A stretch of 64,000 nt of DNA from Litoreibacter arenae DSM 19593. GTDB taxonomy: Bacteria > Pseudomonadota > Alphaproteobacteria > Rhodobacterales > Rhodobacteraceae. Location: assembly GCF_000442275.2 (NCBI RefSeq), contig NZ_KE557312.1:186001-250000 (forward strand). Direction: 5' to 3'. Below the pieces are notes generated by a model, which did no database searches, was not told the origin of the DNA, and saw nothing but the letters and a program-made list of their open reading frames with translations. Positions 1 through 64,000 of the stretch are shown here, in pieces; the stretch's first letter is position 1, and each line of letters opens with the position of its first letter. The position numbers were made by a program, and so were the translations under genes.

Positions 1-41
1 ACCCTTACCAAGGGTGTGCTCTGCCACTGAGCTACCACAGC
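1..41 (-). tRNA. tRNA-Thr (GGT), 3' part cut off by the window edge
   Basis: On the minus strand the sequence begins GCTGTGGTAGCTCAGTGGC, a tRNA acceptor stem, D-stem and D-loop, and continues into an anticodon stem-loop of CACCC, TTGGTAA, GGGT. The anticodon GGT reads threonine codons. The T-arm and acceptor 3' strand lie outside the window, so the structure cannot be folded completely. Confidence 0.85.
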
Positions 42-136
42 ATCTACACTTGCGTGTGGGCGGGGTATTAGGGCGAAATTCCTCTCGGCGCAACCCTAAT
101 CTGGACCCTTTTCGCGCCCTGCGTTAAGACGGGGGC

Positions 137-307
137 ATGAGCGACAAGACGTCCCCAAACGACCCGTCCAAGCCACAAACCGCCGCGCAGTTGCGTGAGG
201 CGCGGTTGAAGGCGGCGCTCAAGGCGAATATGGGACGCAGGAAGCAGCAGGCACGCGCCAGAAAAGCCCCCGCAGATGCGGGCAATAACGAGAAAAAAGG
301 GCAGTAG
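137..307 (+). CDS. small basic protein upstream of murA (56 aa), unknown function
   Basis: A 56-codon frame starts at ATG 137 and ends TAG 305-307, three bases before the murA ATG. The product is hydrophilic and basic in its centre (MGRRKQQARARKAP) with a Ser/Pro/Lys-rich start and no membrane segment. Its tight spacing suggests co-transcription with murA. I recall similar short proteins ahead of murA in Rhodobacteraceae but do not know a function. Coding status is inferred from position and composition only. Confidence 0.6.
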   Translation: MSDKTSPNDPSKPQTAAQLREARLKAALKANMGRRKQQARARKAPADAGNNEKKGQ

Positions 308-310
308 AGC

Positions 311-1576
311 ATGGATAAGATCGTCGTCACGGGCAATGGCCCGCTCAAGGGTGAGATTGCAATTTCGGGGGCGAAGAACACCTGTTTGAAACTGATGACA
401 GCCGCCTTGTTGAGCGACGAGCCGCTGACCCTGACAAATGTGCCGCGCCTGTCGGATATCGGGACGTTGTCGGAGTTGCTGGAGTCGCTGGGCTGCGAAG
501 TGGCGTTGTTGAACGGTGGCAATGTCATGGTGCTGTCGGCAGGCAAGATCACCAACCGCAAGGCGGATTACGAGATGGTGCGCAAGCTGCGGGCGTCGTT
601 CAACGTGCTGGGGCCGTTGGTCGCGCGGGAGGGCGAGGCGACCGTATCGCTACCCGGGGGTTGCGCCATTGGCGCGCGCAAGGTGGATTTGCACCTGATG
701 GCGCTGGAAAAGCTGGGCGCCGAGATCACGCTGGACGAGGGGTATGTGCATTGCTCCGCCCCGAACGGGCTGACGGGCGCTGTTATCGAGTTCCCGTTTG
801 TCACCGTAGGCGGCACCGAAAACGCGATTACCGCCGCCACGCTGGCGAAGGGCACGACAGTCATCAAGAACGCGGCGCGGGAGCCGGATACGGTAGATTT
901 GTGCAAATGCCTCAGCGCAATGGGTGCGAAAATCTCCGGCGCTGGCACCTCGGAGATTACCATTGAAGGCGTTGACCGGCTGCATGGCGCCACACATGAG
1001 GTCATCGCCGACCGGATCGAGTTGGGCACGTTCATGATCGCGCCTGCGATCGCGGGCGGCGAGGTCGAACTGATCGGCGGTCGCCGTGATCTTGTCGATG
1101 CGTTCTGCAAGAAGCTGGAGGCAACCGGCGTTGTCGTCACCGAGACAGATCGCGGCTTAAAGGTGTCTCACAATGGCGACCGCCTGAAGCCCGTTGACGT
1201 GGAGACAGAGCCGTTTCCCGGCTTCCCGACCGATCTGCAAGCGCAGATGATGGCGGCGCTGTGCCTTGCCGACGGCACCTCGAAGCTGCACGAGACCATT
1301 TTTGAAAACCGCTTCATGCATGCCCCTGAATTGATCCGTATGGGCGCAAAAATTGACGTGCATGGCGGTCATGCAACGGTGACGGGCGTGAAACAGATGA
1401 ACGGTGCGCCAGTGATGGCGACGGATTTGCGAGCTTCGGTGTCGCTGATCCTGGCGGGTCTTGCAGCCGAGGGCGAAACTACCGTCGGCCGCGTCTATCA
1501 CCTTGATCGCGGCTACGAGCGGATCGAGGAAAAACTGAGCGGCATCGGCGCTCTGATCAAGCGGGTGTCGGCATGA
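311..1576 (+). CDS. murA: UDP-N-acetylglucosamine 1-carboxyvinyltransferase
   Basis: MurA transfers enolpyruvate from PEP to UDP-GlcNAc, the first committed step of cytoplasmic peptidoglycan precursor synthesis. The 421-residue length is normal for the family. The N-terminal [10 protein letters not shown] carries the conserved Lys22-Asn23 pair, and the loop [16 protein letters not shown] carries the PEP-reacting cysteine at residue 118, so fosfomycin sensitivity at this site would be expected. The C-terminal [19 protein letters not shown] is typical of the second EPSP-synthase-like domain. The stop overlaps the next start by 4 bp (ATGA), indicating translational coupling to the DUF2948 gene. 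Confidence 0.97.
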
Positions 1577-2052
1577 ACCGTGACGCAAGTTTCGAAGACG
1601 GGGCGGAACGCCCATTGCGCCTGAAGGCCGAGGGAGCCGAGGACGTCACGGTGCTGTCATCGTTGGCGCAAGACGCAGTGTTCCCAATGGCGGAGATCGC
1701 GTGGAAGCCGTCCCGGCGTCGCTTTGCGTTGCTTCTGAACCGGTTTCGCTGGGAAGACCTGCCCGCGGCGGAGCGTCGTGGTCGCGATTTCGAGCGTGTG
1801 CGGGCGGTTTTGGCATTTGACGATGTCACCAAGGTGTCGTCGAGCGGTCTGGACCGTTCGGACCCCGATATCGTGCTCTCCCTGCTTTCGATCACTTGGG
1901 AGCCGCTGGAAGACGGCGCAGGGCGGTTCGAGTTGACCCTCGCGGGTGACGGCGCAATCGCGCTGGAAGCGGAGTGCGTCAACGTCATCCTGCAAGACGT
2001 CACCCGCCCCTATATCGCGCCGTCACGCAAAGCGCCCAAACACCCGGAATGA
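1573..2052 (+). CDS. DUF2948 family protein
   Basis: This 159-residue protein starts inside the murA stop and ends inside the start of the GNAT gene, so all three are probably translated from one message. The sequence ([19 protein letters not shown], then [19 protein letters not shown]) matches my recollection of DUF2948, an alphaproteobacterial family found next to murA and hisD. It has no signal peptide or transmembrane segment, so it is probably cytoplasmic. No biochemical role is known to me; context only suggests linkage with housekeeping metabolism. Confidence 0.85.
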
Positions 2053-2543
2053 AAGTCCGCGCCCTGACGGAGGCAGACGCGGACGCCTATTGCGCGCTGC
2101 ATGTCGAGGGGGTGACGAATTATCCCACTGCCTTCCTGCGCTCGCTGGACGAGGTGCGCAACACCAGTGAAGAGATGACGGCGCGGACGCTGAACAGCGG
2201 AAAGATGATAGGCGCCTTCGCGGGTGATACGCTGGTCGGCTTTGCAGGCTTGGCGCAGAACGGCTTTGCGTCGGCCAAGCACCGTGCGCTGGTCGGGCCG
2301 TTTTATGTGAGCGTCGAGTTTCAAGGGCAGGGTGCTGCGCAGGCGCTTATGGACGCCTTGGTGATCCGTGCGCAGGAGTTGGGCGTTTTGCAACTTGAAC
2401 TCTACGTCTGGTCCGGCAACCCGCGTGCGCAGCGGTTCTACATGCGCAACGGGTTCGTGCAGACGGGGGTGATCCCGCGCTCCGTCATTATTGACGGCCA
2501 GCCTTGCGACGATTTCTTCATGGTCCGCGCTTTGGATCGTTGA
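2049..2543 (+). CDS. GNAT family N-acetyltransferase
   Basis: ATG 2049 overlaps the DUF2948 stop (ATGA), and this start gives a 164-residue single-domain GNAT protein that begins [18 protein letters not shown], the usual first strand and helix. Motif A, the acetyl-CoA pyrophosphate-binding loop, is visible as FYVSVEFQGQGAAQALMDA (Q-x-x-G-x-A type). The later LELYVWSGNPRAQRFYMRN is motif B with the usual Asn and Tyr. Substrate cannot be deduced. The longer frame reaching back to 1974 would only duplicate DUF2948 sequence and is not favoured. Confidence 0.9.
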   Translation: MKVRALTEADADAYCALHVEGVTNYPTAFLRSLDEVRNTSEEMTARTLNSGKMIGAFAGDTLVGFAGLAQNGFASAKHRALVGPFYVSVEFQGQGAAQALMDALVIRAQELGVLQLELYVWSGNPRAQRFYMRNGFVQTGVIPRSVIIDGQPCDDFFMVRALDR

Positions 2544-2574
2544 GCCTGCCGCCCCTGCGGGGTATGGAGGCGTC

Positions 2575-3879
2575 ATGCCTATGTTTCTCAACAGCTCTGA
2601 CGCTGATTTCGACACCCAATTCGCCCGGCTTCTAACCATGAAGCGCGAGGACAGCCCTGATGTGGACGCCGTCGTGGCGGACATCATCTCGGATGTGCAG
2701 TCCCGCGGCGATGCGGCTCTGATCGAGCTGACGGCCAAGTTTGACCGGATGGAGTTGACGCCGGATACGCTGGCCTTCACCCGCGAGGAAATGGACGCCG
2801 AAATTGCCAAGGTTCCTGCTGAAGAACGCGCCGCGCTGGCTTTGGCCGCAGAGCGCATCCGCGCCTACCACGACCGCCAATTGCCGCAGGACGAGGCATG
2901 GGAAGGCCCCCATGGCGAGATGCTCGGCTGGCGTTGGACGCCCGTAGAGGCGGCGGGGCTTTACGTGCCGGGCGGGTTGGCCAGTTATCCGTCGAGCGTG
3001 CTGATGAATGCCATCCCTGCACAGGTGGCAGGGGTCGAGCGGTTGGTGATTTGCGCCCCCACGCCGGACGGTGTGGCGAACCCGTTGGTACTGCTGGCGG
3101 CGCGTCTTTCCGGCGTGGAGACCGTCTACCGCATAGGCGGCGCGCAGGCGATTGCGGCGCTGGCTTATGGCACCGAAACCATTGCCGCTGTGGATAAGAT
3201 CACCGGGCCGGGCAACGCCTTCGTCGCCGCTGCCAAGCGCCGCGTGTTTGGACGTGTGGGGATCGACATGATCGCAGGACCTTCGGAGATTCTGGTGATC
3301 GCCGACAAGGACAACGACCCGGACTGGGTCGCGGTGGACCTGCTGTCACAGGCGGAGCATGACGAGAGCGCGCAAAGCATCCTGATAACCGATGACGCCG
3401 CCTTCGGGCTGGAGGTCACCAATGCAGTCGAGGCGCGGCTGGAAACCTTGGAGCGCCGCGCTATTGCCGGCCCAAGCTGGCGTGACTACGGCGCGGTGAT
3501 TATCGTGCGCGATATGAACGAGGCGTTGAACCTGTCTGACAGGATCGCCCCTGAACATCTTGAGATTGCATGTGAAAATGCCGATGATTTGGCTGCCCGA
3601 GTGCGCCATGCAGGCGCCATTTTTATCGGCTCCTACACACCCGAAGCGATTGGCGACTACATCGGCGGACCGAACCATGTGCTGCCCACCGCCCGCTCTG
3701 CGAGGTTCTCGTCCGGGTTATCGGTGATGGATTTCGTCAAGCGCACGACGCTGGCCCGCATGACCCCCGAAGCCCTAAAAGCCATCGGCCCCGCCGCAGA
3801 AACTTTGGCAAAGGCCGAAGGGCTTGAAGCCCACGGGCTTTCGGTCCGTGCCCGTTTGAACAGGTTGAATGAACAATGA
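2575..3879 (+). CDS. hisD: histidinol dehydrogenase
   Basis: HisD oxidises L-histidinol to L-histidine in two NAD-dependent, zinc-requiring steps at the end of histidine synthesis. The 434-residue product has the family signatures [40 protein letters not shown] (metal-binding Gln-His), APEHLEI and [19 protein letters not shown]. Start ATG 2575 is preceded by GGAGG at 2566-2570; an upstream in-frame start would run into the GNAT gene. The stop overlaps the next start by 4 bp. The histidinol-phosphatase candidate hisN lies about 48 kb away at 52157. Confidence 0.97.
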
Positions 3880-4346
3880 CCAAACTTTGCGACGTCTCCA
3901 TTGACGACAGCGGCCTGCCGGTTCCCACGGCGGAGATCGAGCAGGAGCGGAAGGTTGCGATTTTCGACCTGCTGGAAGACAATTCTTTTGTACTGCCGCA
4001 AGAGGGTGCGCCGGACGGGCCTTATAAGCTGGAGCTCTCGATCCGCGAGCGGCGGCTGGTGTTCGACCTGCATACCGAAGGCGGCGACAAGGCGGCCGAG
4101 TTCCACCTGTCGCTCGGCCCGTTCCGGCAAGTGGTAAAGGACTACTTCCAGATATGCGAAAGCTATTTCGACGCGGTGAAAAAGCTGCCACCCAGCCAGA
4201 TCGAGACCATAGATATGGCGCGGCGGGGTATCCACAACGAAGGTGCCCGCGTTCTGGAGGACCGACTGGAAGGCAAGGCCGACGTCGACACCGACACCGC
4301 GCGGCGGTTGTTCACCCTTATTTGCGTCCTGCATTTCGGAGGTTGA
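3876..4346 (+). CDS. UPF0262 family protein
   Basis: A 156-residue cytoplasmic protein whose start overlaps the hisD stop (ATGA). Segments such as ERKVAIFDLLEDNSF, LSIRERRLVFDLHTE and IDMARRGIHNEGARVLEDRL are those I associate with UPF0262, a conserved alphaproteobacterial family normally located between hisD and a low-molecular-weight phosphatase, as here. No function is established that I know of. Four bases separate it from the phosphatase gene, so it is part of the same transcription unit. Confidence 0.9.
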   Translation: MTKLCDVSIDDSGLPVPTAEIEQERKVAIFDLLEDNSFVLPQEGAPDGPYKLELSIRERRLVFDLHTEGGDKAAEFHLSLGPFRQVVKDYFQICESYFDAVKKLPPSQIETIDMARRGIHNEGARVLEDRLEGKADVDTDTARRLFTLICVLHFGG

Positions 4347-4350
4347 GGCC

Positions 4351-4818
4351 GTGAGCGCGGAGCAACCACAATCGGTCTTGTTCTGCTGCGACCACAACGC
4401 CGTGCGCTCGCCCATGGCTGAGGGGTTGATGAAGAAATTCTACGGCACCGACATTTATGTGCAATCGGCTGGTGTCAAAAACGATCTGGATATCGACGGC
4501 TTCTCGGTGGCCGTGTGCAAGGAGTCGGGCATTGAGTTGTCGCGCCACCGCACGCGCTCCTTCGAGGAAATGCAGGAATGGGGCGACGACCTTTCGGGAT
4601 TCGACCTCATTGTGGCACTTAGCCCCGCGTCACAGCGCCAAGCGCTGGAATTGACGCGGGTGTACCACCTTCAGGTTGAATACTGGCCCATTCTGGACCC
4701 CACCGGTCTGGGCGAGGGGCGCGAGGAGAAGCTGAACTCCTACCGCATGGCCCGCGACCAGATCAAAGACCGGATTCTGGCGCGTTTCGGGCCTCCGACG
4801 GCGGATGCTGAGGCCTAA
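4351..4818 (+). CDS. low molecular weight protein-tyrosine-phosphatase-like protein
   Basis: Read from GTG 4351, just after the UPF0262 stop, this gives 155 residues that begin VSAEQPQSVLFCCDHNAVRS. CDHNAVRS is the C-x5-R-S phosphate-binding loop of the LMW phosphatase/arsenate reductase fold, with the nucleophilic Cys directly after the first strand. The later WPILDPTG contains the Asp-Pro general acid. The family dephosphorylates phosphotyrosine proteins or reduces arsenate; there are no extra redox cysteines pairing with the loop, so phosphatase activity is more likely. An upstream ATG in frame would overlap UPF0262 heavily. Confidence 0.88.
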   Translation: MSAEQPQSVLFCCDHNAVRSPMAEGLMKKFYGTDIYVQSAGVKNDLDIDGFSVAVCKESGIELSRHRTRSFEEMQEWGDDLSGFDLIVALSPASQRQALELTRVYHLQVEYWPILDPTGLGEGREEKLNSYRMARDQIKDRILARFGPPTADAEA

Positions 4819-4874
4819 CCGCACCAAATCACCGATAAATCCGGTGTGACGCCGTGGCCAAACCCACTTAACCC

Positions 4875-4903
4875 TTGAAAACCCCCAAGACCCGGCGCAT
4901 CTA
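4875..4903 (+). promoter_or_regulatory. weak candidate promoter for infA
   Basis: The 126-bp gap before infA holds TTGAAA (4875-4880), then 17 bp, then CATCTA (4898-4903). The -35 is good, the -10 poor. This gap is the only sizeable one between hisD and yacG, so a promoter for infA-maf-RNase-yacG is expected here. Confidence 0.3.
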
Positions 4904-4944
4904 GTGCACGCCTGCGCTTTGGTGGGCATAACAACGGAGTGAAC

Positions 4945-5163
4945 ATGGCCAAGGAAGAACTGCTCGAATTCCCCGGCGTCGTGAAGGACCTCCTGCCTAA
5001 CGCGACTTTTCTGGTCGAGCTTGAAAACGGCCATACGATTATCGCGCATACGGCAGGCAAGATGCGTAAGAACCGCATCCGTGTTCTGGCAGGCGACAAG
5101 GTGCAGGTCGAGATGACCCCCTATGATCTGACCAAGGGTCGGATCAACTATCGATTCAAGTGA
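4945..5163 (+). CDS. infA: translation initiation factor IF-1
   Basis: IF-1 binds the ribosomal A site during initiation. The 72-residue product, starting [13 protein letters not shown], is the standard single S1/OB-fold domain, with [19 protein letters not shown] and [17 protein letters not shown] as the hallmark strands. ATG 4945 has GGAG at 4936-4939; an ATG two codons upstream is less likely because family members begin MAKEE. The stop overlaps the GTG start of maf (GTGA), so the two are coupled. Confidence 0.97.
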
Positions 5164-5756
5164 CCGCTCTGACCCGGGATGCCGGGTTGAAGCTTGTGCT
5201 TGGCTCCGGCTCGCCAAGGCGGTTGGAGCTTTTGGCGACCTTGGGGATTACCCCTGACGACATCCGCCCCCCCGATATCGACGAAGATCCGCTGCCAGCC
5301 GAGAAGCCGCGTGATTACTGCCGCCGTATAGCGCGTAGTAAAGCGGAGGCGTTGACCCTCGGCGACGACGAAGTCGCGCTATGTGCCGATACCACCGTTG
5401 CGCTGGGTCGCCGCATTCTTGGCAAACCCGCCGACGCAGCTGAGGCGGCGCAATTCCTGCTCAAGCTGTCCGGGCGCAGGCATCGGGTGATCACAGCCAT
5501 GGCGGTAAAGCGCGGCGACCGCATTTGGGAGCGTGATGTGGTGACAATGGTCAGGATGAAGAACCTGTCGGACGAGGAACTGAACGCCTATCTGGCCACC
5601 GATGACTGGCAGGGCAAGGCAGGCGGATACGCCATTCAAGGGCCGGCAGGGGCGTTTATCCCATGGATACAAGGGTCTTACACCGGCGTGATGGGCTTGC
5701 CCGTCGCCGAAGCCGCGACGATGTTGCGCGCGGCAGGCTACGAGGCGCGACCATGA
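5160..5756 (+). CDS. maf: Maf-like nucleotide pyrophosphatase
   Basis: Maf proteins hydrolyse canonical (dTTP/UTP/CTP) or modified nucleoside triphosphates and are considered house-cleaning enzymes linked to cell division control. The 198-residue sequence has the N-terminal [12 protein letters not shown] signature, CADTTVALG with the catalytic Asp, and [19 protein letters not shown] near the C-terminus. The GTG start at 5160 overlaps the infA stop. The stop overlaps the following RNase E/G gene by 4 bp, giving an infA-maf-RNase-yacG chain. Confidence 0.93.
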
Positions 5757-6778
5757 AGGGGGCATTGATCGTGCTGGGTGAACTGGCGGGCCGTCAAGCG
5801 GCGGCGCGCATCGTAGACGGTAAGCTGGACGACTTGCTGCTGGCCCCGGACGACGATGCCCCACCTGCGCCGGGCGCGATATTTCGCGCCGTCGCGGATC
5901 GTCCGCTAAAGGGGCAGGGCGGCATGATGCTGGCGCTGCCGGACGGACAAACCGCGCTGTTTCGCGGGGCCAAGGGGTTGAAGCCCGGCACCACGATGCT
6001 GGTGCAAGTGACATCGTATTCCGAGGCCCACAAGGCGGTGCCGGTCACGGACCGGCTGATCTTCAAAGGGCGCAGCGTGATCGTGACGCCGGGTGCCAAG
6101 GGCCTGAACGTGTCGCGTCAGGTCCGCGACGACGATATGCGTGAGACATTGCTGGCGGCGCTGCACCGTTCCCGCGCGCCGGAGGCAGGTCATGGCGTGA
6201 TCCTGCGAACCGGCGCGGTCGGTCTTGATGCGGATGATATCGCGGAGGAGGCAGACAGCCTGCTGGATCTAACGGATGCAGTTCTGACAGACGCGGATGG
6301 TCCGCCGGAATTGCTGGTCGACGCCCCCGGACCGCATGATCTGGCGTGGCGCGACTGGCCGCATGGCGATGGCACCGTCGAAGGATTCGAGGCGCATGGT
6401 GTTCTCGACGCGCTCGCGGCACTGGATAGCGATGAAGTGTCGGTTGGTCAGGGTGCGATGTTTATCGAGCCGACCCGGGCTCTGGTGGCGGTTGATGTGA
6501 ATACGGGTGGAGATTTTTCGCCCGCCGCAGGACTGAAAGTCAATCTCGCCGCCGCCAAGGCACTCCCGCGTCAGTTGCGGTTGCGGGGACTGGGTGGGCA
6601 GATTACCCTTGATCTGGCACCGATGCCAAAGAAAGACCGCAAGCAATTCGAGTTGGCTTTGCGCAACGCGTTTCGCGCAGACCCGATAGAGACCTCTTTG
6701 GTCGGCTGGACGCCACTCGGGCATTTCGAGCTCCAGCGCAAGCGAGAGCGGATGCCGCTACCGAAAGGACTGGTGTGA
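5753..6778 (+). CDS. short ribonuclease E/G family protein
   Basis: From ATG 5753, overlapping the maf stop, the product is 341 residues, much shorter than RNase E and shorter than RNase G. The catalytic core is recognisable: [12 protein letters not shown] carries the first metal-binding Asp and [18 protein letters not shown] the second. The N-terminal part is reduced to a compact S1-like barrel, and the CPxCxG zinc-link motif of RNase E/G is absent, so the usual tetramer interface may be missing. Such short forms between maf and yacG recur in Rhodobacteraceae as far as I recall. RNase activity is inferred from the conserved Asp residues. Confidence 0.85.
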
Positions 6779-6996
6779 TGAGCTGCCCCATTTGCTCCAA
6801 AGACACGGTGGAAAAGTTCCGCCCCTTTTGCTCCAAACGCTGCGCCGACATTGACCTTGGGCGCTGGATGACAGGAGCCTACGCGCTGCCGAGCGAAGAT
6901 CCGGTCGACGATGAAGAGTTGATGGAAGAGCTGGAGAAAACGCTGGGCGAAATCGCTGCCAACGGCAAAAACGACGGTGGTTCCAAGCCGCATTGA
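6778..6996 (+). CDS. yacG: DNA gyrase inhibitor YacG (zinc-binding)
   Basis: A 72-residue protein with the YacG zinc site CPICSK...FCSKRC, followed by [16 protein letters not shown], which is the conserved gyrase-contacting segment, and an acidic tail. YacG binds GyrB and blocks DNA binding. The ATG at 6778 is immediately preceded by an in-frame GTG at 6775 that would overlap the RNase stop; either could be used. It ends the infA cluster, 113 bp before tRNA-Phe. Confidence 0.92.
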
Positions 6997-7109
6997 CCTG
7001 TAGTGTTCGGGGTTGCGGCAATTTTCCTGCACAACCCTCTGGACAGCAACAAATCACTGGCCTAAATAGGCCCACGTTCGCAGGCAAACACCCTATGCGA
7101 ACACCCGGT

Positions 7110-7184
7110 GCCCGGGTAGCTCAGGGGTAGAGCAGTGGATTGAAAATCCTCGTGTCGGTGGTTCAAATCCGCCCCTGGGCACCA
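7110..7184 (+). tRNA. tRNA-Phe (GAA)
   Basis: A complete 75-nt cloverleaf with encoded CCA: acceptor GCCCGGG pairs with CCTGGGC, D-arm GCTC...GAGC, anticodon loop TTGAAAA giving anticodon GAA, and T-loop GTTCAAATC. It is the insertion target of the island that follows; its last 15 nt are repeated at 19943-19957, and the gene itself stays intact. Confidence 0.96.
7170..7184 (+). repeat. attL core: 3' end of tRNA-Phe
   Basis: The 15-bp sequence CGCCCCTGGGCACCA at the tRNA 3' end is repeated exactly, in the same orientation, at 19943-19957. Direct repeats of a tRNA terminus flanking an integrase gene are the classic mark of site-specific integration. Confidence 0.88.
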
Positions 7185-7231
7185 ATGAACCTCATAGTGT
7201 GAATGATATCAATGAGTTATGGGGAAAAATT

Positions 7232-7272
7232 GTCCCACCGTTTTCGCGCCGGGGCAAAAGTGGGACTTTTTT
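7232..7272. other. inverted GTCCCAC/GTGGGAC pair; candidate integrase arm site or terminator
   Basis: GTCCCAC (7232-7238) pairs with GTGGGAC (7260-7266) around a 21-nt loop and is followed by six T, so it could end transcription after tRNA-Phe. The same 11-bp AAAAGTGGGAC (7256-7266) recurs at 19845-19855, close to the other island end, which suits integrase arm-type binding sites better. The rest of 7185-7421 shows no gene. Confidence 0.4.
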
Positions 7273-7421
7273 GTTCGCGGTTCGGTCGCGGTCGAGTTTT
7301 CGTCCAAGAGACGCATTGAGACGTGATCGGGACGGCAGGATATGTGCTGGGACGCCCCCGAGCATTATTGGTAGAGGATGCGAGGCTTATTTTGCTCGCA
7401 TAATCTAGGTTGAGGATGACA

Positions 7422-8012
7422 ATGCCAGCGGATCGCTATTCGACCTTTTCGGAGCTTCTCAGTCACGAGACGGCAGGAAGCGATTATCGCATTGAAGCCC
7501 GTCATGTGACGAATTCAGCCTTGGTTATGGCGCCCCACGGCGGGCGGATCGAACCCGGTACTTCCGAGATTGCGCGAAGTGTGGCCCTAAATGACAAGTC
7601 GCTCTATCTCTTTGAAGGAGTGAGGGCCGGATTAAGGCATCACGAGTTGCACGTGACTTCCCACCTCTACGATGAACCCCTCGCCCTCGAAATTGCAGCT
7701 CGAACCGATCGCTTGGTTGCATTTCATGGCCGCGCTGATCGAGACGACGCCGAGACAATATGGATCGGAGGCCTCGACACAGACCTAAGTGAGCTGATCT
7801 TGGATCATATCGTGCAAGCGGATTTCGTCGGTAGGCTGCAAAAGGGTGAGCTCGCCGGAACTCATCCGAACAACATTTGCAATCGTGCGCGAAGTGGCAG
7901 GGGTGTGCAGCTGGAGCTGCCGAGAGCCTTGAGAAACCGATTGTTGAAAGAGCAAGACTGCTTGGTTCAATTCGCGACTGCTGTGCGCAATGCTCTCGCA
8001 GCGGCGAACTAG
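7422..8012 (+). CDS. poly-gamma-glutamate hydrolase family protein (phage-type)
   Basis: A 196-residue protein with the order of motifs I know from the PghP/DUF867 family of zinc-dependent poly-gamma-glutamate hydrolases: ALVMAPHGGRIEPGTSEIAR, SLYLFEG, LHVTSHLYDEPLAL, LVAFHGRAD, and near the C-terminus NICNRARSGRGVQLELPRALR. The His in PHGG, Glu in IEPGTSE and His in AFHG are likely metal or catalytic residues. The family is common in phages and islands and may remove poly-glutamate capsules. ATG 7422 is preferred because GAGG at 7412-7415 is well spaced; ATG 7416 and TTG 7410 are in frame upstream. Confidence 0.8.
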   Translation: MPADRYSTFSELLSHETAGSDYRIEARHVTNSALVMAPHGGRIEPGTSEIARSVALNDKSLYLFEGVRAGLRHHELHVTSHLYDEPLALEIAARTDRLVAFHGRADRDDAETIWIGGLDTDLSELILDHIVQADFVGRLQKGELAGTHPNNICNRARSGRGVQLELPRALRNRLLKEQDCLVQFATAVRNALAAAN

Positions 8013-8043
8013 CCAGACTTGGGGCGCCGCACCGATCCCGTGC

Positions 8044-8409
8044 CTACGAAAGACTGGCGCGTTGCGCTCTCCCGCCCCTAGCTCGTCGCGGTTCTTCTGT
8101 CTCTCCCAACCCTTCCAGCGCCACTGGAGCCGTCCCGGGGAACTCGACCATGAGCTTTAGCTCTCCGCCCATCGCGCGGACGTAGCTCGTCAGCGTCGAA
8201 AGCAGGAGGTCGCTCTGGCGTTCGTACTTCGCGACGGTGGCTTGTTGGACTCCGAGGGTTTCGGCCAGTTGCACTTGGGTCAAGTGCTTGGCCTTCCGCA
8301 GCTCCTGCAGCGTCAGGTACTCGGCATGCAGCCTATCCGCCTCGGCCTCGATCGTTGCGCGGCGGGCGGGGTCGAGGGTCGCCAGCTTGTCCTTCAGGCT
8401 TCGGGCCAT
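8044..8409 (-). CDS. XRE-family antitoxin-like DNA-binding protein (HigA-like)
   Basis: The 121-residue product starts MARSLKDKLATLDPARR and contains a Cro/C1 helix-turn-helix, LTQVQLAETLGVQQATVAKYE, followed by a short C-terminal dimerisation segment. This layout (N-terminal helix, then HTH) is typical of HigA antitoxins encoded after a HigB/RelE-like toxin. Just upstream on the same strand lies the remnant of such a toxin (8415-8581). The antitoxin appears intact while its toxin is not, so it may act as an orphan repressor. The C-terminal 20 or so residues are low-complexity Arg/Glu-rich. Confidence 0.8.
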   Translation of the reverse strand: MARSLKDKLATLDPARRATIEAEADRLHAEYLTLQELRKAKHLTQVQLAETLGVQQATVAKYERQSDLLLSTLTSYVRAMGGELKLMVEFPGTAPVALEGLGETEEPRRARGGRAQRASLS

Positions 8410-8414
8410 CGTCG

Positions 8415-8581
8415 TTATCCTTTCCGTCTCTCCAGATGGCGGTCGAAGCGGTCGTCCGCCCGAGCATGGGGCCTTCCCGCTCGAGCAACAGCGCCCGGGC
8501 GAGGATCGCGTCCTGCACCTCTTGTGGCAGGGCATCGAATTCCGGCTCAAATTCCTCGACAAAGGATACGGTCCACGGCAT
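8415..8581 (-). pseudogene. higB-like toxin remnant with internal deletion
   Basis: Reading from ATG 8581 gives MPWTVSFVEEFEPEFDAL and a helix ending EREGPMLGR, the normal start of a HigB/RelE toxin. The frame then goes out of register. In the frame one base over, the next residues are ADDRFDRHLERRKG and a stop at 8415-8417, the normal end of HigB. The central barrel of about 60 codons, with the catalytic residues, is missing. So an internal deletion joined the two ends of the gene out of frame; the antitoxin start follows 5 bp later. Confidence 0.75.
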
Positions 8582-8723
8582 CAGGCGAATACTTCCTTGA
8601 AGCTATATAGCCTTGAAGAACTAATTTTGCAAGAACGGGCTGCGGGGCAATAGCGTCGCTTCCGCAGGCGCGGGGCGAGGATCAGTCTGCATCTTTGAGC
8701 AGCCGCAGTGCCTTTTCCGCCGC

Positions 8724-8846
8724 TCAAGCGAGGCCGGTTATCCGCGCCCCTGGGGCATCCGTCGCTCGCTGGAACTCGGCGAACGCCTCGGGCGGGAGCG
8801 TCGAGGTTTCGCCTTCGTCCAGCTTCAGTTTTTCGGTCTTTGTCAT
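8724..8846 (-). CDS. 40-residue peptide coupled to the integrase stop
   Basis: ATG 8846 overlaps the integrase stop (ATGA), so it would be translated by coupling. It reads MTKTEKLKLDEGETSTLPP and ends ARITGLA before a TGA. The same frame continues after that TGA with AAEKALRLLKDAD and a second stop, which looks like the rest of one protein of about 54 residues interrupted by a nonsense codon. No family recognised; coding status is inferred from overlap and composition. Confidence 0.45.
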   Translation of the reverse strand: MTKTEKLKLDEGETSTLPPEAFAEFQRATDAPGARITGLA

Positions 8847-10015
8847 GACTGCCTCCATTGTGTTCTTCTTGGTCGTTTCAGACTTGGCGAGGAATGCGGT
8901 GTATCACGTTTCGCCACCCCGCGCTTCCCCCTTCCCGGCCCGCCCCCATCCCGCGACAAGAGCTTCATCCCGGTCGCCGCCAAGACTTTCTGGCGCGCGG
9001 CGTTGGTGTAGCGCGAGGCCTCCTTCATGGTCGTCCAGCCGAAGATCGCCATCAACTGCCGCTCGGTCGCCCCGTTCTCGGCCGCCAGCGCCGCGCCGGC
9101 CTTGCGAAGCCCGGGGGCGGAGCAGTGCTTCAACCCGGCCTCATCGCATTGCTTGCGGAACCAATTGCCGAATCCGTTCGAGGTGAAGGGCTTGCCGAAG
9201 GCCGTGACGAGGAAGGCCAAGTTGCCGGTGGGCGTCGCGTCGAGTACCGCCTTCAACTCCGCCAGGACCGGGATGGAGAGGGTGACGGGTTTGCGGTCCC
9301 GGTTCTTGGCCTGGGTCAGGGTGATCCAGCCGTCCTTGATGTGCTGCGGCCCGAGCCGGACGATGTCCGAGCGCCGCTGCCCGGTGTAGAGCATGAGTGC
9401 CAATGCGAGGCGCGGCTTGCTGCCGATCGGATGATGCCCCTCGAACTGCCGGACCTCCTCCATCGTCCAGGAATGGAAGCCGTCCCCCTTGGCCTTGAGG
9501 TAGGGCACGTCACGGGCCGGGTTTCGCTGCGCTAGCTCGTATTCGACCGCGAAGGCATAGACCTGCCTGAGCGCCTTGACGAAGCCGTTGGCCGCCTCGG
9601 GCCGGTCGGCCATCTTGTCGCGCATGCGCCGGACATGGCGGGGCTCCATCAGCGCGTAGGGCTTCGATCCGTTCTTCTTGCAGATCCGGTCGAGGATGCC
9701 GCGCCGGACGTACTTTGTGCGGCCACTGAGGCGCTGGTATTCGGCCGAGACGTAGTACTGTTCGCAGAGCCACTTGAAACTGCCCTTCGATCCGCGCCGT
9801 TCCAGAGGTCCGGTCGGCGCGCGCGGCGTCGCGCCCATCATCGCGGCGCGGTATTCGGCGAGGAAGTCCTCCGTCCCCGGCTGGCTCCGTAGCCGCACCT
9901 TCAGGTGGCCGGGCCGCCGCAGGTAGACGCGCACGTTCCCGTGCCGGTCGGTGTCCTCGATGACGTGTTTCAAGCGAATGCTGCCCGAACCGTCTCTCAT
10001 CCTGAATGTGGGCAT
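8843..10015 (-). CDS. int: tyrosine recombinase (island integrase)
   Basis: A 390-residue phage-type integrase with an N-terminal arm-binding region, a SAM-like core-binding domain and a C-terminal catalytic domain. The catalytic series is visible: Arg214 in LYTGQRRSDIVRLG, Arg304 in APGLRKAGA, Trp327 in FGWTTM and the nucleophile Tyr336 in ASRYTNAA. The histidine that normally begins the HxxR box is Pro301 here (codon CCC instead of CAC), an unusual change that may weaken catalysis. It lies near the tRNA-Phe attachment site and is preceded by an AlpA-like gene 25 bp upstream, as expected for an int/xis pair. Confidence 0.93.
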   Translation of the reverse strand: MPTFRMRDGSGSIRLKHVIEDTDRHGNVRVYLRRPGHLKVRLRSQPGTEDFLAEYRAAMMGATPRAPTGPLERRGSKGSFKWLCEQYYVSAEYQRLSGRTKYVRRGILDRICKKNGSKPYALMEPRHVRRMRDKMADRPEAANGFVKALRQVYAFAVEYELAQRNPARDVPYLKAKGDGFHSWTMEEVRQFEGHHPIGSKPRLALALMLYTGQRRSDIVRLGPQHIKDGWITLTQAKNRDRKPVTLSIPVLAELKAVLDATPTGNLAFLVTAFGKPFTSNGFGNWFRKQCDEAGLKHCSAPGLRKAGAALAAENGATERQLMAIFGWTTMKEASRYTNAARQKVLAATGMKLLSRDGGGPGRGKRGVAKRDTPHSSPSLKRPRRTQWRQS

Positions 10016-10040
10016 GTCACGCGCTGCCTTTCGTCAGCCG

Positions 10041-10280
10041 TCAGTCGTCCCAGGGATTGTGGTCGGAGTGATCCCCATCAGGGATCAGCTCGAACGCCCG
10101 GTCAAGTTTTTTCCGGTCCCAGACCGTACGGGCATTTATCCGCTTGGGCGGCGGCATGCGCCGGTCGCTGACCAGGTGGTCGAAGAGCGTGGGCGAGACC
10201 CCGATATAGGCCGCGGCCTCGGTCCGCGAGAGACCGCGGGGAGGGAGAGTGGGAGGCAGGATGGCAGGGCGCCTGGGCAT
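10041..10280 (-). CDS. AlpA/excisionase-like helix-turn-helix protein
   Basis: The 79-residue product reads LSRTEAAAYIGVSPTLFDHL, a winged-helix of the AlpA/Xis type (helix, turn, recognition helix), followed by DRRMPPPKRINARTVWDRK, the characteristic wing. Such proteins bend DNA at attachment sites or activate the integrase promoter. It sits directly before int on the same strand. ATG 10280 is chosen because the residues upstream of it in this frame are proline-rich and look like non-coding sequence. Confidence 0.82.
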   Translation of the reverse strand: MPRRPAILPPTLPPRGLSRTEAAAYIGVSPTLFDHLVSDRRMPPPKRINARTVWDRKKLDRAFELIPDGDHSDHNPWDD

Positions 10281-10459
10281 GGGCAGTTGGTCAGAGTTTC
10301 GGGTGCTCCGAGGATGCCGGAAAAGGAGGGAGGAACGAAGCCTAGAGCGGGCGGGGTAGGCCTGTGGCGGGGAATGACAGGCGGGCGGCGGGTGTGGGGA
10401 AGTGGGGCGATCTCCTGGCTGGGCTGGGGTAGTCGCATTTTGTCGTGGGATCGGCATTG

Positions 10460-10708
10460 TGCCGCGCGAAAATCGATTTGAAAACAGTCTCTTGGTGAAT
10501 TTGATGCTGCAATGCCTGCTTGAGTGCGGCGGATAATCTCTTCAAACAACAGAAACTTGAGGTAGCCGTGCGGCACCTCTTTTATCTCGCGCTCCCATTG
10601 CTGAGCGCGAGTGCCGGAATTCTGACCTCCCCAAATGCATGCATCCAGTCGAGCTGACGATCCTCGGATAGCGGCCGAAAACTCTTTGTCGATTTCCCAA
10701 GCCTCAGA
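10460..10708 (-). pseudogene. probable decayed gene fragment without a start codon
   Basis: The only content I see in the 474-bp stretch 10281-10754. After a TGA at 10709-10711, one minus-strand frame reads like a real protein (for example IDKEFSAAIRGSSARLDA, then AQQWEREIKEVPHGYLKF and LLFEEIIRRTQAGIAA) but has no ATG, GTG or TTG before residue 45. It then runs into low-complexity sequence. I do not recognise the family. It is probably a truncated gene left by island rearrangement. Confidence 0.38.
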
Positions 10709-10754
10709 TCAGTGGATGGATGACAATCCAATTCATCGACGGTAACCTGGCCCG

Positions 10755-11588
10755 ATGTCGGGGGAGCCATGGACTGACGAAGAAAACGACCTTATCGTCG
10801 CGGACTACTTCGCGATGCTCGCGGAAGACGTCGACGGACAGCCTTACAACAAAGCTGCACATAACAGGCGTCTGCAAGAGATCATCCCTCGCGGGCGTAG
10901 TTCCATCGAGTTCAAGCATCAGAATATCAGCGCCGTTTTGAAGGGACTGGGCGAAGCATGGATCCCCGGCTACAAACCCGCCTTCAATTTCCAGATGTCA
11001 TTGGTAGACGCTGTCGCGCGCTGGCTTGCCTTCAATCCTGGTTGGACCATGCGGATCCCGGGGGGAGGAGCGGCACGCGAGATGCAAGAAGCGGGAAGAC
11101 TCTGGGTCGGGCCACCACCGACGCTTTCGAACCAGCCGCCTCCGGACGAGTTGGAACAGATGCTGGCAGTCGCACGAAAGTTCGATGTTGCGGGCCGTGA
11201 TGAACGGAACCGCGCCTTGGGGAAGGCGGGCGAGGAACGCACCATCGAGCACGAACGAGCCACGCTGCGCGATGCCGGTCGTGATGATCTGGCTCGCAAG
11301 GTCCGCTGGGTTTCCGAAGAGGATGGTGACGGGGCAGGCTACGACATCGAAAGCTTCACACCGGAAGGTCGTGCCCGACTGATCGAGGTCAAGGCAACGA
11401 ATGGATGGGAGCGAACCCCATTCCACATCACGAGGAATGAACTGGCCGTGGCGGATGCCAGGCGCTCGGAATGGTGCTTGCTTCGGCTGTGGGATTTTTC
11501 CCGTCAACCGCGTGCCTTCGAACTGCGTCCTCCGCTGGACGCTCATGTGTCACTGACCGCGACATCGTTTCAGGCAAGCTTTCACTGA
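10755..11588 (+). CDS. DUF3883 / NOV_C domain protein
   Basis: The 277-residue protein has two parts. Residues 1-80 (EPWTDEENDLIVADYFAML, SSIEFKHQNISAVLKGLGE) form a helical domain often attached to DUF3883. Residues about 165-265 (KVRWVSEEDGDGAGYDI, ARLIEVKATNGW, FHITRNELAVA, EWCLLRLWDFSR) form the NO VEIN C-terminal (NOV_C) domain. Its DGAGYDIESF...LIEVKA pattern resembles a restriction-endonuclease-like core (D...ExK). Such proteins are frequent in defence islands. Nuclease activity is inferred, not shown. It precedes the predicted restriction operon but faces the Vsr gene. Confidence 0.85.
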   Translation: MSGEPWTDEENDLIVADYFAMLAEDVDGQPYNKAAHNRRLQEIIPRGRSSIEFKHQNISAVLKGLGEAWIPGYKPAFNFQMSLVDAVARWLAFNPGWTMRIPGGGAAREMQEAGRLWVGPPPTLSNQPPPDELEQMLAVARKFDVAGRDERNRALGKAGEERTIEHERATLRDAGRDDLARKVRWVSEEDGDGAGYDIESFTPEGRARLIEVKATNGWERTPFHITRNELAVADARRSEWCLLRLWDFSRQPRAFELRPPLDAHVSLTATSFQASFH

Positions 11589-11708
11589 CTCATCGACGCG
11601 GGGCTTCGTTCCAGTTGCCACTGTGCATGCTGGCAGATTGATATCATTGGAGAAATCCGCAAAACCTGCACACGACCGATTTGCATGCACGCGAAAACAC
11701 CAGTCACG

Positions 11709-11840
11709 TCAGTGACTTGCGGCGTTCGTGGCAGGCGCTTTTATCTCGCCCTTTTCGATCGCCAGGATCTGGACTGCGCCAAATGCCCGTCGGAGGCACG
11801 ATCGAACAGCCCAGGTTGCGATGTTCCACCAAGCTTCGAT
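11709..11840 (-). pseudogene. possible coding remnant in the 277-bp gap after the DUF3883 gene
   Basis: Between 11589 and 11865 there is no convincing gene. One minus-strand frame (IEAWWNIATWAVRSCLRRA, then FGAVQILAIEKGEIKAPA) ends in a stop at 11709-11711 but has no clear start. By eye it shares scattered blocks with the fragment near 10578-10640, including CTTTTATCTCGC on the plus strand and a GCATTTGG-type block on the minus strand. Both may derive from one ancestral gene. Weak evidence. Confidence 0.25.
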
Positions 11841-11865
11841 CTTGATCGCTTGCCAGGATGAAACA

Positions 11866-12282
11866 CTAGGGCCTATCCCGGTCAATGGGTTCCAGTATGC
11901 CCTCAGGGTCAGTCAAAAATGCCGCGACGCTATCCAGCAAGGGGCCGAGGGGTTGTCGTAAGATCTCGCATTCCCAAACGACGCCGACGCGCCAACCCAA
12001 GGCCTCCAATTCTGCGATCTTGCGAGCGTCGCGCTCGATGTTCCGCTCGAACTTCTCGGTCCAGAAGGCCTCGTTGGTTGCTGGTGTCGTTGCCCGTCGG
12101 CACCCGTCGTGTCGATGCCAAAAACAGCCATGAACGAACAAGACCGCCCCGCGGCGCGGGAATACGAGATCCGGCGTTCCCGGAAGTCCGCGTCGGTTCA
12201 CAAGGTACCGAAAGCCCCGTGCGTGGAACGCCTTGCGAAGCGTCACTTCCGCCTTCGAGTCCTTGCTACGGACCCGTGACAT
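11866..12282 (-). CDS. vsr: very short patch repair (Vsr) endonuclease
   Basis: Vsr nicks DNA 5' of the T in T:G mismatches created by deamination of 5-methylcytosine, and usually accompanies a cytosine-5 methylase. The 138-residue product shows LPGTPDLVFP (catalytic Asp38), FVHGCFWHRHDGC (zinc/active-site His and Cys), NIERDARKIAELEALGW and VVWECE. The methylase partner is probably the gene at 16118. From ATG 12282 the protein lacks the first segment of typical Vsr. That segment (NDTVCSEVRSKT) is encoded in frame just upstream but has no start codon and is preceded directly by TAG. Confidence 0.93.
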   Translation of the reverse strand: MSRVRSKDSKAEVTLRKAFHARGFRYLVNRRGLPGTPDLVFPRRGAVLFVHGCFWHRHDGCRRATTPATNEAFWTEKFERNIERDARKIAELEALGWRVGVVWECEILRQPLGPLLDSVAAFLTDPEGILEPIDRDRP

Positions 12283-12321
12283 GGTCTTCGATCTAACTTC
12301 GCTGCAGACGGTGTCGTTGCG

Positions 12322-12558
12322 CTAGTCGAAGTCGAAAGTCTCCCTCAGGGCGCGATAGAGCGTTCGCGCGGCATTTCGATCGAATTGCATGACTTGGCTT
12401 GCATGTCCTTCGACCATCCTAGTTTCAGAACCGTAGGTGCGAAGGTCAAGATATGGCTCTTCGCCCGAATGCACGACAGTGTAGGTGCAACGGGATGTGG
12501 TTCGGCTGACGGGATAGTCTTTTGAGTCGTCTTTTTTGATTTCTTTGACCACGGCCAT
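12322..12558 (-). CDS. unknown 78-residue protein upstream of vsr
   Basis: A short hydrophilic protein (YPVSRTTSRCTYTVVHSGE, PYLDLRTYGSET, SQVMQFDRNAARTLYRALRE) ending FDFD, in the same frame as vsr and separated from it only by its own TAG stop. ATG 12558 has AAGGAGG about 11 bp upstream; a GTG at 12585 is an alternative. I recall comparable short proteins of unknown function in many bacteria (L-D-TYGS...R...SQ.LQFD pattern) but cannot name a family. It has no membrane segment. It and vsr are transcribed away from the restriction-like operon. Confidence 0.7.
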   Translation of the reverse strand: MAVVKEIKKDDSKDYPVSRTTSRCTYTVVHSGEEPYLDLRTYGSETRMVEGHASQVMQFDRNAARTLYRALRETFDFD

Positions 12559-12678
12559 TTCCGCTCGATCCTCCTTGGCTGACACTATGGTTTAGCCTAA
12601 CCATTTGCAGCGGATTCACAAAGCGAAGACGGCGGCGCTGGCGGAGAAGTCTTCAAGTCGATTTTCAACGGCAGTGGA

Positions 12679-14376
12679 TTGGACGCCGCCGAACGCCTGG
12701 CGCGCGAGGCGCTGCAAAACAGCGTCGATGCGGCGCGAGAAGGTGAAACACCGCAAGTTGCGTTGCGGATGCACGCTTATTCGGGTGCCGATCTGGATCG
12801 TTTCTGGCATGGCGCTGGCTTGGATGCGTTTACCGCAAGGGTCGGAGTTCTCGGCTTGCACTCAGGCAACGCTTTCGAGGCGAAACCGGAGACGCTTCGT
12901 GTTCTGCATGTCGTTGATTCCGGCACAACCGGGTTGGCAGGGGATCCGACGTCTCCGAGTTCGAAGATGCGCAAGCTGCTTATGGAAATCGGGGGCAGTC
13001 AAAAGGTTGTCGAAGATAAGAATTCCGGTGGTTCTTATGGTTTCGGCAAAGCGGTTTACAGCGCATCATCCCGAGTTGCTGTGATCTTTGCTTACTCTCG
13101 GACACATGATGCAAGTGGGCAACCACTCTCGGTTCTGATGGGGTGTGCCTATCATCGAGAGCACGAATTCGATGGACAGACCACGAGCGGCCGCGCGTTC
13201 TTCGGGAAGCGGATCGAGGAACATGGCATTCCTATCCGACACGATCCCTTCGTTGGAGATGAAGCCGACGAGTTGGCGGCGGAACTCAACATGTCGCGTG
13301 AAGAAGGAGACATCGGCACGACGATCGCCATCGTGGATTGTCCGCTCAAGATGGAGGACATCAAACGAGGCGTCGAACGCTCGTGGTGGCCGAAGATCCG
13401 TCGCGAAAATTTCCGCGTAAACATCACCGATGAAGACGGACAGCGGCTGCACTTGCGACCTCTTCAAGATCCTGAGTTGAGGCCATTCATCGATGCACTC
13501 GATGTCGCTCTAGGCCGTTCGCCGGAACAAAGTGGAAAGTCACGGCGGAAGGCTGACTTCAACAAATTGGATGGAAAGAAAATCGGTCAACTCGGGCTGT
13601 TCGCATTGGTGGATGAGCAAGAGCCGGATGAAATGTCCGACCAGATCGACCGGCGAGACACAATCGCTTTGGTGCGTTCGCCCGGTATGGTCGTTCAATA
13701 CTACCGGCGTGGTTTCCCAAGTCATCCGCCTGTTGTCGGTGTGTTTCTGGCAGACGACGATATCGACGACATTCTACGTCGATCAGAGCCACCGGAACAT
13801 GACCAGTGGGATGCGAATGCCGACAGATTGGATCCTTCGAGTAAGGAAAGCGAAATCGTCCAGTCAGTCCATGCGCGCATTTGGCGAGAGTTGCGAACTT
13901 TCCAAAAATTTGCGCGCCCGCCGGAGAAATCCGATGGCAATCGTTTTCTCCAACTGGAGCGTGAGCTTGCGAAGCTGTTTGGCCCAACCGGCAAACGGGA
14001 GCCGATCGGCGGGGGAAAGGGTGAGACCCCGGTTTCGCTGAGGCCCGATGTCCTGATCGAACAAGCTGCGGATGGCCTGAAGGTGAAAGGCCAAGTGACG
14101 ATCCAACTCAAGGAAGACCACGAGGGTGATTTGCCGGTGATCGTGACGATGCGGCTGAGTTCGATCGACGAAGGCCACCGTCACCTTGATCCGATTGCGT
14201 TGACGGCGTCGTTCAATGGTGCCGACGTCGAAAAGGTCGATGAAGCGGAGTGGCATCTGAGGTTATCGCCTGGCGAGAAGGTCGATGTGGAGGTGGAAAG
14301 CGCGGTTTACGAACCGGATTGGACCGTGGATTTCGTGCCTCGGGTCAAGCCGCTCGGTGTGGAGGGCAAGGCATGA
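12679..14376 (+). CDS. GHKL-fold ATPase (MutL/MORC/Hsp90-like), first gene of predicted defence operon
   Basis: The product, 565 residues from TTG 12679, has a GHKL ATP-binding domain. The N-box is Glu10-Asn14 in REALQNSVDA, the G1 box is VVDSGTTG (Asp80), and the G2 box GGSYGFGKAVYSASS spans residues about 117-131. The remaining 400 residues are unrecognised and may transduce ATP binding to partners. The frame is open back to 12601 and reads convincingly upstream (EVFKSIFNGSGLDAAERL), but no ATG, GTG or TTG exists there before TTG 12679, so the true start is uncertain. It overlaps the next gene by 4 bp. The overlapping methylase/nuclease operon suggests a restriction-like role. GHKL ATPases in bacterial restriction-modification operons have been described as relatives of eukaryotic MORC. 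Confidence 0.85.
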   Translation: MDAAERLAREALQNSVDAAREGETPQVALRMHAYSGADLDRFWHGAGLDAFTARVGVLGLHSGNAFEAKPETLRVLHVVDSGTTGLAGDPTSPSSKMRKLLMEIGGSQKVVEDKNSGGSYGFGKAVYSASSRVAVIFAYSRTHDASGQPLSVLMGCAYHREHEFDGQTTSGRAFFGKRIEEHGIPIRHDPFVGDEADELAAELNMSREEGDIGTTIAIVDCPLKMEDIKRGVERSWWPKIRRENFRVNITDEDGQRLHLRPLQDPELRPFIDALDVALGRSPEQSGKSRRKADFNKLDGKKIGQLGLFALVDEQEPDEMSDQIDRRDTIALVRSPGMVVQYYRRGFPSHPPVVGVFLADDDIDDILRRSEPPEHDQWDANADRLDPSSKESEIVQSVHARIWRELRTFQKFARPPEKSDGNRFLQLERELAKLFGPTGKREPIGGGKGETPVSLRPDVLIEQAADGLKVKGQVTIQLKEDHEGDLPVIVTMRLSSIDEGHRHLDPIALTASFNGADVEKVDEAEWHLRLSPGEKVDVEVESAVYEPDWTVDFVPRVKPLGVEGKA

Positions 14377-15287
14377 ACGCGTGGGTCAGATCACAACCAA
14401 AGACGCTCCGCCCCTATTTCGGTGCGCAAGCGGCCGAAGGTTTGCTCGACGAAATGGAGCTGTTCCTGAAGTTCGGGGATGCACCAGTACAGGGAAACCG
14501 ACTGATCGTCGATGATAGCCAAATGGCGGACATGGCTCCGCGCTTGTACCCGAAGCTATCGGAAGAGCGGATCAATGCCGTATTCGGAGAGCGACGGTCC
14601 GCCTTCGATCTGGTCGTCACTCTTAGGACTCCGCAGATGCTGCGCCGTGAGCTTGTGGAAAGGTTTTCGCTTGGGGAAGAGGCACCGGAATGTATTGAGG
14701 TTCCTCAACACATGCTCAAGGATGCAAAGTTAACGGGCCTTTTCGAACTTGGCGTTTCAATCTGTCTTTCGAAGGACGTCGATCTCGGCCCGGGATGGCC
14801 AAACCATTTGGGAAGCTGGGTGGCAAAGGAGGTCTACACGATCGGCCTGGATCGTAGGCAGTCGGCCTTCCGCATCCTCCCCCTCACTGAGGAGTTGGCC
14901 AAGAGCTTGCATTTGCCGAAAGGCACTTTTGTGTATGTCGATGATATTGAAGACCTGAACACCGTCTATGATGAGGGAACTTCGTGCGCGACGGCGTATG
15001 TTTCGGAAAAAGTTCTGTTGAGTTCCGCGGCTGGGAAGTCGGCGGCCGCCGTCGCCGCACTGATATGGTCAGATATCGCATCTGCAATTCTGTTGGCGGA
15101 CGGAAACGGTGTCAGCGATGCCGAAGAGGTTACTGGAGGGAGCCCACTAGAGGCGATCCTGGAAAACCTGCGGGCGGATCAGTCTTTGTCGCTTTCTGAA
15201 CTGAAGAAACTCATCAAAGACCCGGTACGATTGCGCGCTGCAGTCCATGACAGCCGTGGTCTAGTCAAAGACTTGGAGAAAGTCTGA
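14373..15287 (+). CDS. unrecognised 304-residue protein of the predicted defence operon
   Basis: ATG 14373 overlaps the ATPase stop (ATGA). The protein starts MNAWVRSQPKTLRPYFGAQ and has no transmembrane segment or signal peptide. I see no nuclease, helicase or helix-turn-helix signature. Features include an acidic N-terminal half, SYLGPGWPNHLGSW-like Gly/Trp-rich turn around residue 145 (LGPGWPNHLGSWVAKEVY), a Ser/Ala-rich helix (SAAGKSAAAVAALIWSDIASA) and a C-terminal helical tail. Its obligate-looking coupling to the ATPase suggests that the two proteins form a complex. Function unknown. Confidence 0.8.
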   Translation: MNAWVRSQPKTLRPYFGAQAAEGLLDEMELFLKFGDAPVQGNRLIVDDSQMADMAPRLYPKLSEERINAVFGERRSAFDLVVTLRTPQMLRRELVERFSLGEEAPECIEVPQHMLKDAKLTGLFELGVSICLSKDVDLGPGWPNHLGSWVAKEVYTIGLDRRQSAFRILPLTEELAKSLHLPKGTFVYVDDIEDLNTVYDEGTSCATAYVSEKVLLSSAAGKSAAAVAALIWSDIASAILLADGNGVSDAEEVTGGSPLEAILENLRADQSLSLSELKKLIKDPVRLRAAVHDSRGLVKDLEKV

Positions 15288-16090
15288 TGCCCTATCCGAT
15301 CGTATCCGAGGAATCAGCCAAGGGCTGGTTCAAGAAGTGGCAAGATGCTTGTGAGGAAGCGTCGGCCAGAATATCGCCCATTGAACCTCCCAAGGTCGAA
15401 AAGCAACCAATAGGAGATGACTTCGATTGGGAAATGGAGATTCCAGCGGTCGTCGACAGTCTAGCGGCCCTTTTGGAGAACGAGGGTGAAAAAGCCTTCG
15501 AGTCGAAAGGTGCCGTTTTGCTGCACAAAGCCCTCCCGGATCATGAGGCATTGCGTGATCCGGAGTTCTGGTATTGGTTCGCGATTGTACCAGGTCGGTC
15601 GCTGGTCGAAAGTCGATACCCATTCAAGGAAAAGACCCAAGTTGATCTTGAATTGGAGGACAATGAACGGAAAACACCGAATTATCTTCCGGGCCGCAAC
15701 AACTTCGTTGGTCAGCACGCGAAAGAAGTGCTCTTCTTCCGGCTTTGGATCAGAGCCGAAATGGGAAGGTTGGTTGATGGGGCTGATGATGCTTCGAAGG
15801 TTTACGAATATGCTAGGGGTGGATCTGTCGAGTTCTGGCGAAGCCATCTTCTGCGGGTGCTTTACGCGCAACACCGCCCGTTTCTTCAAGCTTTCGTCGA
15901 TTTCCAGTTTCCCGGGCCGGATCGGGACAAGCCAAGGCTAACCATTCCCGAGATACGTCAGCTTGCCAAAGACTTGGCCAAGGCTTGTGCCAATGTGTCC
16001 GTTGAGTTACTCGACAGGAACCAGAGCAAAGCGTTCATCGAACGCGTATGGGCAAGAACGTCCAGTGCTCGGGCTTGGGTCAAAGACTGA
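15287..16090 (+). CDS. unrecognised 267-residue protein of the predicted defence operon (possibly DUF6339-like)
   Basis: It starts on the last base of the previous stop (TGATG). The product is soluble and rich in Trp, Glu and Lys. The pattern DPEFWYWFAIV, VESRYP, NFVGQHAKEVLFFRLWIRAEMG reminds me of DUF6339, a family of unknown function near helicases and methylases in defence loci, but I cannot confirm this. The C-terminal third is helical with LSNVSVELL-like turns and several conserved-looking Arg/Lys. No catalytic motif is evident. It lies between the ATPase pair and the methylase. Confidence 0.78.
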   Translation: MPYPIVSEESAKGWFKKWQDACEEASARISPIEPPKVEKQPIGDDFDWEMEIPAVVDSLAALLENEGEKAFESKGAVLLHKALPDHEALRDPEFWYWFAIVPGRSLVESRYPFKEKTQVDLELEDNERKTPNYLPGRNNFVGQHAKEVLFFRLWIRAEMGRLVDGADDASKVYEYARGGSVEFWRSHLLRVLYAQHRPFLQAFVDFQFPGPDRDKPRLTIPEIRQLAKDLAKACANVSVELLDRNQSKAFIERVWARTSSARAWVKD

Positions 16091-16117
16091 CCGGCCTGTC
16101 GTAGCGAAAGTGGTGGT

Positions 16118-17380
16118 ATGAACGTAGAAGTGGCAACGGATCGCCACTCTTCCGAAGCCGATACGGCGCATTCGGAATGGTGGCGGGGTTTCTTACGGGG
16201 AGATCATCTTTGGGATGATCCCACCAAGAAGCAATTGTCGGTTGTCGATTTGTTCTGCGGTTCCGGTGGCTTCGGATTGGGGGCAGCCCTTGCAGCCAGC
16301 TGCTTCGATAGCCGTGCCGTTTTCCACGCAATCGCCGACGCGGACGTTTCCGCGATGGAGGTCTATGGCCGGTCCTTGCCGGTAAGAAAGAAAATCGCCG
16401 ACTCTCTCGCGACGATCGTGGACTACTCGGTCTATGAAATGGGTGATACCGCCGAGTTCGACTATCCCCCGGAAATAATTCAACATGACCTCGCCGTGGA
16501 GGTGGGAAAGACGGACCTGCTTATCGCAGGGCCGCCATGCCAAGGGCATTCAAACTTAAACAATCATACGCGTCGAAATGATCCTAGGAACGACTTGTTG
16601 GTCGCGACGGCGGCGATCGCGGTCGCTCTAGAGGCGAAGGCCATTGTCATTGAGAACGTTCCGGGCGTGGTTCGTTCCCACAGCGACGTCGTCGAACTCG
16701 CGCGTCGTCTGCTGACTTCAGAGGGCTATGCTGTGGCCGATCGTGTCCTTAGGATGGACGATCTGGGCGGATGGCAGACCCGCGCGCGATATTTCATGAT
16801 CGCAGTCAAAGGCGCCGAGCAAGGGCTCTTGCAGGATACTCTGACCCACTTGGCGACTGAAGGTTCTGGAACATGTTTCTCGAAAAGGGAGCCACTTGAT
16901 GTTCTTTGGGCAATCGCTGACCTTGAGAACAGCGGGGGCAATTCGGTTTTCGACACGTCGCCGGTCCAGGGGCCTGAGAACATTCGGCGGATAGACTTCC
17001 TCTTCGACGAGGGTATCTACGATCTCCCAAACAGCGAACGCCCCGACTGCCACAAAGATGGAACGACTTACACGTCGGTCTATGGTCGAATGCACCCTGA
17101 CCGGCCCGCACCGACGATCACGACCGGCATCGGTACACCTGGTCAAGGAAGGTTCATCCACCCGACCCGGCGTCGCCTGATTACGCCGCATGAAGCCGCT
17201 CGTATTCAGTCCTTTCCCGATGGCTACGGCTTCATGGGGGGAGATGGCGAGACGCCTCGAAAAGCATTGGCGAAATGGATCGGTGACGCAGTGCCTCCCT
17301 ACCTCGGCATGTCAGCCGTTTGTGCGGCTCTGTCGGTCTTGACGGGCGCTGCTCCCAAGGTTCCTTGGGAAGCTGGATAG
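16118..17380 (+). CDS. DNA (cytosine-5-)-methyltransferase
   Basis: A 420-residue C5 methylase with the motifs in standard order. Motif I is SVVDLFCGSGGFGLGAA (about residues 41-57), motif IV LLIAGPPCQGHS with catalytic Cys141, motif VI IENVPGV, and motif VIII WQTRARYF. Motifs IX/X are ITPHEAARIQSFPDGY and WIGDAVPPYLG. It transfers a methyl group from S-adenosylmethionine to C5 of cytosine. The target-recognition region between motifs VIII and IX is about 110 residues, so the sequence specificity is that of a mono-specific enzyme but cannot be read. In this operon it probably marks self DNA; the nearby Vsr fits repair of deaminated 5-methylcytosine. Confidence 0.95.
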   Translation: MNVEVATDRHSSEADTAHSEWWRGFLRGDHLWDDPTKKQLSVVDLFCGSGGFGLGAALAASCFDSRAVFHAIADADVSAMEVYGRSLPVRKKIADSLATIVDYSVYEMGDTAEFDYPPEIIQHDLAVEVGKTDLLIAGPPCQGHSNLNNHTRRNDPRNDLLVATAAIAVALEAKAIVIENVPGVVRSHSDVVELARRLLTSEGYAVADRVLRMDDLGGWQTRARYFMIAVKGAEQGLLQDTLTHLATEGSGTCFSKREPLDVLWAIADLENSGGNSVFDTSPVQGPENIRRIDFLFDEGIYDLPNSERPDCHKDGTTYTSVYGRMHPDRPAPTITTGIGTPGQGRFIHPTRRRLITPHEAARIQSFPDGYGFMGGDGETPRKALAKWIGDAVPPYLGMSAVCAALSVLTGAAPKVPWEAG

Positions 17381-17435
17381 CGAAATCCGGCACCCCCCAA
17401 CGCCGTCTCGACGCCATTCAAGAGGGTACACGCCC

Positions 17436-18752
17436 GTGACGAAGGAAATCGACGACCTCCGCGAATACCTGCGCAATTACCTCGGCGGTCATTCGTCCGT
17501 GGATAAGGTAACACCCAAGAGCGGTAACTCCGACGAGGTGCATCTTGCAGTCTATCGGACGCGGAACGGCAAACCGATTGGTGTCGAGTTCGACAAGGAG
17601 ACGCTGCAAATCATCTGGGTTCGCGCTGCAGACACGATTACTGTCGCCTCACCAGATGTGAAGGTGACCAAGAAGAACTGGAATGGGATAGAGTGGAAGA
17701 GCGCGGACGATAAAGGCGCAAATAGTAATCTTGGCGGATACGAAGACTTCGTCGGCCATGACCTTGTGCGCTTTGGCGTCAAGTCGAAGAACGCGGCGCA
17801 TGAGATCCTTGACCAACTGTTCGAAGGTCGCACGACGCGCCGCTATTTCCTGAAGGTGAACGGTGAGTTGCATTGTCCAAAGAGCATTTGCCGCCCCGCT
17901 GCCTCTTCTGACTGGGACGGTGGCGAAGTGCTCATCCCCGACAGCGGTCCCATCTACGCGGTCGAAGGATCTCGCCCGAACGCGCCAGAGATTCAACAAG
18001 GTGACGAACTCTGGATCTGGACGCACGAAGACGACGAGTTTGGTCGCGGTTGGGGTCTGACGGCAAAGGCAACGGCAGGTCCGCAACGAAAACAGGATAA
18101 CTTCATCGCGATCACCTTGCGGGACGTTGAACGACTGCCGCGCCCCTTCGGTCTGCGTGATCTCGGTGATGGCGAGACGGGCAGTCGTCTTCTCAATCAC
18201 ACGAGGGCGCACCGCCATCATCAGGCATATCTGATCGAAGATGATGACTATGCGGACTTTCGGAAGGTCGTTGACGCAAAGTCCCACGAGTTGCCCGAAG
18301 ACATTCGCCAGAGTTACGCCCAAGGTTGGGAACGTGAAGTCCTGACCCATAAAGACGACCTGCTGGCGGGATTACAGGACCGAAAGACCTCGACACAGAA
18401 GGCACGATCGGGTCAGGCGCAGTTCAGGGACGCGCTGATGAAGCGATACATGGGGCGGTGCGTCATAACGAGATGCGCCATCTCAGAAGCGTTGGAGGCG
18501 GCGCATATCATGCCACACACCGGCGATCCGAAATGGGACCATCCCGACAACGGGATGCTGCTTCGTCGCGACCTGCACTCGCTGTTCGATGCGATGCTTT
18601 GGAGCATCGATCCAAAGAACAACAGAATGCGCATGGCGGAGCGTTTGAAGACGACGACCTATGGCAAACTCGACGGGCGCGAGATCGATCATCAGGTCGC
18701 ACCGGCATTGCTCGAAGTTCATTTCAGGCAGTTCAAGAAGGGTAACGTATGA
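17436..18752 (+). CDS. HNH endonuclease with a possible PUA/EVE-like middle domain
   Basis: From GTG 17436 the product is 438 residues. The C-terminal 110 residues are an HNH_2-type nuclease: GRCVITRCAISEALEAAHI, MPHTGDPKWDHPDNGM and LLRRDLHSLFDAML give the His-Asn-His metal site. The middle (GDELWIWTHEDDEFGRGWG, FIAITLRDVERLPRPFG) resembles PUA/EVE-type folds that read modified bases. The N-terminal 130 residues are unrecognised. EVE/PUA-HNH fusions are known among modification-dependent restriction enzymes; here, beside a methylase, the domain could instead sense the methylation state. The domain assignment is inference. Its stop overlaps a 36-codon frame. Confidence 0.87.
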   Translation: MTKEIDDLREYLRNYLGGHSSVDKVTPKSGNSDEVHLAVYRTRNGKPIGVEFDKETLQIIWVRAADTITVASPDVKVTKKNWNGIEWKSADDKGANSNLGGYEDFVGHDLVRFGVKSKNAAHEILDQLFEGRTTRRYFLKVNGELHCPKSICRPAASSDWDGGEVLIPDSGPIYAVEGSRPNAPEIQQGDELWIWTHEDDEFGRGWGLTAKATAGPQRKQDNFIAITLRDVERLPRPFGLRDLGDGETGSRLLNHTRAHRHHQAYLIEDDDYADFRKVVDAKSHELPEDIRQSYAQGWEREVLTHKDDLLAGLQDRKTSTQKARSGQAQFRDALMKRYMGRCVITRCAISEALEAAHIMPHTGDPKWDHPDNGMLLRRDLHSLFDAMLWSIDPKNNRMRMAERLKTTTYGKLDGREIDHQVAPALLEVHFRQFKKGNV

Positions 18753-18859
18753 CGGCGACCAGTTTCACCTTCGCGGATCGGATCGAAACGGAGACCCGCG
18801 CCGGTTCAAGCGCCGCCGACCAACTTCTCGACGCGTTTCAAGTGGAGATGAGCGCGTGA
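18749..18859 (+). CDS. 36-residue peptide overlapping both neighbours
   Basis: ATG 18749 overlaps the HNH stop (ATGA) and its own TGA overlaps the GTG start of the CBS-HEPN gene (GTGA). It reads MTATSFTFADRIETETRAG and ends DAFQVEMSA, a mostly helical acidic peptide. The double overlap argues that it is translated, either as a functional small partner such as an antitoxin or as a coupling leader. No family recognised. Confidence 0.6.
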   Translation: MTATSFTFADRIETETRAGSSAADQLLDAFQVEMSA

Positions 18860-19701
18860 GTGCAGGAGTGGTTGAGTTCTCTGAGCAACGCCACCTGAAC
18901 GATCTGAAAAGCGTTCAGGGTCAGTTGACCCTTTCCAACATCATGACGCCGCGCCACGAGTTCATATGCTGCACTGCCAATGAACCCGCGCAAGGTGTTA
19001 TGGAACGTATTCCGGCAGTCTTTGATGCTGTTCCCGTAATCGACTCCACGGACGCGACAGATACATCTGCCCCGATTATCGGTCTTCTTCATCGCGACCA
19101 CATTCCGTTCAGGAACAAGAGCATTCGTGCCGCTGACTGCGCTGACGCATCTGCGATCACCCAAGCGCATCCTTCGAACCGCAACCTTCTTGTCTATATT
19201 CATGATCTGAGCGGTCATCCGGTCGAGTTCGTTCAAGAAGATGGTCAAATTGTCGGTCTGGTGACGCCATATGACCTTGAACGCCTTCCCGTGAGAACCG
19301 CTCTGTTCGCCCAGATCATCAATGTTGAACGGTTGATAGGCGACCTGATACGCGAACGCTTTCCTGACACCGTTGAATGGGAAAGGTTGATCTCGCCCAA
19401 CCTTCGCAGCGAGTTACAAACAGGTCTGGCGCGCGCCCGTGGCGCAGAGAGTTCCGGTCATGCAATTCTCTCCGTTGGTTTCGGTGTGAAACTCGACCTA
19501 CTTGCCCATTGTTTCGAGGGGGCGCGGAATAAGTCTTGGGCTCTTCAAGAGCGCCACGAAATCAGGATCTTTCGTAACAACGTCGCCCACGGAGCACCGT
19601 TCCCGGATGTGATGCAATTGCCCGGGCAAGTTCGAAACCTGATCCGACTACGCATTCTCATTTCAGGTCGTATTGCTAAACTCAAAGGTCAGGATTCATG
19701 A
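18856..19701 (+). CDS. CBS-pair protein with a C-terminal HEPN-like RNase motif
   Basis: From GTG 18856 the product is 281 residues. The N-terminal half has a CBS pair (LTLSNIMTPRHEFICC, APIIGLLHRDHI, then HPVEFVQEDGQIVGLVTPYD), which normally binds adenosine nucleotides. The C-terminal half is helical and ends with ALQERHEIRIFRNNVAHG, which contains R240-x4-H245, the HEPN signature of defence and toxin RNases. A nucleotide-sensing CBS module joined to an RNase-type HEPN domain fits an abortive-infection effector or regulator at the end of the operon. RNase activity is inferred from the motif alone. Confidence 0.78.
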   Translation: MSAGVVEFSEQRHLNDLKSVQGQLTLSNIMTPRHEFICCTANEPAQGVMERIPAVFDAVPVIDSTDATDTSAPIIGLLHRDHIPFRNKSIRAADCADASAITQAHPSNRNLLVYIHDLSGHPVEFVQEDGQIVGLVTPYDLERLPVRTALFAQIINVERLIGDLIRERFPDTVEWERLISPNLRSELQTGLARARGAESSGHAILSVGFGVKLDLLAHCFEGARNKSWALQERHEIRIFRNNVAHGAPFPDVMQLPGQVRNLIRLRILISGRIAKLKGQDS

Positions 19702-19796
19702 CTGAAACCCACACCACCGCAGACATTCAGCAAGAGAAGGTTTTCTGGGTGTATCCTGGCCGCTGCCTCAAGCTGCTTACTCCTTTCACTATCTGA
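19698..19796 (+). CDS. short, probably degraded frame at the island end
   Basis: ATG 19698 overlaps the CBS-HEPN stop and encodes 32 residues (MTETHTTADIQQEKVFWVY...). Past about 19755 a different frame looks more protein-like (AAYSFHYLKKQASEITCAA), suggesting a frameshifted or truncated gene cut at the island boundary. Nothing else is visible up to the attachment repeat. Confidence 0.3.
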   Translation: MTETHTTADIQQEKVFWVYPGRCLKLLTPFTI

Positions 19797-19942
19797 AGAA
19801 GCAGGCCTCCGAGATCACATGCGCGGCGCCGTTGAACTCTTCGAAAAAGTGGGACACAAATCCGAAAAAATCCAATTAACATGGTGAAAGAAAAAAGTCT
19901 CACCGCCTCGTAACTTATTACAATAAAAACAAGAGGTTATGT

Positions 19943-19957
19943 CGCCCCTGGGCACCA
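19943..19957 (+). repeat. attR core: duplicate of the tRNA-Phe 3' end
   Basis: CGCCCCTGGGCACCA is identical to the last 15 nt of tRNA-Phe (7170-7184) and in the same orientation. The bases on either side differ from those at the tRNA. No tRNA body precedes it, so it marks the distal island junction. Confidence 0.88.
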
Positions 19958-20090
19958 TTTTTCAAAAGCTGTAAGTTTGGCGGGCCGGTTGCTACGGTCT
20001 GAACGTTTGCAGCTATGTGTTTTGATCTCTGCCGGTTTGACCGATGGCGAGTTTCCGTCGCAGCAGCGTCCTCACAAAACTACTTGAAGT

Positions 20091-20104
20091 GTGATCTTGA
20101 TCAA
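20091..20104 (+). promoter_or_regulatory. FNR/FnrL-type box upstream of hemN
   Basis: GTGATCTTGATCAA matches the FNR consensus TTGAT-N4-ATCAA at nine of ten positions. It lies about 85 bp before the hemN start. FnrL control of the oxygen-independent coproporphyrinogen oxidase is well known in Rhodobacter relatives, so low-oxygen activation is likely here. The surrounding 19958-20188 contains no gene. Confidence 0.72.
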
Positions 20105-20188
20105 AGTTCAGCTTTCCGTTTTGTCTCAGAAAAGGGTCAACTGCGGCATACTCGATTTGCCGCTTGCCAGATGAAAAGCGAAACAGTC

Positions 20189-21538
20189 ATGACCGACCCG
20201 ATGAAGACCTACATGAGCCGGAATGTTCCGCGCTACACAAGTTACCCAACCGCGCCGCATTTCTCCAAAGACGTCGGTGCGCGCGAATACGCTGCCTGGT
20301 TGGCCGAGCTTTCCCCGGACGATCCGGTGTCGCTCTACCTGCACGTGCCCTATTGCCGCGAGTTGTGCTGGTATTGCGGTTGCAACATGAAGCTGGCCAA
20401 GAAAGACGCCCCCGTGGCGCAATACGCTGCCACGTTGACCCAAGAAATTGCGGTTCTGGCAGCCCATCTTCCAGAGCGGATGAAAGTGTCGCATCTCGCA
20501 TGGGGTGGTGGCACGCCGACAGCGCTTAAACCGGACGATTTGGAACGGGCGATGAACGAAGTGCGCGCTCGGTTTGATATCATTGACGGCGCAGAGCTTG
20601 CGATTGAAAGCGATCCGCGGACGCTGACCTCCGAAATGATCACGCGGATCGGGCAACTCGGCTTCACCCGTGCCAGCTTCGGCGTGCAGGAATTCGACCC
20701 CAAGGTACAAAAGGCGATCAACCGGATCCAACCCCCCGACATGGTGCGCCGCTCGGTCGACGGTTTGCGCGAGGCAGGCGTAAATAGCATCAACTTCGAT
20801 TTGATCTACGGGCTGCCCCATCAAACGGTGGAGACGCTGCTTGAAACGATCGGCCTGTGCGCCGAGATGCGCCCCGACCGGATCGCACTTTTCGGATATG
20901 CACACGTTCCATGGATGGCCAAGAAGCAACGACTGATTGACGAGGCCGCGTTGCCGGGGCCTGAGGCGCGTCTGGCGCAGGCGCAGGCGGCGGCAGAGGC
21001 GTTGGTAAATGCGGGATATGTGGCCATCGGTCTGGACCACTTCGCACTTCCGGACGACGCCATGGCGCAGGCTGCCGCTAACGGGACCCTGCGGCGCAAC
21101 TTCCAAGGCTACACCACCGACCGTGCCGAGACGATGCTGGGCGTTGGTGTCACATCCATCGGGCGCACGCCGTCGGGTTATTTCCAGAACATTGCGGAGA
21201 CCGGCGCATGGGCGCGTGCGGTCGAAGCGGGGGAGCTTCCGGTAGGCAAGGGGGTCGCGTTCAAGGATCAGGACGCCTTGCGCGGGCATGTCATCGAGCG
21301 GCTCATGTGCATCGGCGAGGTCGATCTGGACGACGCAGGACGCTGCTTTGACGCCCCCCGACACTGGTATGCTGAGCATGAGGCGGAACTGATCGTTTTG
21401 CAGGCCGACGGCCTGATCACGCGACAAGGTGGCAAATTGAAGGTGACGGAGCGCGGCATGCAGGTTGTTCGTGTCGTTGCCTCGGCGTTTGACGCCTATT
21501 TCTCGTCGAGCCCCGCACGACACGCGGTCGCTGTCTAA
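20189..21538 (+). CDS. hemN: oxygen-independent coproporphyrinogen III dehydrogenase
   Basis: HemN is a radical-SAM enzyme that converts coproporphyrinogen III to protoporphyrinogen IX without oxygen in haem/bacteriochlorophyll synthesis. The 449-residue product shows VPRYTSYPTAPHF, the iron-sulphur motif PYCRELCWYCGC (C-x3-C-x2-C at residues 56, 60, 63), AWGGGTPTAL, ASFGVQEFDPKVQKAINR and FDLIYGLPHQ. ATG 20189 gives the standard length; ATG 20171 is also in frame. The long upstream extension to 20015 covers the FNR box and is rejected. It is the first chromosomal gene after the island. Confidence 0.95.
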   Translation: MTDPMKTYMSRNVPRYTSYPTAPHFSKDVGAREYAAWLAELSPDDPVSLYLHVPYCRELCWYCGCNMKLAKKDAPVAQYAATLTQEIAVLAAHLPERMKVSHLAWGGGTPTALKPDDLERAMNEVRARFDIIDGAELAIESDPRTLTSEMITRIGQLGFTRASFGVQEFDPKVQKAINRIQPPDMVRRSVDGLREAGVNSINFDLIYGLPHQTVETLLETIGLCAEMRPDRIALFGYAHVPWMAKKQRLIDEAALPGPEARLAQAQAAAEALVNAGYVAIGLDHFALPDDAMAQAAANGTLRRNFQGYTTDRAETMLGVGVTSIGRTPSGYFQNIAETGAWARAVEAGELPVGKGVAFKDQDALRGHVIERLMCIGEVDLDDAGRCFDAPRHWYAEHEAELIVLQADGLITRQGGKLKVTERGMQVVRVVASAFDAYFSSSPARHAVAV

Positions 21539-21580
21539 GAGCCGGAGCGGCAATGATCTGTCGGCTTGTGGGCCGCTGAT

Positions 21581-21609
21581 TTGCAATTTTGCACTGTTTT
21601 CCCTATCTT
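21581..21609 (+). promoter_or_regulatory. candidate sigma-70-type promoter for the NUDIX gene
   Basis: TTGCAA (21581-21586), 17 bp, TATCTT (21604-21609), 39 bp before the proposed start. A short inverted repeat (TTTCCC...GGGAAA) overlaps the -10. Confidence 0.45.
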
Positions 21610-21648
21610 AGGGGAAACAACCAAAAAAATTGCTTGAGCGGTTTCACC

Positions 21649-22107
21649 TTGATCAAACTTGTCCAGAATTTCTGGGGCAGTTTCCTGTCCCCCATGTTGC
21701 GGCGTCCAAAGCGGCTGCAAGTCGCAGCGCTCTGCTATCGCGGTCGCGGCGCTGACCGCGAAGTGCTGCTTGTGACCAGTCGTGACAGCGGGCGCTGGAT
21801 CATTCCGAAAGGGTGGCCCATTCGCGGCCTGAGTTCCCCCGAAGCCGCCATGCAGGAGGCCTGGGAGGAGGCTGGCGTCTCCAAGGGACGCATGAACCCC
21901 AAGTCGATCGGTACGTACTCCTACGACAAGACACTTCGCTCCGGCCTGCCCGTGCCGGTCGAGACGTTGGTCTATCCGCTGGCGGTCGATGATCTGGCCG
22001 AAGACTTTCCCGAATCCCATGAACGCCGACGACGTTGGGTCAGCCCCGCGGACGCCGCCGGGATGGTGCGGGAGAGCGAGCTCAAGACCATATTGCGCGA
22101 GTGGTGA
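21649..22107 (+). CDS. NUDIX hydrolase
   Basis: The product, 152 residues from TTG 21649, resembles the diphosphoinositol-polyphosphate-type NUDIX proteins of alphaproteobacteria: MLRRPKRLQVAALCYR, TSRDSGRWIIPKGWPI, then the NUDIX box SSPEAAMQEAWEEAGV. The first Arg of the canonical REUxEE is Gln here; the metal-binding EE pair is intact. The substrate is unknown, some nucleoside or inositol diphosphate derivative. ATG 21694 is an alternative start, but the upstream residues (IKLVQNFWGSFLSP) look like family sequence. Confidence 0.85.
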   Translation: MIKLVQNFWGSFLSPMLRRPKRLQVAALCYRGRGADREVLLVTSRDSGRWIIPKGWPIRGLSSPEAAMQEAWEEAGVSKGRMNPKSIGTYSYDKTLRSGLPVPVETLVYPLAVDDLAEDFPESHERRRRWVSPADAAGMVRESELKTILREW

Positions 22108-22202
22108 AGCGCTGCGGAGCTTTTACCAAAGACTGAATCCTGACGCTTGATTTCACCTGCGGTTTGGGTGACTACTCCCCCAAAATTAAACGGGGACGGA
22201 TA

Positions 22203-23690
22203 ATGGCGGAAGAACCACAAGGCGATGCTCGCCATCTGGAGACGCTAGATCGCGATCTGGATCGCTATTCAAGTCTGGAGATGGCGACAAGCTATGTGTC
22301 GCGGCCAATGGTCGGGCCAGGCATCGCCTTTGTGTTCATCATGATGGCCGGTATGTTTGCCGCCATGCTGTTCGGTCAGGCGAACAACTCCATCATCGTC
22401 ATCGTCGCGGCCTGTTTCGGGGCGTATATGGCCCTCAACATCGGCGCCAATGACGTCGCAAACAACATGGGGCCTGCTGTTGGTGCAAATGCACTGAGCA
22501 TGGGTGGAGCCATCGCCATTGCCATCGTTTTCGAGAGCGCAGGGGCACTGATCGCGGGCGGGGACGTGGTGTCTACCATCGCCAAGGGTATCATCGCGCC
22601 GGAAAGCATGGGGGACGCGCAAACGTTTATGTGGGCCATGCTCGCGGCTCTGTTATCCGCCGCGCTGTGGGTCAATCTTGCGACTTGGGTTGGCGCACCT
22701 GTATCGACCACGCACTCGGTTGTGGGTGGTGTGATGGGGGCGGGTATCGCCTCGGCGGGCCTTGCGGCGGTAAGCTGGTCGACGATGGGGGCAATTGCCG
22801 CCAGTTGGGTTATTTCACCGCTGTTGGGTGGCCTTATTGCCGCCGGCTTCTTGTGGCTAATCAAGTCCCGCATCATCTACCGCGACGACAAGATTGCGGC
22901 TGCGCGTAAATGGGTGCCTGTGCTGGTTGGAATCATGGCAGGCGCGTTTTCCGCCTATCTGGCCCTTAAGGGCCTGAAGAAGCTGGTCAAGATCGACATG
23001 TCCATGGCGCTGCTGATCGGCTTGGCCATCGGTGTCGTAACATGGGCGATCATGATCCCGACAATTCGCAAGCAGTCCGAAGGGCTGGAGAACCGCAACA
23101 AGTCGCTGAAGGTTCTATTCGGAATCCCGCTCGTCGTGTCGGCGGCACTTCTGAGCTTTGCCCACGGTGCAAATGACGTCGCCAACGCGGTTGGCCCGCT
23201 GGCCGCAATCGTGCAGGCGTCGCAATCGGGCGATTTCACCCATGCGGTGAATATTCCGTTGTGGGTCATGATCATCGGCGCATTCGGAATTTCCTTCGGC
23301 TTGTTCCTGTTCGGTCCCAAGCTGATCCGGATGGTCGGTAGCCAGATCACCAAACTTAACCCTATGCGCGCCTATTGCGTGGCCCTGTCGGCGGCAATCA
23401 CCGTTATTGTTGCCAGTTGGTTGGGGCTACCCGTCAGCTCCACCCACATCGCGGTGGGTGGCGTGTTTGGCGTGGGCTTTTTCCGCGAGTGGGACGCGGA
23501 GCGCCGGATCAAGAATGCCCGTCTGGCAATGCCTGACCGGCCGAGTGTTGCCCCGGAAGAGCGCCGCCGCCGCAAACTGGTGCGCCGTTCGCATTTCATG
23601 ACGATCATTGCCGCATGGGTGATTACCGTTCCGGCAGCTGCGATCCTGTCCGGCGTGATCTTCCTGGGAATTCACGCGATCATGACTTAA
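22203..23690 (+). CDS. pit: inorganic phosphate transporter, PiT family
   Basis: A 495-residue membrane protein with about ten to twelve transmembrane segments and the duplicated PHO4 signature. The first copy is NIGANDVANNMGPAVGA and the second SFAHGANDVANAVGPLAA, each followed by Gly/Ser-rich helices (APVSTTHSVVGGVMGAG; PVSSTHIAVGGVFGVG). PiT carriers import metal-phosphate complexes by proton or sodium symport at the inner membrane. Start ATG 22203 begins MAEEPQGDARHLETLDRD. No Pho box was recognised. It ends 3 bp from the convergent pxpC gene. Confidence 0.94.
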   Translation: MAEEPQGDARHLETLDRDLDRYSSLEMATSYVSRPMVGPGIAFVFIMMAGMFAAMLFGQANNSIIVIVAACFGAYMALNIGANDVANNMGPAVGANALSMGGAIAIAIVFESAGALIAGGDVVSTIAKGIIAPESMGDAQTFMWAMLAALLSAALWVNLATWVGAPVSTTHSVVGGVMGAGIASAGLAAVSWSTMGAIAASWVISPLLGGLIAAGFLWLIKSRIIYRDDKIAAARKWVPVLVGIMAGAFSAYLALKGLKKLVKIDMSMALLIGLAIGVVTWAIMIPTIRKQSEGLENRNKSLKVLFGIPLVVSAALLSFAHGANDVANAVGPLAAIVQASQSGDFTHAVNIPLWVMIIGAFGISFGLFLFGPKLIRMVGSQITKLNPMRAYCVALSAAITVIVASWLGLPVSSTHIAVGGVFGVGFFREWDAERRIKNARLAMPDRPSVAPEERRRRKLVRRSHFMTIIAAWVITVPAAAILSGVIFLGIHAIMT

Positions 23691-23693
23691 GGA

Positions 23694-24707
23694 CTAGGTT
23701 TCGTCTCCCTTCACGACACCGCCTATGAGGTTCTCTCGCAACAACCGCTCGTTCAGGCTGGGGCGCGGCTTCGCAATCTCCTCAAGGTAGGCGCGGCGCG
23801 CCTGCGCTTGCGCCCGCGTCAAAGCCACCGCCTGCGCTGCGTCCACTGCCGTGAAACGAAGGCTGTCCTTCGCCCGCATCTGTGCCAGGCGGTCAACGTC
23901 GTGCGACAGTACGGTGGCGATCTTGGGATAGCCGCCGGTCGTCTGATGGTCCGCCAACAACACCGTTGGAACACCGTCCCCCGCCACCTGGACCGAGCCA
24001 CGCAGCACGGGTTCCGACGGGATGGATAAGGCCTCTGAGAGTTCCAGCCGCTCACCCTTCAGGCGAACCCCCATCCGGTCAAACGCGTCTGTCAACTCGA
24101 ACGGAGTGCTCAGAAATGACTCCACAGATGATGGTGCGAAGTGCTGATCTTGCGGGCCGATGACAACGTGAACGGTTCCATCCGGCTTGGCGAAGGCAGG
24201 GCAGGGCAGGTCACCGATGCGATCCTCACGAATCTGAGCCTCTGATATATCGATCAGGTCGCCACTGCGCAGCGTGCCACCGCCAAATCCTGACATAGAA
24301 TGCGTCGCCGTGTGGCCCAGCCATTTGTCAGCCTCTATGGTTCCGGCGAAGGCGAGGTAGGCCCAGCTTCCCCACGCTCCGCCACGGATGGCAAGCGTTT
24401 CGCCTGCATGCAGCGTGCGCACGGTCCAGCCACTGGATTTGACGCCTGCGCCGTCGATGGTGAACCCGCCTCCGGCAACGGCAAACGTAACTTCACCCTC
24501 GCGGCATTCCAGCACCAACCCGCCCAGTGACACCTCGATCCCTGTGGCACCCGTAGGCTGGCCCAATGCGGTGTTGGCAACGGCCAGCCCGAAACGATCC
24601 ATCGGGCCTGACGCCGACACGCCGAACCGCATATGTCCGGGACGCCCGCCGTCCTGAAAGGATACCAGTGGCCCTGCATGGCTCACGCGAAGACGGACGC
24701 GGCTCAT
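23694..24707 (-). CDS. pxpC: 5-oxoprolinase subunit C (biotin-dependent carboxyltransferase family)
   Basis: With PxpA and PxpB this forms the ATP-dependent 5-oxoprolinase that opens 5-oxo-L-proline to glutamate. The 337-residue protein starts MSRVRLRVSHAGPLVSFQD and has the KipA/AHS2 features GRPGHMRFGVSASGPMDR, THSMSGFGGGTLRSGD and LADHQTTGGYPKIATV. ATG 24707 overlaps the pxpB stop (ATGA), so subunits are translationally coupled. A longer frame reaching 25001 only covers pxpB. Confidence 0.93.
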   Translation of the reverse strand: MSRVRLRVSHAGPLVSFQDGGRPGHMRFGVSASGPMDRFGLAVANTALGQPTGATGIEVSLGGLVLECREGEVTFAVAGGGFTIDGAGVKSSGWTVRTLHAGETLAIRGGAWGSWAYLAFAGTIEADKWLGHTATHSMSGFGGGTLRSGDLIDISEAQIREDRIGDLPCPAFAKPDGTVHVVIGPQDQHFAPSSVESFLSTPFELTDAFDRMGVRLKGERLELSEALSIPSEPVLRGSVQVAGDGVPTVLLADHQTTGGYPKIATVLSHDVDRLAQMRAKDSLRFTAVDAAQAVALTRAQAQARRAYLEEIAKPRPSLNERLLRENLIGGVVKGDET

Positions 24708-25360
24708 AGCGCCTCGCGGCGGATGCGTTTGAACGAGACGGTATCGCCCACCTCGAACAAAAACGGACGGTTGGGATCTCCGGTCATGATGCGGGCGGAC
24801 GACTGCCCGATAATCGACCATCCGGTCGGCATTTTGATGGTCGTCACAAGGCATTGGGGTCCGGCGATCATCACGCTGCCAGCCGGAATATCGCGCACCG
24901 GAGCGGATTTGCGTGGCACCTGAATATCGCGCGGCACGCCTGCCAGATAGGCATAGCCAGGCGCGAACCCGTACATGCCCACACGGTACGTCGCGGCGCA
25001 ATGGGCGTTAATCACCGCCTCCGCGCTCATGTCGCAGGCTTTTGCGACCGCGGCCAAATCGGGGGCATCTTCGTAGCAGACCTCAAGAGTATGGTGAGCC
25101 GCTTCGGCGTCGCTTGCTGGGCTCACTGGCAGCAACGCGCGGATCGCTGCCTCGACTTGCACGTGGTCGGTTTGAAGCGGGTCAAACACCGCCAGCAGAT
25201 TGACCAGCGCGGGAACGACCTCCTGCACGCCCGCGATTTCAGCGGCGGCAATCGCATGGTCCAGCGCAATGACGGTTCGGTTTATCTCGTCGTCGATCTC
25301 GGTGCCGTATTCCACCAGCAGGGCGCAATCGGCCACGGGTTTGAATGTGGGAGCGTTCAT
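24704..25360 (-). CDS. pxpB: 5-oxoprolinase subunit B
   Basis: A 218-residue KipI/AHS1-type protein: DCALLVEYGTEIDDEINR at the N-terminus, VCYEDAPDLAAVAKA in the centre, and YGFAPGYAYLAGVPRDIQ and GWSIIGQSSARIMTGD near the end. It is the partner subunit of PxpC in the carboxyltransferase-like half of 5-oxoprolinase. Overlaps with pxpA upstream and pxpC downstream (4 bp each) show a single operon pxpABC on the minus strand. Confidence 0.93.
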   Translation of the reverse strand: MNAPTFKPVADCALLVEYGTEIDDEINRTVIALDHAIAAAEIAGVQEVVPALVNLLAVFDPLQTDHVQVEAAIRALLPVSPASDAEAAHHTLEVCYEDAPDLAAVAKACDMSAEAVINAHCAATYRVGMYGFAPGYAYLAGVPRDIQVPRKSAPVRDIPAGSVMIAGPQCLVTTIKMPTGWSIIGQSSARIMTGDPNRPFLFEVGDTVSFKRIRREAL

Positions 25361-26124
25361 CGGGCGATAAACCCGTTGATCGTCACAGAGGCGTCGGTCA
25401 ATCGCTTCCGGATTGTCCGGGCCATGGCCACGGCCCCGTCACTGTCGCCATGCACGCAGATTGACTGCGCGTTCAATTCTATCGGATCACCGTCGATCAC
25501 CGGCATCAACCCGCTGTCCAGAAACGCAAGAAGCCGGTCGGCGGCCTTATCCGGGTCGTGGATCATCGCGCCATCCTGCCCGCGCGGCACAAGCTGGCCG
25601 CTGGACAGATACCCCCTGTCGGCGAAGATCTCCGAATAGACAGGAACGCCCGCGTCCCGCGCGGCGTGTTCTAGCTGCATCCCTGAAATGGCGAGGATCG
25701 ACAGACGGGTATCCAACCGCCGCACAGCGTCCACTACGGCATCCGCCACGTCGCGGTCGGCAGCAGCCAGATTGCCAAGGGCGCCATGTGGCTTCACATA
25801 AGAAACCTCGGTGCCCGCGAGTGTGGCCAAGGCTTGTAGTGCGCCGATTTGCGCGGTGACCATGCGGCCGATCTCAGGTGGTGTCATCGGAATGATGCGC
25901 CTGCCGAAGCCCTCGCGGTCGTTATAACCCGGATGCGCGCCAATCGTAACGCCGTTTTCCTTGGCGAGTTGCAAGGTCTCGAACATTGTTTCGGGGTCGC
26001 TGGCATGACCGCCACAGGCGATGTTGGCACTGGAGACGATCGACAGCATCGACGCATCGTCGCCCATATTCCACGGCCCGAAGCTCTCGCCCAGATCGGA
26101 GTTAAGGTCGATGCTGCGTGACAT
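25357..26124 (-). CDS. pxpA: 5-oxoprolinase subunit A (LamB/YcsF family)
   Basis: The 255-residue protein has the LamB/YcsF pattern IDLNSDLGESFGPW, ANIACGGHASDP, GAHPGYNDREGFGRR, VKPHGALGN and SEIFADRGY. It probably carries the 5-oxoproline-binding active site. 5-Oxoproline arises from spontaneous cyclisation of glutamate/glutamine and from gamma-glutamyl peptides; a gamma-glutamyltransferase is encoded at 45724. The gene follows the ROK regulator by 66 bp on the same strand, so partial co-transcription is possible. Confidence 0.94.
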   Translation of the reverse strand: MSRSIDLNSDLGESFGPWNMGDDASMLSIVSSANIACGGHASDPETMFETLQLAKENGVTIGAHPGYNDREGFGRRIIPMTPPEIGRMVTAQIGALQALATLAGTEVSYVKPHGALGNLAAADRDVADAVVDAVRRLDTRLSILAISGMQLEHAARDAGVPVYSEIFADRGYLSSGQLVPRGQDGAMIHDPDKAADRLLAFLDSGLMPVIDGDPIELNAQSICVHGDSDGAVAMARTIRKRLTDASVTINGFIAR

Positions 26125-26190
26125 GGCGGGTCCTCAATTCGTACAGGTTCTTCCGCAGATTAGAGGGTTTGCGATATTATGTAAGGGGGC

Positions 26191-27384
26191 TTAGAGCGAC
26201 AACCCAGCGTTGGTATTGAGCAGGTATTGCGAAAATATGGGGCTGCACGCCGCCCCGATCTCGCGGGCTTTGCGGCCCATTTGCCCGGCTTCGACCTGAG
26301 GGGCGATCAGTCCGCGAATGTCTTGGGTGGATAGATAGCGCCGCGTCCTCTCGACAAGTGTTTCCTTCACATCGGGCGGCAGACTTCCGTCGATCAGGAT
26401 CGCCTCAAAGTCGATCACGGCGCAGGTTGATAGCGCCGCCTTTGCCAGTTCCTGCGCGGTTTGCCTGATCCACGGCTCGACGTAACGGGCATAAGGGCTC
26501 CAGTCGTCGCTGTTCCACAATCCGCTTGGGTTAAGTCCGACCTCCAGCAGTCGGGCTTCAAGCAGATGGATGGAGGCAATGTCGATCAGTTGCCGGCTTT
26601 CACCGTTCGGGCCGACGCTGCGCAAGGAGCCTAAGGCCCCCGCATTGCCCTGATGGCCCTCGAACACTGAATGGTTCAACACAATGCCGCCGCCCACGAA
26701 GGCTGCGATGTAGAAATAAGCGTAGTCGCGGAATTCCTTGCCGCGCCCGTATACATGTTCGGCGCGGCAGGCAGCCGTGGCGTCATTGACCACAACTACG
26801 GGCAGGTCACTGAATTCGGCAATTTCCTCCTGAAAGCTGGTGCCTTTCCAACTGGCGAATTCTTCGGCAGAGGCTCCGACCATGTCGTGCCAGTTCCACA
26901 ACTCGAAAGGCGCCGCGACGCCGATGCCGCACAGCCGTTCTTGCAGCGCAGGCTCAAGCTTGGAGGTCAATTCGTCAAACGCGCTTTCCAGAAATGCAAA
27001 GATTTCAGTAGGCAGGGGGTAGGGAAAGCTGGTCGAGACCTCGGCACGGACAACGCCGGTGAAGTCCATCAAGATAACCTTGGCACTACGTCTGCCAATG
27101 TTAACGCCCAGTGAAAACACACCGTCCGGCGCCAGGGCCATTGGCACCGATGGCTTGCCGACCTTGCCGCGCACCGGGGCACCGCGTGTCAGCAGTCCGT
27201 CCTTCTCCAGTTTACGTAAAATGACCGACACGGTCTGTGGCGACAGCCCCGCAATGCGCGCCAGATCGCTACCGGGCATAGCTCCGCCACGCTGCAACAT
27301 CGACAGCAACAGGCGCTCGTTATAGTTGCGCAACCCGCTTTGGTTTGCGCCACCGCTGAGCGATCTGATCTTGGACCCATCCAT
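26191..27384 (-). CDS. frcR: ROK-family transcriptional regulator of the fructose operon
   Basis: About 397 residues: an N-terminal winged helix (NERLLLSMLQRGGAMPGSD, ARIAGLSPQTVSVILRKLE) followed by a sugar-kinase-like ROK domain (SLGVNIGRRSAKVILMD, GIGVAAPFEL, VVVNDATAACRAEHVYG, AFVGGGIVLN). The typical ROK zinc-binding cysteine cluster is not evident. It faces frcB divergently, and a palindrome lies between them, so it probably represses frcBCAK and releases it when a sugar or sugar phosphate binds. Possible starts are ATG 27384, 27408-27414 or GTG 27429; 27384 is a choice of convenience. Confidence 0.87.
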   Translation of the reverse strand: MDGSKIRSLSGGANQSGLRNYNERLLLSMLQRGGAMPGSDLARIAGLSPQTVSVILRKLEKDGLLTRGAPVRGKVGKPSVPMALAPDGVFSLGVNIGRRSAKVILMDFTGVVRAEVSTSFPYPLPTEIFAFLESAFDELTSKLEPALQERLCGIGVAAPFELWNWHDMVGASAEEFASWKGTSFQEEIAEFSDLPVVVVNDATAACRAEHVYGRGKEFRDYAYFYIAAFVGGGIVLNHSVFEGHQGNAGALGSLRSVGPNGESRQLIDIASIHLLEARLLEVGLNPSGLWNSDDWSPYARYVEPWIRQTAQELAKAALSTCAVIDFEAILIDGSLPPDVKETLVERTRRYLSTQDIRGLIAPQVEAGQMGRKAREIGAACSPIFSQYLLNTNAGLSL

Positions 27385-27437
27385 GCTCTGGGACCCTGTT
27401 TGCGGCATCATCATCAAAAAGCATCGCACGCTGAATT

Positions 27438-27462
27438 AATAAATCAAGTTTATTTATTTATT
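27438..27462. promoter_or_regulatory. palindromic operator candidate between frcR and frcB
   Basis: AATAAAT (27438-27444) and ATTTATT (27452-27458) form a perfect inverted repeat with a 7-bp spacer; a second ATTTATT overlaps at 27456-27462. The AT-rich block stands out in GC-rich DNA. TTGACC at 27461-27466 could be a -35 element towards frcB. The regulator partner is inferred from position. Confidence 0.55.
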
Positions 27463-27560
27463 GACCCAAGAATGCGAATCGCGTTTCCTTAGCGTCAGTT
27501 CCGCCGGGAGGGCGGGGTTCTGATCCGTTTGACGGACCACAACATGTCTGGGAGGACATC

Positions 27561-28580
27561 ATGAAAAAACTACTTGCTACCTCGGCCGTCGCGCTGACCG
27601 CCCTGTCCGGCGCTGCACTTGCAGATAGCCACGCTGTTACGGCCTGCCTGATCACCAAAACCGACACCAACCCGTTTTTCGTAAAGATGAAGGAAGGCGC
27701 GGAGGCCAAAGCGGCTGAGCTTGGCATGACGCTGAAATCCTTTGCGGGCAAGGTTGATGGCGACCATGAAACGCAGGTCGCAGCAATCGAGACCTGCATC
27801 GCGGATGGTGCCAAGGGCATCCTGCTGACCGCCTCCGACACGTCCTCCATCGTGTCCTCGGTCCAGCAAGCCCGTGACGCGGGCCTCGTGGTGATCGCGC
27901 TCGACACGCCGCTGTCGCCGATTGACGCCGCCGACGCGACGTTCGCGACTGACAACTTTCTTGCAGGTGAACTGATCGGCCAATGGGCGGCCGCGACGTT
28001 GGGCGATGAGGCCGCGAACGCCAAAATCGCCATGCTCGACCTTGGCGTATCCCAGCCCACCGTAGGCGTGCTGCGCGATCAGGGCTTCTTGCAAGGCTTC
28101 GGTATTGACCTCGGCGACCCCAACAAATGGGGTGACGAAACCGACCCGCGCATCGTTGGCAATGACGTCACCGCAGGCAACGAAGAGGGTGGCCGCAAGG
28201 CGATGGAGAACCTTTTGGCGAAAGATCCCGAAATCAACGTGGTCTACACCATCAACGAGCCTGCCGCCGCGGGTGCCTATGAGGCGCTGAAAGCGTTTGG
28301 TCGTGAGAACGACGTGCTGATCGTGTCCGTCGATGGCGGCTGCCCCGGTGTGCAAAACGTCAAGGACGGCGTGATTGGCGCGACCTCGCAGCAGTATCCG
28401 CTGCAAATGGCGTCCAAAGGCGTCGAGGCGATTGCCGCATGGGCAAAGGATGGCACCAAGCCTGCGCCGACACCCGGCAAGGACTTCTTCGACACCGGCG
28501 TGTCGCTGGTCACTGATAAGCCCGCCGAAGGCGTTGAAAGCATCGACGTCGCCAAAGGCATGGAGCTATGCTGGGGTTAA
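27561..28580 (+). CDS. frcB: fructose-type ABC transporter periplasmic binding protein
   Basis: The 339-residue protein has a signal peptide ([17 protein letters not shown], cleavage near ALA-DS) and a periplasmic-binding-protein type I fold of the ribose/fructose group: [57 protein letters not shown] and [18 protein letters not shown]. Order and sequence resemble FrcB of Sinorhizobium, which binds fructose, mannose and ribose. GGAGG at 27551-27555 precedes ATG 27561. First gene of the frcBCAK operon. Confidence 0.92.
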
Positions 28581-28646
28581 GCCCACGACTAAACCAAAAG
28601 CAAGGGGCGGATCAAACCGCCCCTTCGTCTTCAACGGGAGGGAACG

Positions 28647-29687
28647 ATGTCGAGCGCAGACACAGCAGATGACGGGGTCGCCAAATTCGTGCAGCCCAAC
28701 AGGGGCTTTCTAGGAACTATCCAGCACTGGCTCCATGTCAATCCGGCACTGGTGCCGCTGATCGTCCTTGTGGCGTCCATCGTGGTCTTCGGGCTGCTCC
28801 TGGGCTCAAAATTCTTCTCGCCCTTCGCTCTGACGCTGATCCTTCAACAGGTGCAGATCGTCGGCATCGTCGCCGCCGCGCAGTCGCTGGTGATCCTGAC
28901 CGCGGGTATCGACCTCAGCGTCGGAGCCATCGCGGTGATTTCCTCCGTTGTGATGGGGCAGTTTACCTTCCGCTACGGTCTGCCGGTGGAGATTTCCATC
29001 GCCTGCGGCCTGCTTTTTGGCACCGCCATTGGTGCTGTGAACGGCTGGCTGATCGCGGCCATGAAACTGCCGCCTTTCATCGTGACGCTGGGAATGTGGC
29101 AAATCGTGCTAGCCGCCAACTTTCTCTATTCCGCCAACGAGACGATCCGGTCTCAGGAGATCGCGGAAAACGCCGCGATGCTGCAACTGCTGGGCGCGAA
29201 GTTCAGTGTCGGCGGCGCGGTCTTCACCGTGGGTGTGCTGTTCATGGTGCTGCTGGTCCTCGTGCTGGCCTACGTTCTTCGCCACACCGCTTGGGGCCGC
29301 CACGTCTACGCCGTGGGCGACGATGCCGAAGCCGCAGAGCTATCCGGTGTGAATGTCAAAGGCACGATCATTTCCGTCTACGCCGTTGCGGGGCTGATCT
29401 GCGCCTTCGCTGGCTGGGCGTTGATCGGACGTATCGGGTCTGTGTCACCAACGTCCGGCCAGCTTCTCAACATCGAGAGCATCACCGCTGTGGTGATCGG
29501 GGGTATTTCGCTCTTCGGCGGGCGTGGCTCCATCCTCGGCACGTTCTTCGGCGCGCTGATCGTGGGGGTCTTCACCCTCGGCCTGCGCCTCATGGGCGCC
29601 GACGCGCAGTGGACCTATCTGCTGATTGGCGTGCTCATCATTGCGGCTGTGGCCGTGGACCAATGGATCAGAAAGGTGGCAGCGTAA
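28647..29687 (+). CDS. frcC: fructose-type ABC transporter permease
   Basis: A 346-residue integral membrane protein of the RbsC/FrcC group with about eight to ten hydrophobic segments. Family motifs are LVILTAGIDLSVGAIAVIS, GAVNGWLIAAMKLPPFIVT, GRHVYAVGDDAEAAELSGV and SPTSGQLLNIESITAVVIG. It forms the translocation channel for FrcB-delivered sugar. Its stop overlaps the ATPase start by one base (TAATG). Confidence 0.93.
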   Translation: MSSADTADDGVAKFVQPNRGFLGTIQHWLHVNPALVPLIVLVASIVVFGLLLGSKFFSPFALTLILQQVQIVGIVAAAQSLVILTAGIDLSVGAIAVISSVVMGQFTFRYGLPVEISIACGLLFGTAIGAVNGWLIAAMKLPPFIVTLGMWQIVLAANFLYSANETIRSQEIAENAAMLQLLGAKFSVGGAVFTVGVLFMVLLVLVLAYVLRHTAWGRHVYAVGDDAEAAELSGVNVKGTIISVYAVAGLICAFAGWALIGRIGSVSPTSGQLLNIESITAVVIGGISLFGGRGSILGTFFGALIVGVFTLGLRLMGADAQWTYLLIGVLIIAAVAVDQWIRKVAA

Positions 29688-30463
29688 TGGAACCCATTCT
29701 CAAAGGACGCGGCCTCGTCAAACGCTATGGCAAGGTCACCGCACTCGACCATTGCGACTTCGACCTGATGCCGGGCGAAATTCTGGCGGTGATCGGGGAT
29801 AACGGCGCGGGAAAATCCTCGCTGATCAAGGCGGTCTCGGGCGCGGTCGTGCCGGACGAGGGAGAGGTTTTTCTGGAAGGCCAGAAAATCCACTTCACGT
29901 CCCCCATCCAAGCGCGCGAGGCGGGGATCGAGACAGTCTACCAGACCCTCGCCATGTCGCCCGCCTTGTCGATCGCAGACAACATGTTCATGGGGCGCGA
30001 GTTACGCAAACCGGGCTTCATGGGCAAATGGCTCCGCCAATTGGATCGCGCGAAGATGGAGCGTCTTGCCCGCGAGAAACTGACCGAGCTTGGGCTGATG
30101 ACGATTCAAAATATCAATCAAGCGGTCGAGACGCTGTCCGGTGGCCAACGGCAGGGTGTCGCCGTGGCCCGTGCTGCGGCCTTCGGCTCCAAGGTCATCA
30201 TTCTCGACGAGCCGACCGCTGCCTTGGGGGTCAAGGAAAGCCGCAAGGTGCTGGAGCTTATTCAGGACGTGAAGTCGCGTGGCATTCCGATCATTCTGAT
30301 CAGCCACAACATGCCCCATGTATTCGAGGTCGCCGACCGCATCCACGTCCACCGGTTGGGCAAGCGTCTTTGCGTCATCAACCCGAAGGACTACACAATG
30401 TCCGATGCGGTGGCCTTCATGACCGGCGCGAAGGAGGCTCCTGCACAAACGGAGGCCGCGTGA
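29687..30463 (+). CDS. frcA: fructose-type ABC transporter ATP-binding protein
   Basis: A 258-residue single-copy ABC ATPase, unlike the double-length RbsA type; single-domain FrcA is characteristic of frc systems. Walker A is GDNGAGKSSLIKAV, the signature TLSGGQRQGVAVARA, Walker B VIILDEPTAALG and the switch His in ILISHNMPHV. It powers import through FrcC. ATG 29687 is fixed by the overlap with frcC; the frame remains open far upstream across frcC, but that is a shadow. Its stop overlaps the next GTG start. Confidence 0.94.
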   Translation: MEPILKGRGLVKRYGKVTALDHCDFDLMPGEILAVIGDNGAGKSSLIKAVSGAVVPDEGEVFLEGQKIHFTSPIQAREAGIETVYQTLAMSPALSIADNMFMGRELRKPGFMGKWLRQLDRAKMERLAREKLTELGLMTIQNINQAVETLSGGQRQGVAVARAAAFGSKVIILDEPTAALGVKESRKVLELIQDVKSRGIPIILISHNMPHVFEVADRIHVHRLGKRLCVINPKDYTMSDAVAFMTGAKEAPAQTEAA

Positions 30464-31074
30464 CGCATCCGGTCCCGCCGGAGATTCTGGCGCTGATCAG
30501 CGATCTGCCTAAAACGCAAGGCCGTCGCCTGATCGCAGTTGCGGGCCCACCCGCCAGCGGCAAGTCGACACTGGCCGAACAACTCGCCGAAACCTTGCCG
30601 GATGCGGCGGTGGTGCCGATGGACGGCTTCCATCTCGACAACGACACCTTGGCGGAGCGCGGGCTTCTGGCCCGCAAAGGGGCGCCACAGACATTCGATG
30701 CGCAAGGCTTCGTGGCACTGGTCAGAAAGCTGCGAGAGCCGGTCGCTGTGTCCTACCCCACCTTTGATCGCAGCCGAGATTGCGTCGTGCCCGATGGCGG
30801 CAGCGTCGCGCCGGACTGCAAAACGGTGATCGTGGAAGGTAACTACCTGCTGCTGGACGCCGTCCCGTGGGACCAGTTGCGCGACCTGTGGGACGTCAGC
30901 TTCTTTCTTGATGTGCCTTTAACTGCACTACGCGAACGCCTGCTGCAACGCTGGCGCGACCACGGGTATTCGGAAGCGGACGCATTGGCGAAAGCGGAAT
31001 CCAACGACCTGCCCAACGCGCAGGTGGTTTTGGAAAGCGCCAAGAACGCGACGCATATCGTCAAGGACGCCTAA
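30460..31074 (+). CDS. frcK: nucleoside/uridine-kinase-like P-loop protein, FrcK-like
   Basis: From GTG 30460 (overlapping the frcA stop) the product is 204 residues with a P-loop AVAGPPASGKSTLAEQL, a substrate region VVPMDGFHLDNDTLAERGL and VIVEGNYLLLDAVPW, as in the uridine kinase/PRK/pantothenate kinase superfamily. In Sinorhizobium the fourth frc gene, frcK, encodes such a kinase needed for normal fructose use; direct fructose phosphorylation is not certain. It overlaps the convergent aspartoacylase-like gene by 4 bp. Confidence 0.85.
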   Translation: MTHPVPPEILALISDLPKTQGRRLIAVAGPPASGKSTLAEQLAETLPDAAVVPMDGFHLDNDTLAERGLLARKGAPQTFDAQGFVALVRKLREPVAVSYPTFDRSRDCVVPDGGSVAPDCKTVIVEGNYLLLDAVPWDQLRDLWDVSFFLDVPLTALRERLLQRWRDHGYSEADALAKAESNDLPNAQVVLESAKNATHIVKDA

Positions 31075-32114
31075 ATAATCTCGTCCTCGTCGAACAGCGG
31101 GTCTTCCTCCAGCTGCGTCGACAAATCCTCCACCGCTGTTTCTGCGCGGGCGTTTGAGACGACCTCCGCGATGTGATAAATCGCGTCGCCCTCGTTGACG
31201 ATGGGCATGACTGCACGCCCCACGATGATGCCGTCGAAAGAGGCAAACAGCTCCACCTCGTTCTCGCCGAACGGGTCGGACACGGCGGCAAGCAATTCGC
31301 CGTCCTCGACCACGTCCCCCTCGCTCTTGAACGCGCGCAATAGTCCGCCCGCTGGGGCACGAACCCATTTTGAGGATTTGCACAGGATGGACGTAGCCTT
31401 CGCGGGGGCCACTGCCTTGCGCGGCAGCATTTCGCGGGTAGCCATCACGCGCAGAATACCTGCGACACCCGCACGCACATACATTTCGTCAAAACGTAGA
31501 CCTTCGCCTGCCTCATAGAGCAGCACGTCGATGCCCCGATCCCGCGCTGCCCCTCGCAAAGACCCGTCACGCAAGGCAGAGGTCAAAATGACCGGTGCAC
31601 CGAAGGATCGTGCCAGTGTCATCATCTCGGGCGCTGCGCCAGAGACGCGGATTTGCGGAAGGTTCGTGCGGTGGATCGCGGCGGAGTGCAGGTCGATCCC
31701 GAAGCTGCATCGCTCGACGACGCGGGTCATGAAGTCGTGGGCGAGCCGCGAGGCGAGCGACCCGGTGGGTGACCCCGGAAAGCATCGGTTCAGGTCGCGC
31801 CGGTCCGGCAGATAGCGCGAATGGTTGTGGAATCCGAACGCATTGACGATGGGGACCACCAGCAAGGTTCCCCGCAGCGACCCAAGTGCCTTGGTACGCA
31901 GCAGACGGCGCAGGATTTCCACACCGATGACCTCGTCCCCGTGGATGCCCGCCGACACGAACATGGTCGGCCCCTCCCGCTTGCCGTGGATCACATGCAC
32001 CGACATGGTCACCGGCGTGTGGTCAGACAGGGTGGAAATCGGCAGGTTCACCGTCTGGCGCGTGCCTGCGGCGATCTCGACACCGCCGATCTTGTAAGGC
32101 GCGCGCTTGGTCAT
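31071..32114 (-). CDS. succinylglutamate desuccinylase/aspartoacylase family protein
   Basis: A 347-residue zinc carboxypeptidase-like amidohydrolase. FVSAGIHGDEVIGVEILR supplies the His and Glu zinc ligands, NRCFPGSPTGSLASR the substrate-binding Arg, and FGIDLHSAAIHR the third ligand. The C-terminal beta-sandwich (SILCKSSKWVRAPAGGLL) is typical of the group. Exact substrate is unknown; relatives hydrolyse N-acyl amino acids or ectoine derivatives. Its start overlaps the acyl-CoA synthetase stop by 4 bp. Confidence 0.88.
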   Translation of the reverse strand: MTKRAPYKIGGVEIAAGTRQTVNLPISTLSDHTPVTMSVHVIHGKREGPTMFVSAGIHGDEVIGVEILRRLLRTKALGSLRGTLLVVPIVNAFGFHNHSRYLPDRRDLNRCFPGSPTGSLASRLAHDFMTRVVERCSFGIDLHSAAIHRTNLPQIRVSGAAPEMMTLARSFGAPVILTSALRDGSLRGAARDRGIDVLLYEAGEGLRFDEMYVRAGVAGILRVMATREMLPRKAVAPAKATSILCKSSKWVRAPAGGLLRAFKSEGDVVEDGELLAAVSDPFGENEVELFASFDGIIVGRAVMPIVNEGDAIYHIAEVVSNARAETAVEDLSTQLEEDPLFDEDEII

Positions 32115-33754
32115 TCAGGGTCTACCTGCGCCAGATCGGCTATCATGACATCGCGCATGATGAATTTCTGGGGTTTTCCGGTGACGGTCATCGGTAGTTC
32201 TTCCTTGAAGTGGATATGCACCGGCAGCTTGTAATGCGCGATCTGGCCTTTGCAAAAGGCGCGAATGTCATCGGCGGTCACCTCGGCCCCGTCGCGCAAC
32301 ACCAGCCATGCGCAAACCACCTCGCCATAGGTGTCGTCGGGGATGCCAAAAACTTGCACCTGTGCCACGTCCGGGTGGGTAAACAGGAACTCCTCGATCT
32401 CGCGCGGGTAGATGTTCTCGCCGCCCCGGCAGATCATATCCTTGAGGCGTCCGGTGATCATCACGTAACCTTCGTCGTCCATCGTCGCCAGATCGCCCGT
32501 GTGCATCCAGCCGTCGCGCAGCACGTCGGAGGTTTTCGCCTCCTCCCCCCAATAGCCTTGCATGACGGAATAGCCATGGGTCAGCAGTTCGCCTTGCGTG
32601 CCAACGGGAACGGTCGCGCCGGTCTCGTCGACGATCCTCACCTCCACACGCGGATGGATACGGCCCACGGTGCCGACGCGTTTGTCGAGCGGGTCGTCAA
32701 GGCCGGACTGGAACGACACGGGCGAGGTTTCGGTCATACCATAGGCAATAGTCACCCCGGTCATGTGCATGTCACGCTGCACCCGTTTCATAACCTCGCG
32801 CGGGCAGGGGGCGCCCGCCATGATGCCAGTACGCAGGTGGCTGAGGTCGAAACGGTCGAACTCCGGCAGGGCCATTTCGTTGACGAACATTGTGGGCACG
32901 CCGTAAAGCGCGGTGCAGTTCTCGTCATGGACCGCCTGCAACGTGTCGCGGGGATCAAACCCTTCGCCGGGGATCACCATCGTGGCCCCATGCGCCACGC
33001 AACCGAGCGTCCCCATGACCATGCCGAAGCAGTGGTAAAACGGGACGGGGATGCACAGCCGGTCGTCTTGGGTGAAGGCCATGGTGGCGGTGGTGAAATA
33101 GGCGTTGTTGACGATGTTGCGATGTGTCAGGCAAGCGCCCTTTGGGCTGCCTGTCGTGCCAGAGGTGTACTGAATGTTAATTGTGTCGTGAGGGTCGAGC
33201 GTTGCACTGATCGCATCAAGCCGGTCGGTGTCATCGGACAGGATGTCATCGAAGGCCAGAAACCCGTCCGCCGCGTCGCCCATAGCGATGAGGTGGCGCA
33301 GGGACGCGGGGCGCGGATCAAGCGCGCGGACCATGGCGATGTAGTCTGACGACTTGAAGTTTTGCGCGGTGACCAGCGCGGCGCAACCGACCTTGTCCAG
33401 CGCGAAGGCCAACTCGGACTGCCGGTAGGCGGGATTGATGCAGACCAGAATGGCCCCGATGCGGGCGGTGGCGAACTGGGTCAGCAACCACTCCACGCGG
33501 TTGGGCGACCAGATGCCGACGCGGTCGCCCTTGCCAAGTCCGAGGTTCAGAAAACCGGCGGCGAGGCGGTCCACTTGGGCAGCAAATTCGGCGTAGGTCC
33601 AGCGGATGTTTTGTTGGGGGAAGATGCAGGCCTCGTGGTCGGGCAGACGCGCGACGGTGCGGGCCAGCAAGGCGGGGATCGTCAGTTCAAGCAGCGGCGT
33701 GTCGGTCGCGCCCTTTACATGGGATAGGCCGTCAATGGGGCGTCTGTCGGTCAT
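32111..33754 (-). CDS. AMP-binding acyl-CoA synthetase
   Basis: A 547-residue ANL-superfamily ligase that activates a carboxylic acid with ATP and CoA. The P-loop is INIQYTSGTTGSPKGACL, followed by the substrate-pocket region IPVPFYHCFGMVMG, AYGMTETSPVSFQSG, the hinge motif GWMHTGDLATMDDEGYVMI then GRLKDMICRGGENIYP, and catalytic Lys in MTVTGKPQKFIMR. It resembles the medium-chain fatty acid CoA ligases of the AcsF/YngI type. It lies in the minus-strand cluster between dtd and the aspartoacylase-like gene. Confidence 0.93.
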   Translation of the reverse strand: MTDRRPIDGLSHVKGATDTPLLELTIPALLARTVARLPDHEACIFPQQNIRWTYAEFAAQVDRLAAGFLNLGLGKGDRVGIWSPNRVEWLLTQFATARIGAILVCINPAYRQSELAFALDKVGCAALVTAQNFKSSDYIAMVRALDPRPASLRHLIAMGDAADGFLAFDDILSDDTDRLDAISATLDPHDTINIQYTSGTTGSPKGACLTHRNIVNNAYFTTATMAFTQDDRLCIPVPFYHCFGMVMGTLGCVAHGATMVIPGEGFDPRDTLQAVHDENCTALYGVPTMFVNEMALPEFDRFDLSHLRTGIMAGAPCPREVMKRVQRDMHMTGVTIAYGMTETSPVSFQSGLDDPLDKRVGTVGRIHPRVEVRIVDETGATVPVGTQGELLTHGYSVMQGYWGEEAKTSDVLRDGWMHTGDLATMDDEGYVMITGRLKDMICRGGENIYPREIEEFLFTHPDVAQVQVFGIPDDTYGEVVCAWLVLRDGAEVTADDIRAFCKGQIAHYKLPVHIHFKEELPMTVTGKPQKFIMRDVMIADLAQVDPE

Positions 33755-33811
33755 GGCATTCTCCTCGCGTTTGCCGGAGCCTACGCATTTGCCGGGCTGC
33801 CGCCAATGCCC

Positions 33812-34255
33812 CTAATGTGCGTCGTCGAGCCAGATCGTGACAGGGCCGTCATTGGTCAGGCTCACGGCCATCTCCGCGCCGAATTCGCCTGTCTCTACCG
33901 TGATACCGAGCGCGCGCAGATCGCCCGTGAATTTTTCGTAGAGTGCGCGGCCCTCATCGGGCGGTGCGGCGGTGGAGAACCCCGGACGATTGCCGCTGCG
34001 TGTGTCGGCCGCCAGTGTGAACTGGCTGACCACAAGCGCCGCGCCGTCGGTATCCAGCAGTGAGCGGTTCATCTTGCCTGCGTCATCCTTGAAGATGCGC
34101 AGCTTGGCGATTTTGGCGGCCATACGGGTGGTCTGCTCCGGCGCGTCACCCGCCATTGCGCAGATCAGGATCAGCAGGCCGGGGCCGGTTTGGCCGATGG
34201 TCTGCCCGTCGACCGAGACAGACGCCTGACTGACCCGCTGGATCAGTGCTCTCAC
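33812..34255 (-). CDS. dtd: D-aminoacyl-tRNA deacylase
   Basis: DTD removes D-amino acids, and Gly from tRNA-Ala, by hydrolysing mischarged tRNAs. The 147-residue length is standard. Motifs are [35 protein letters not shown] (close to SQFTLYAD) and [13 protein letters not shown] with the cross-subunit Gly-cisPro region NDGPVT. It overlaps the PfkB kinase stop by 4 bp. Confidence 0.95.
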
Positions 34256-35172
34256 AGCTCATTCTCCCAAGGCGGGTTGGCACCCGCGCGGGAAACCGTG
34301 ATTGCGGCGGTGCGGATGCCGAGCGACAGCGCGTCGTGCAGAACGTTTTGGGAAAGGTCAGCTAGTGTGGCCTTGTCGAGAGCGCCCGCCTTTTGCAGGC
34401 CCGCCAGAAAGCCCGCATTGAACGTGTCGCCTGCGCCGACCGTGTCCACGACTTCCACTTTGTTGGCAGCCACAAAAACCGTATGCGCGGCGGTATAACC
34501 CGTCGCGCCCTTAGCGCCTTCGGTTATCAGGACGACCTTGGTGCCGCGCGCGATTAGGTCTTGCGCTAGGTCGGCCAGATCGCCGTCGCCTTCCAGCCAG
34601 TGCATGTCCTCGTCGCTGAGCTTCACCACGTCTGAAAGCGCCATCATGTCCTTGACCCGCGCAACATAGGCGGCGCGGTCGGTAATAAAGGAGGGGCGGA
34701 TATTGGGGTCGATCATGGTCACACGGGATGCAGCCTCGCGGGCCATGAGGGCTTGGAACGCGGTGCCACAAGGCTCCCCCACCAAGGAAATGCCGCCGAA
34801 GAAAAGGGCAGAAATGTCGTCCGGCAGTGCGGGCAGATCGGCCTCGGTCATCATCCGCATGGCGCTGTTTTCATCGTAGAACGTATAGGTGGCATGACCG
34901 TCCGTAAGGCGCACGAACGCGAGTGTCGTGGGCCGGTCGGAGCGGGGGGCAAGGGCGGAGGACACGCCTGCCTCTGCCAGTTTGGTTTCCAGCAACTCCC
35001 CGAAAAGGTCGGTGGAAAGGCCGCAGAAAAAGCCCGGCGCGGTGCCGAGCCGCCCCAGAGCGATGGCCGTGTTGAATACCGCACCTCCGGCATAGGGGGC
35101 AAAAGCGTGCTCGCCCCCGGCCGTCACACGGGGCAGCATGTCGATAAGGGCTTCGCCGCAGCACAGGATCAT
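34252..35172 (-). CDS. PfkB-family carbohydrate kinase (fructokinase-like)
   Basis: A 306-residue ribokinase-type kinase beginning [15 protein letters not shown]. It shows the sugar-binding [15 protein letters not shown] signature and the second PfkB motif [19 protein letters not shown] with catalytic Asp. Fructokinases of this type phosphorylate fructose at position 6. The frcBCAK fructose importer is encoded only 3.2 kb away on the other strand, so this may be the working fructokinase, although it sits in a different operon. Sugar specificity is inferred. Confidence 0.88.
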
Positions 35173-35183
35173 GTTTCGCGTCC

Positions 35184-36293
35184 TTATTGGTTCAGGGCCA
35201 TTCCATAGCCAACCGCCAGTGCCACGATCAAGCCAACGATCACCGCAATCGCGATTTTGACGGAAGAGTATGGGCGTTCGCCCTTAACCGTACCGGTCTG
35301 GCCGTTGACCACAAAGCGGTAGGTGGTGCCGCGATATTTGTAGGCGGCCATCCAGACTGGCAGCAGGATGTGCTTGAAGGTCACATCCTTCACCGTGGTG
35401 TTGGCCGAGGTGATGCGCTGTTTGTCGCCGCCGATATCAAAGCGGATGTCGCGAGTGATCATCGCGTCCATCTTGGCGCGCGCCTCGATGAACCCCTGTT
35501 CCAGATCGACAGTGTAGCCTTCGGCGCGAAAGCCAGCGAGGTATTCGGGCGTATAGGGCGCCAGTCGCGACAAGTCCCACGGGGCAAGGGCGTCGGTATA
35601 GGCCTTGGGCAGCGAGGTTGACGCCAGCACCAGAACGTCGTCGAAAAACCGCGCGACGCGGCCACCGACGGCGGACCAGTGGGTCTTGGCGACCCGTTGC
35701 TGATGACGCTTGCCGTCACGCATAACGGTGCGGGTCTCGTAGTAAATCTTGCCGCGCTGACCGGTGTAGCTGGTCTTGGTGTCGGCGTCGTAGGTCCAGT
35801 AGGGGACGTAGATGCCGTCAAGTCTGCGGCCCTTGCGGGCGTATTCCTTCAGCCCATTGGGTGCGAACCAAAGCTTGCCAAGCCAATCGACCATGGCTTT
35901 CTGGGCGTCCCGTTCTGCGATCTCGAAGGGCAGGACTGCGCGGGGCTTGATATGACGGTGAGTGCCGGTGTCGGCCACCACGGGGGTTGCACAGAAAGGG
36001 CATTCGGCGGCGTGGGTGTCGGGATCAAACTCAACCTGCGCCCCGCAGTTGGGGCAGCGGGAGACGCGGGTCTCCTCCATCTCGGATTCGTCCAGCGCGC
36101 CTTTGCGGGCGCTTTGGAAATCCAGCTCCCTGATGGAGGAATGGACTGCCTCCAGCATCGGTTGGACATTTCCGCAATGGTCGCACTTCAACGCGTTGTC
36201 TTCTGGGTCGAAGCGCAGGTCGGAGCCGCAGGTGTCACAAGGAAACCTTTGCTCGAACTCGGGTGAGGTTTTGTCCAACGGGTTGGCGTTCAT
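35184..36293 (-). CDS. zinc-ribbon membrane protein, YdjG-like
   Basis: The 369-residue protein has two N-terminal zinc ribbons, FPCDTCGSDLRF...LKCDHCGN and SRCPNCGAQVEF...AECPFCAT, a large central region (WFAPNGLKEYARKG, VPYWTYDADTKTSYTGQ), and one C-terminal transmembrane helix (IAIAVIVGLIVALAVGYGM). The TFIIB or primosomal labels often given to it are misleading. In Bacillus the ydjFGHI locus encodes a comparable zinc-ribbon protein next to an SPFH protein, as here. A role with the SPFH partner at the membrane is inferred. Confidence 0.82.
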   Translation of the reverse strand: MNANPLDKTSPEFEQRFPCDTCGSDLRFDPEDNALKCDHCGNVQPMLEAVHSSIRELDFQSARKGALDESEMEETRVSRCPNCGAQVEFDPDTHAAECPFCATPVVADTGTHRHIKPRAVLPFEIAERDAQKAMVDWLGKLWFAPNGLKEYARKGRRLDGIYVPYWTYDADTKTSYTGQRGKIYYETRTVMRDGKRHQQRVAKTHWSAVGGRVARFFDDVLVLASTSLPKAYTDALAPWDLSRLAPYTPEYLAGFRAEGYTVDLEQGFIEARAKMDAMITRDIRFDIGGDKQRITSANTTVKDVTFKHILLPVWMAAYKYRGTTYRFVVNGQTGTVKGERPYSSVKIAIAVIVGLIVALAVGYGMALNQ

Positions 36294-36305
36294 GGGCTGG
36301 TGAAC

Positions 36306-37421
36306 TTACGCAGGTGGGGGCGGGGGTGGCGGCAGAATGGTGAACAACTGCGCCAGTTCCTGCACGTCCTCGGCACGCTTCCAGCCGTCCTGTCCTGCGG
36401 TCCAGACCTGGGTGTCGCGTGTCAGACTGCCATCGGCGGCCATCCGGCCCATGGAGGCTTTGGAAAACGGCCCCTTGGTCGCGCCATTCTCGGCGATATG
36501 CCAGACATGCTCGACCGGTGGCGGGGGTGGGGCGGCATGGGTCTGCGGGGCTTGACCCCACGGGCCGGAATGCCCCATCTGGCCTGCCATTGCCATGCCC
36601 AGTCCCGCACCGATGCCAGCGCCCATGCCACCACCGGCGGCACCTGTGTTGGACGCGGCGGCGGTCATCGCCTCGGCGGCGCTGTATTGGGTGAACTTGC
36701 CCAGATCACCGGCGATGCCCATGGAGGAGCGTTTATCAAGCGCTGCTTCAACAGCGGCGGGCAGGCTGATGTTTTCAATATAGAATTCCGGTATCGTCAG
36801 CCCATACTGTGCCACGATGGGCGATATGGCAGCAGCGATCAGTTTGCCCAGATCGCCGGTATTCGCGGCCATGTCGAGCGCGGGGATACCCGAGCTTGCA
36901 ATCGCGCGGGAGAATTCTTGCACGATGATGTTGCGGATCTGGTAGCTGATTTCGTCCATAGTGAACTCGCCGTCGGTGCCGACGATTTCGCGCAGGAACA
37001 CTGCCGGATCGGTGACGCGGACGGAGTAGGTGCCGAAGGCGCGGATGCGCAGAGGGCCGAATTCGGGATCGCGGAGCATGATCGGGTTCTTGGTGCCCCA
37101 TTTCAGATCGTTGAAACGGGTGGTGTTGACGAAATAAATCTCGGACTTGAACGGCGATTTGAAGCCGTGATCCCAGTGGTTCAGCGTCGTCATGATCGGC
37201 ATGTTGTTCGTCTCGAGCATATACAGGCCCGGCGTGAATACATCGGCCAGCTGGCCCTCATGCACAAAGACCGCTGCCTGACCCTCGCGCACGGTCAGCT
37301 TGGCGCCGTATTTGATCTCGTGGCCTTCACGCTCGAACCGCCAGACCATCGTGTCGCGAGTGTCGTCGGTCCAGTGGATGACGTCGATGAACTCGCCGGT
37401 CAGAAAATCGAAAATACCCAT
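36306..37421 (-). CDS. SPFH (virion core-like) protein with a C-terminal GYF_2 domain
   Basis: The 371-residue protein opens MGIFDFLTGEFIDVIHWTD, then shows an SPFH/YdjI-type domain (KLTVREGQAAVFVHEGQLA, FVNTTRFNDLKWGTKNP, EFYIENISLPAAVEAALDK). A Gly/Ala/Met-rich linker follows, then proline stretches, and a C-terminal GYF_2 domain (HVWHIAENGATKGPFSKAS, VWTAGQDGWKRAEDV). YdjI-like SPFH proteins assemble at membranes with PspA-type systems. GYF domains bind proline-rich peptides, and this protein carries its own poly-Pro tracts. It follows DUF2927 and precedes the YdjG-like gene. Confidence 0.87.
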   Translation of the reverse strand: MGIFDFLTGEFIDVIHWTDDTRDTMVWRFEREGHEIKYGAKLTVREGQAAVFVHEGQLADVFTPGLYMLETNNMPIMTTLNHWDHGFKSPFKSEIYFVNTTRFNDLKWGTKNPIMLRDPEFGPLRIRAFGTYSVRVTDPAVFLREIVGTDGEFTMDEISYQIRNIIVQEFSRAIASSGIPALDMAANTGDLGKLIAAAISPIVAQYGLTIPEFYIENISLPAAVEAALDKRSSMGIAGDLGKFTQYSAAEAMTAAASNTGAAGGGMGAGIGAGLGMAMAGQMGHSGPWGQAPQTHAAPPPPPVEHVWHIAENGATKGPFSKASMGRMAADGSLTRDTQVWTAGQDGWKRAEDVQELAQLFTILPPPPPPPA

Positions 37422-37446
37422 GTGGTCCTCACTAAATAGTCCGGGG

Positions 37447-38391
37447 TTAGCTTGAGCCGCCCAGCAGTTCCGAGGCGATCACGTCGACCACGGGGCGGGC
37501 TTGTTGGGGGCCTGCGCCAAGCGGCAGGCGTGGGTCGTACAGGATTTGCAGCAATAGTTCGTCGTGGCGCGTCAGCAGGGCGAACTCGTCATCATCGTTG
37601 AAGATTGACGGCCGCGCGGCGGGGCTGTCATTGCTCAGGCCAAGGCCTTGGGCGATTTCCTCGTGGAAGCAGCTTTGGCGCAGAAGGTCGGGATGCTCCG
37701 CCCGAACGATGGCCACAGCGGAATGAAAACTGTTGGGGCTGTCGGCGTCCGAGAAGGCATAAACCGCGCAGTAGATGGGGCGTGGCATGCTGGTAATTTG
37801 CGATGCAATACCGGAATCGAGCCCCGGGATCAGCTTCATCAGTTGCGGGCCGAAAGCTTCGATCTCGTCAATCGTCAGCACTGCGACATGGAAGTTGCCC
37901 TTGCCGCGCGTCATGCCGATATCCGCGCCGGTGACCCGCGACAGGCGTTGGGCGTAATTGGCTACCGTCTTGCGGTCCTTGGTACGAATGTCTTGCGACA
38001 CGGCGGGACCAAACGTCAGGGAGATGTTTACCGGTTTCTCCCACCGCTGCACGCGTCCTTCGGAACGCGCGTTGGTGTAGAGACCGTCGACAAGCGTGAA
38101 TTCGTTGAAAACCCCGATCTGGATGAAGTTGTTGACCAGCTGGAACTTGGAGAACGGGGTGTCCCTCCCGCCGCCATCGGTGCGCAGCAGACCTTGCGAG
38201 CGCAGATTGATCTGGACCTGCGCATAATAAGCCGAAAGCTCCTTGGAGCGGGCGGAGGGCTCGACCTGCTTCGGCACCTGTTTGGGCGGCAGTGCCCGTT
38301 GCTCGGGGCGTGGGCTGCTCACAGGCGCGTCGCAGGCTGACAGCGTCACCGCCATCAGCCCAGCAATTGCGATATGAAACGCGCCCCGCAC
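37447..38391 (-). CDS. DUF2927 lipoprotein
   Basis: The 314-residue protein has a lipoprotein signal (AIAGLMAVTLSACDAP, lipid on the Cys of LSAC) and a periplasmic domain I recognise as DUF2927. The segment SCFHEEIAQGLGLSNDSPA contains a His-Glu pair that resembles a metallopeptidase site (HExx...G-L). It lies 3 bp from telA and is part of the membrane-associated gene cluster. Peptidase function is inference from the motif. Confidence 0.85.
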   Translation of the reverse strand: MRGAFHIAIAGLMAVTLSACDAPVSSPRPEQRALPPKQVPKQVEPSARSKELSAYYAQVQINLRSQGLLRTDGGGRDTPFSKFQLVNNFIQIGVFNEFTLVDGLYTNARSEGRVQRWEKPVNISLTFGPAVSQDIRTKDRKTVANYAQRLSRVTGADIGMTRGKGNFHVAVLTIDEIEAFGPQLMKLIPGLDSGIASQITSMPRPIYCAVYAFSDADSPNSFHSAVAIVRAEHPDLLRQSCFHEEIAQGLGLSNDSPAARPSIFNDDDEFALLTRHDELLLQILYDPRLPLGAGPQQARPVVDVIASELLGGSS

Positions 38392-38394
38392 CGA

Positions 38395-39582
38395 TCAGCC
38401 TGCGGACGAGCCGATGTTGTGGCCCGATCCGGTGTCGCGGGCGGATGCGGCCGCAAGGGTGTCGCGCAACTCGCTTTCCATCTTTTTCAACTCGACCTCG
38501 GCCTCGGCGCGCTTGCGCTTGCCTTCATCGGCGATCTGCAAGCTCTCCTCGATGGTGCCGATAAGGTCCGCATTGGCCTTCTTCACGGCTTCGATGTCGA
38601 AGACGCCCCGTTCCATTTCCTGACGCACGGCTTTGTTGGCGGTGCGTAGGTTTTCGGCATTGGCGGTCAGCAACTCGTTGGTCAGGTCGTTGGCGTCGCG
38701 CACGGCGGCTGCCGCCTCGGAGGAGCGCTGGATCGTCAGCGCCTGCGCCAGTTGTGTTTCCCATAGTGGCACGGTGTTCACGAGGGTGGAGTTGATCTTG
38801 GTGACGAGCGATTTGTCGTTTTCCTGCACCAGCCGGATGGAGGGCAGGGATTGCATGGTGACCTGACGGGTCAGCTTGAGGTCGTGGACGCGGCGTTCCA
38901 GATCGTCACGTGCGGCGCGCAAGTCGCGCAGCTCCTGGGCGACCATGACCTTATCGTTTTCCGCAGCGGCCTCGACGGCGGCTTCCTTGGCGGGAATGTC
39001 CTTGGCGTCCAGTTCGGCGACTTTCTCCTCGCCCGCAGTGATGTAGAGCGCCAGTTCGTCGTAGAAATCCAGCGTGCGGTCATAGAGGACATCAAGCGAC
39101 TTGATGTCCTTGAGCAGCACATGCTCATGGCCCAGCAGGTTGTCGGTGATGCGGTCAATCTGTTCCTGCACACTCTCGTAGCGGGCCATGAAGTTGGCGG
39201 CAGGCGCGGCGCGGCCCAGCAGCTTTTCCCACCATGACCGCTCGCGGCGCATGTCCATCTCTGAGATGGAGAAACCGCGGATCGTGGTGACGATATCGCG
39301 CAGGGAGTTGCCCGCGGGGCCTACATCCTTGTTCTTCACGTCGGCCAGCATGGACTGGCTGATTTCCTGCAAGCCTGCTTGGGCGCCGGAGCCGAAAGAC
39401 ACGATGGAATTCGTGTCCGTCATGTCGATCTCGTTCATCCGGCTTCGGATTTCGGCGGCGACCGGGGGCGGGGCCTTTTCCAGCGGAACCAACTCGGTGG
39501 ACGGCTCTTTGAGCACCACGGCGGTCAGTTCTTCAAGCGCCTGGGTGGATTGTTCTGCCTTTTGGCGGACAGTATCGGACAT
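38395..39582 (-). CDS. TelA-family toxic anion resistance protein
   Basis: A 395-residue cytoplasmic coiled-coil protein: AGLQEISQSMLADVKNKDV, SLRDIVTTIRGFSISEMD, WWEKLLGRAAPAANFMARY, ILTIQRSSEAAAAVRDAND and repeated heptads toward the C-terminus. The TelA/KlaA family is named for tellurite resistance but is widely linked to envelope stress and found with XpaC-like and SPFH proteins. It overlaps none of its neighbours but is spaced only 3 bp from each, so it belongs to the same transcription unit. Confidence 0.92.
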   Translation of the reverse strand: MSDTVRQKAEQSTQALEELTAVVLKEPSTELVPLEKAPPPVAAEIRSRMNEIDMTDTNSIVSFGSGAQAGLQEISQSMLADVKNKDVGPAGNSLRDIVTTIRGFSISEMDMRRERSWWEKLLGRAAPAANFMARYESVQEQIDRITDNLLGHEHVLLKDIKSLDVLYDRTLDFYDELALYITAGEEKVAELDAKDIPAKEAAVEAAAENDKVMVAQELRDLRAARDDLERRVHDLKLTRQVTMQSLPSIRLVQENDKSLVTKINSTLVNTVPLWETQLAQALTIQRSSEAAAAVRDANDLTNELLTANAENLRTANKAVRQEMERGVFDIEAVKKANADLIGTIEESLQIADEGKRKRAEAEVELKKMESELRDTLAAASARDTGSGHNIGSSAG

Positions 39583-39585
39583 GTG

Positions 39586-40467
39586 TTATTCTCCCTTCGG
39601 AAGGCGGATGCCTTCGCGCTGCAATCGGTCGCGCAGCACGTCGATTTCAATATCTAGATCGGTGCGATTATCCAACAGAAGTGCCTGATTTTTCGCGGTG
39701 AAATTTGCCTCCAGATCGTCAAGAAGCGCAGCGTAGTCGGCCTTGACAGACGGGTCGCGCCCTTGGGCGTAGAGCTTGGCGAACTTGATCGTCGCGTCCT
39801 TGGCGCCCAGCAGATAGACGCCCAGATAGCGCCGCGCGGAGGTCAGATCGCGGGGGTCGTTCTCGACCGTACGGAAGAACGCGCGGGCGGTGGCCTGGAA
39901 TTGCTCAACGCGCGCGATCATGGTGCGATCCCCTGCGGCCGTGATGGCATCGGTCATCGCGCGCAGGTGCCGTTCCGCCTCGTCCACGGCGCGGGCGACG
40001 CGGTCGGTCTGGAACGTGTCCACACCCTCCAGCGCCTTGTCCCGCATCGGGTCGAGACCGAAGGAGGCCACATGCAGGATCGTCGCGAGGATGCCGTAAA
40101 TGACGCCGTCCATCAGGCTTGTGTCAAAGGTCGCGACGCCGACCCCCAGCCCAAGCGCGACCGCGCCGAACAGCTTGCGCGGAATGGCCGGGCGGCGGGC
40201 AATGGTGCGGGCTTCATACGCGTTTTGCGCGTCGATGCCTTCGCGGGTCAGCCACGCCCCAAGCGCCATGAGTGCAAAGGCACCGACGGCAATTGCCATT
40301 TCCGTTGCGCCGTCGCCAATTGAGGTGAACAGGATGGGTAGGGCTACAAGAAACAGCAGATTGGCACGGGTGCGACCCTTCGCGGGCTTTTTGCCTGACA
40401 AGGGCGAGGGTTTGGGCGGCGTGCCGCTTGCGTTGGGGCTATACTGCCCGCCATACTTCCGGGCCAT
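39586..40467 (-). CDS. XpaC-like (5-bromo-4-chloroindolyl phosphate hydrolysis) membrane protein
   Basis: From ATG 40467 the product is 293 residues. It has a Pro/Lys-rich start, two or more hydrophobic helices (NLLFLVALPILFTSIGDG, AIAVGAFALMALGAWL, and a later pair), and a helical cytoplasmic domain (AVDEAERHLRAMTDAITAA). XpaC-like proteins are regularly encoded next to telA, as here. The start overlaps the stop of a 26-codon frame (TGATG). The longer frame back to 40608 is cysteine-rich and not favoured. Confidence 0.83.
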   Translation of the reverse strand: MARKYGGQYSPNASGTPPKPSPLSGKKPAKGRTRANLLFLVALPILFTSIGDGATEMAIAVGAFALMALGAWLTREGIDAQNAYEARTIARRPAIPRKLFGAVALGLGVGVATFDTSLMDGVIYGILATILHVASFGLDPMRDKALEGVDTFQTDRVARAVDEAERHLRAMTDAITAAGDRTMIARVEQFQATARAFFRTVENDPRDLTSARRYLGVYLLGAKDATIKFAKLYAQGRDPSVKADYAALLDDLEANFTAKNQALLLDNRTDLDIEIDVLRDRLQREGIRLPKGE

Positions 40468-40547
40468 CAGATCGCGCCTACAGATGCCATGGCCACAAGC
40501 AACAACAGCAGGACATAGGCGATCTTTTGTATAACGCTGGCGGACAT
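40467..40547 (-). CDS. 26-residue single-helix membrane peptide
   Basis: ATG 40547, preceded by a G-rich GGGGGTGG run, opens a frame encoding MSASVIQKIAYVLLLLLV and ending MASVGAI, essentially one transmembrane helix. Its TGA overlaps the XpaC-like ATG by one base, implying coupled translation. It would be the first gene of the telA cluster. No homologue is known to me; support is overlap, spacing and the clean hydrophobic profile. Confidence 0.55.
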   Translation of the reverse strand: MSASVIQKIAYVLLLLLVAMASVGAI

Positions 40548-40629
40548 GCCACCCCCGATGGTCGTTGTAACAAACACTTACGTCGCAACATAGGCGCTTG
40601 CAGTTCAACTTACCAGATGTTGCGTGGCG

Positions 40630-41418
40630 CTACTGGCGACGGCGCTTTTGCGGCGGCTTTTTCTTCAGCATCGGTTTTTCGTTGTCTTCCCGCAGGCCAA
40701 GCTGTTCGCGCAGCACGCGGCCCTTGACCTCCTCGACCTCGCCTGGCTTCAGGTCGTTCAGTCGGAACGGTCCGTAGCTGATGCGGATCAGGCGGTTTAC
40801 CTTTAGTCCGACCTCTCCCATGGCGCGGCGCACCTCGCGGTTCTTGCCTTCGCGGATGCCCACGGTAAGCCAAGCGTTCGCGCCCTGCTGGCGGTCGAGC
40901 GTGACCTCCATCGGCTGGAATTTCTCGCCATCGGCGACGACGCCACGGCGCAGCGGCTCAAGGGTGCTGTCCTCGGGGGTGCCATTCACCCGCACGCGGT
41001 ATTTACGCAGCCAACCGGTGGAGGGCAGTTCAAGCTGGCGTTTGATCGCACCGTCATTGGTCAGCAGCAACAAACCTTCGGAGTTGATATCGAGACGACC
41101 GACACTGACCACGCGGGGCAGGGTGTCTTTAAGCGCCTCGAACACCGTGTCGCGGCCCTTTTCGTCGGACTCGGACGTGACCAACCCGATGGGTTTGTAG
41201 TAGCGCCACAGACGTGTGGGTTCGGGAGCGGCGAGGGGTTTTCCATCGACGACGATTTCGTCTCTATCCGTCACATTCAGGGCGGGGGACAGGATTTGCT
41301 TGCCATTCACAGTGACGCGGCCGGCTTCGATCATCGCCTCGGAGGCGCGGCGGGACGCCACGCCCGCGCGGGCCAGAACTTTGGCGATGCGGTCGCCTTT
41401 TGGTGTCTTGGTGCTCAT
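40630..41418 (-). CDS. rluB: 23S rRNA pseudouridine synthase (RluB/RsuA family)
   Basis: From ATG 41418 the product is 262 residues. The N-terminal S4 RNA-binding domain is IAKVLARAGVASRRASEAM. The RsuA-type catalytic core has SVGRLDINSEGLLLLTNDG, whose Asp is the nucleophile, and WLTVGIREGKNREVRRAM. The Lys/Arg-rich tail is typical. It isomerises a uridine in large-subunit rRNA; the exact site is inferred from family (position 2605 in E. coli). Divergent from tadA with 52 bp between starts. Confidence 0.92.
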   Translation of the reverse strand: MSTKTPKGDRIAKVLARAGVASRRASEAMIEAGRVTVNGKQILSPALNVTDRDEIVVDGKPLAAPEPTRLWRYYKPIGLVTSESDEKGRDTVFEALKDTLPRVVSVGRLDINSEGLLLLTNDGAIKRQLELPSTGWLRKYRVRVNGTPEDSTLEPLRRGVVADGEKFQPMEVTLDRQQGANAWLTVGIREGKNREVRRAMGEVGLKVNRLIRISYGPFRLNDLKPGEVEEVKGRVLREQLGLREDNEKPMLKKKPPQKRRRQ

Positions 41419-41470
41419 GCGGTTTGGCCTACGCTCTTGGCGCGGCGTTGTGAAGGGGGTATCGGGGGCC

Positions 41471-41944
41471 ATGGTATTCACGTCTCATATGGAATTGGCG
41501 CTGGAAGAGGCGCGACTGGCTGCCGCGTGCGGCGAAGTTCCGGTGGGTGCAGTCGTGGTGTCGCCTGCGGGCGAGGTATTGGCAAAAGCAGGCAACCGGA
41601 CACGGGAGTTGAACGACCCGTCAGCCCATGCCGAGATGCTGGCGGTCCGCGAGGCCTGCGCGCGCTTGGAAACAGAACGCCTGACAGGCTGCGATCTGTA
41701 TGTGACGCTGGAGCCATGCGCGATGTGCGCCGGGGTCATCGCAGCGGCGCGGATTGCGCGGGTCTACTATGGTGCGTCTGACCCGAAATCGGGCGGCACG
41801 GCGCATGGGGCGCGCGTGTTTTCTCATCCTCAGGCACACCACATGCCCGAAATATACGACGGCATAGACGCGAAAGCCTGCGAAGCGCTTTTGACCGAGT
41901 TCTTTACTGCACGGCGACGCTTGTCTGGCCACTCTGACGCTTGA
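41471..41944 (+). CDS. tadA: tRNA adenosine(34) deaminase
   Basis: TadA converts A34 to inosine in tRNA-Arg(ACG). The 157-residue protein has the deaminase zinc motifs PSAHAEMLAVREA (His ligand and catalytic Glu) and VTLEPCAMCAGVI (two Cys ligands), and GEVPVGAVVVSPAGEVL at the N-terminus. ATG 41471 gives MVFTSHMELALEEARLA, the usual start; the frame extends upstream over the rluB start and is rejected there. Confidence 0.94.
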   Translation: MVFTSHMELALEEARLAAACGEVPVGAVVVSPAGEVLAKAGNRTRELNDPSAHAEMLAVREACARLETERLTGCDLYVTLEPCAMCAGVIAAARIARVYYGASDPKSGGTAHGARVFSHPQAHHMPEIYDGIDAKACEALLTEFFTARRRLSGHSDA

Positions 41945-41995
41945 AGCCCGCCATGTGCGACGTTAAACGGGGGCAAGTTTGGCAAGGAGACCTTC

Positions 41996-42283
41996 ATGTC
42001 CATTGACACAGCAACCGCCGCTCGCGTGGCAAAGCTGGCCCGCATCGCGGTGCCGCAAGAGGATTTGCCAAAGCTGGCGGATGAGTTGTCCGGAATTCTG
42101 GATTTCATGGAGCAGCTCAATGAGGTGAATGTGGACGGCGTTGAACCGATGACCTCGGTTACGCCGCAGCGCCTGAAACGCCGTGAGGATGTGGTCACCG
42201 ATGGCAACCAGCAGAAGGCCGTTCTTGCCAATGCGCCGGACGCGCGTGAAGGCTTCTTTGCAGTGCCGAAGGTGGTGGAATAA
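41996..42283 (+). CDS. gatC: Asp/Glu-tRNA amidotransferase subunit C
   Basis: The 95-residue protein ([38 protein letters not shown]) is the small stabilising subunit of GatCAB, which amidates Glu-tRNA(Gln) and Asp-tRNA(Asn). AAGGAG at 41984-41989 precedes the ATG. The stop overlaps gatA by one base (TAATG). gatB is not adjacent and lies outside the window, if present. Confidence 0.96.
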
Positions 42284-43770
42284 TGGCTGACCTGAACAAA
42301 CTCGGCATCGCAGAAGCCCGCGACGCCCTGCGCAAAGGCGATGTGACCGCTGTGGAGCTAACCGAAGCCTGTTTAGGCGCGATCGAAGATGCGGGCGCAC
42401 TGAACGCGTTTGTGCACCACACGCCGGAAATCGCCCGCGAGCAGGCAGCAGCTGCCGACACACGGATCAAGGCGGGTGACGCGCCAGACATGTGCGGCAT
42501 CCCGGTGGGGATTAAGGATCTGTTCTGCACCAAGGGCGTAGCGTCGCAAGCGGCTTCGCGCATTTTGGAAGGGTTCAAGCCGGAATACGAGAGCACCATC
42601 ACGCAGCAATTGTGGGACGCTGGCTCGGTCATGCTGGGCAAGCTGAACATGGACGAATTCGCCATGGGGTCTTCCAATGAGACCTCGGTTTATGGTGACG
42701 TGGTGAACCCGTGGCGGCGCGAAGGCTCGGATGCTGCGCTCACACCGGGTGGTTCCTCTGGTGGCTCTGCCTCCGCGGTGGCTGCTGACTTGTGCATGGC
42801 GGCAACCGGTACGGATACCGGCGGCTCGATCCGCCAGCCTGCGGCGTTCGTTGGCATCACAGGCTTGAAGCCGACCTACGGGCGCTGCTCTCGCTGGGGC
42901 GTGGTGGCGTTTGCATCCTCGCTGGATCAAGCAGGACCGATGACCAAATCGGTGCGCGACGCGGCGATTATGCTGGGCGCTATGGCAGGGCATGATCCGA
43001 AGGATTCGACAAGTGCCGAACTGGCTGTACCGGATTTCGAGGCCGCTTTGACCGGCGACATTCGCGGCAAGAAGATCGGCATCCCCAAAGAATACCGCAT
43101 GGAAGGTATGCCTGCCGAGATCGAGCAACTGTGGGCTGATGGCACCGCAATGCTGAAGGATGCAGGTGCGGAGATCGTGGATATCACCCTGCCGCACACC
43201 AAATACGCCCTGCCAGCTTACTATGTGGTGGCCCCTGCAGAGGCATCTTCGAACCTTGCCCGCTATGACGGTGTTCGCTTCGGCCACCGCGCCAAGCTCA
43301 GCCAAGGCGACGGCATTACCGAAATGTACGAGAAAACGCGCGCCGAAGGCTTCGGCCCCGAGGTGCAGCGCCGCGTGATGATCGGCACATATGTGCTGAG
43401 CGCCGGTTTCTACGACGCCTATTACAACCGTGCTCGCAAGGTGCGCTCGCTGATCAAGAAGGATTTCGAGGGCGTGTTCGCGCAAGGCGTGGATGCTATT
43501 TTGACCCCCGCAACGCCGTCCGCCGCTTTCGGATTGGGCGAAATGGCGGACGCGGACCCGGTGCAGATGTATCTCAACGATGTCTTTACCGTCACAGTCA
43601 ACCTCGCAGGCCTTCCGGGCATCGCGGTGCCTGCTGGTCTTGATAAACAGGGGTTGCCGCTGGGCTTGCAACTCATCGGGCGCCCTTGGGAAGAGGGCGA
43701 TCTGCTCAACACCGCCTATGCGCTTGAGCAGGCGGCCGGTTTTGTGGCGAAGCCCGCCAAATGGTGGTAG
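42283..43770 (+). CDS. gatA: Asp/Glu-tRNA amidotransferase subunit A
   Basis: The 495-residue amidase-signature subunit hydrolyses glutamine to supply ammonia to GatB. The Ser-cisSer-Lys triad is visible: catalytic Lys in [14 protein letters not shown] and the two serines in [17 protein letters not shown] and [33 protein letters not shown] and [14 protein letters not shown] complete the family pattern. Confidence 0.97.
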
Positions 43771-43792
43771 GCTCCGCCGCAGCTAAGAAGAA

Positions 43793-44503
43793 ATGAGGCT
43801 TTTGATGCGTGGTTTTTGTGCAGTTTTGATGGTTGCGGGTGTGGCAGCATGTGCGCCGACGGTCCCCGACAGCGGCGCAGGCGTGGGCTTTGACGACTAC
43901 GACACCTATCTGTCGCAACAGCAGGCGCGGGATGCGCAGTTGCGCAATCAAGGCTCCAGCGCCCAAGCGATGACGCCCGAACAGGAAACGGCAAATGCCG
44001 CCGTGGCCGCCGTTCGCGGCACCGGGGGCCAGCCGGCACGGGGCGAAAGCGTTCCGGCGGGTGTCCAGAATACCTCACCTATTGCGGTGCCTGAACCTGA
44101 TCTCGACAATCCCTCGATTTCGGACGAGCAGGATTTCCAAGCCGTCTCGAGCCGCCAAACCATCGAGAGCGATGCAGCGCGTCGCCGCGCGCAAAGCGCC
44201 GAGTACCAAGTGATCGCTCCCACGGCGCTGCCGCGCCGTCCCGGTGATGATGCGCCGACCCCCGTGGAGTTTGCCCTGCAAACGAGTCATCCCGTCGGCC
44301 AGAAGGTCTACCGCCGCTCGATCCTTGCCTCGGGTAAGACAGCCAAGGCTTGCTCGGGCTTCAGCTCGGTTGAACTCGCGCAGGATGCGTTTCTCAAAGC
44401 TGGCGGGCCGCAAAAAGACAAGCTGGGCGTCGATCCGGATGGTGACGGATATGCCTGTGGCTGGAATCCGGCAAAGTATCGCGGGTTGGTGAAAAAGGGC
44501 TAG
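43793..44503 (+). CDS. lipoprotein with a C-terminal excalibur-like calcium-binding motif
   Basis: The 236-residue protein has a lipoprotein signal (GFCAVLMVAGVAACAPT, lipid Cys of VAAC), a long Ala/Gln/Pro-rich unstructured middle, and a C-terminal segment CSGFSSVELAQDAFLKAG...LGVDPDGDGYACGWNP. DPDGDGYACGW is the calcium-binding excalibur motif, with flanking cysteines likely disulphide-bonded. It may sit on the inner face of the outer membrane. ATG 43805 is an alternative start. It is followed within 4 bp by an amidase gene. Confidence 0.83.
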   Translation: MRLLMRGFCAVLMVAGVAACAPTVPDSGAGVGFDDYDTYLSQQQARDAQLRNQGSSAQAMTPEQETANAAVAAVRGTGGQPARGESVPAGVQNTSPIAVPEPDLDNPSISDEQDFQAVSSRQTIESDAARRRAQSAEYQVIAPTALPRRPGDDAPTPVEFALQTSHPVGQKVYRRSILASGKTAKACSGFSSVELAQDAFLKAGGPQKDKLGVDPDGDGYACGWNPAKYRGLVKKG

Positions 44504-44507
44504 CGCC

Positions 44508-45197
44508 ATGACGCCGGAGTGGCGTCCTTCGCCAAATTTCGGCGATCGCAAGGATGGGGCCGTCCCTCAACTTGTCGTCTTGCACTACACCGCGATGGAA
44601 AGCTGCGAGGCGGCGTGTCGCACGTTGTGCAACCCTGACAACGAAGTATCCGCTCACTATTTGATTGGTGAGGACGGAGCAGTCATTCAGCTGGTCGCGG
44701 AGGACAAACGGGCATGGCACGCGGGTGCCGGTACATGGCAGGGGCGCGGCGACGTGAATTCGCGCTCTATCGGGATCGAGATGTCGAATACGGGCTTCGC
44801 GCCGTTCCCGGCGGCGCTGATGGATAGCTTGGAGACCGTGCTAAAGGGCATTATGGCGCGTTGGGACATATCTCCGTCCGGTGTGATCGCACATTCGGAT
44901 TTCGCGCCGGGCCGCAAGATTGACCCTGGCCGGCGGTTCGACTGGCAGCGCTTGGCGCGGCAGGGGCTGGCGATATGGCCAGACGGCTTGCAAAAGGTCG
45001 AGGCGGATCTCGACCGGTTCGTCGTTGCGGCGACCGCCTTTGGCTATCCCGAAGATGCCGACACGGAGACCCTCCTTGCAAGCTTCCGGCTCCGGTTCAA
45101 CCCGACCGCAGAGGGCGCAGTGACCGAACGCGATGTGGCGATGGCCGAAGCACTGACGCGCGAGTTCGGCATTGACCGGACAGGCGCGGGCGCTTAA
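44508..45197 (+). CDS. N-acetylmuramoyl-L-alanine amidase (Amidase_2)
   Basis: A 229-residue zinc amidase resembling AmiD: LVVLHYTAMESCEAACRTL (first His ligand), VSAHYLIGEDGAVIQLVAE, AWHAGAGTWQGRGDVNSRS, IGIEMSN, and GVIAHSDFAPGRKIDPG (second His and Asp ligands). The C-terminal 70 residues form a small helical peptidoglycan-binding-like domain. It cleaves the MurNAc-L-Ala bond. No signal peptide is visible at this start, so it may act in the cytoplasm in cell-wall recycling, like AmpD. Confidence 0.92.
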   Translation: MTPEWRPSPNFGDRKDGAVPQLVVLHYTAMESCEAACRTLCNPDNEVSAHYLIGEDGAVIQLVAEDKRAWHAGAGTWQGRGDVNSRSIGIEMSNTGFAPFPAALMDSLETVLKGIMARWDISPSGVIAHSDFAPGRKIDPGRRFDWQRLARQGLAIWPDGLQKVEADLDRFVVAATAFGYPEDADTETLLASFRLRFNPTAEGAVTERDVAMAEALTREFGIDRTGAGA

Positions 45198-45207
45198 CTG
45201 GGATATT

Positions 45208-45592
45208 GCGCGGAGGGCCGGATGGCCGCGTGCCCTCCGGGGTGCGAGGAAAGTCCGGACTCCACAAAGCAACGGTGCCGGGTAACGCCCGGGCGGAGCA
45301 ATCCGACGGAAAGCGCCACAGAAAACAGACCGCCCTCGCATGCGGGGGTAAGGGTGAAACGGTGGGGTAAGAGCCCACCGCGCCGCTGGCAACAGGGGTG
45401 GCACGGCAAGCCCCACCGGGAGCAATGCCAAATAGGAACCGCGTGGAGGCTTCGGCCTTCGGGGGTGCTTTGTCCCCAGCAGGTTCGGGTTGGCAGCTAG
45501 AGGGCCACGGGCAACCGTGGCTTGAGAGGAATGGTCATCTATCGGCGGGGTAACCCGCCGTGGACAGAATCCGGCTTACAAGCCCTCCGCGC
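45208..45592 (+). ncRNA. rnpB: RNase P RNA (class A)
   Basis: The ribozyme that removes tRNA 5' leaders. The 5' end GCGCGGAGGGC pairs with the 3' end CCCTCCGCGC (helix P1). The conserved core GAGGAAAGTCCGGACTCC lies near the start, and ACAGAATCCGGCTTA near the end, with the P7-P10 element GGTAAGGGTGAAACGGTG and AGAGCCCACCGC between. Length of about 385 nt is normal for alphaproteobacteria. It is 10 bp downstream of the amidase gene. Confidence 0.96.
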
Positions 45593-45661
45593 ATATTCGA
45601 TCCACCACATTTTTCAGGGGTTGTAAGCGGCAATTTCTGGCTTCATCTTGGCAAAAATATT

Positions 45662-45710
45662 CCCGCCGGAGGCTCCGCCCATCAGGCTCGGCACTACCGG
45701 CGGGATTATT
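45662..45710. terminator. stem-loop between rnpB and ggt
   Basis: CCCGCCGG (45662-45669) pairs with CCGGCGGG (45697-45704), with an internal second stem, and is followed by ATTATT. It lies between convergent rnpB and ggt and may terminate either. Confidence 0.45.
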
Positions 45711-45723
45711 CAAACGCCGCGGG

Positions 45724-47472
45724 TTACTCGCCCAACGCGATGCCTTCGCGTCTGGGGTCGGCACCACCCAGCAGGCCGTCCTCGGACAATGCGATCGCAT
45801 GCAGGCCCGACGTCAACGCTCGCGCGTTTGTCTCGAACCCCATAGCTGTCAGTGGTTCGGCAAATCGGGTGGCGTCAGTGCCTTCCTCCAGATCATAGGT
45901 CCCGAAACGGTTAACCAAATTCGGCAACGCGATTGCCGCTTGTGGATCAAGTCCCCAATCCAGATGCGCGATGATGGTTTTGGCCACATAGCCGATGATG
46001 CGCGACCCGCCGGGCGAGCCTACAACCAGCGTCGGCTTGCCGTCTTTCAACACGATTGTAGGCGCCATGGAGGAGCGAGGACGTTTGCCCGGCTCCACCC
46101 GGTTTGCAATCGGTACCCCGTTATCATGGGTTGCGAAGGAGAAGTCCGTCAGTTCGTTGTTAAGCAGGAAGCCACCCGGTGCCATCAGTCGCGAGCCAAA
46201 CCCGTTCTCGATGGTCGTGGTCATGCTCAGCGCGTTGCCATACTGATCGACAATCGAGATATGCGAGGTCGATGGCAGCTCGATGCTCTGGTCATCGGCC
46301 CAAAGCAACGCATGGTCAAATGGAGGCTCTCCCGCCTCCACGTCGGTAAGGGCGGTCTCACCTGATAGGGTCTTCGCACGGGATGCCAGATAATCCGCAT
46401 CGACCAGACCTTTGGTCGGCATAGGCACGAAGTCGCTATCGGCCATGTATCTGCCCCGATCCGCAAAGGCGAGGCGGGAGGCGTCCCCAATCAGCCGCCA
46501 TGCATCGGCGCTGTCCTTGCCGAGCGCGGCGAGGTCGTAGCCTTCGAGCATCCCGAGGATTTGACCCACCGTCAGGGCGCCGGATGATGGCGGCCCCATG
46601 CCGCAAACCTCGTGCGCGCGATAGGTGACGCAGACCGGTGCGCGCTCCTTGACCTTGTAGATTGACAGATCAGTGGTGGACAGGACGCCGGGGTTTCCTT
46701 CAGCATTCGCAACGGTATCCACGATCCCTTGGGCGATTTCTCCGTTGTAGAAGGCCTTTGCGCCACCGGTCGATATGGCCCGCAAGGTCTGCGCATAGGC
46801 CGGATTTCGCAAGGTGGACCCTTCGGCCAGCGGTGCGCCTTCCGGCAAGAAGTAGGACGCGGTTCGGGCGAAGCGGCCCAGCCGTTCCTGATCGGAATCC
46901 ACGAGCGCGGCAAGACGCGGTGACACTTCAAAGCCGTTTTCCGCGAGGTCGATGGCATCGGCGAACAGCGTCGGCCAATCCGCGCGACCCCATTTTGCAT
47001 GTGCTTTTTCCAGCAAAGCCGGAGTGCCGGGAGTGCCGACCGAAAGGCCGCCTACCACGGCATCGAAGAATTGTAGCGGCTCACCGTTTTCGTCTTGGAA
47101 TAGAAGCGGAGTGGCCGCCATTGGGGCTGTTTCGCGCCCGTCCAATGTGGTCATTTCGCCCGTGGCACCGTCATACCAGACCAGAAATGCCCCGCCTCCG
47201 AGGCCGGAGCTTTGCGGCTCCACCAGCCCCAGAACGGTTTGCACCGCGACCATCGCATCGGCGGCGGTGCCACCGTCTGCCAGAACGCGCGCACCTGCGC
47301 GGACAGCCAGTGGATTCGCGGCTGCGACCATCCATTTTGAAGCGGAAACGGGCGCACCGCTGTCTTTCGTGGATTGCGCGGTCGCCGCCTCTGGCGCAAA
47401 GGCGTCGGCAGCCTCTTGTGCTGACACAGGAAGTGCCGCGAGAAATAGGGGGAATAGGGGTAACAGGCGCAT
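45724..47472 (-). CDS. ggt: gamma-glutamyltransferase
   Basis: A 582-residue secreted GGT with signal peptide [18 protein letters not shown]. It self-cleaves into two subunits at the Thr of [17 protein letters not shown], the usual TTHxxVxD context with TSH here. Other motifs are [59 protein letters not shown] (split in the protein by no gap) and [11 protein letters not shown], with catalytic SPGGSRII. In the periplasm it breaks gamma-glutamyl peptides such as glutathione; the products can feed 5-oxoproline or glutamate use (see pxpABC). Confidence 0.94.
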
Positions 47473-47650
47473 GAGGGCCTCCGGGTTGGGTAAAAACTAC
47501 TTCAATCATGACTTTGCGTCGTTGATTGGCAAGTGGGCATGGCCTGACCCTCTTTCGCGGTTGACTCGGGCCACCAAGCGCGTAAAAGGCGGCTTCAACC
47601 GAATTTCCGGGCGCGTTGTTTTTGTGCGTCCGACCCAGAGGAGAAGTGAG

Positions 47651-47818
47651 ATGGCGAAGCCAACCACGATCAAAATCCGCCTGAACTCGTCCGCTGGCAC
47701 GGGCCACTTTTATGTGACCAAGAAAAACGCCCGCACCATGACCGAGAAGATGGTCGTGCGCAAATACGATCCCGTTGCGCGCAAGCACGTCGAATATAAG
47801 GAAGGCAAGATCAAGTAA
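47651..47818 (+). CDS. rpmG: 50S ribosomal protein L33
   Basis: The 55-residue protein [20 protein letters not shown]...[19 protein letters not shown] is a cysteine-free L33 of the alphaproteobacterial type, so it does not bind zinc. ATG 47651 is preceded by AGAGGAGA at 47637-47644. A strong terminator follows 32 bp after the stop. The longer frame running back to 46952 is a shadow of ggt. Confidence 0.96.
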
Positions 47819-47850
47819 GATCTTCCTCAAGTCCATGACGACAGACAAAG

Positions 47851-47873
47851 CCGCGCTCTTGAGCGCGGTTTTT
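47851..47873 (+). terminator. rho-independent terminator after rpmG
   Basis: CCGCGCTC TT GAGCGCGG (47851-47868) forms a perfect hairpin followed by TTTTT. It ends the rpmG transcript. Confidence 0.9.
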
Positions 47874-47994
47874 GCGTTTCAGGAGAGCGCTTTGACCAAG
47901 CGACTTATATAAGCTGAAAAATTGCAGGGTTTTTCTCTTGATGGACTCAGCGCGCATCTCTACCCTCTCCCACAACATATTGGGGGTGCTTGAC

Positions 47995-48396
47995 GTGAGA
48001 AATCTATTGATACTGTCGGTATTGGGGCTGGCTGCGTGTTCTCAGCCCGGCGTACATGGTGACTGGTCGCAAGGCGCACGGTTCGCGCCAAACACGGCGG
48101 CTGAGTTCCACGCGCGTGCAAAGCGCGGGGAGCCGGGCGTATTTCCTGCCCCAACCGGATACTCCGTCTATACTGAGCAGGAACGTATAGCATCGGGCGC
48201 GGCAACGAGTGACGGGGTCATTCGTCAGGGTACAGCGTCTTCTCGCACAGGACTCTACAGTGAGACCGAGGCATTGGTTCAAGTCTCGGAGACCCAAACG
48301 GTCAAGGTTCGCAAGGTCGGGAATACCACCGTGAAAACTTACACTTACGGAACGCCGCGGCGCAAAGCAGTCGTAGAGACGGAATATGTCCAATAG
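47995..48396 (+). CDS. small lipoprotein, unknown function
   Basis: Read from GTG 47995 the product is 133 residues with signal VRNLLILSVLGLAACSQP, where LAAC is the lipobox. A run of G (TTGGGGGTG) lies about 9 bp upstream. The mature part is hydrophilic, with AEFHARAKRGEPGVFPAP and a beta-rich end TVKVRKVGNTTVKTYTYG. An ATG at 47938 would place 19 polar residues before the signal and is disfavoured. I do not recognise a family. Confidence 0.75.
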   Translation: MRNLLILSVLGLAACSQPGVHGDWSQGARFAPNTAAEFHARAKRGEPGVFPAPTGYSVYTEQERIASGAATSDGVIRQGTASSRTGLYSETEALVQVSETQTVKVRKVGNTTVKTYTYGTPRRKAVVETEYVQ

Positions 48397-48446
48397 CGCT
48401 GATGTGTCAGCAATCTAGGCAGATGCAACTAGGGGCAAGAGCAATA

Positions 48447-48477
48447 AAAAAAGGGCCAGCAAACTGCTGGCCCTTTT
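48447..48477. terminator. bidirectional terminator
   Basis: AAAAAA then GGGCCAGC (48453-48460), AAACT, GCTGGCCC (48466-48473) then TTTT. It lies between the convergent lipoprotein and Bax1-like genes and has U-tracts in both directions. Confidence 0.88.
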
Positions 48478-48498
48478 CCATGAGGTCTGGAAGCGCGA

Positions 48499-49221
48499 TT
48501 ACTCGCGCGCACCCATGAACTGCAACAGGAACATGAACATGTTCAGGAAGTTCAGGTACAAGCTCAGCGCGCCCATGATCGCGGATTTGGCAAGCCACTC
48601 ACTTTCGCCATATTGCGCCATCTGAATATACTCGTTCTTCAGACGCTGCGTATCATAAGCCGTGAGGCCTGCGAAGATCAGCACACCCAAAGCGGACACC
48701 GCAAACTGGATCGCGGGGGAGCCGAGGAAGATGTTGATGATCGACGCGAGGATCAGGCCGATCACGCCCATGATCAGAAACGACCCCCAGCCGGAGATAT
48801 CTTTCTTGGTGGTATATCCCCACAAACTAAGGCTGGCGAAGGCGATAGCCGTGACCAAGAAGGTCTGCGCGATAGAGATGCCGGTATAGACAGCGAAGAT
48901 GTAGCTGATCGACAACCCCATCAACGCGGAAAAACCCCAGAATACCAACTGTGCGGCACCTGCCGACAAGCGGTTGATCATCGCACTGAAGGCGAAGACC
49001 ACAACCAGCGGCGCAAACATGACGACCCATTTCAGCGGAGTGCCGAAGATCGCAGCCAGCATCGCGTCGTTGTTCCCGACAATGTATGCCACGGCCCCGG
49101 TGATCAACATGGCGATCGACATAAGGCCGTAGGTTTTACTCATATGGGCCCTGAGGCCCTCGTCGATGGCGGCCGCGCGGCTACCTACGCCGACTGACCC
49201 CATCGTCTTGTATTCAGCCAT
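48499..49221 (-). CDS. Bax inhibitor-1/YccA family membrane protein
   Basis: From ATG 49221 the product is 240 residues with seven hydrophobic helices, a TMBIM/UPF0005 protein. Characteristic segments are LRAHMSKTYGLMSIAMLIT, FWGFSALMGLSISYIFAVY and GLTAYDTQRLKNEYIQMA, which includes the conserved Asp pair region near the last helices. Bacterial relatives such as BsYetJ act as pH-dependent calcium leak channels, and YccA modulates FtsH. An upstream ATG at 49272 is considered unlikely. Confidence 0.93.
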   Translation of the reverse strand: MAEYKTMGSVGVGSRAAAIDEGLRAHMSKTYGLMSIAMLITGAVAYIVGNNDAMLAAIFGTPLKWVVMFAPLVVVFAFSAMINRLSAGAAQLVFWGFSALMGLSISYIFAVYTGISIAQTFLVTAIAFASLSLWGYTTKKDISGWGSFLIMGVIGLILASIINIFLGSPAIQFAVSALGVLIFAGLTAYDTQRLKNEYIQMAQYGESEWLAKSAIMGALSLYLNFLNMFMFLLQFMGARE

Positions 49222-49451
49222 GAAAACACTCCCTTTCAGGCAAGTTGAAGCAAGCCGGATAAAATCCGGCACTGTATGCTGTTAAAGTGGGGCACACGGC
49301 GTGCGTTTTCAAGTAATTCCGAAGTGTTTTGGTCACAAATATCCGCGATTTATCTCAAAGACGATGCTTCACCCCGTTGAGATATTGTGGATCAATGGCT
49401 CAGCAGAGATATTATTAACTGAAACCCAGAAAAACCACTGGCTTACAGCGT

Positions 49452-49652
49452 TTACCTCCAATGTGCAGGAGCGTCCCAAACAGGGCGTTGGGCTTCGGCG
49501 TCGGCTTCCGCGCGGGTGAGGCCGATATCCGTCAAACTCGTGTCATCCAACGCCGCTAGTGCCTTCCGCTGCCGATACAGCGCAAAGTACCCCATGAAGC
49601 CAATTCTTCGATCCGTGCGGCGGAGCGGGGTGGTGCAGGTGAGATCAGTCAT
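49452..49652 (-). CDS. DUF1127 domain protein
   Basis: A 66-residue Arg-rich protein with the DUF1127 pattern FALYRQRKALAALDDTSLTDIGLTRAEADAEA. Small DUF1127 proteins in alphaproteobacteria are linked to phosphate or carbon metabolism and sRNA turnover. ATG 49652 has AAGGA at a good distance; TTG 49670 is an alternative. Divergent from the LysR gene. The 230-bp gap 49222-49451 downstream contains only an 8-bp inverted repeat, TATCTCAA/TTGAGATA, at 49351-49384. Confidence 0.9.
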   Translation of the reverse strand: MTDLTCTTPLRRTDRRIGFMGYFALYRQRKALAALDDTSLTDIGLTRAEADAEAQRPVWDAPAHWR

Positions 49653-49726
49653 GGTCGCATCCTTCGACAACTGTGATGAAAATCCGTTTTTGGATCATTT
49701 ATGTTGATATACATGCCTGATCGTGC

Positions 49727-49743
49727 TTCATTTTTGAAATGAA
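49727..49743. promoter_or_regulatory. LysR-type palindrome
   Basis: TTCATTTTTGAAATGAA is a perfect 7-bp inverted repeat with a 3-bp centre, of the T-N11-A type. It lies 33 bp before the LysR start, in the region shared with DUF1127, so the regulator may control itself and DUF1127. Confidence 0.5.
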
Positions 49744-49775
49744 TGCTTTTTGCCTCTTACATCACAGGAATTGAT

Positions 49776-50660
49776 ATGGCGCGAAATTTGGATATCACGT
49801 CTTTGCGATCCTTCATCGCGGTTGCCGATAGCGGCGGCGTGACCAAAGCGGCCGGCTACCTGCATTTGACCCAGTCCGCGGTGTCAATGCAGTTGAAGCG
49901 CTTGGAGGAGTCGCTGGACGTCTCGCTACTGGATCGATCAAACCGCACGGTCTCTCTGACGGCGGAAGGCGAGCAGTTGCTAAGCTATGCGCGGCGAATG
50001 TTGGCCTTGAACGACGAGGCCTACACGCGGCTCACTGCGAAAGAGTACGAAGGTGAAATCACACTCGGTGTGCCGCACGACATCATCTATCCCTACATTC
50101 CACCCATCCTGCGCAGCTTCGCCGCAGATTTTCCGCGCGTTCAGATGCGCTTGGTATCGGCCCCGACCCGTCGCCTGCGCGAGATGTTCGGCAGGGGGGA
50201 ATGCGATGTGATCCTGACCACCGAAGAGCATCCCGGACCGGGCGGAGAGGCTTTGGTGACGCTGCCGTTGGTTTGGATCGGAGCACTGGGCGGGTCGGCA
50301 TGGAAAGCGCGCCCTTTGCCTGTGGCATTCTGCAAGAACTGCATTTTCCGCTCCGGCGTGTTGAAACGGTTGGACGAGGCGGGGTTCGATTGGGAAATGG
50401 TGGTTGACTCCGATCTGGACAACGCGGTGGAAGCCGTGGTGAGCGCCGATCTGGCGATCACCGCTGCGATCAAGGGCGTCTACCCGCACCAGACAGGCCC
50501 GATCGCGCATGATGGTGTGCTGCCTGACCCCGGTCAGTCCAGGATTGTCCTTTATCTGCAAGCAGAGGAAGATCCGGTGCTGACGGCGCTCCGTGATATG
50601 ATACGAGGGGCTTATCTTTCCGAATGGTCTCCACGCGAGAAGGCGCAACTTACGGCGTAA
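49776..50660 (+). CDS. LysR-family transcriptional regulator
   Basis: From ATG 49776 (AGGA a few bases upstream) the product is 294 residues. The winged helix is ITSLRSFIAVADSGGVTKA, GYLHLTQSAVSMQLKRLEE, and is followed by SLLDRSNRTVSLTAEGEQLL. The C-terminal effector domain is of the periplasmic-binding type (EITLGVPHDIIYPYIPPIL). The ligand is unknown. Its last 11 bp overlap the end of the convergent oxidoreductase gene. Confidence 0.93.
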   Translation: MARNLDITSLRSFIAVADSGGVTKAAGYLHLTQSAVSMQLKRLEESLDVSLLDRSNRTVSLTAEGEQLLSYARRMLALNDEAYTRLTAKEYEGEITLGVPHDIIYPYIPPILRSFAADFPRVQMRLVSAPTRRLREMFGRGECDVILTTEEHPGPGGEALVTLPLVWIGALGGSAWKARPLPVAFCKNCIFRSGVLKRLDEAGFDWEMVVDSDLDNAVEAVVSADLAITAAIKGVYPHQTGPIAHDGVLPDPGQSRIVLYLQAEEDPVLTALRDMIRGAYLSEWSPREKAQLTA

Positions 50661-51609
50661 TGACAACTTTTCCGGTGGATTGGCGGGAGCGCAGCAACTC
50701 CAGCCCTTCGGCCGCCTTATCCAGCGACAGGGTGTGGCTGATGTGGGGGTGCAGCTTACCCTCGGAATACCAATGCGACAGCTGTTTTAGACTGTCGGTC
50801 AGAACCTCAGGTTTGAAGCGCAGGTAGCCGCCCCAGTAAAAGCCGATTACGTTGATGTTCTTTACCAGCAGGTGATTGGCCGGGATCTGTGGCACGACAC
50901 CTGAAGCGAAGCCGATGGTGAGAACCCGCGCTTCCGGTTTGCAGGCCCTCAAGGCGTCAGCAAACAGATCGCCTCCGACGGGATCATACACGACATCGGC
51001 CCCGCCAAGAGATTTCACCACCTCCCGCAGATCATCGGTATCGGAATCGACCAGATGGTCCGCGCCGGCTTGGCGACACACTTCGAGCTTCGCTTGCCCA
51101 CGGGCCGAAGCGATAACTGTGGCCCCCATTAGTTTCCCAAGCTCCACTGCGGTGAGACCGACGCCGCCAGCGGCACCGAGCACCAGAAGCGTGTCGCCTC
51201 GCTTCAGCTGTGCGCGGTAGTCCAAAGCTACATGTGAGGTCGAATATGCGACTTGAAATGCCGCAGCGGCCTCGAAACCCATGCTGTCGGGTAGGGGCAC
51301 ACAAAGCGCGGCGGGAAATGTGCCGAATTCTGCAAGCCCGCCATTTCCTCCGAAGACAGCCACCCGAGATCCGATGCCGGGGCTGGCTACACCTTCCCCA
51401 AGCGCAACGACTGTGCCCGCAACCTCCATGCCCAGCGTGAACGGGAGAGCAGGGCGTTCCTGATAGGTGCCTTTCACCATCAGCAAGTCAGCGAAGTTCA
51501 ACCCGCAGGCTTCGATTTTCAACAGAACTTCGCCCGGCTTGGGCTCGGGGGTAGGGACATTCTGCAATACGGGAGGGTGGCCATATTCCGTGACTTGATA
51601 AGCGCGCAT
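50650..51609 (-). CDS. NADPH:quinone oxidoreductase family protein
   Basis: From ATG 51609 the product is 319 residues, a zinc-independent medium-chain dehydrogenase (QOR type). Motifs are GLNFADLLMVKGTYQERPA, LPFTLGMEVAGTVVALGEG, LVLGAAGGVGLTAVELGKL (NADPH-binding GxxGGVG) and DVVYDPVGGDLFADALR. Likely reduces quinones or activated double bonds such as acryloyl-CoA; the substrate is not resolved. The longer frame to 51759 is not supported by family length. Confidence 0.9.
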   Translation of the reverse strand: MRAYQVTEYGHPPVLQNVPTPEPKPGEVLLKIEACGLNFADLLMVKGTYQERPALPFTLGMEVAGTVVALGEGVASPGIGSRVAVFGGNGGLAEFGTFPAALCVPLPDSMGFEAAAAFQVAYSTSHVALDYRAQLKRGDTLLVLGAAGGVGLTAVELGKLMGATVIASARGQAKLEVCRQAGADHLVDSDTDDLREVVKSLGGADVVYDPVGGDLFADALRACKPEARVLTIGFASGVVPQIPANHLLVKNINVIGFYWGGYLRFKPEVLTDSLKQLSHWYSEGKLHPHISHTLSLDKAAEGLELLRSRQSTGKVVITP

Positions 51610-51757
51610 CTTGCAGCTCCTGACTTTGATCGCAACAAAACTACCGACGCAGAGGTCAAGTGACCACAGCAAAACGAGGCTCGCGAAGGTTTGAATATTA
51701 ACAATTTCTTTGCATTCTGACCCACAGACTGTCCTGAACAGGTCGGGAGTATGTGAC

Positions 51758-52069
51758 ATGGTGCATTCGGTTGATATTCACGTGGGCAGACGCGTGCGCC
51801 AAAGGCGCTGGCTGGTCGGCAAAACGCAGGGCGAATTGGCTGAAGCCTTGGGCATCCGGTTTCAGCAGGTCCAGAAATACGAGTCCGGTGCCAATCGGAT
51901 ATCCGCGTCGCGTCTTTGGGACATTGCGCAGGCGTTGTCAGTGTCCGTGGGCTATTTTTTCGAGGGTCTGGAGCAAGAGGGGGCGGGCGCGGGTAAAGAA
52001 GGACAGAACACACAAGGAAGCACGGCGAAGCCATGTGCGCATCCGACCGTTCGAGCTATGACAGGCTGA
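51758..52069 (+). CDS. XRE-family helix-turn-helix regulator
   Basis: From ATG 51758 (GGGAG about 8 bp upstream) the product is 103 residues. The helix-turn-helix is VGRRVRQRRWLVGKTQGEL, AEALGIRFQQVQKYESGAN, RISASRLWDIAQALSVSVG, of the type found in many small alphaproteobacterial regulators (PhrR/SinR-like). The C-terminal tail is unstructured and Gly/Thr-rich. Targets unknown. Confidence 0.88.
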   Translation: MVHSVDIHVGRRVRQRRWLVGKTQGELAEALGIRFQQVQKYESGANRISASRLWDIAQALSVSVGYFFEGLEQEGAGAGKEGQNTQGSTAKPCAHPTVRAMTG

Positions 52070-52156
52070 CGGCACAAGGCGCGCATGAGGTCTGCCCCTT
52101 GATCCTCAAGTGTTCCCACGCGACAAGGACGCATCCCATGTTGCGTAGAGGCTGCC

Positions 52157-52954
52157 ATGAACGACAAATTGAGAGCAGAATTGGTGGCGCTGTCCCATCG
52201 GTTGGCCGACGTAGCGCGAACGGAAACGTTACAGCATTTTCGCACGGGCGGGCTAGAAGCAGCCAACAAGCTGCAAACAGGCTTTGATCCCGTGACGATA
52301 GCAGACCGCGCCGCAGAACGTGCTATGCGCGATCTCATTGAGACGGCGCGACCCGATGACGGCCTTTTGGGCGAGGAGCTTGGAAACAAGGCCAGCAAGT
52401 CGGGGCTGACCTGGGTGTTGGACCCGATCGACGGGACGCGTGGATATATCTCTGGCACGCCGACATGGGGCACGCTCATCGGGCTGCACGATGGTCAGAG
52501 CGTCATTATGGGGCTGATTGATCAACCCTATATCGGCGAGCGGTTCTTGGGCGGCTTGGGGCAAGCGGAGTTCACGGGGCCGCATGGCAAAGCGAAGCTG
52601 CGGGTGTCGAAAACGCAGCAACTGGCGAATGCCACGATCTTCACCACCTTCCCTGAGGTGGGCACAGATGCGGATGCCCAAGGCTTCCGCGCCGTTGCGC
52701 AGCAATGCCAATTGACCCGTTACGGTATGGATTGTTACGCCTACGCATTGCTGGCGCTTGGCCAGATCGACCTTGTTGTCGAGGCGGGACTTGCCCCCTA
52801 CGATATTCAAGGACCGCTTGGCGTGATCGAAGCCGCAGGCGGGATCGTCACGGATTGGCAAGGCGGTCCTGCGGATCAAGGCGGGCGCATCGTCGCCGCC
52901 GCGACGCCAGAATTACACGCAGCTGCCCTTGAGAGGTTGCTTCCTTATGTCTGA
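52157..52954 (+). CDS. hisN: histidinol-phosphatase (inositol monophosphatase family)
   Basis: The 265-residue protein has the IMPase metal motifs LLGEELGNK (Glu), WVLDPIDGTRGYISGTPTW (DPIDGT) and APYDIQGPLGVIEAAGG (Asp). The DGTRGYISG variant is the one seen in HisN-type histidinol-phosphatases rather than inositol phosphatases. That would complete the histidine route with HisD. Substrate assignment is inferred from this variant. The stop overlaps the deaminase gene by 8 bp. Confidence 0.86.
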   Translation: MNDKLRAELVALSHRLADVARTETLQHFRTGGLEAANKLQTGFDPVTIADRAAERAMRDLIETARPDDGLLGEELGNKASKSGLTWVLDPIDGTRGYISGTPTWGTLIGLHDGQSVIMGLIDQPYIGERFLGGLGQAEFTGPHGKAKLRVSKTQQLANATIFTTFPEVGTDADAQGFRAVAQQCQLTRYGMDCYAYALLALGQIDLVVEAGLAPYDIQGPLGVIEAAGGIVTDWQGGPADQGGRIVAAATPELHAAALERLLPYV

Positions 52955-54290
52955 GCTGCTCGTCGAAAACGCGCACACTGTGTTGACGATGGACGACACC
53001 CGACGAGAGTTGCGGGACGCTGATGTCTTGATCCGCGGCGGGGTGATCGTCGAAGTTGAAAGTGGCCTTGAAACAGCCGGGCGCGTCATCAATGCGGAAG
53101 GCTGCGTTGTCACACCCGGCTTGGTGAATACGCACCATCATCTCTATCAGACGCTGACCCGTGCGGTTCCCGGAGGTCAGGACGCTTTGCTGTTCGGCTG
53201 GCTTCAGACCCTCTACCCCATCTGGTCGCGCTTCGGTCCTGAAGAAATGTTCGTCTCCGCGCAGGTTGGGCTGGCGGAGCTGGCGCTCTCAGGCTGCACG
53301 ATGACGTCGGATCATCTTTATCTTTACCCCAATGGCTCAACCCTCGACGATACAGTGGCTGCCGCAAATGAGATCGGTCTGCGCTTCCATCCCACGCGGG
53401 GGGCGATGAGTATCGGCGAAAGTGATGGCGGATTGCCGCCAGACTCGCTGGTCGAGAAAGAGCGTGCCATACTCGAAGACAGTATTCGCGTGATTGACCG
53501 CTTCCACGATCCTAAGGCAGGCGCGATGGTGCGCGTCGGTCTGGCACCGTGCTCGCCGTTCTCCGTCAGTCGCGAGTTGATGCGCGATGCGGCGCTGTTG
53601 GCCCGCGACAAGGGGGTGATGCTGCACACGCATCTGGCGGAAAACGAGGAGGATATCGCGTACAGCTTAGAGAAGTTCGGATGTCGTCCCGGGCAATATG
53701 CCGAAGATCTGGGTTGGGTTGGTGATGACGTCTGGCACGCGCATTGCGTGAAACTGGATAGCGCGGAGATTAACCTGTTTGCGCGCACCCGAACCGGCGT
53801 GGCGCACTGTCCGTGCTCCAACTGTCGGCTCGGCTCGGGGATTGCGCCGGTTCGCGCCATGCGGGACGCCGGTGTTCGGGTCGGGCTGGGTGTGGACGGA
53901 TCAGCCTCGAACGATTCAGGTAATCTGATCAGTGAGGCGCGTCAGGCGTTGCTGTTGCAGCGCGTTGCGCGGGGCGCTGATGCCATGTCGGCGCGGGAAG
54001 CGCTGGAAATAGCGACGCGTGGTGGTGCTCAGGTGCTCGGGCGTGGCGGTGAATGCGGCCAGCTTCGCCAAGGTTTCCGCGCAGATATCGCGATTTGGGA
54101 CGTGACGGGCGTGGAATGCGCGGGCTCGTGGGACCCTGCCGCTTTGCTGCTTGCCGGTCCGACGCGTGTACGGGATTTGATCGTTGAGGGACGCGAAATT
54201 GTGCGAGATGGCCGGTTCTGTAAGTTTGATCTAGAGGACGCAGTTCGACAGCAAAACAGGCTCGCGCGGAATTTGGCGGATAGCCTTTGA
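52947..54290 (+). CDS. 8-oxoguanine deaminase
   Basis: A 447-residue amidohydrolase with metal site VTPGLVNTHHHLYQTLTRA, a central MLHTHLAENEEDIAYSL, WHAHCVKLDSAE and LGVDGSASNDSGNL. The VGLAPCSPFSVS and HCPCSNCRLGSG segments are characteristic of 8-oxoguanine deaminases, which convert 8-oxoguanine to urate. Together with guanine deaminase (54810) this suggests purine salvage or catabolism. ATG 52947 lies inside hisN; the alternative 52929 is longer by six residues. Confidence 0.85.
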   Translation: MSELLVENAHTVLTMDDTRRELRDADVLIRGGVIVEVESGLETAGRVINAEGCVVTPGLVNTHHHLYQTLTRAVPGGQDALLFGWLQTLYPIWSRFGPEEMFVSAQVGLAELALSGCTMTSDHLYLYPNGSTLDDTVAAANEIGLRFHPTRGAMSIGESDGGLPPDSLVEKERAILEDSIRVIDRFHDPKAGAMVRVGLAPCSPFSVSRELMRDAALLARDKGVMLHTHLAENEEDIAYSLEKFGCRPGQYAEDLGWVGDDVWHAHCVKLDSAEINLFARTRTGVAHCPCSNCRLGSGIAPVRAMRDAGVRVGLGVDGSASNDSGNLISEARQALLLQRVARGADAMSAREALEIATRGGAQVLGRGGECGQLRQGFRADIAIWDVTGVECAGSWDPAALLLAGPTRVRDLIVEGREIVRDGRFCKFDLEDAVRQQNRLARNLADSL

Positions 54291-54306
54291 GAGATGAGGA
54301 TGCAAT

Positions 54307-54789
54307 ATGCTGAAACAGTTTTGCTCAATAGCGATGCTCTTGTTTGCCCTTGCTGGCTGCGCATCCAACACTGCCGTGGCAACCTCCCCGCAAACGACCG
54401 TCAAGGATGACACGGTCGGGCGCGCTGATATCGGTGCGCTGCTCAACAATGCCCGTGCCAAGGCTGGCCTGTCGCCGCTAGCGCCAAACGCGCAGCTTAC
54501 TGCAGCGGCACGCATTCATGCGCAGGATATGGCGCGTGGTGGTTTCTTCAGCCATCAGGGTTCCGACAGATCGACGCCGTCCCGGCGTGTCGTGGACCAG
54601 GGTTACGACTTCTGTTTTGTCGCAGAGAACATCGCGCAGGGCTGGCAGACCCCTCAACAGGTCATGCAAGGCTGGATGGACAGCGCAGGACACCGTGCAA
54701 ACAATCTTTCGACGAAAGCGACCGAATACGGCGCCGCGCGAGCGAGGGGAGATTACTGGGTGCTTGTGCTTGCTAGACCCGGCTGCTGA
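54307..54789 (+). CDS. CAP-domain lipoprotein
   Basis: A 160-residue protein with lipoprotein signal MLKQFCSIAMLLFALAGCAS (lipid Cys of LAGC) and a CAP/SCP (PR-1) domain: LTAAARIHAQDMARGGFFS, HQGSDRSTPSRRV, FVAENIAQGWQTP, QQVMQGWMDSAGHRANNL. The His and Glu of the CAP cavity are present. Function in bacteria is mostly unknown; envelope location follows from the lipobox. Confidence 0.9.
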   Translation: MLKQFCSIAMLLFALAGCASNTAVATSPQTTVKDDTVGRADIGALLNNARAKAGLSPLAPNAQLTAAARIHAQDMARGGFFSHQGSDRSTPSRRVVDQGYDFCFVAENIAQGWQTPQQVMQGWMDSAGHRANNLSTKATEYGAARARGDYWVLVLARPGC

Positions 54790-54809
54790 CTGGCGCTAAT
54801 GGTGAGTGC

Positions 54810-56105
54810 TCAGGTCTGATGCAAATTCCCCGCGATCCAGACGTCACAGATAGCGCGATCGTCGCCCATCATGATTGTCGGGAATATCGCTTCCCAAATG
54901 TCTTCCGCCCGCTCGCTACGCTGTGCAATCGCCGGAGTTGAAGCGAGATCGAGCACGACCAGATCAGCTTCCATACCCTTCGACAAATTGCCAATTTTGT
55001 CCGCCAGATGAAGCGTTTGTGCCGAGCCGCAAGTTGCTAGCCAAAGCAATTGCGCCGGATGGAGCGGCTGCCTGACTAGCTGGCTGACCTCGTAGGCGGA
55101 CGCCATCGTGCGCAGCATGGAAAACGACGACCCGCCACCGGTGTCCGTCGCCAAGCCCACATTTTGTCCGGACAGCTTGTGTCGCGCCGTCTCGAACAAG
55201 CCTGAGCCGATAAAGGTGTTTGAGGTCGGGCAGTGGACAAGCCCGGCGCCGACCTCTTTGATACGGGCCTGTTCCCGCTCGGTCAGATGTATCGCGTGTC
55301 CGAACACCGACCGCTCGCCGAGCAGGCCATGCTGCTCATAGGTGTCCAGATAATCGCGGGCATCGGGGAACAGTTCTGACACCCAAGCGATTTCCTCGTG
55401 CTGTTCGGAGATATGCGTTTGCATCAGGCAGTCCGGATGTTCCGCCCATAATGCGCCCAAGGCGGTCAACTGATCCTGTGTTGAGGTGGGGGAGAAACGC
55501 GGCGTGATAGCGTATCCTAGCCGATCCTTGCCGTGCCATTTCTCAAGCAGTGCTTTGCTGTCGTCGTAAGCACTTTGGGCCGTGTCACGCAGGTTGTCTG
55601 GGGCATTGCGGTCCATGCAGGTTTTGCCGGCCAGCGCACGCAAGCCCCGCAAGTGTGCCTCTTCGAAATAGGTATCTACGCTCGTCGGGTGGATTGTCGC
55701 GTAGCTGAGCGAGGTCGTCGTGCCATTGGCGAGCGCCAGATCAAAGTACCGCTTGGCGATCTTGCCCGCGTAAGCTGGATCAGCCAGCCGCGCCTCTTCG
55801 GGAAACGTGTAGCTGTTCAGCCAGTCGATCAGCCGCATGCCCCAACTCGCGATGATGGCCGTTTGCGGGTAATGAACATGCGCGTCGATGAAGCCCGCCA
55901 TGATCAGGTGCTCACCGTAGTCGGTGACTTTTGCATGGTCAGGGCGCGTTATGGTGTCGGCCGGTCCCACCTCCACAACCAATCCGTCGCGGATCAGCAC
56001 GGCACCCTGGCGCTCGATCTGGACGGCGTCGTCAACAGGGTTACAAAACGGATCGCTGCGAAAGCTGAGGGTTTGCCCCAGCAAGATGTCGGTCTTTTCA
56101 GTCAT
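54810..56105 (-). CDS. guaD: guanine deaminase
   Basis: GuaD converts guanine to xanthine. The 431-residue protein shows GFIDAHVHYPQTAIIASWG (metal His-x-His), SLSYATIHPTSVDTYFEEA, MQTHISEQHEEIAWV, FGHAIHLTEREQARI and GLATDTGGGSSFSMLRTM. Its convergence with the purine deaminase gene 520 bp away supports a purine catabolic locus. Confidence 0.93.
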   Translation of the reverse strand: MTEKTDILLGQTLSFRSDPFCNPVDDAVQIERQGAVLIRDGLVVEVGPADTITRPDHAKVTDYGEHLIMAGFIDAHVHYPQTAIIASWGMRLIDWLNSYTFPEEARLADPAYAGKIAKRYFDLALANGTTTSLSYATIHPTSVDTYFEEAHLRGLRALAGKTCMDRNAPDNLRDTAQSAYDDSKALLEKWHGKDRLGYAITPRFSPTSTQDQLTALGALWAEHPDCLMQTHISEQHEEIAWVSELFPDARDYLDTYEQHGLLGERSVFGHAIHLTEREQARIKEVGAGLVHCPTSNTFIGSGLFETARHKLSGQNVGLATDTGGGSSFSMLRTMASAYEVSQLVRQPLHPAQLLWLATCGSAQTLHLADKIGNLSKGMEADLVVLDLASTPAIAQRSERAEDIWEAIFPTIMMGDDRAICDVWIAGNLHQT

Positions 56106-56220
56106 GTGGCTGTGCTATCCCCCTCACGGTCGAGTGTGATTTGCATATTGCGGCTGTCGCTATTGCAAGCGGTTCTGTATGACGAGTCTAGCCGCATTTA
56201 GCCACAGGAGCTTTCAACTC

Positions 56221-57606
56221 ATGACCGATGATTTGAACGAACAGCCGGAATCGGCGGAGGGCGGCTACCGCATTGAACGTGCAGTGGTCTCGGCTGTTCA
56301 CGATGCGATCGAAGCGATGGACGCAGCTGCAATCGACGCGGCTCTTGATCCCCTGCACCCCGCCGACATCGCCGATCTTCTGGAGCAGATCAGTTCCGGT
56401 GAACGCCGGGCGCTGTTGGGGCTCTGGTCGATGGGTATCGACGGCGAAATTCTGTCAGAGCTGGATGAGAACCTACGCGAAGAGGTCATCGGCTATCTGC
56501 CCGAGGGCGTGCTATCCGAGGCAGTTCGTGAGATGGACTCCGACGATGTGGTCGACCTCGTGGAAGACATGGAGGACGACCAGCAGGAGAAAATCCTCGG
56601 CGCGCTCGAAGACGCCGACCGCGTCGCGGTCGAGCGCGCGCTGAGCTACCCGGAGTATTCCGCAGGTCGTCTGATGCAGCGCGAACTGGTGGTCGCGCCG
56701 GAGCATTGGACCGTGGGTGAGACAATCGACTTCCTGCGCCGCGAAGATGATCTGCCGGAGCAGTTCTACCACGTCATACTCGTCGATCCGGGGTATCATC
56801 CGACCGGCTATATCACGCTGGGCAAGCTTCTGGGCAGCCCCCGTGCGACGAAACTGACTTCGATAAAAGAGGACAGCTTTCGCACCATTCCGGTAACCCA
56901 ACCGGAAGAGGAAGTGGCCTATGCGTTCAATCAATACCACCTGATTTCTGCACCTGTCGTCGATGAGGACGAACGACTGGTTGGTGTCATCACGATTGAT
57001 GACGCCATGGTCGTTCTGGACGAGGAAGCGGAGGAGGACATTCTGCGCCTCGCAGGTGTGAGCGGCGAGGAACGACTGTCGGACCGCACCTTGGAAACCG
57101 TGCGTCAGCGTTTGCCCTGGCTCGGTGTAAACCTTTTTACCGCTATTCTGGCCAGTTTGGTGATTTCCCAGTTTGAGGAAGTATTGACGCAGATCGTTGC
57201 TTTGGCGGTATTGATGCCGATCGTTGCGTCGATGGGCGGTAACGCGGGGACGCAGTCGCTGACGGTGGCCGTTCGTGCCATCGCCACGCGCGACCTGACT
57301 GGGTCCAATATGTGGCGGGTTGTGCGCAGGGAAACCGTTGCAGGATTGTTGAACGGCTTGATCTTCGCGGTGATCATGGGCGTGGTTGGCGTTGTCTGGT
57401 TTGGCACCCCGATGCTGGGGGCGGTTATCGCGGTAGCCATGGTGATCAACTTGGTCGTTGCCGCGTTGGCAGGGATACTCATCCCAGTAGGGCTCGAGAA
57501 GCTGGGGATAGACCCTGCGCTCGCCTCTGGCGCATTCGTGACGACTGTGACCGATGTCGTCGGCTTCTTTGCGTTTCTCGGGTTGGCGACGCTGGTGCTC
57601 GTCTAG
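56221..57606 (+). CDS. mgtE: magnesium transporter MgtE
   Basis: From ATG 56221 (AGGAG at 56206-56210) the product is 461 residues: an N-terminal helical superdomain (LHPADIADLLEQISSGERR, EAVREMDSDDVVDLVEDME), two CBS domains (GYITLGKLLGSPRATKL; HLISAPVVDEDERLVGVIT), a plug helix, and five transmembrane segments (LMPIVASMGGNAGTQSL with the conserved pore Asn-Gly region). It gates Mg2+ entry by cytosolic Mg2+ sensing. It overlaps the next, convergent gene by 4 bp. Confidence 0.95.
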   Translation: MTDDLNEQPESAEGGYRIERAVVSAVHDAIEAMDAAAIDAALDPLHPADIADLLEQISSGERRALLGLWSMGIDGEILSELDENLREEVIGYLPEGVLSEAVREMDSDDVVDLVEDMEDDQQEKILGALEDADRVAVERALSYPEYSAGRLMQRELVVAPEHWTVGETIDFLRREDDLPEQFYHVILVDPGYHPTGYITLGKLLGSPRATKLTSIKEDSFRTIPVTQPEEEVAYAFNQYHLISAPVVDEDERLVGVITIDDAMVVLDEEAEEDILRLAGVSGEERLSDRTLETVRQRLPWLGVNLFTAILASLVISQFEEVLTQIVALAVLMPIVASMGGNAGTQSLTVAVRAIATRDLTGSNMWRVVRRETVAGLLNGLIFAVIMGVVGVVWFGTPMLGAVIAVAMVINLVVAALAGILIPVGLEKLGIDPALASGAFVTTVTDVVGFFAFLGLATLVLV

Positions 57607-60056
57607 CCGTTTGGCATCTCAAGGGTGAGAGTGCGACCGCGCTTGGTGTATCTGAGCTGCCCTTCGCCAATAGCGGCGATCCGCCCTCCGTCAATGCTGT
57701 CACCGACACCGACCTTTTTAAACCGCCCGTTTGGCAGTCTGACCAAGGCGCGGCGGTTTGAGGAGGTGCCGAAGACTCCGACCAGTGCCACTTTCCCAAG
57801 GGATATGGCGTTGTTGTCCGTTGCGGCGCGCGCGACCGATGCACGCGTGGTCCCTGTCGGTGCCGCACGACTGGAGCGTGCTACCGCAGGGCCGTTGCCT
57901 CGCGATACCGCTGCTGTAGATGCTGCCGCAGCGGTGCGTTGTTGCGCGGGCACCTGTTGGGCTCTTGCCACGATACGTGCAAAATTGCGAGGTCGACTGT
58001 CAGGTCGCAGTGAACGCGCGACAGCTTGAGCGGTCGGCCTGTCCAGTTCCGCCTGTGCCGCGGCTTCGGCTGCTGCTTGTGCTTCGGCTTCTCGGGTATC
58101 TGCTTCTGCTTCCGCAAGCGCTCGTGCAATGGCTTCAGCGCGGGCGACCGCTTGCGCTGAGTCAGGACGCACTTGCGGTCGAATACTGGCCAACTCCGCG
58201 TTGGACAGGCCGCCTTGTGCCGCGCGTTCTCTCCGCTCTTGCAGATCGGACGGTCGCTGCGTTGGCTTGAAACCCGCCAAGGGATTTTCCGCAGGCGCCT
58301 CCTGCTCGGGCTCATCTGGTTCCAGAGTTTCCAACGGTGCGACCCCACCTGGGCGCTGCAAGGGCAAAACGGGTGGGGGGCCGCTAAAGACCAAAATTCC
58401 ATCCGGATTTTCGGCGCCGTCAGGCGCGGGCTTTACCAAACCTCGTGAATCGAGGTTAAACAAAATGGATGCCGCCGGCGGCGAGGAAGGCACTTCAAAG
58501 TCCAACGCCTGAGCCGCCGTGTCGAAACTTGCCAGCGCTGGCGCATCCTCAAAAGTAAGATCAGGATCAAGCGAACTTTCATAAAGATCGTCGAGATCCT
58601 GCTGGGTCATTTCAGTGCGCAGATCAGGTGCCAACTGCCAGACGCCTGACACCGCATAGGCGGTTTCGGCCTCGGTGCGGGACATCGTCGGCGGTAGTTC
58701 AAACTCCGGCTCCGGCTCTTCGGACTCTGCGATTTCTTCTTCCGACGGAATGGTGAAGGCGTCACCGGTGTCCTGGCGTGGAAGCGAAGCCAGCCGCTCA
58801 CTTGTGCCAACATCGACCGGTTCCTCTTGTAAGCCTACGTTATCCTGACTTGTAGTCTCGGTTTCATCGCCTCGTAGAAGGCGCGATACCGCGTTCTCCG
58901 GCAGAAGATACGATGACAACGCGGCGAAAATCAGCAGTGCGACAAGTAAGATGGCGGTCAGTATCAACCCGAGGAAGCGTGGCTTGCCCGCGGCTTGCTT
59001 TGCGGCAAGTTCTGCGATGGGATCCTTTACGGAAATGGGCTTGGTGGCCGTAGGTTGCTCCGTTGGCTTGGCGGCAGCTTTCGATTTGCCGCGCAGTGCC
59101 GCGACGCTGGTCCCAAGGTTGCGGGATTTCTTCTTTTTGTCGTTTTTCTTCGTCGCAGCTTTCGGCGGCACGATCGGCGGGGCCGCCTTTTTCTTTGCGG
59201 CCTCGCCCGTTTTGACGCGTGGTTCGACCTTCGGTGGTTTCTTCGCTTCAGGGCTTTTGCGCACCTCATCTTTCGGAACGGCAATGCGGGGCGCTTTTGA
59301 TGTAACGATCTCGCCGGAGATATCCTTGGCGGGACCCAACGACGGCTTGCGCCTTGATGAGAAGGCCGCCGCTGTCGGTGTGGCGTCTTCCGATGGCTGT
59401 TTTGCGGGGGCTTTCACCGGCTCATCGTCGCCGCTTCTATCTGGAGGTGCGTCAGCATTGCTCAACACCAACGGATCGCGCGGGGCGGCGTCTTCCTTGG
59501 AAGCGGGTGCTGCCAATGCGGCCACTTCGTCCGGTGACAAGACCGTCAATGGTTTGTCATCTTTCGGCACACCGTCCCCGCCTTTGGAGGGAAGGGGGCC
59601 TAGGTTTGGTATGCCAACAAAATGCGAAGGATCGGGGTTCGCGCTGAAGCCGACCGGATTGAAGTTGTAGGGCCCCAGAAAAGCCTCCGCTTCTGCCAGC
59701 GTCTCGCGGGCGACTGCGACTACTTGAACCTCTGGCGGCTCGCCTGAAATGTCGTAGCTCAGTTCCGACGCCGCGTAGGGCGTGCGCTCTGCCAGTGCCT
59801 CTTCGACGTCCGTTTTGACGTCGCCGTCCACAGTGATCTTTGCGTAGAGCAGTTGCGATGGCGGTAGGATCAACTTGGTCGCAAAGCCAGGCCCTTCAAG
59901 AGCTTCTGCCTTGTCGCGAAGCGCCGCAAGTGCCGCTCCGAGGTCATCGCTGTCCAGCGGAGCTTCGCCGACGTCAACCCAACCACCCCCCGAAGGATGG
60001 CGGTGCAGGAGGACGATGCCGTCCTCCGACAGGTTGAGGGCGAAATTTGGTTTCAT
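57603..60056 (-). CDS. large membrane protein with PilM-like N-terminus and PilP/GspC-like C-terminus
   Basis: The 817-residue protein has several parts. Residues 1-150 (MKPNFALNLSEDGIVLLHR, ATKLILPPSQLLYAKITVD, TPYAASELSYDISGEPP) resemble the actin-like PilM fold. A long Lys/Pro/Ala-rich linker follows, then a single membrane helix near residue 370 (LGLILTAILLVALLIFAAL), a long acidic and Ala/Arg-rich region, and a C-terminal domain (LVGVFGTSSNRRALVRLPN, VGVGDSIDGGRIAAIGEG) like the homology region of PilP/GspC. I infer a cell-envelope scaffold. No pilus genes lie nearby, and function is unknown. Confidence 0.7.
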   Translation of the reverse strand: MKPNFALNLSEDGIVLLHRHPSGGGWVDVGEAPLDSDDLGAALAALRDKAEALEGPGFATKLILPPSQLLYAKITVDGDVKTDVEEALAERTPYAASELSYDISGEPPEVQVVAVARETLAEAEAFLGPYNFNPVGFSANPDPSHFVGIPNLGPLPSKGGDGVPKDDKPLTVLSPDEVAALAAPASKEDAAPRDPLVLSNADAPPDRSGDDEPVKAPAKQPSEDATPTAAAFSSRRKPSLGPAKDISGEIVTSKAPRIAVPKDEVRKSPEAKKPPKVEPRVKTGEAAKKKAAPPIVPPKAATKKNDKKKKSRNLGTSVAALRGKSKAAAKPTEQPTATKPISVKDPIAELAAKQAAGKPRFLGLILTAILLVALLIFAALSSYLLPENAVSRLLRGDETETTSQDNVGLQEEPVDVGTSERLASLPRQDTGDAFTIPSEEEIAESEEPEPEFELPPTMSRTEAETAYAVSGVWQLAPDLRTEMTQQDLDDLYESSLDPDLTFEDAPALASFDTAAQALDFEVPSSPPAASILFNLDSRGLVKPAPDGAENPDGILVFSGPPPVLPLQRPGGVAPLETLEPDEPEQEAPAENPLAGFKPTQRPSDLQERRERAAQGGLSNAELASIRPQVRPDSAQAVARAEAIARALAEAEADTREAEAQAAAEAAAQAELDRPTAQAVARSLRPDSRPRNFARIVARAQQVPAQQRTAAAASTAAVSRGNGPAVARSSRAAPTGTTRASVARAATDNNAISLGKVALVGVFGTSSNRRALVRLPNGRFKKVGVGDSIDGGRIAAIGEGQLRYTKRGRTLTLEMPNG

Positions 60057-60152
60057 TTGGGGCGGGCCATCTCGTCAGTTATCCTGCAACGTCAGCATCA
60101 GTCCTGCTGATAGACCAAGGATATATCACAACGGAGGGGGAAGAAAGTCAAA

Positions 60153-60182
60153 CCGCCCCCAAGCATCGCGTGCCGGGGGCGG
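60153..60182 (-). terminator. terminator after metZ (minus strand)
   Basis: On the minus strand CCGCCCCC (60182-60175) pairs with GGGGGCGG (60160-60153) around a 14-nt loop, followed by TTTGAC. It lies 7 bp beyond the metZ stop. Confidence 0.65.
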
Positions 60183-60189
60183 CGAAGGG

Positions 60190-61482
60190 TTACGCGGTAG
60201 CTTTGCTCAGCGCTTGATCAAGGTCGGCGATCAGGTCTTCCACATTCTCTGTGCCGATGGAGACACGCACCATGTTCGGTGCCGCGCCAGCAGCCTTCTG
60301 CTGCTCCTCCGTCAATTGCCGGTGCGTCGTAGAGGCGGAGTGGATGATTAGCGACCGGGTGTCACCGAGGTTGGCCACATGCGAGAAAATCTCCAAGCTG
60401 TCGACCAACTTGATACAGGCGTCGTAGCCACCTTTCACAGCGAAGGTGAACAAGCCGCTTGCGCCTTTGGGGCAAACTTTCTTCGCCAGAGCGTTGTAAG
60501 GTGAGGATTTCAAACCTGCATAGGTAACCGTTTCGATCCGCGGATCGTTCTCCAGCCATTCTGCGATCTTCTCTGCGTTGGAGACGTGGCGCTCCATCCG
60601 GAGTGACAGCGTCTCGATGCCCATGAGCGTGTAATGCGCGGCCTGTGGGTTCATGGTCATGCCAAGGTCACGCAGTCCGATGGCGATGCCGTGGAAGGTA
60701 AAGGCCAGCGGGCCGAAGGTCTCCGCGAATTTAAGGCCGTGATAGGCGGGCTCGGGCTGCGACAGGGACGGGAACTTGTCAGAGGCCGTCCAGTCGAACT
60801 TGCCGCTGTCCACCACGCAGCCGCCGGTGACGGTGCCGTTGCCGGTCAGGTATTTGGTGGTGGAGTGGACAACCAGCGTCGCGCCAAGCTCGATTGGGCG
60901 GCACAGATAGGGCGTTGCGGTCGTGTTGTCGATGATTAGCGGGATGCCAGCCTCGTCGGCGATGTCGGCCACGGCGCGGACATCCATGATGTGCCCGCCC
61001 GGGTTGGCGATGGCCTCGCCGAAAATCGCGCGTGTGTTGTCGTCCACGGCCGCTTTCACGGCGTCCAGATCATCCATGTCGACGAACTTGGCCGACCAGC
61101 CAAAGCGTTTGATGGTCTGCGAGAACTGGGTGACCGTCCCGCCATAAAGGCGCGTGGAGGCGATGATATTGCAGCCGGGCTGCATCAGCGGAAACAGGGC
61201 CATGATCTGCGCTGCGTGGCCTGATGAACAGCACACGGCTCCGACGCCGCCTTCAAGTGTCGCGATGCGCTCTTGCAGCACGGCGACGGTCGGGTTGGTC
61301 AGGCGGGAATAGATATATCCGACCTCCTGCAAGTTGAACAATGCGGCCGCGTGTTCCGCGTCCCGAAAGACGTAGGCTGTCGTCTGGTAGATCGGCGTTT
61401 GCCGTGCGCCTGTGGCCGGGTCGGGGCGGGCACCTGCGTGGATTTGCAGCGTATCGAAGCCGTAATTTGATGGATCAGACAT
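60190..61482 (-). CDS. metZ: O-acetylhomoserine (or O-succinylhomoserine) sulfhydrylase
   Basis: A 430-residue PLP enzyme of the Cys/Met metabolism family: TLQIHAGARPDPATGARQT, YSRLTNPTVAVLQERIATL, SSGHAAQIMALFPLMQPG, and LVVHSTTKYLTGNGTVTGG with the PLP Lys. It forms homocysteine from an acylated homoserine and sulphide. The length and the long insertion after the PLP lysine match O-acetylhomoserine aminocarboxypropyltransferase (MetY type). No SAM-II riboswitch core was recognised in the 75-bp leader. Divergent from the VOC gene. Confidence 0.9.
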   Translation of the reverse strand: MSDPSNYGFDTLQIHAGARPDPATGARQTPIYQTTAYVFRDAEHAAALFNLQEVGYIYSRLTNPTVAVLQERIATLEGGVGAVCCSSGHAAQIMALFPLMQPGCNIIASTRLYGGTVTQFSQTIKRFGWSAKFVDMDDLDAVKAAVDDNTRAIFGEAIANPGGHIMDVRAVADIADEAGIPLIIDNTTATPYLCRPIELGATLVVHSTTKYLTGNGTVTGGCVVDSGKFDWTASDKFPSLSQPEPAYHGLKFAETFGPLAFTFHGIAIGLRDLGMTMNPQAAHYTLMGIETLSLRMERHVSNAEKIAEWLENDPRIETVTYAGLKSSPYNALAKKVCPKGASGLFTFAVKGGYDACIKLVDSLEIFSHVANLGDTRSLIIHSASTTHRQLTEEQQKAAGAAPNMVRVSIGTENVEDLIADLDQALSKATA

Positions 61483-61557
61483 GGATATCTCCCTGTGGGT
61501 TTTTTGCTGAGGCGGACACTAGTGACTTGGCAGGCGCGCTACAATGGTATGTAAGTC

Positions 61558-61977
61558 ATGACCATGTTGACGCCATTTCATCTTGCCTATCATGTGACCG
61601 ACCTTGACCACGCCCGTGCCTTCTACGGCGGTGTGCTGGGATGTGCCGAGGGGAGGTCCACCGACACTTGGGTCGATTTCGACTTTTTCGGCCATCAGCT
61701 TTCGCTGCATCTGGGGGAGCCGTTTGCCAACGCATTAACCGGCAAAGTGGGGGGTCACATGGTCCCGATGCCGCATCTGGGTCTGGTCCTTGGCTATGAT
61801 GATTGGCGGGCGCTTGCGGACCGGCTGGAGGGTGCAGGGACGGAGTGGGTTTTGGCCCCGTCGGTGCGGTTCGAGGGTGAGCCGGGCGAGCAGTGGACGA
61901 TGTTTTTTCGCGATCCTTCCGGCAATCCGATCGAGATCAAGGGGTTCAAAGACCTTGCAGGAGTGTTCGCAGGATAG
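61558..61977 (+). CDS. VOC family protein (glyoxalase/dioxygenase fold)
   Basis: A 139-residue single VOC domain: HLAYHVTDLDHARAFYGGV (first His ligand), WVDFDFFGHQLSLHLGE, GHMVPMPHLGLVLGYDDW and FFRDPSGNPIEIKGFKD with the terminal Glu ligand. The family includes glyoxalase I, dioxygenases and resistance proteins; the reaction here is unknown. ATG 61558 and ATG 61564 are both possible. Confidence 0.88.
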   Translation: MTMLTPFHLAYHVTDLDHARAFYGGVLGCAEGRSTDTWVDFDFFGHQLSLHLGEPFANALTGKVGGHMVPMPHLGLVLGYDDWRALADRLEGAGTEWVLAPSVRFEGEPGEQWTMFFRDPSGNPIEIKGFKDLAGVFAG

Positions 61978-62103
61978 CTTGATCCGGTTGAGGCGCATTC
62001 GCGCCGTTTTGCCTGTTTTTTGGCGTCTGCGATGCGTCGGCTTTATGTCGGACTTTTGTCGGGCCGACCCTCCGGGGGAGGTATTTCCGGAAAAAAGAAG
62101 CCG

Positions 62104-62577
62104 TTAGAGCTTCGATGAGATGACGCCGGTGTTGAAGCCGCCCATGCGCAACTCTCCGAACAGCCGTTGGTATTCGATTTTCGGACATCGGTTCTGAATG
62201 ACGGTCAGGCCCGCGCTCTCCGCCTTTTGCGCCGCCTCAGCGTGGATCACTCCGATCTGCATCCAGATCGTGCGCAAGTGGGGCAGGGTCGCTATGGCCT
62301 CGTCCACGATGCCTGGAACTGCCTCGGGTCTGCGGAAGATGTCGACCATGTCGACATTCGCGGTGTCGGGAATATCGGAGAGGGAGGCCGCGATGGTTTG
62401 ACCGAACAGGGTCTTGCCCGCATGGCCCGGGTTCACACCAATAACCGTGTAGCCTTTCAGCGTGAGATATCGCGCGACGTAATAGCTCGGCCGGACGGGG
62501 TTGGTTGACACCCCGACACAGGCGATGACTTTGGTTGACTTCAAGACGTCGCGCAGATGTTCGTCGGAGTAATCCAT
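62104..62577 (-). CDS. CoA-binding protein (YccU-like)
   Basis: A 157-residue Rossmann-type CoA_binding domain: VIACVGVSTNPVRPSYYVA, YTVIGVNPGHAGKTLFGQT, ADVDMVDIFRRPEAVPGIV (approximately) and IWMQIGVIHAEAAQKAESA. Related to the CoA-binding domain of succinyl-CoA synthetase alpha but without the ligase domain. Function unknown; regulation by CoA is a family-based guess. Confidence 0.88.
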   Translation of the reverse strand: MDYSDEHLRDVLKSTKVIACVGVSTNPVRPSYYVARYLTLKGYTVIGVNPGHAGKTLFGQTIAASLSDIPDTANVDMVDIFRRPEAVPGIVDEAIATLPHLRTIWMQIGVIHAEAAQKAESAGLTVIQNRCPKIEYQRLFGELRMGGFNTGVISSKL

Positions 62578-62618
62578 TGGTGAAATATGCGTTGGCGGTT
62601 GTGATCGTGCAAGAACAG

Positions 62619-62650
62619 AAAAAAGCGCCCGTGGCGGGGGCCACGGGCGC
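62619..62650 (-). terminator. strong hairpin terminator (minus strand)
   Basis: GCGCCCGTGGC (62625-62635) and GCCACGGGCGC (62640-62650) form an 11-bp perfect stem with a 4-nt loop. On the minus strand it is followed by six T. It separates the zinc-ribbon gene from the CoA-binding gene. Confidence 0.9.
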
Positions 62651-62770
62651 AGTCACGGAACGAGGGACAGTGTAGTCGGGCGCGCAGTTCCGGTGCAGCG
62701 CCCATGCCATTGAGATGGGAAGGCTGGCGTGTGGTTTCCAGTGTTCTTACAAAATCGTGAACTAGAGCAG

Positions 62771-62860
62771 AAATCGGTAAATCTGAATCACTCAACGCTG
62801 CCTGAAATCAAAGATTTCAACGCGTTGAGTGATGCGGTCTGTTGCAGATTAAACCGATTT
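62771..62860. repeat. nested palindromic element after the zinc-ribbon gene
   Basis: Three nested inverted repeats: AAATCGGT/ACCGATTT (62771-62778 and 62853-62860), CACTCAACGC/GCGTTGAGTG (62789-62798 and 62822-62831) and TGAAATC/GATTTCA (62803-62809 and 62813-62819) with a 3-nt loop. It starts just beyond the zinc-ribbon stop and could form one long imperfect hairpin in the RNA. Confidence 0.75.
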
Positions 62861-62864
62861 CGCT

Positions 62865-63146
62865 TTAGTCGAAGATGTCTTCGATCTCGTCCCAAACCTC
62901 TTCCAAGGCACGATGCCACAAAGGCTTGCTGCGTTTTCGCTTTTTTGGTTTTGGTTTTCTTACAAACTTTTGAGGTGCCGGTGCCGCTTTTCGGAGCTCG
63001 CGTTCAGGCGATTTCAGCCATTTCATTTCGTGCAGAGGGGCACCGCAACTGCCGCAGGCGAGCTCGTGACCATTGCGGGCGGTCGGTTTCAACATCGTGC
63101 GCCTGCCGCAATAGCAACAGGTGGCGATTTTGACGTTTGGACGCAT
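62865..63146 (-). CDS. small zinc-ribbon protein
   Basis: A 93-residue basic protein with a four-cysteine zinc ribbon, CCYCGRR...ACGSCGAPL, then a Lys/Arg/Pro-rich linker (KPKPKKRKRSKPLW) and an acidic C-terminal helix (ALEEVWDEIEDIFD). The shape suggests a nucleic-acid- or protein-binding adaptor. It is spaced 9 bp after rlmB on the same strand. No function is known to me. Confidence 0.8.
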   Translation of the reverse strand: MRPNVKIATCCYCGRRTMLKPTARNGHELACGSCGAPLHEMKWLKSPERELRKAAPAPQKFVRKPKPKKRKRSKPLWHRALEEVWDEIEDIFD

Positions 63147-63155
63147 GCGGGCCTC

Positions 63156-63932
63156 TTAGCTGGGACGACCCACTGCATATAGGGAGACGGCCGCCGCATT
63201 CGAGACGTTGAGGGAGCCAAACGCACCCGCAGCGTCAATGCGCGCCAGCGTGTCGCAGGTTTCCTTGGTTTTGTCGCGCAGCCCGGGGCCTTCCGCACCG
63301 AGCACCAAGGCAATCGGCTGATCTTGGGAAATGTCTTGCAGCGATGTCTCGCCGGTCGCATCGAGACCTACCAGATGGTAGCCCATCTCTCGCAGGGCTT
63401 CCATTGTCGTGGCGAGGTTCTTGATGCGCAGATAAGGCTGGCGTTCCAAAGCGCCGGAGGCAGTTTTGGCCAAGGCGCCGGTTTCGGGGGCCGAATGGCG
63501 ATGTGGCGCGATCACGGCGCGTGCGCCGAACACTTCCGCGGAGCGCAGGATGGCACCCACGTTATGCGGGTCGGTTACGCGATCCAGCAGAACGACACGG
63601 GCATTCTGGCCGCGCGGAGCGCATAGATCGGTGAGGTTGCCCCAGTCGAGCGGTTTGACCTCCAATGCCGCACCCTGATGGACGGATTGCGGATCAATCG
63701 GCGCTGCGAATTTGCGCGGGTCGCTGATTTCCGGCTCCATACCGGATTTGGCGATGTCCTCGGCCAGCCGGTCGGCGGCGTTCTTCGTCACCACAAGACG
63801 CAGACGCTCGCGCATCGGATTGGCCAGCGCGTCGCGGACGGCGTGCAGGCCGAACAGCCATACGGTCTCGGCGGCGGCGGCCCGGCGGTCGCGTTCTTTC
63901 TGGATGACCCATGTGGGTTTTTTCTGCTTCAT
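63156..63932 (-). CDS. rlmB: 23S rRNA (guanosine-2'-O)-methyltransferase RlmB (SpoU family)
   Basis: The protein has an N-terminal RNA-binding domain (WLFGLHAVRDALANPMRER) and a SPOUT knot methylase: LLDRVTDPHNVGAILRSAE (motif 1 with Asn and Arg), PIALVLGAEGPGLR (motif 2) and GSLNVSNAAAVSLYAVGRP (motif 3). It methylates the 2'-O of a loop guanosine of 23S rRNA. ATG 63932 gives 258 residues; ATG 63986 gives 276 and is also open. The gene may continue to be preceded by regulatory sequence outside the window. Confidence 0.93.
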   Translation of the reverse strand: MKQKKPTWVIQKERDRRAAAAETVWLFGLHAVRDALANPMRERLRLVVTKNAADRLAEDIAKSGMEPEISDPRKFAAPIDPQSVHQGAALEVKPLDWGNLTDLCAPRGQNARVVLLDRVTDPHNVGAILRSAEVFGARAVIAPHRHSAPETGALAKTASGALERQPYLRIKNLATTMEALREMGYHLVGLDATGETSLQDISQDQPIALVLGAEGPGLRDKTKETCDTLARIDAAGAFGSLNVSNAAAVSLYAVGRPS

Positions 63933-64000
63933 AAGCTGGTCTAGATCATCTGGCGCAGAAAAGCGCAAGCGCGTGGGTGTTTTCATGTTGACGGGGCAGG

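What the first reader, a model, noticed from the sequence alone, without database searches (positions are those of the whole stretch)
12601..19701. Compact GHKL-ATPase / methylase / HNH / CBS-HEPN operon, a candidate undescribed restriction-type defence system
Seven reading frames run in one direction, with overlaps at five of the six junctions or gaps under 60 bp elsewhere. In order they encode a GHKL ATPase, a 304-aa unknown, a 267-aa unknown, a cytosine-5 methylase, an HNH nuclease with a possible modified-base-reading domain, a 36-aa peptide and a CBS-HEPN protein. Vsr and DUF3883 genes lie alongside in the island. Domain identities come from visible motifs. GHKL ATPases in bacterial restriction operons (relatives of eukaryotic MORC/MutL) are established. 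The full combination with a terminal HEPN protein and two unrecognised partners is not one I can match to a named system, so novelty is inference.
Basis: partly seen in the sequence, partly recalled or inferred. Interest (0 to 1): 0.87.

Follow-up and report, generated by a model that had tools for sequence, protein, structure and literature searches.

The report
GHKL-DUF6339 methylation-linked defence operon
A conserved four-gene set (an ATPase, two proteins of unknown fold and a DNA cytosine methylase), usually with a mismatch-repair nuclease, that probably protects bacteria from foreign DNA; it looks like a divergent, untested branch of a defence type already predicted by others, and here it carries extra nuclease-type genes as an insert.

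Summary
The genes are real, but the seven-gene "operon" is two things. The conserved unit is GHKL ATPase – 304-aa (B) – 267-aa (C) – C5 methylase, usually with Vsr. It occurs in this order in 28 of 36 loci found with the GHKL, in Proteobacteria, Acidobacteria and an actinobacterium; more distant versions sit in Deinococcus, a cyanobacterium and an archaeon. The HNH, 36-aa and CBS-HEPN genes are a 2.45-kb insert, absent from three close sister islands. Two of four genomic relatives of the HNH gene lie beside Type I R-M genes.

The "unknown" partners are not unprecedented. The GHKL matches PADLOC candidate PDC-M33A and carries the ExxxH motif given for paraMORC2 (predicted R-M ATPases, 2008). 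The 267-aa protein is a divergent DUF6339/PDC-M33C relative; the 304-aa protein takes the B position. My searches found no experimental paper. So: a new variant of a predicted kind, not a new kind.

Most likely mechanism (inferred): the methylase marks self DNA, an ATP-driven GHKL-B-C complex acts on unmarked DNA, and Vsr repairs deaminated marks. The core shows no nuclease by sequence or fold search. In this window the GHKL gene lacks its usual start and about 14 residues, so this copy may be altered.

The parts
12601..14376 (+). GHKL (Bergerat-type) ATPase, paraMORC2-like / PDC-M33A; open frame from 12601, first ATG/GTG/TTG in frame is TTG 12679; N-terminus differs from that of close relatives
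   Evidence: PDC-M33A E 6e-22; E36, N40, D106, G111, G144, G147, G149, K150, G239 and E396xxxH400 invariant in 26 aligned members
14373..15287 (+). 304-aa protein, component B; predicted beta-rich domain plus helical C-terminus, no known fold found
   Evidence: same position in 28 of 36 loci; R13-P14 invariant near N-terminus; hhalign 88% to the B position of L024/L025
15287..16090 (+). 267-aa protein, component C; divergent DUF6339 / PDC-M33C relative, all-helical model
   Evidence: 19 of 26 aligned members match DUF6339 (E up to 0.1), 10 of 26 match PDC-M33C (E up to 0.01); the window protein itself matches neither
16118..17380 (+). C5 cytosine DNA methyltransferase (catalytic Cys141 in PPCQ); the only PF00145 match of the genome
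   Evidence: target-recognition region conserved across phyla
11866..12282 (-). Vsr mismatch endonuclease, divergent from the operon; the only PF03852 match of the genome
   Evidence: Vsr in 21 of 28 loci with the four-gene order
12322..12585 (-). 87-aa protein (first in-frame start GTG 12585), between Vsr and GHKL; shares its presence with the altered GHKL 5' end
   Evidence: present in L030; no significant match in L029, L031, L032 (L029 is a partial contig)
17385..19838 (+). 2.45-kb segment absent from sister islands L029, L030, L031 (86-89 bp there): carries HNH, 36-aa peptide and CBS-HEPN-like genes
   Evidence: blastn of the island against sister islands
17436..18752 (+). HNH_2 nuclease, 438 aa, with upstream domain of unknown fold; two of four genomic relatives lie beside Type I R-M genes
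18749..18859 (+). 36-aa open frame overlapping both neighbours
   Evidence: a relative was sought only in the six sister loci, none found
18856..19701 (+). CBS-HEPN-like protein, 281 aa (RNNVAH motif); remnant of a homologue after the methylase in L032
7170..7184 (+). left att-like repeat CGCCCCTGGGCACCA at 3' end of tRNA-Phe (7110-7184)
19943..19957 (+). right att-like repeat, same 15 bp; end of island
8843..10015 (-). tyrosine integrase of the island
   Evidence: PF00589 E 6e-15
10755..11588 (+). NO VEIN C-terminal (NOV_C) protein, PADLOC PDC-S36
   Evidence: PDC-S36 421 bits

Best explanation
A mobile tRNA-Phe island carries a restriction-modification-like defence module of the paraMORC2 / PDC-M33 kind, in a divergent branch: GHKL ATPase (A), a beta-rich protein (B), a helical DUF6339-type protein (C), a C5 methyltransferase and Vsr. 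SHOWN: the gene set, its conserved order, purifying selection, conserved ATPase and methylase motifs, and that HNH, 36-aa and CBS-HEPN genes are a separable insert. INFERRED: the methylase marks host DNA at a target that is conserved across the family. The GHKL dimer, closing on ATP, works with B and C as a DNA-bound machine that lets modified DNA pass and restricts unmodified incoming DNA. Vsr repairs T:G mismatches left when 5-methylcytosine deaminates. The cutting or blocking step is unassigned: it may lie in B or C as an unrecognised nuclease, in a recruited host nuclease, or in blockage without cutting. HNH and CBS-HEPN would be accessory back-up effectors.
For: Order A-B-C-MTase in 28 of 36 loci, three of the other eight being cut by contig ends; Vsr in 21 of the 28. 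In 398 Pseudomonadota genomes PDC-M33A occurs in 11: in 11 of 11 loci two genes of 238-307 aa follow directly, and a C5 methylase lies within 9 kb (ten, two of these 6-7 kb away; the window). DUF6339, sought on its own, is in 3 of 398 genomes, 3 of 3 beside PDC-M33A. Divergences of A, B, C and methylase correlate in 18 loci (Spearman 0.43-0.83, 0 of 500 permutations as high for each of six pairs). dN/dS 0.04-0.11 for GHKL among five sister islands. ATPase motifs and ExxxH. Sole C5 methylase and sole Vsr of the genome. PADLOC carries the relatives as PDC models.
Against: No defence assay turned up in what I could search. No nuclease is recognisable in the core. PDC-M33 is itself only a candidate. 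B does not align with PDC-M33B (hhalign 1%). DUF6339's Pfam model finds only 3 of the 11 PDC-M33A loci and not the window. GHKL as such has no Pfam or PDB sequence match, and against E. coli MutL only the N-box aligns. The window's GHKL lacks the usual start and about 14 residues, so this copy could be impaired.
Confidence: 0.6

Rival explanations
1. One reading: all seven genes form one new restriction system, with HNH as its restriction nuclease and CBS-HEPN as its abortive arm.
For: Same strand, 55-nt gap after the methylase, short overlaps. HNH_2 genes occur near other GHKL/C5 R-M loci in Bellieny-Rabelo 2021 (PMC8011034, passages). A CBS-HEPN remnant follows the methylase in L032. HNH-domain genes also lie downstream of the methylase in L042 and L055, on the other strand.
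Against: The 17385-19838 segment is missing from L029, L030 and L031, whose four core proteins are 92-98% identical to the window's and under purifying selection. Two of four genomic HNH relatives sit beside Type I R-M genes, and three plasmid relatives looked at have no annotated methylase within about 5 kb. The window CBS-HEPN was found in 1 of 244 genomes of the order, its own, and in no plasmid record.
Confidence: 0.1
2. Restriction without cutting: the GHKL-B-C complex is a MORC-like DNA clamp that entraps or compacts unmethylated foreign DNA and blocks its expression or replication.
For: No nuclease signature in A, B or C by Pfam, PADLOC, PDB sequence or, for B and C, fold search. Abstract of PMC8277788 (start seen in a listing) says C. 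elegans MORC-1 topologically entraps and condenses DNA. Iyer 2008 proposes looping.
Against: Absence of a recognised fold is weak evidence. Iyer 2008 links MORC and paraMORC operons to nucleases, and VcSduA, a paraMORC3-like protein, needs its nuclease residue (PMC12137116 passages).
Confidence: 0.15
3. A dedicated methylation-repair module: the GHKL acts as a private MutL partner of Vsr, guarding the genome against 5mC deamination, with no defence role.
For: Vsr in 21 of 28 loci; in E. coli, MutL and Vsr interact (title of reference 18 in PMC2292703).
Against: Vsr was not found in 7 of the 28 (two of them short contigs) and is variably placed, whereas B- and C-sized genes adjoin A in 11 of 11 loci. 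E. coli Dcm-Vsr works without such partners (recalled). Sporadic distribution, 11 of 398 genomes, fits defence.
Confidence: 0.08
4. In this window the module is decaying: the GHKL lost its start by replacement of its 5' end, so the operon may no longer work.
For: No ATG/GTG/TTG before 12679; L029, L031 and L032 have 14 more residues with a Trp that recurs in most relatives. The Paracoccus sanguinis copy (L016/L036) is clearly broken: GHKL N-terminal part missing, methylase split.
Against: The same altered 5' end is in L030 with 81% DNA identity around the junction, so it is not recent, and GHKL dN/dS between the two is 0.05. The frame is otherwise open.
Confidence: 0.2

Closest known systems
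PADLOC candidate PDC-M33 (A, B, C)
   Same: GHKL of the same family (26 of 26 aligned members match PDC-M33A; five of the 26 had been found with that model), two genes of like size in the same order, C component in the same superfamily
   Different: window B and C do not match the PADLOC models; B is not alignable with PDC-M33B. The C5 methylase and Vsr carry no PDC-M33 name among the PADLOC matches shown; I did not see PADLOC's gene-set definition
paraMORC2 R-M ATPases (Iyer, Abhiman and Aravind 2008, PMC2292703)
   Same: GHKL with its motifs, ExxxH in the C-terminal part, C5 methylase and Vsr neighbours, sporadic spread
VcSduA / GHKL-Shedu (paraMORC3; PMC12137116)
   Same: GHKL ATPase used in phage defence, experimentally shown there
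   Different: single protein with a PD-(D/E)xK (DUF4263) domain; no such domain found here
Response_reg_2 / HEF_HK loci (PMC8011034)
   Same: GHKL beside C5 methylase, Vsr and HNH_2
   Different: neither Pfam domain is found in the ten window proteins scanned
Druantia II / DISARM methylases (DruM2, DrmMII)
   Same: the methylase's best PADLOC match is DruM2 (E 2e-81; DrmMII 7e-27)
   Different: no other Druantia or DISARM gene among the matches of the ten proteins scanned (for the methylase the best 25 of 59 were shown)

Membership tests
PDC-M33 (PADLOC) | PDC-M33A GHKL protein | tested here: met
   E 6.2e-22 for the window, 26 of 26 aligned members
PDC-M33 (PADLOC) | PDC-M33B next to A | tested here: inconclusive
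   same position and length; no PDC-M33B match; hhalign 1% to M33B-like A8, 88% to the B position of intermediate loci L024/L025, whose L024 member has no PADLOC match either
PDC-M33 (PADLOC) | PDC-M33C next to B | tested here: inconclusive
   window protein itself no match; 10 of 26 aligned members match; hhalign 94% to three M33C-position proteins, of which the two scanned match PDC-M33C
paraMORC2 | GHKL ATP-binding motifs | tested here: met
   motifs visible in the window; in 26 aligned rows E36, N40, D43, D106, G111, G144, G147, G149, K150, G239 are invariant
paraMORC2 | ExxxH in C-terminal part of the S5 domain | tested here: met
   E396 and H400 invariant in 26 of 26; an ExxxH of like context also in Synechococcus, Halomicrobium and Deinococcus relatives. 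That this stretch lies in the S5 domain was not modelled
paraMORC2 | R-M gene neighbourhood with methylase and Vsr | tested here: met
paraMORC2 | SFII helicase or RE-fold nuclease partner | tested here: not met
   none among the window proteins scanned, Vsr apart; relatives' flanks were inspected by eye only. Iyer 2008 says that a minority of MORC neighbourhoods lack helicases, so this is not strictly defining
DUF6339 (PF19866) | match of the 267-aa protein to the Pfam model | tested here: not met
   window protein no match at E 0.1, though 19 of 26 in the same alignment match (best E 1.3e-12): superfamily member, not model member
Type II R-M with its own restriction nuclease | a restriction endonuclease that always accompanies the methylase | tested here: not met
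   HNH absent in L029-L031; no nuclease recognised in A, B, C
HEPN ribonuclease | HEPN domain with RxxxxH | tested here: inconclusive
   RNNVAH present; no Pfam HEPN match; fold not modelled

The most novel reading that the evidence does not exclude
A restriction system with no nuclease: a bacterial MORC-like ATPase with two partners of unmatched fold reads cytosine methylation and silences unmarked DNA by topological entrapment, a prokaryotic counterpart of the MORC and DNA-methylation silencing of eukaryotes, shared by bacteria and archaea.
Probability: 0.14. Interest if true: 0.9.

Novelty: new variant of a known kind. Interest (0 to 1): 0.45.

Why it matters
It joins three loose ends (a GHKL family named in 2008, an anonymous PADLOC candidate and Pfam's DUF6339) into one widespread, mobile, methylase-linked module of bacteria and archaea with an unknown effector step. 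The host genome has a single C5 methylase, so a methylome would give the target at once. If the core restricts without cutting, it would tie eukaryotic MORC silencing to a bacterial defence ancestor.

Tried and rejected
Led nowhere: P304 against plasmids (no match), GHKL against phages (no match), CBS-HEPN against plasmids (no match); P267 and GHKL against viral contigs (no relatives). Fold search in the PDB: P267 best E 1.6, P304 best E 3.2e-3 with TM 0.26, both too weak to interpret; P304 in the viral library nothing at E 0.001. PDB sequence profiles: nothing convincing for A, B or C.

Rejected: methylase target equals E. coli Dcm's. The alignment gives 24% identity overall and no clear likeness in the target-recognition region, so no site is proposed. 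Not supported: that HNH reads a modified base. The profile's only significant PDB match (6yex, named HNH endonuclease) covers the HNH part alone; the upstream region is conserved but unassigned. Not supported: homology of the window CBS-HEPN with the CBS/HEPN-like gene of L072 (best BLASTP E 0.055); they only look alike to me.

Found against my reading: B is not detectably related to PDC-M33B. In L032 the 3' half of B and most of C differ (52-63% DNA identity against 82-97% on either side), so B-C can be exchanged without A and the methylase. Three of the 28 loci (L036, L040, L048) hold a split gene in the set.

Rows dropped: one search used 18 loci with all four genes in the filtered lists (L029-L031 left out as near-identical; others fell to the score, length or strand filters). 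L036, L038 and L057 are the same contigs as L016, L023 and L028 (equal contig lengths). The P304 alignment A6 held 22 of the 24 relatives listed; the P267 alignment A7 held 25 of 26.

Literature limits: the paper search found no paper with 'PDC-M33' or 'DUF6339', 7 with 'paraMORC', 3 with related phrases. Only open PMC papers are held; preprints and most subscription papers are not.


Full report
WHAT IS THERE. The window lies in contig 9 of a 3.68-Mb genome. The genes sit in an island between tRNA-Phe (7110-7184) and a second copy of 15 bp of its 3' end (19943-19957), with a tyrosine integrase. On the + strand are a GHKL frame (12601-14376), 304-aa (14373-15287), 267-aa (15287-16090), C5 methylase (16118-17380), HNH (17436-18752), 36-aa (18749-18859) and CBS-HEPN-like (18856-19701) frames. 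Four of six junctions overlap. Vsr (11866-12282) and an 87-aa gene lie upstream on the minus strand.

THE CONSERVED UNIT IS FOUR GENES PLUS VSR. A scan of GTDB species genomes with a GHKL alignment gave 36 loci. Profile searches of all frames found GHKL-P304-P267-methylase in this order and strand in 28 of 36; three of the other eight (L044, L045, L064) end within 700 bp of the GHKL, and L056, L060, L061, L062, L063 hold partial sets. Vsr lies near in 21 of the 28. Record titles of loci with the full set include Marivita, Rubricella, Rhodovulum, Mesorhizobium, Sphingomonas, Massilia, Roseateles, Arenimonas, Pyrinomonas and an actinobacterium. Three loci repeat contigs already seen, L029-L031 are near-identical islands, and L036, L040, L048 hold a split gene, so independent intact cases are fewer. 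The branch nearest the window is rare: P304 was found in 2 of 292 genomes of the order and a P267 profile in 2 of 385 of the class.

In a separate sample of 398 Pseudomonadota genomes (two of its loci are among the 36) PDC-M33A occurred in 11. In all 11 loci the GHKL is followed directly by two genes of 253-307 and 238-281 aa, and a C5 methylase lies within 9 kb (for ten, of which L018 and L022 have it 6-7 kb away; for the window). DUF6339, sought on its own with the Pfam model, occurred in 3 of 398, each time beside PDC-M33A; it misses the other eight loci, the window included. Annotated plasmids show the set outside Proteobacteria: Synechococcus pIITB6_1 (GHKL, hypothetical, DUF6339, C5 methylase), the archaeon Halomicrobium urmianum (C5 methylase about 5 kb upstream of GHKL, hypothetical, DUF6339) and Deinococcus actinosclerus (methylase, Vsr, GHKL, two hypotheticals). 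My profiles confirm GHKL, C and methylase there, but not B. Divergence of A, B, C and methylase is correlated in 18 loci. dN/dS among the sister islands is 0.04-0.14 for most gene pairs, and 0.23-0.32 for Vsr in the closest islands, B pairs with L032 and two C pairs.

HNH, 36-AA AND CBS-HEPN ARE CARGO. The island aligns with three sister islands up to 17384 and again from 19839-19841; the 2.45 kb between is missing in L029, L030 and L031, which have 86-89 bp there. Their four core proteins are 92-98% identical to the window's. Of four genomic HNH relatives, two lie beside hsdM- and hsdS-like genes (L071, L072; recognised by me from the translations, not by a family search), and L072 also holds a CBS/HEPN-like frame. 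The window CBS-HEPN was found in 1 of 244 genomes of the order, its own, but a remnant of a homologue follows the methylase in L032. So HEPN has met this module at least twice, without being part of it.

WHAT THE UNKNOWN PROTEINS ARE. The GHKL has no Pfam family but 26 of 26 aligned members match PDC-M33A (five of them had been found with that model), and the ATPase motifs are visible. E396 and H400 are invariant: the ExxxH that Iyer and colleagues give for paraMORC2 (PMC2292703, section 3 parts 1-2 of 3 and passages read). The 267-aa protein is a divergent DUF6339: 19 of 26 aligned members match the Pfam model at E up to 0.1 (best 1.3e-12), 10 of 26 match PDC-M33C, and profile comparison gives 94% with M33C-position proteins and 96% with those of intermediate loci; the window protein alone matches neither model. 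It models as all-helical (pLDDT 83). The 304-aa protein takes the B position; it compares at 88% with the B position of intermediate loci but not with PDC-M33B. It models as a beta-rich domain plus a helical tail (pLDDT 85, pTM 0.53). Neither has a match at E 0.001 in the PDB.

THE METHYLASE keeps its motifs. Its target-recognition region (about 233-318, bounds set by me) is 49% identical to the window on average, near the 55% of the catalytic core, which suggests one shared target. It is unlike E. coli Dcm there. It is the only C5 methylase, and the Vsr the only Vsr, found in the genome.

STATE OF THIS COPY. In L029, L031 and L032 the GHKL is predicted to start with GTG and has about 14 further residues that hold a recurrent Trp. 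In the window and L030 that end is replaced, together with presence of the 87-aa gene, and no usual start codon precedes TTG 12679. The junction region has 81% DNA identity between window and L030, so it is not recent, and the rest of the gene shows dN/dS 0.05. That argues for a working gene with an unusual or shorter start, but exchange between islands could mislead: gene divergences in the island are a mosaic, and L032 swapped half of B and most of C.

MECHANISM. Established for the families (recalled): C5 methylases mark DNA, Vsr repairs T:G mismatches, GHKL dimers close on ATP. Inferred: A-B-C is the restriction arm against unmarked DNA. Unknown: the effector step. A GHKL protein of the related paraMORC3 type defends against phage and needs both ATPase and nuclease residues (PMC12137116 passages); no nuclease is seen here, so either B or C hides one, a host nuclease is used, or DNA is blocked without cutting.

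LITERATURE. PDC genes are described as 'phage defence candidate' genes (PMC11514479 passages). HEPN fused to CBS is known (PMC3710099 passages). GHKL, C5 methylase, Vsr and HNH_2 neighbourhoods are described for another GHKL family (PMC8011034, abstract and passages). No experimental study of this module turned up.

VERDICT. A divergent branch of a predicted but, as far as I could find, untested defence kind, with a cargo insert. Interest 0.45.

Noticed in passing
L032:11746-13451: 3' half of the B gene and most of the C gene are 52-63% identical in DNA to the window while GHKL, the 5' half of B, the end of C and the methylase are 82-97%: B-C looks exchanged by recombination.
   Followed up: partly
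window 7410-8012: Gene for a poly-gamma-glutamate hydrolase-like protein (PF05908, E 4e-53) inside the island next to tRNA-Phe.
   Followed up: no
window 8044-8581: HTH_3 protein (antitoxin-like) overlapping a short frame on the minus strand, looks like a toxin-antitoxin pair in the island.
   Followed up: no
L059:9187-9462, L048:9540-9869, L022:10274-10744: Small protein of about 90 aa with an IRxIGxLSNR-like stretch just upstream of Vsr or GHKL in three relatives; it may be a further component.
   Followed up: partly
L016 / L036 (Paracoccus sanguinis): Decayed copy of the module: GHKL lacks its N-terminal part and the methylase is split in two frames.
   Followed up: partly
L072:1819-10471: Type I R-M-like locus with an HNH gene between hsdS-like and hsdR-like genes, and a CBS/HEPN-like frame nearby: the same cargo types in another R-M setting.
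   Followed up: partly
L017:530-3381: Canonical PDC-M33 locus followed by an ATPase-like gene and a CARF6-type gene (PADLOC matches).
   Followed up: no
L082:7045-16822 (Rubrobacter marinus plasmid): A Vsr and C5 methylase pair like this one (methylase 46% over 67% of the query), with a DEAD/DEAH helicase in the stretch and no annotated DUF6339.
   Followed up: no
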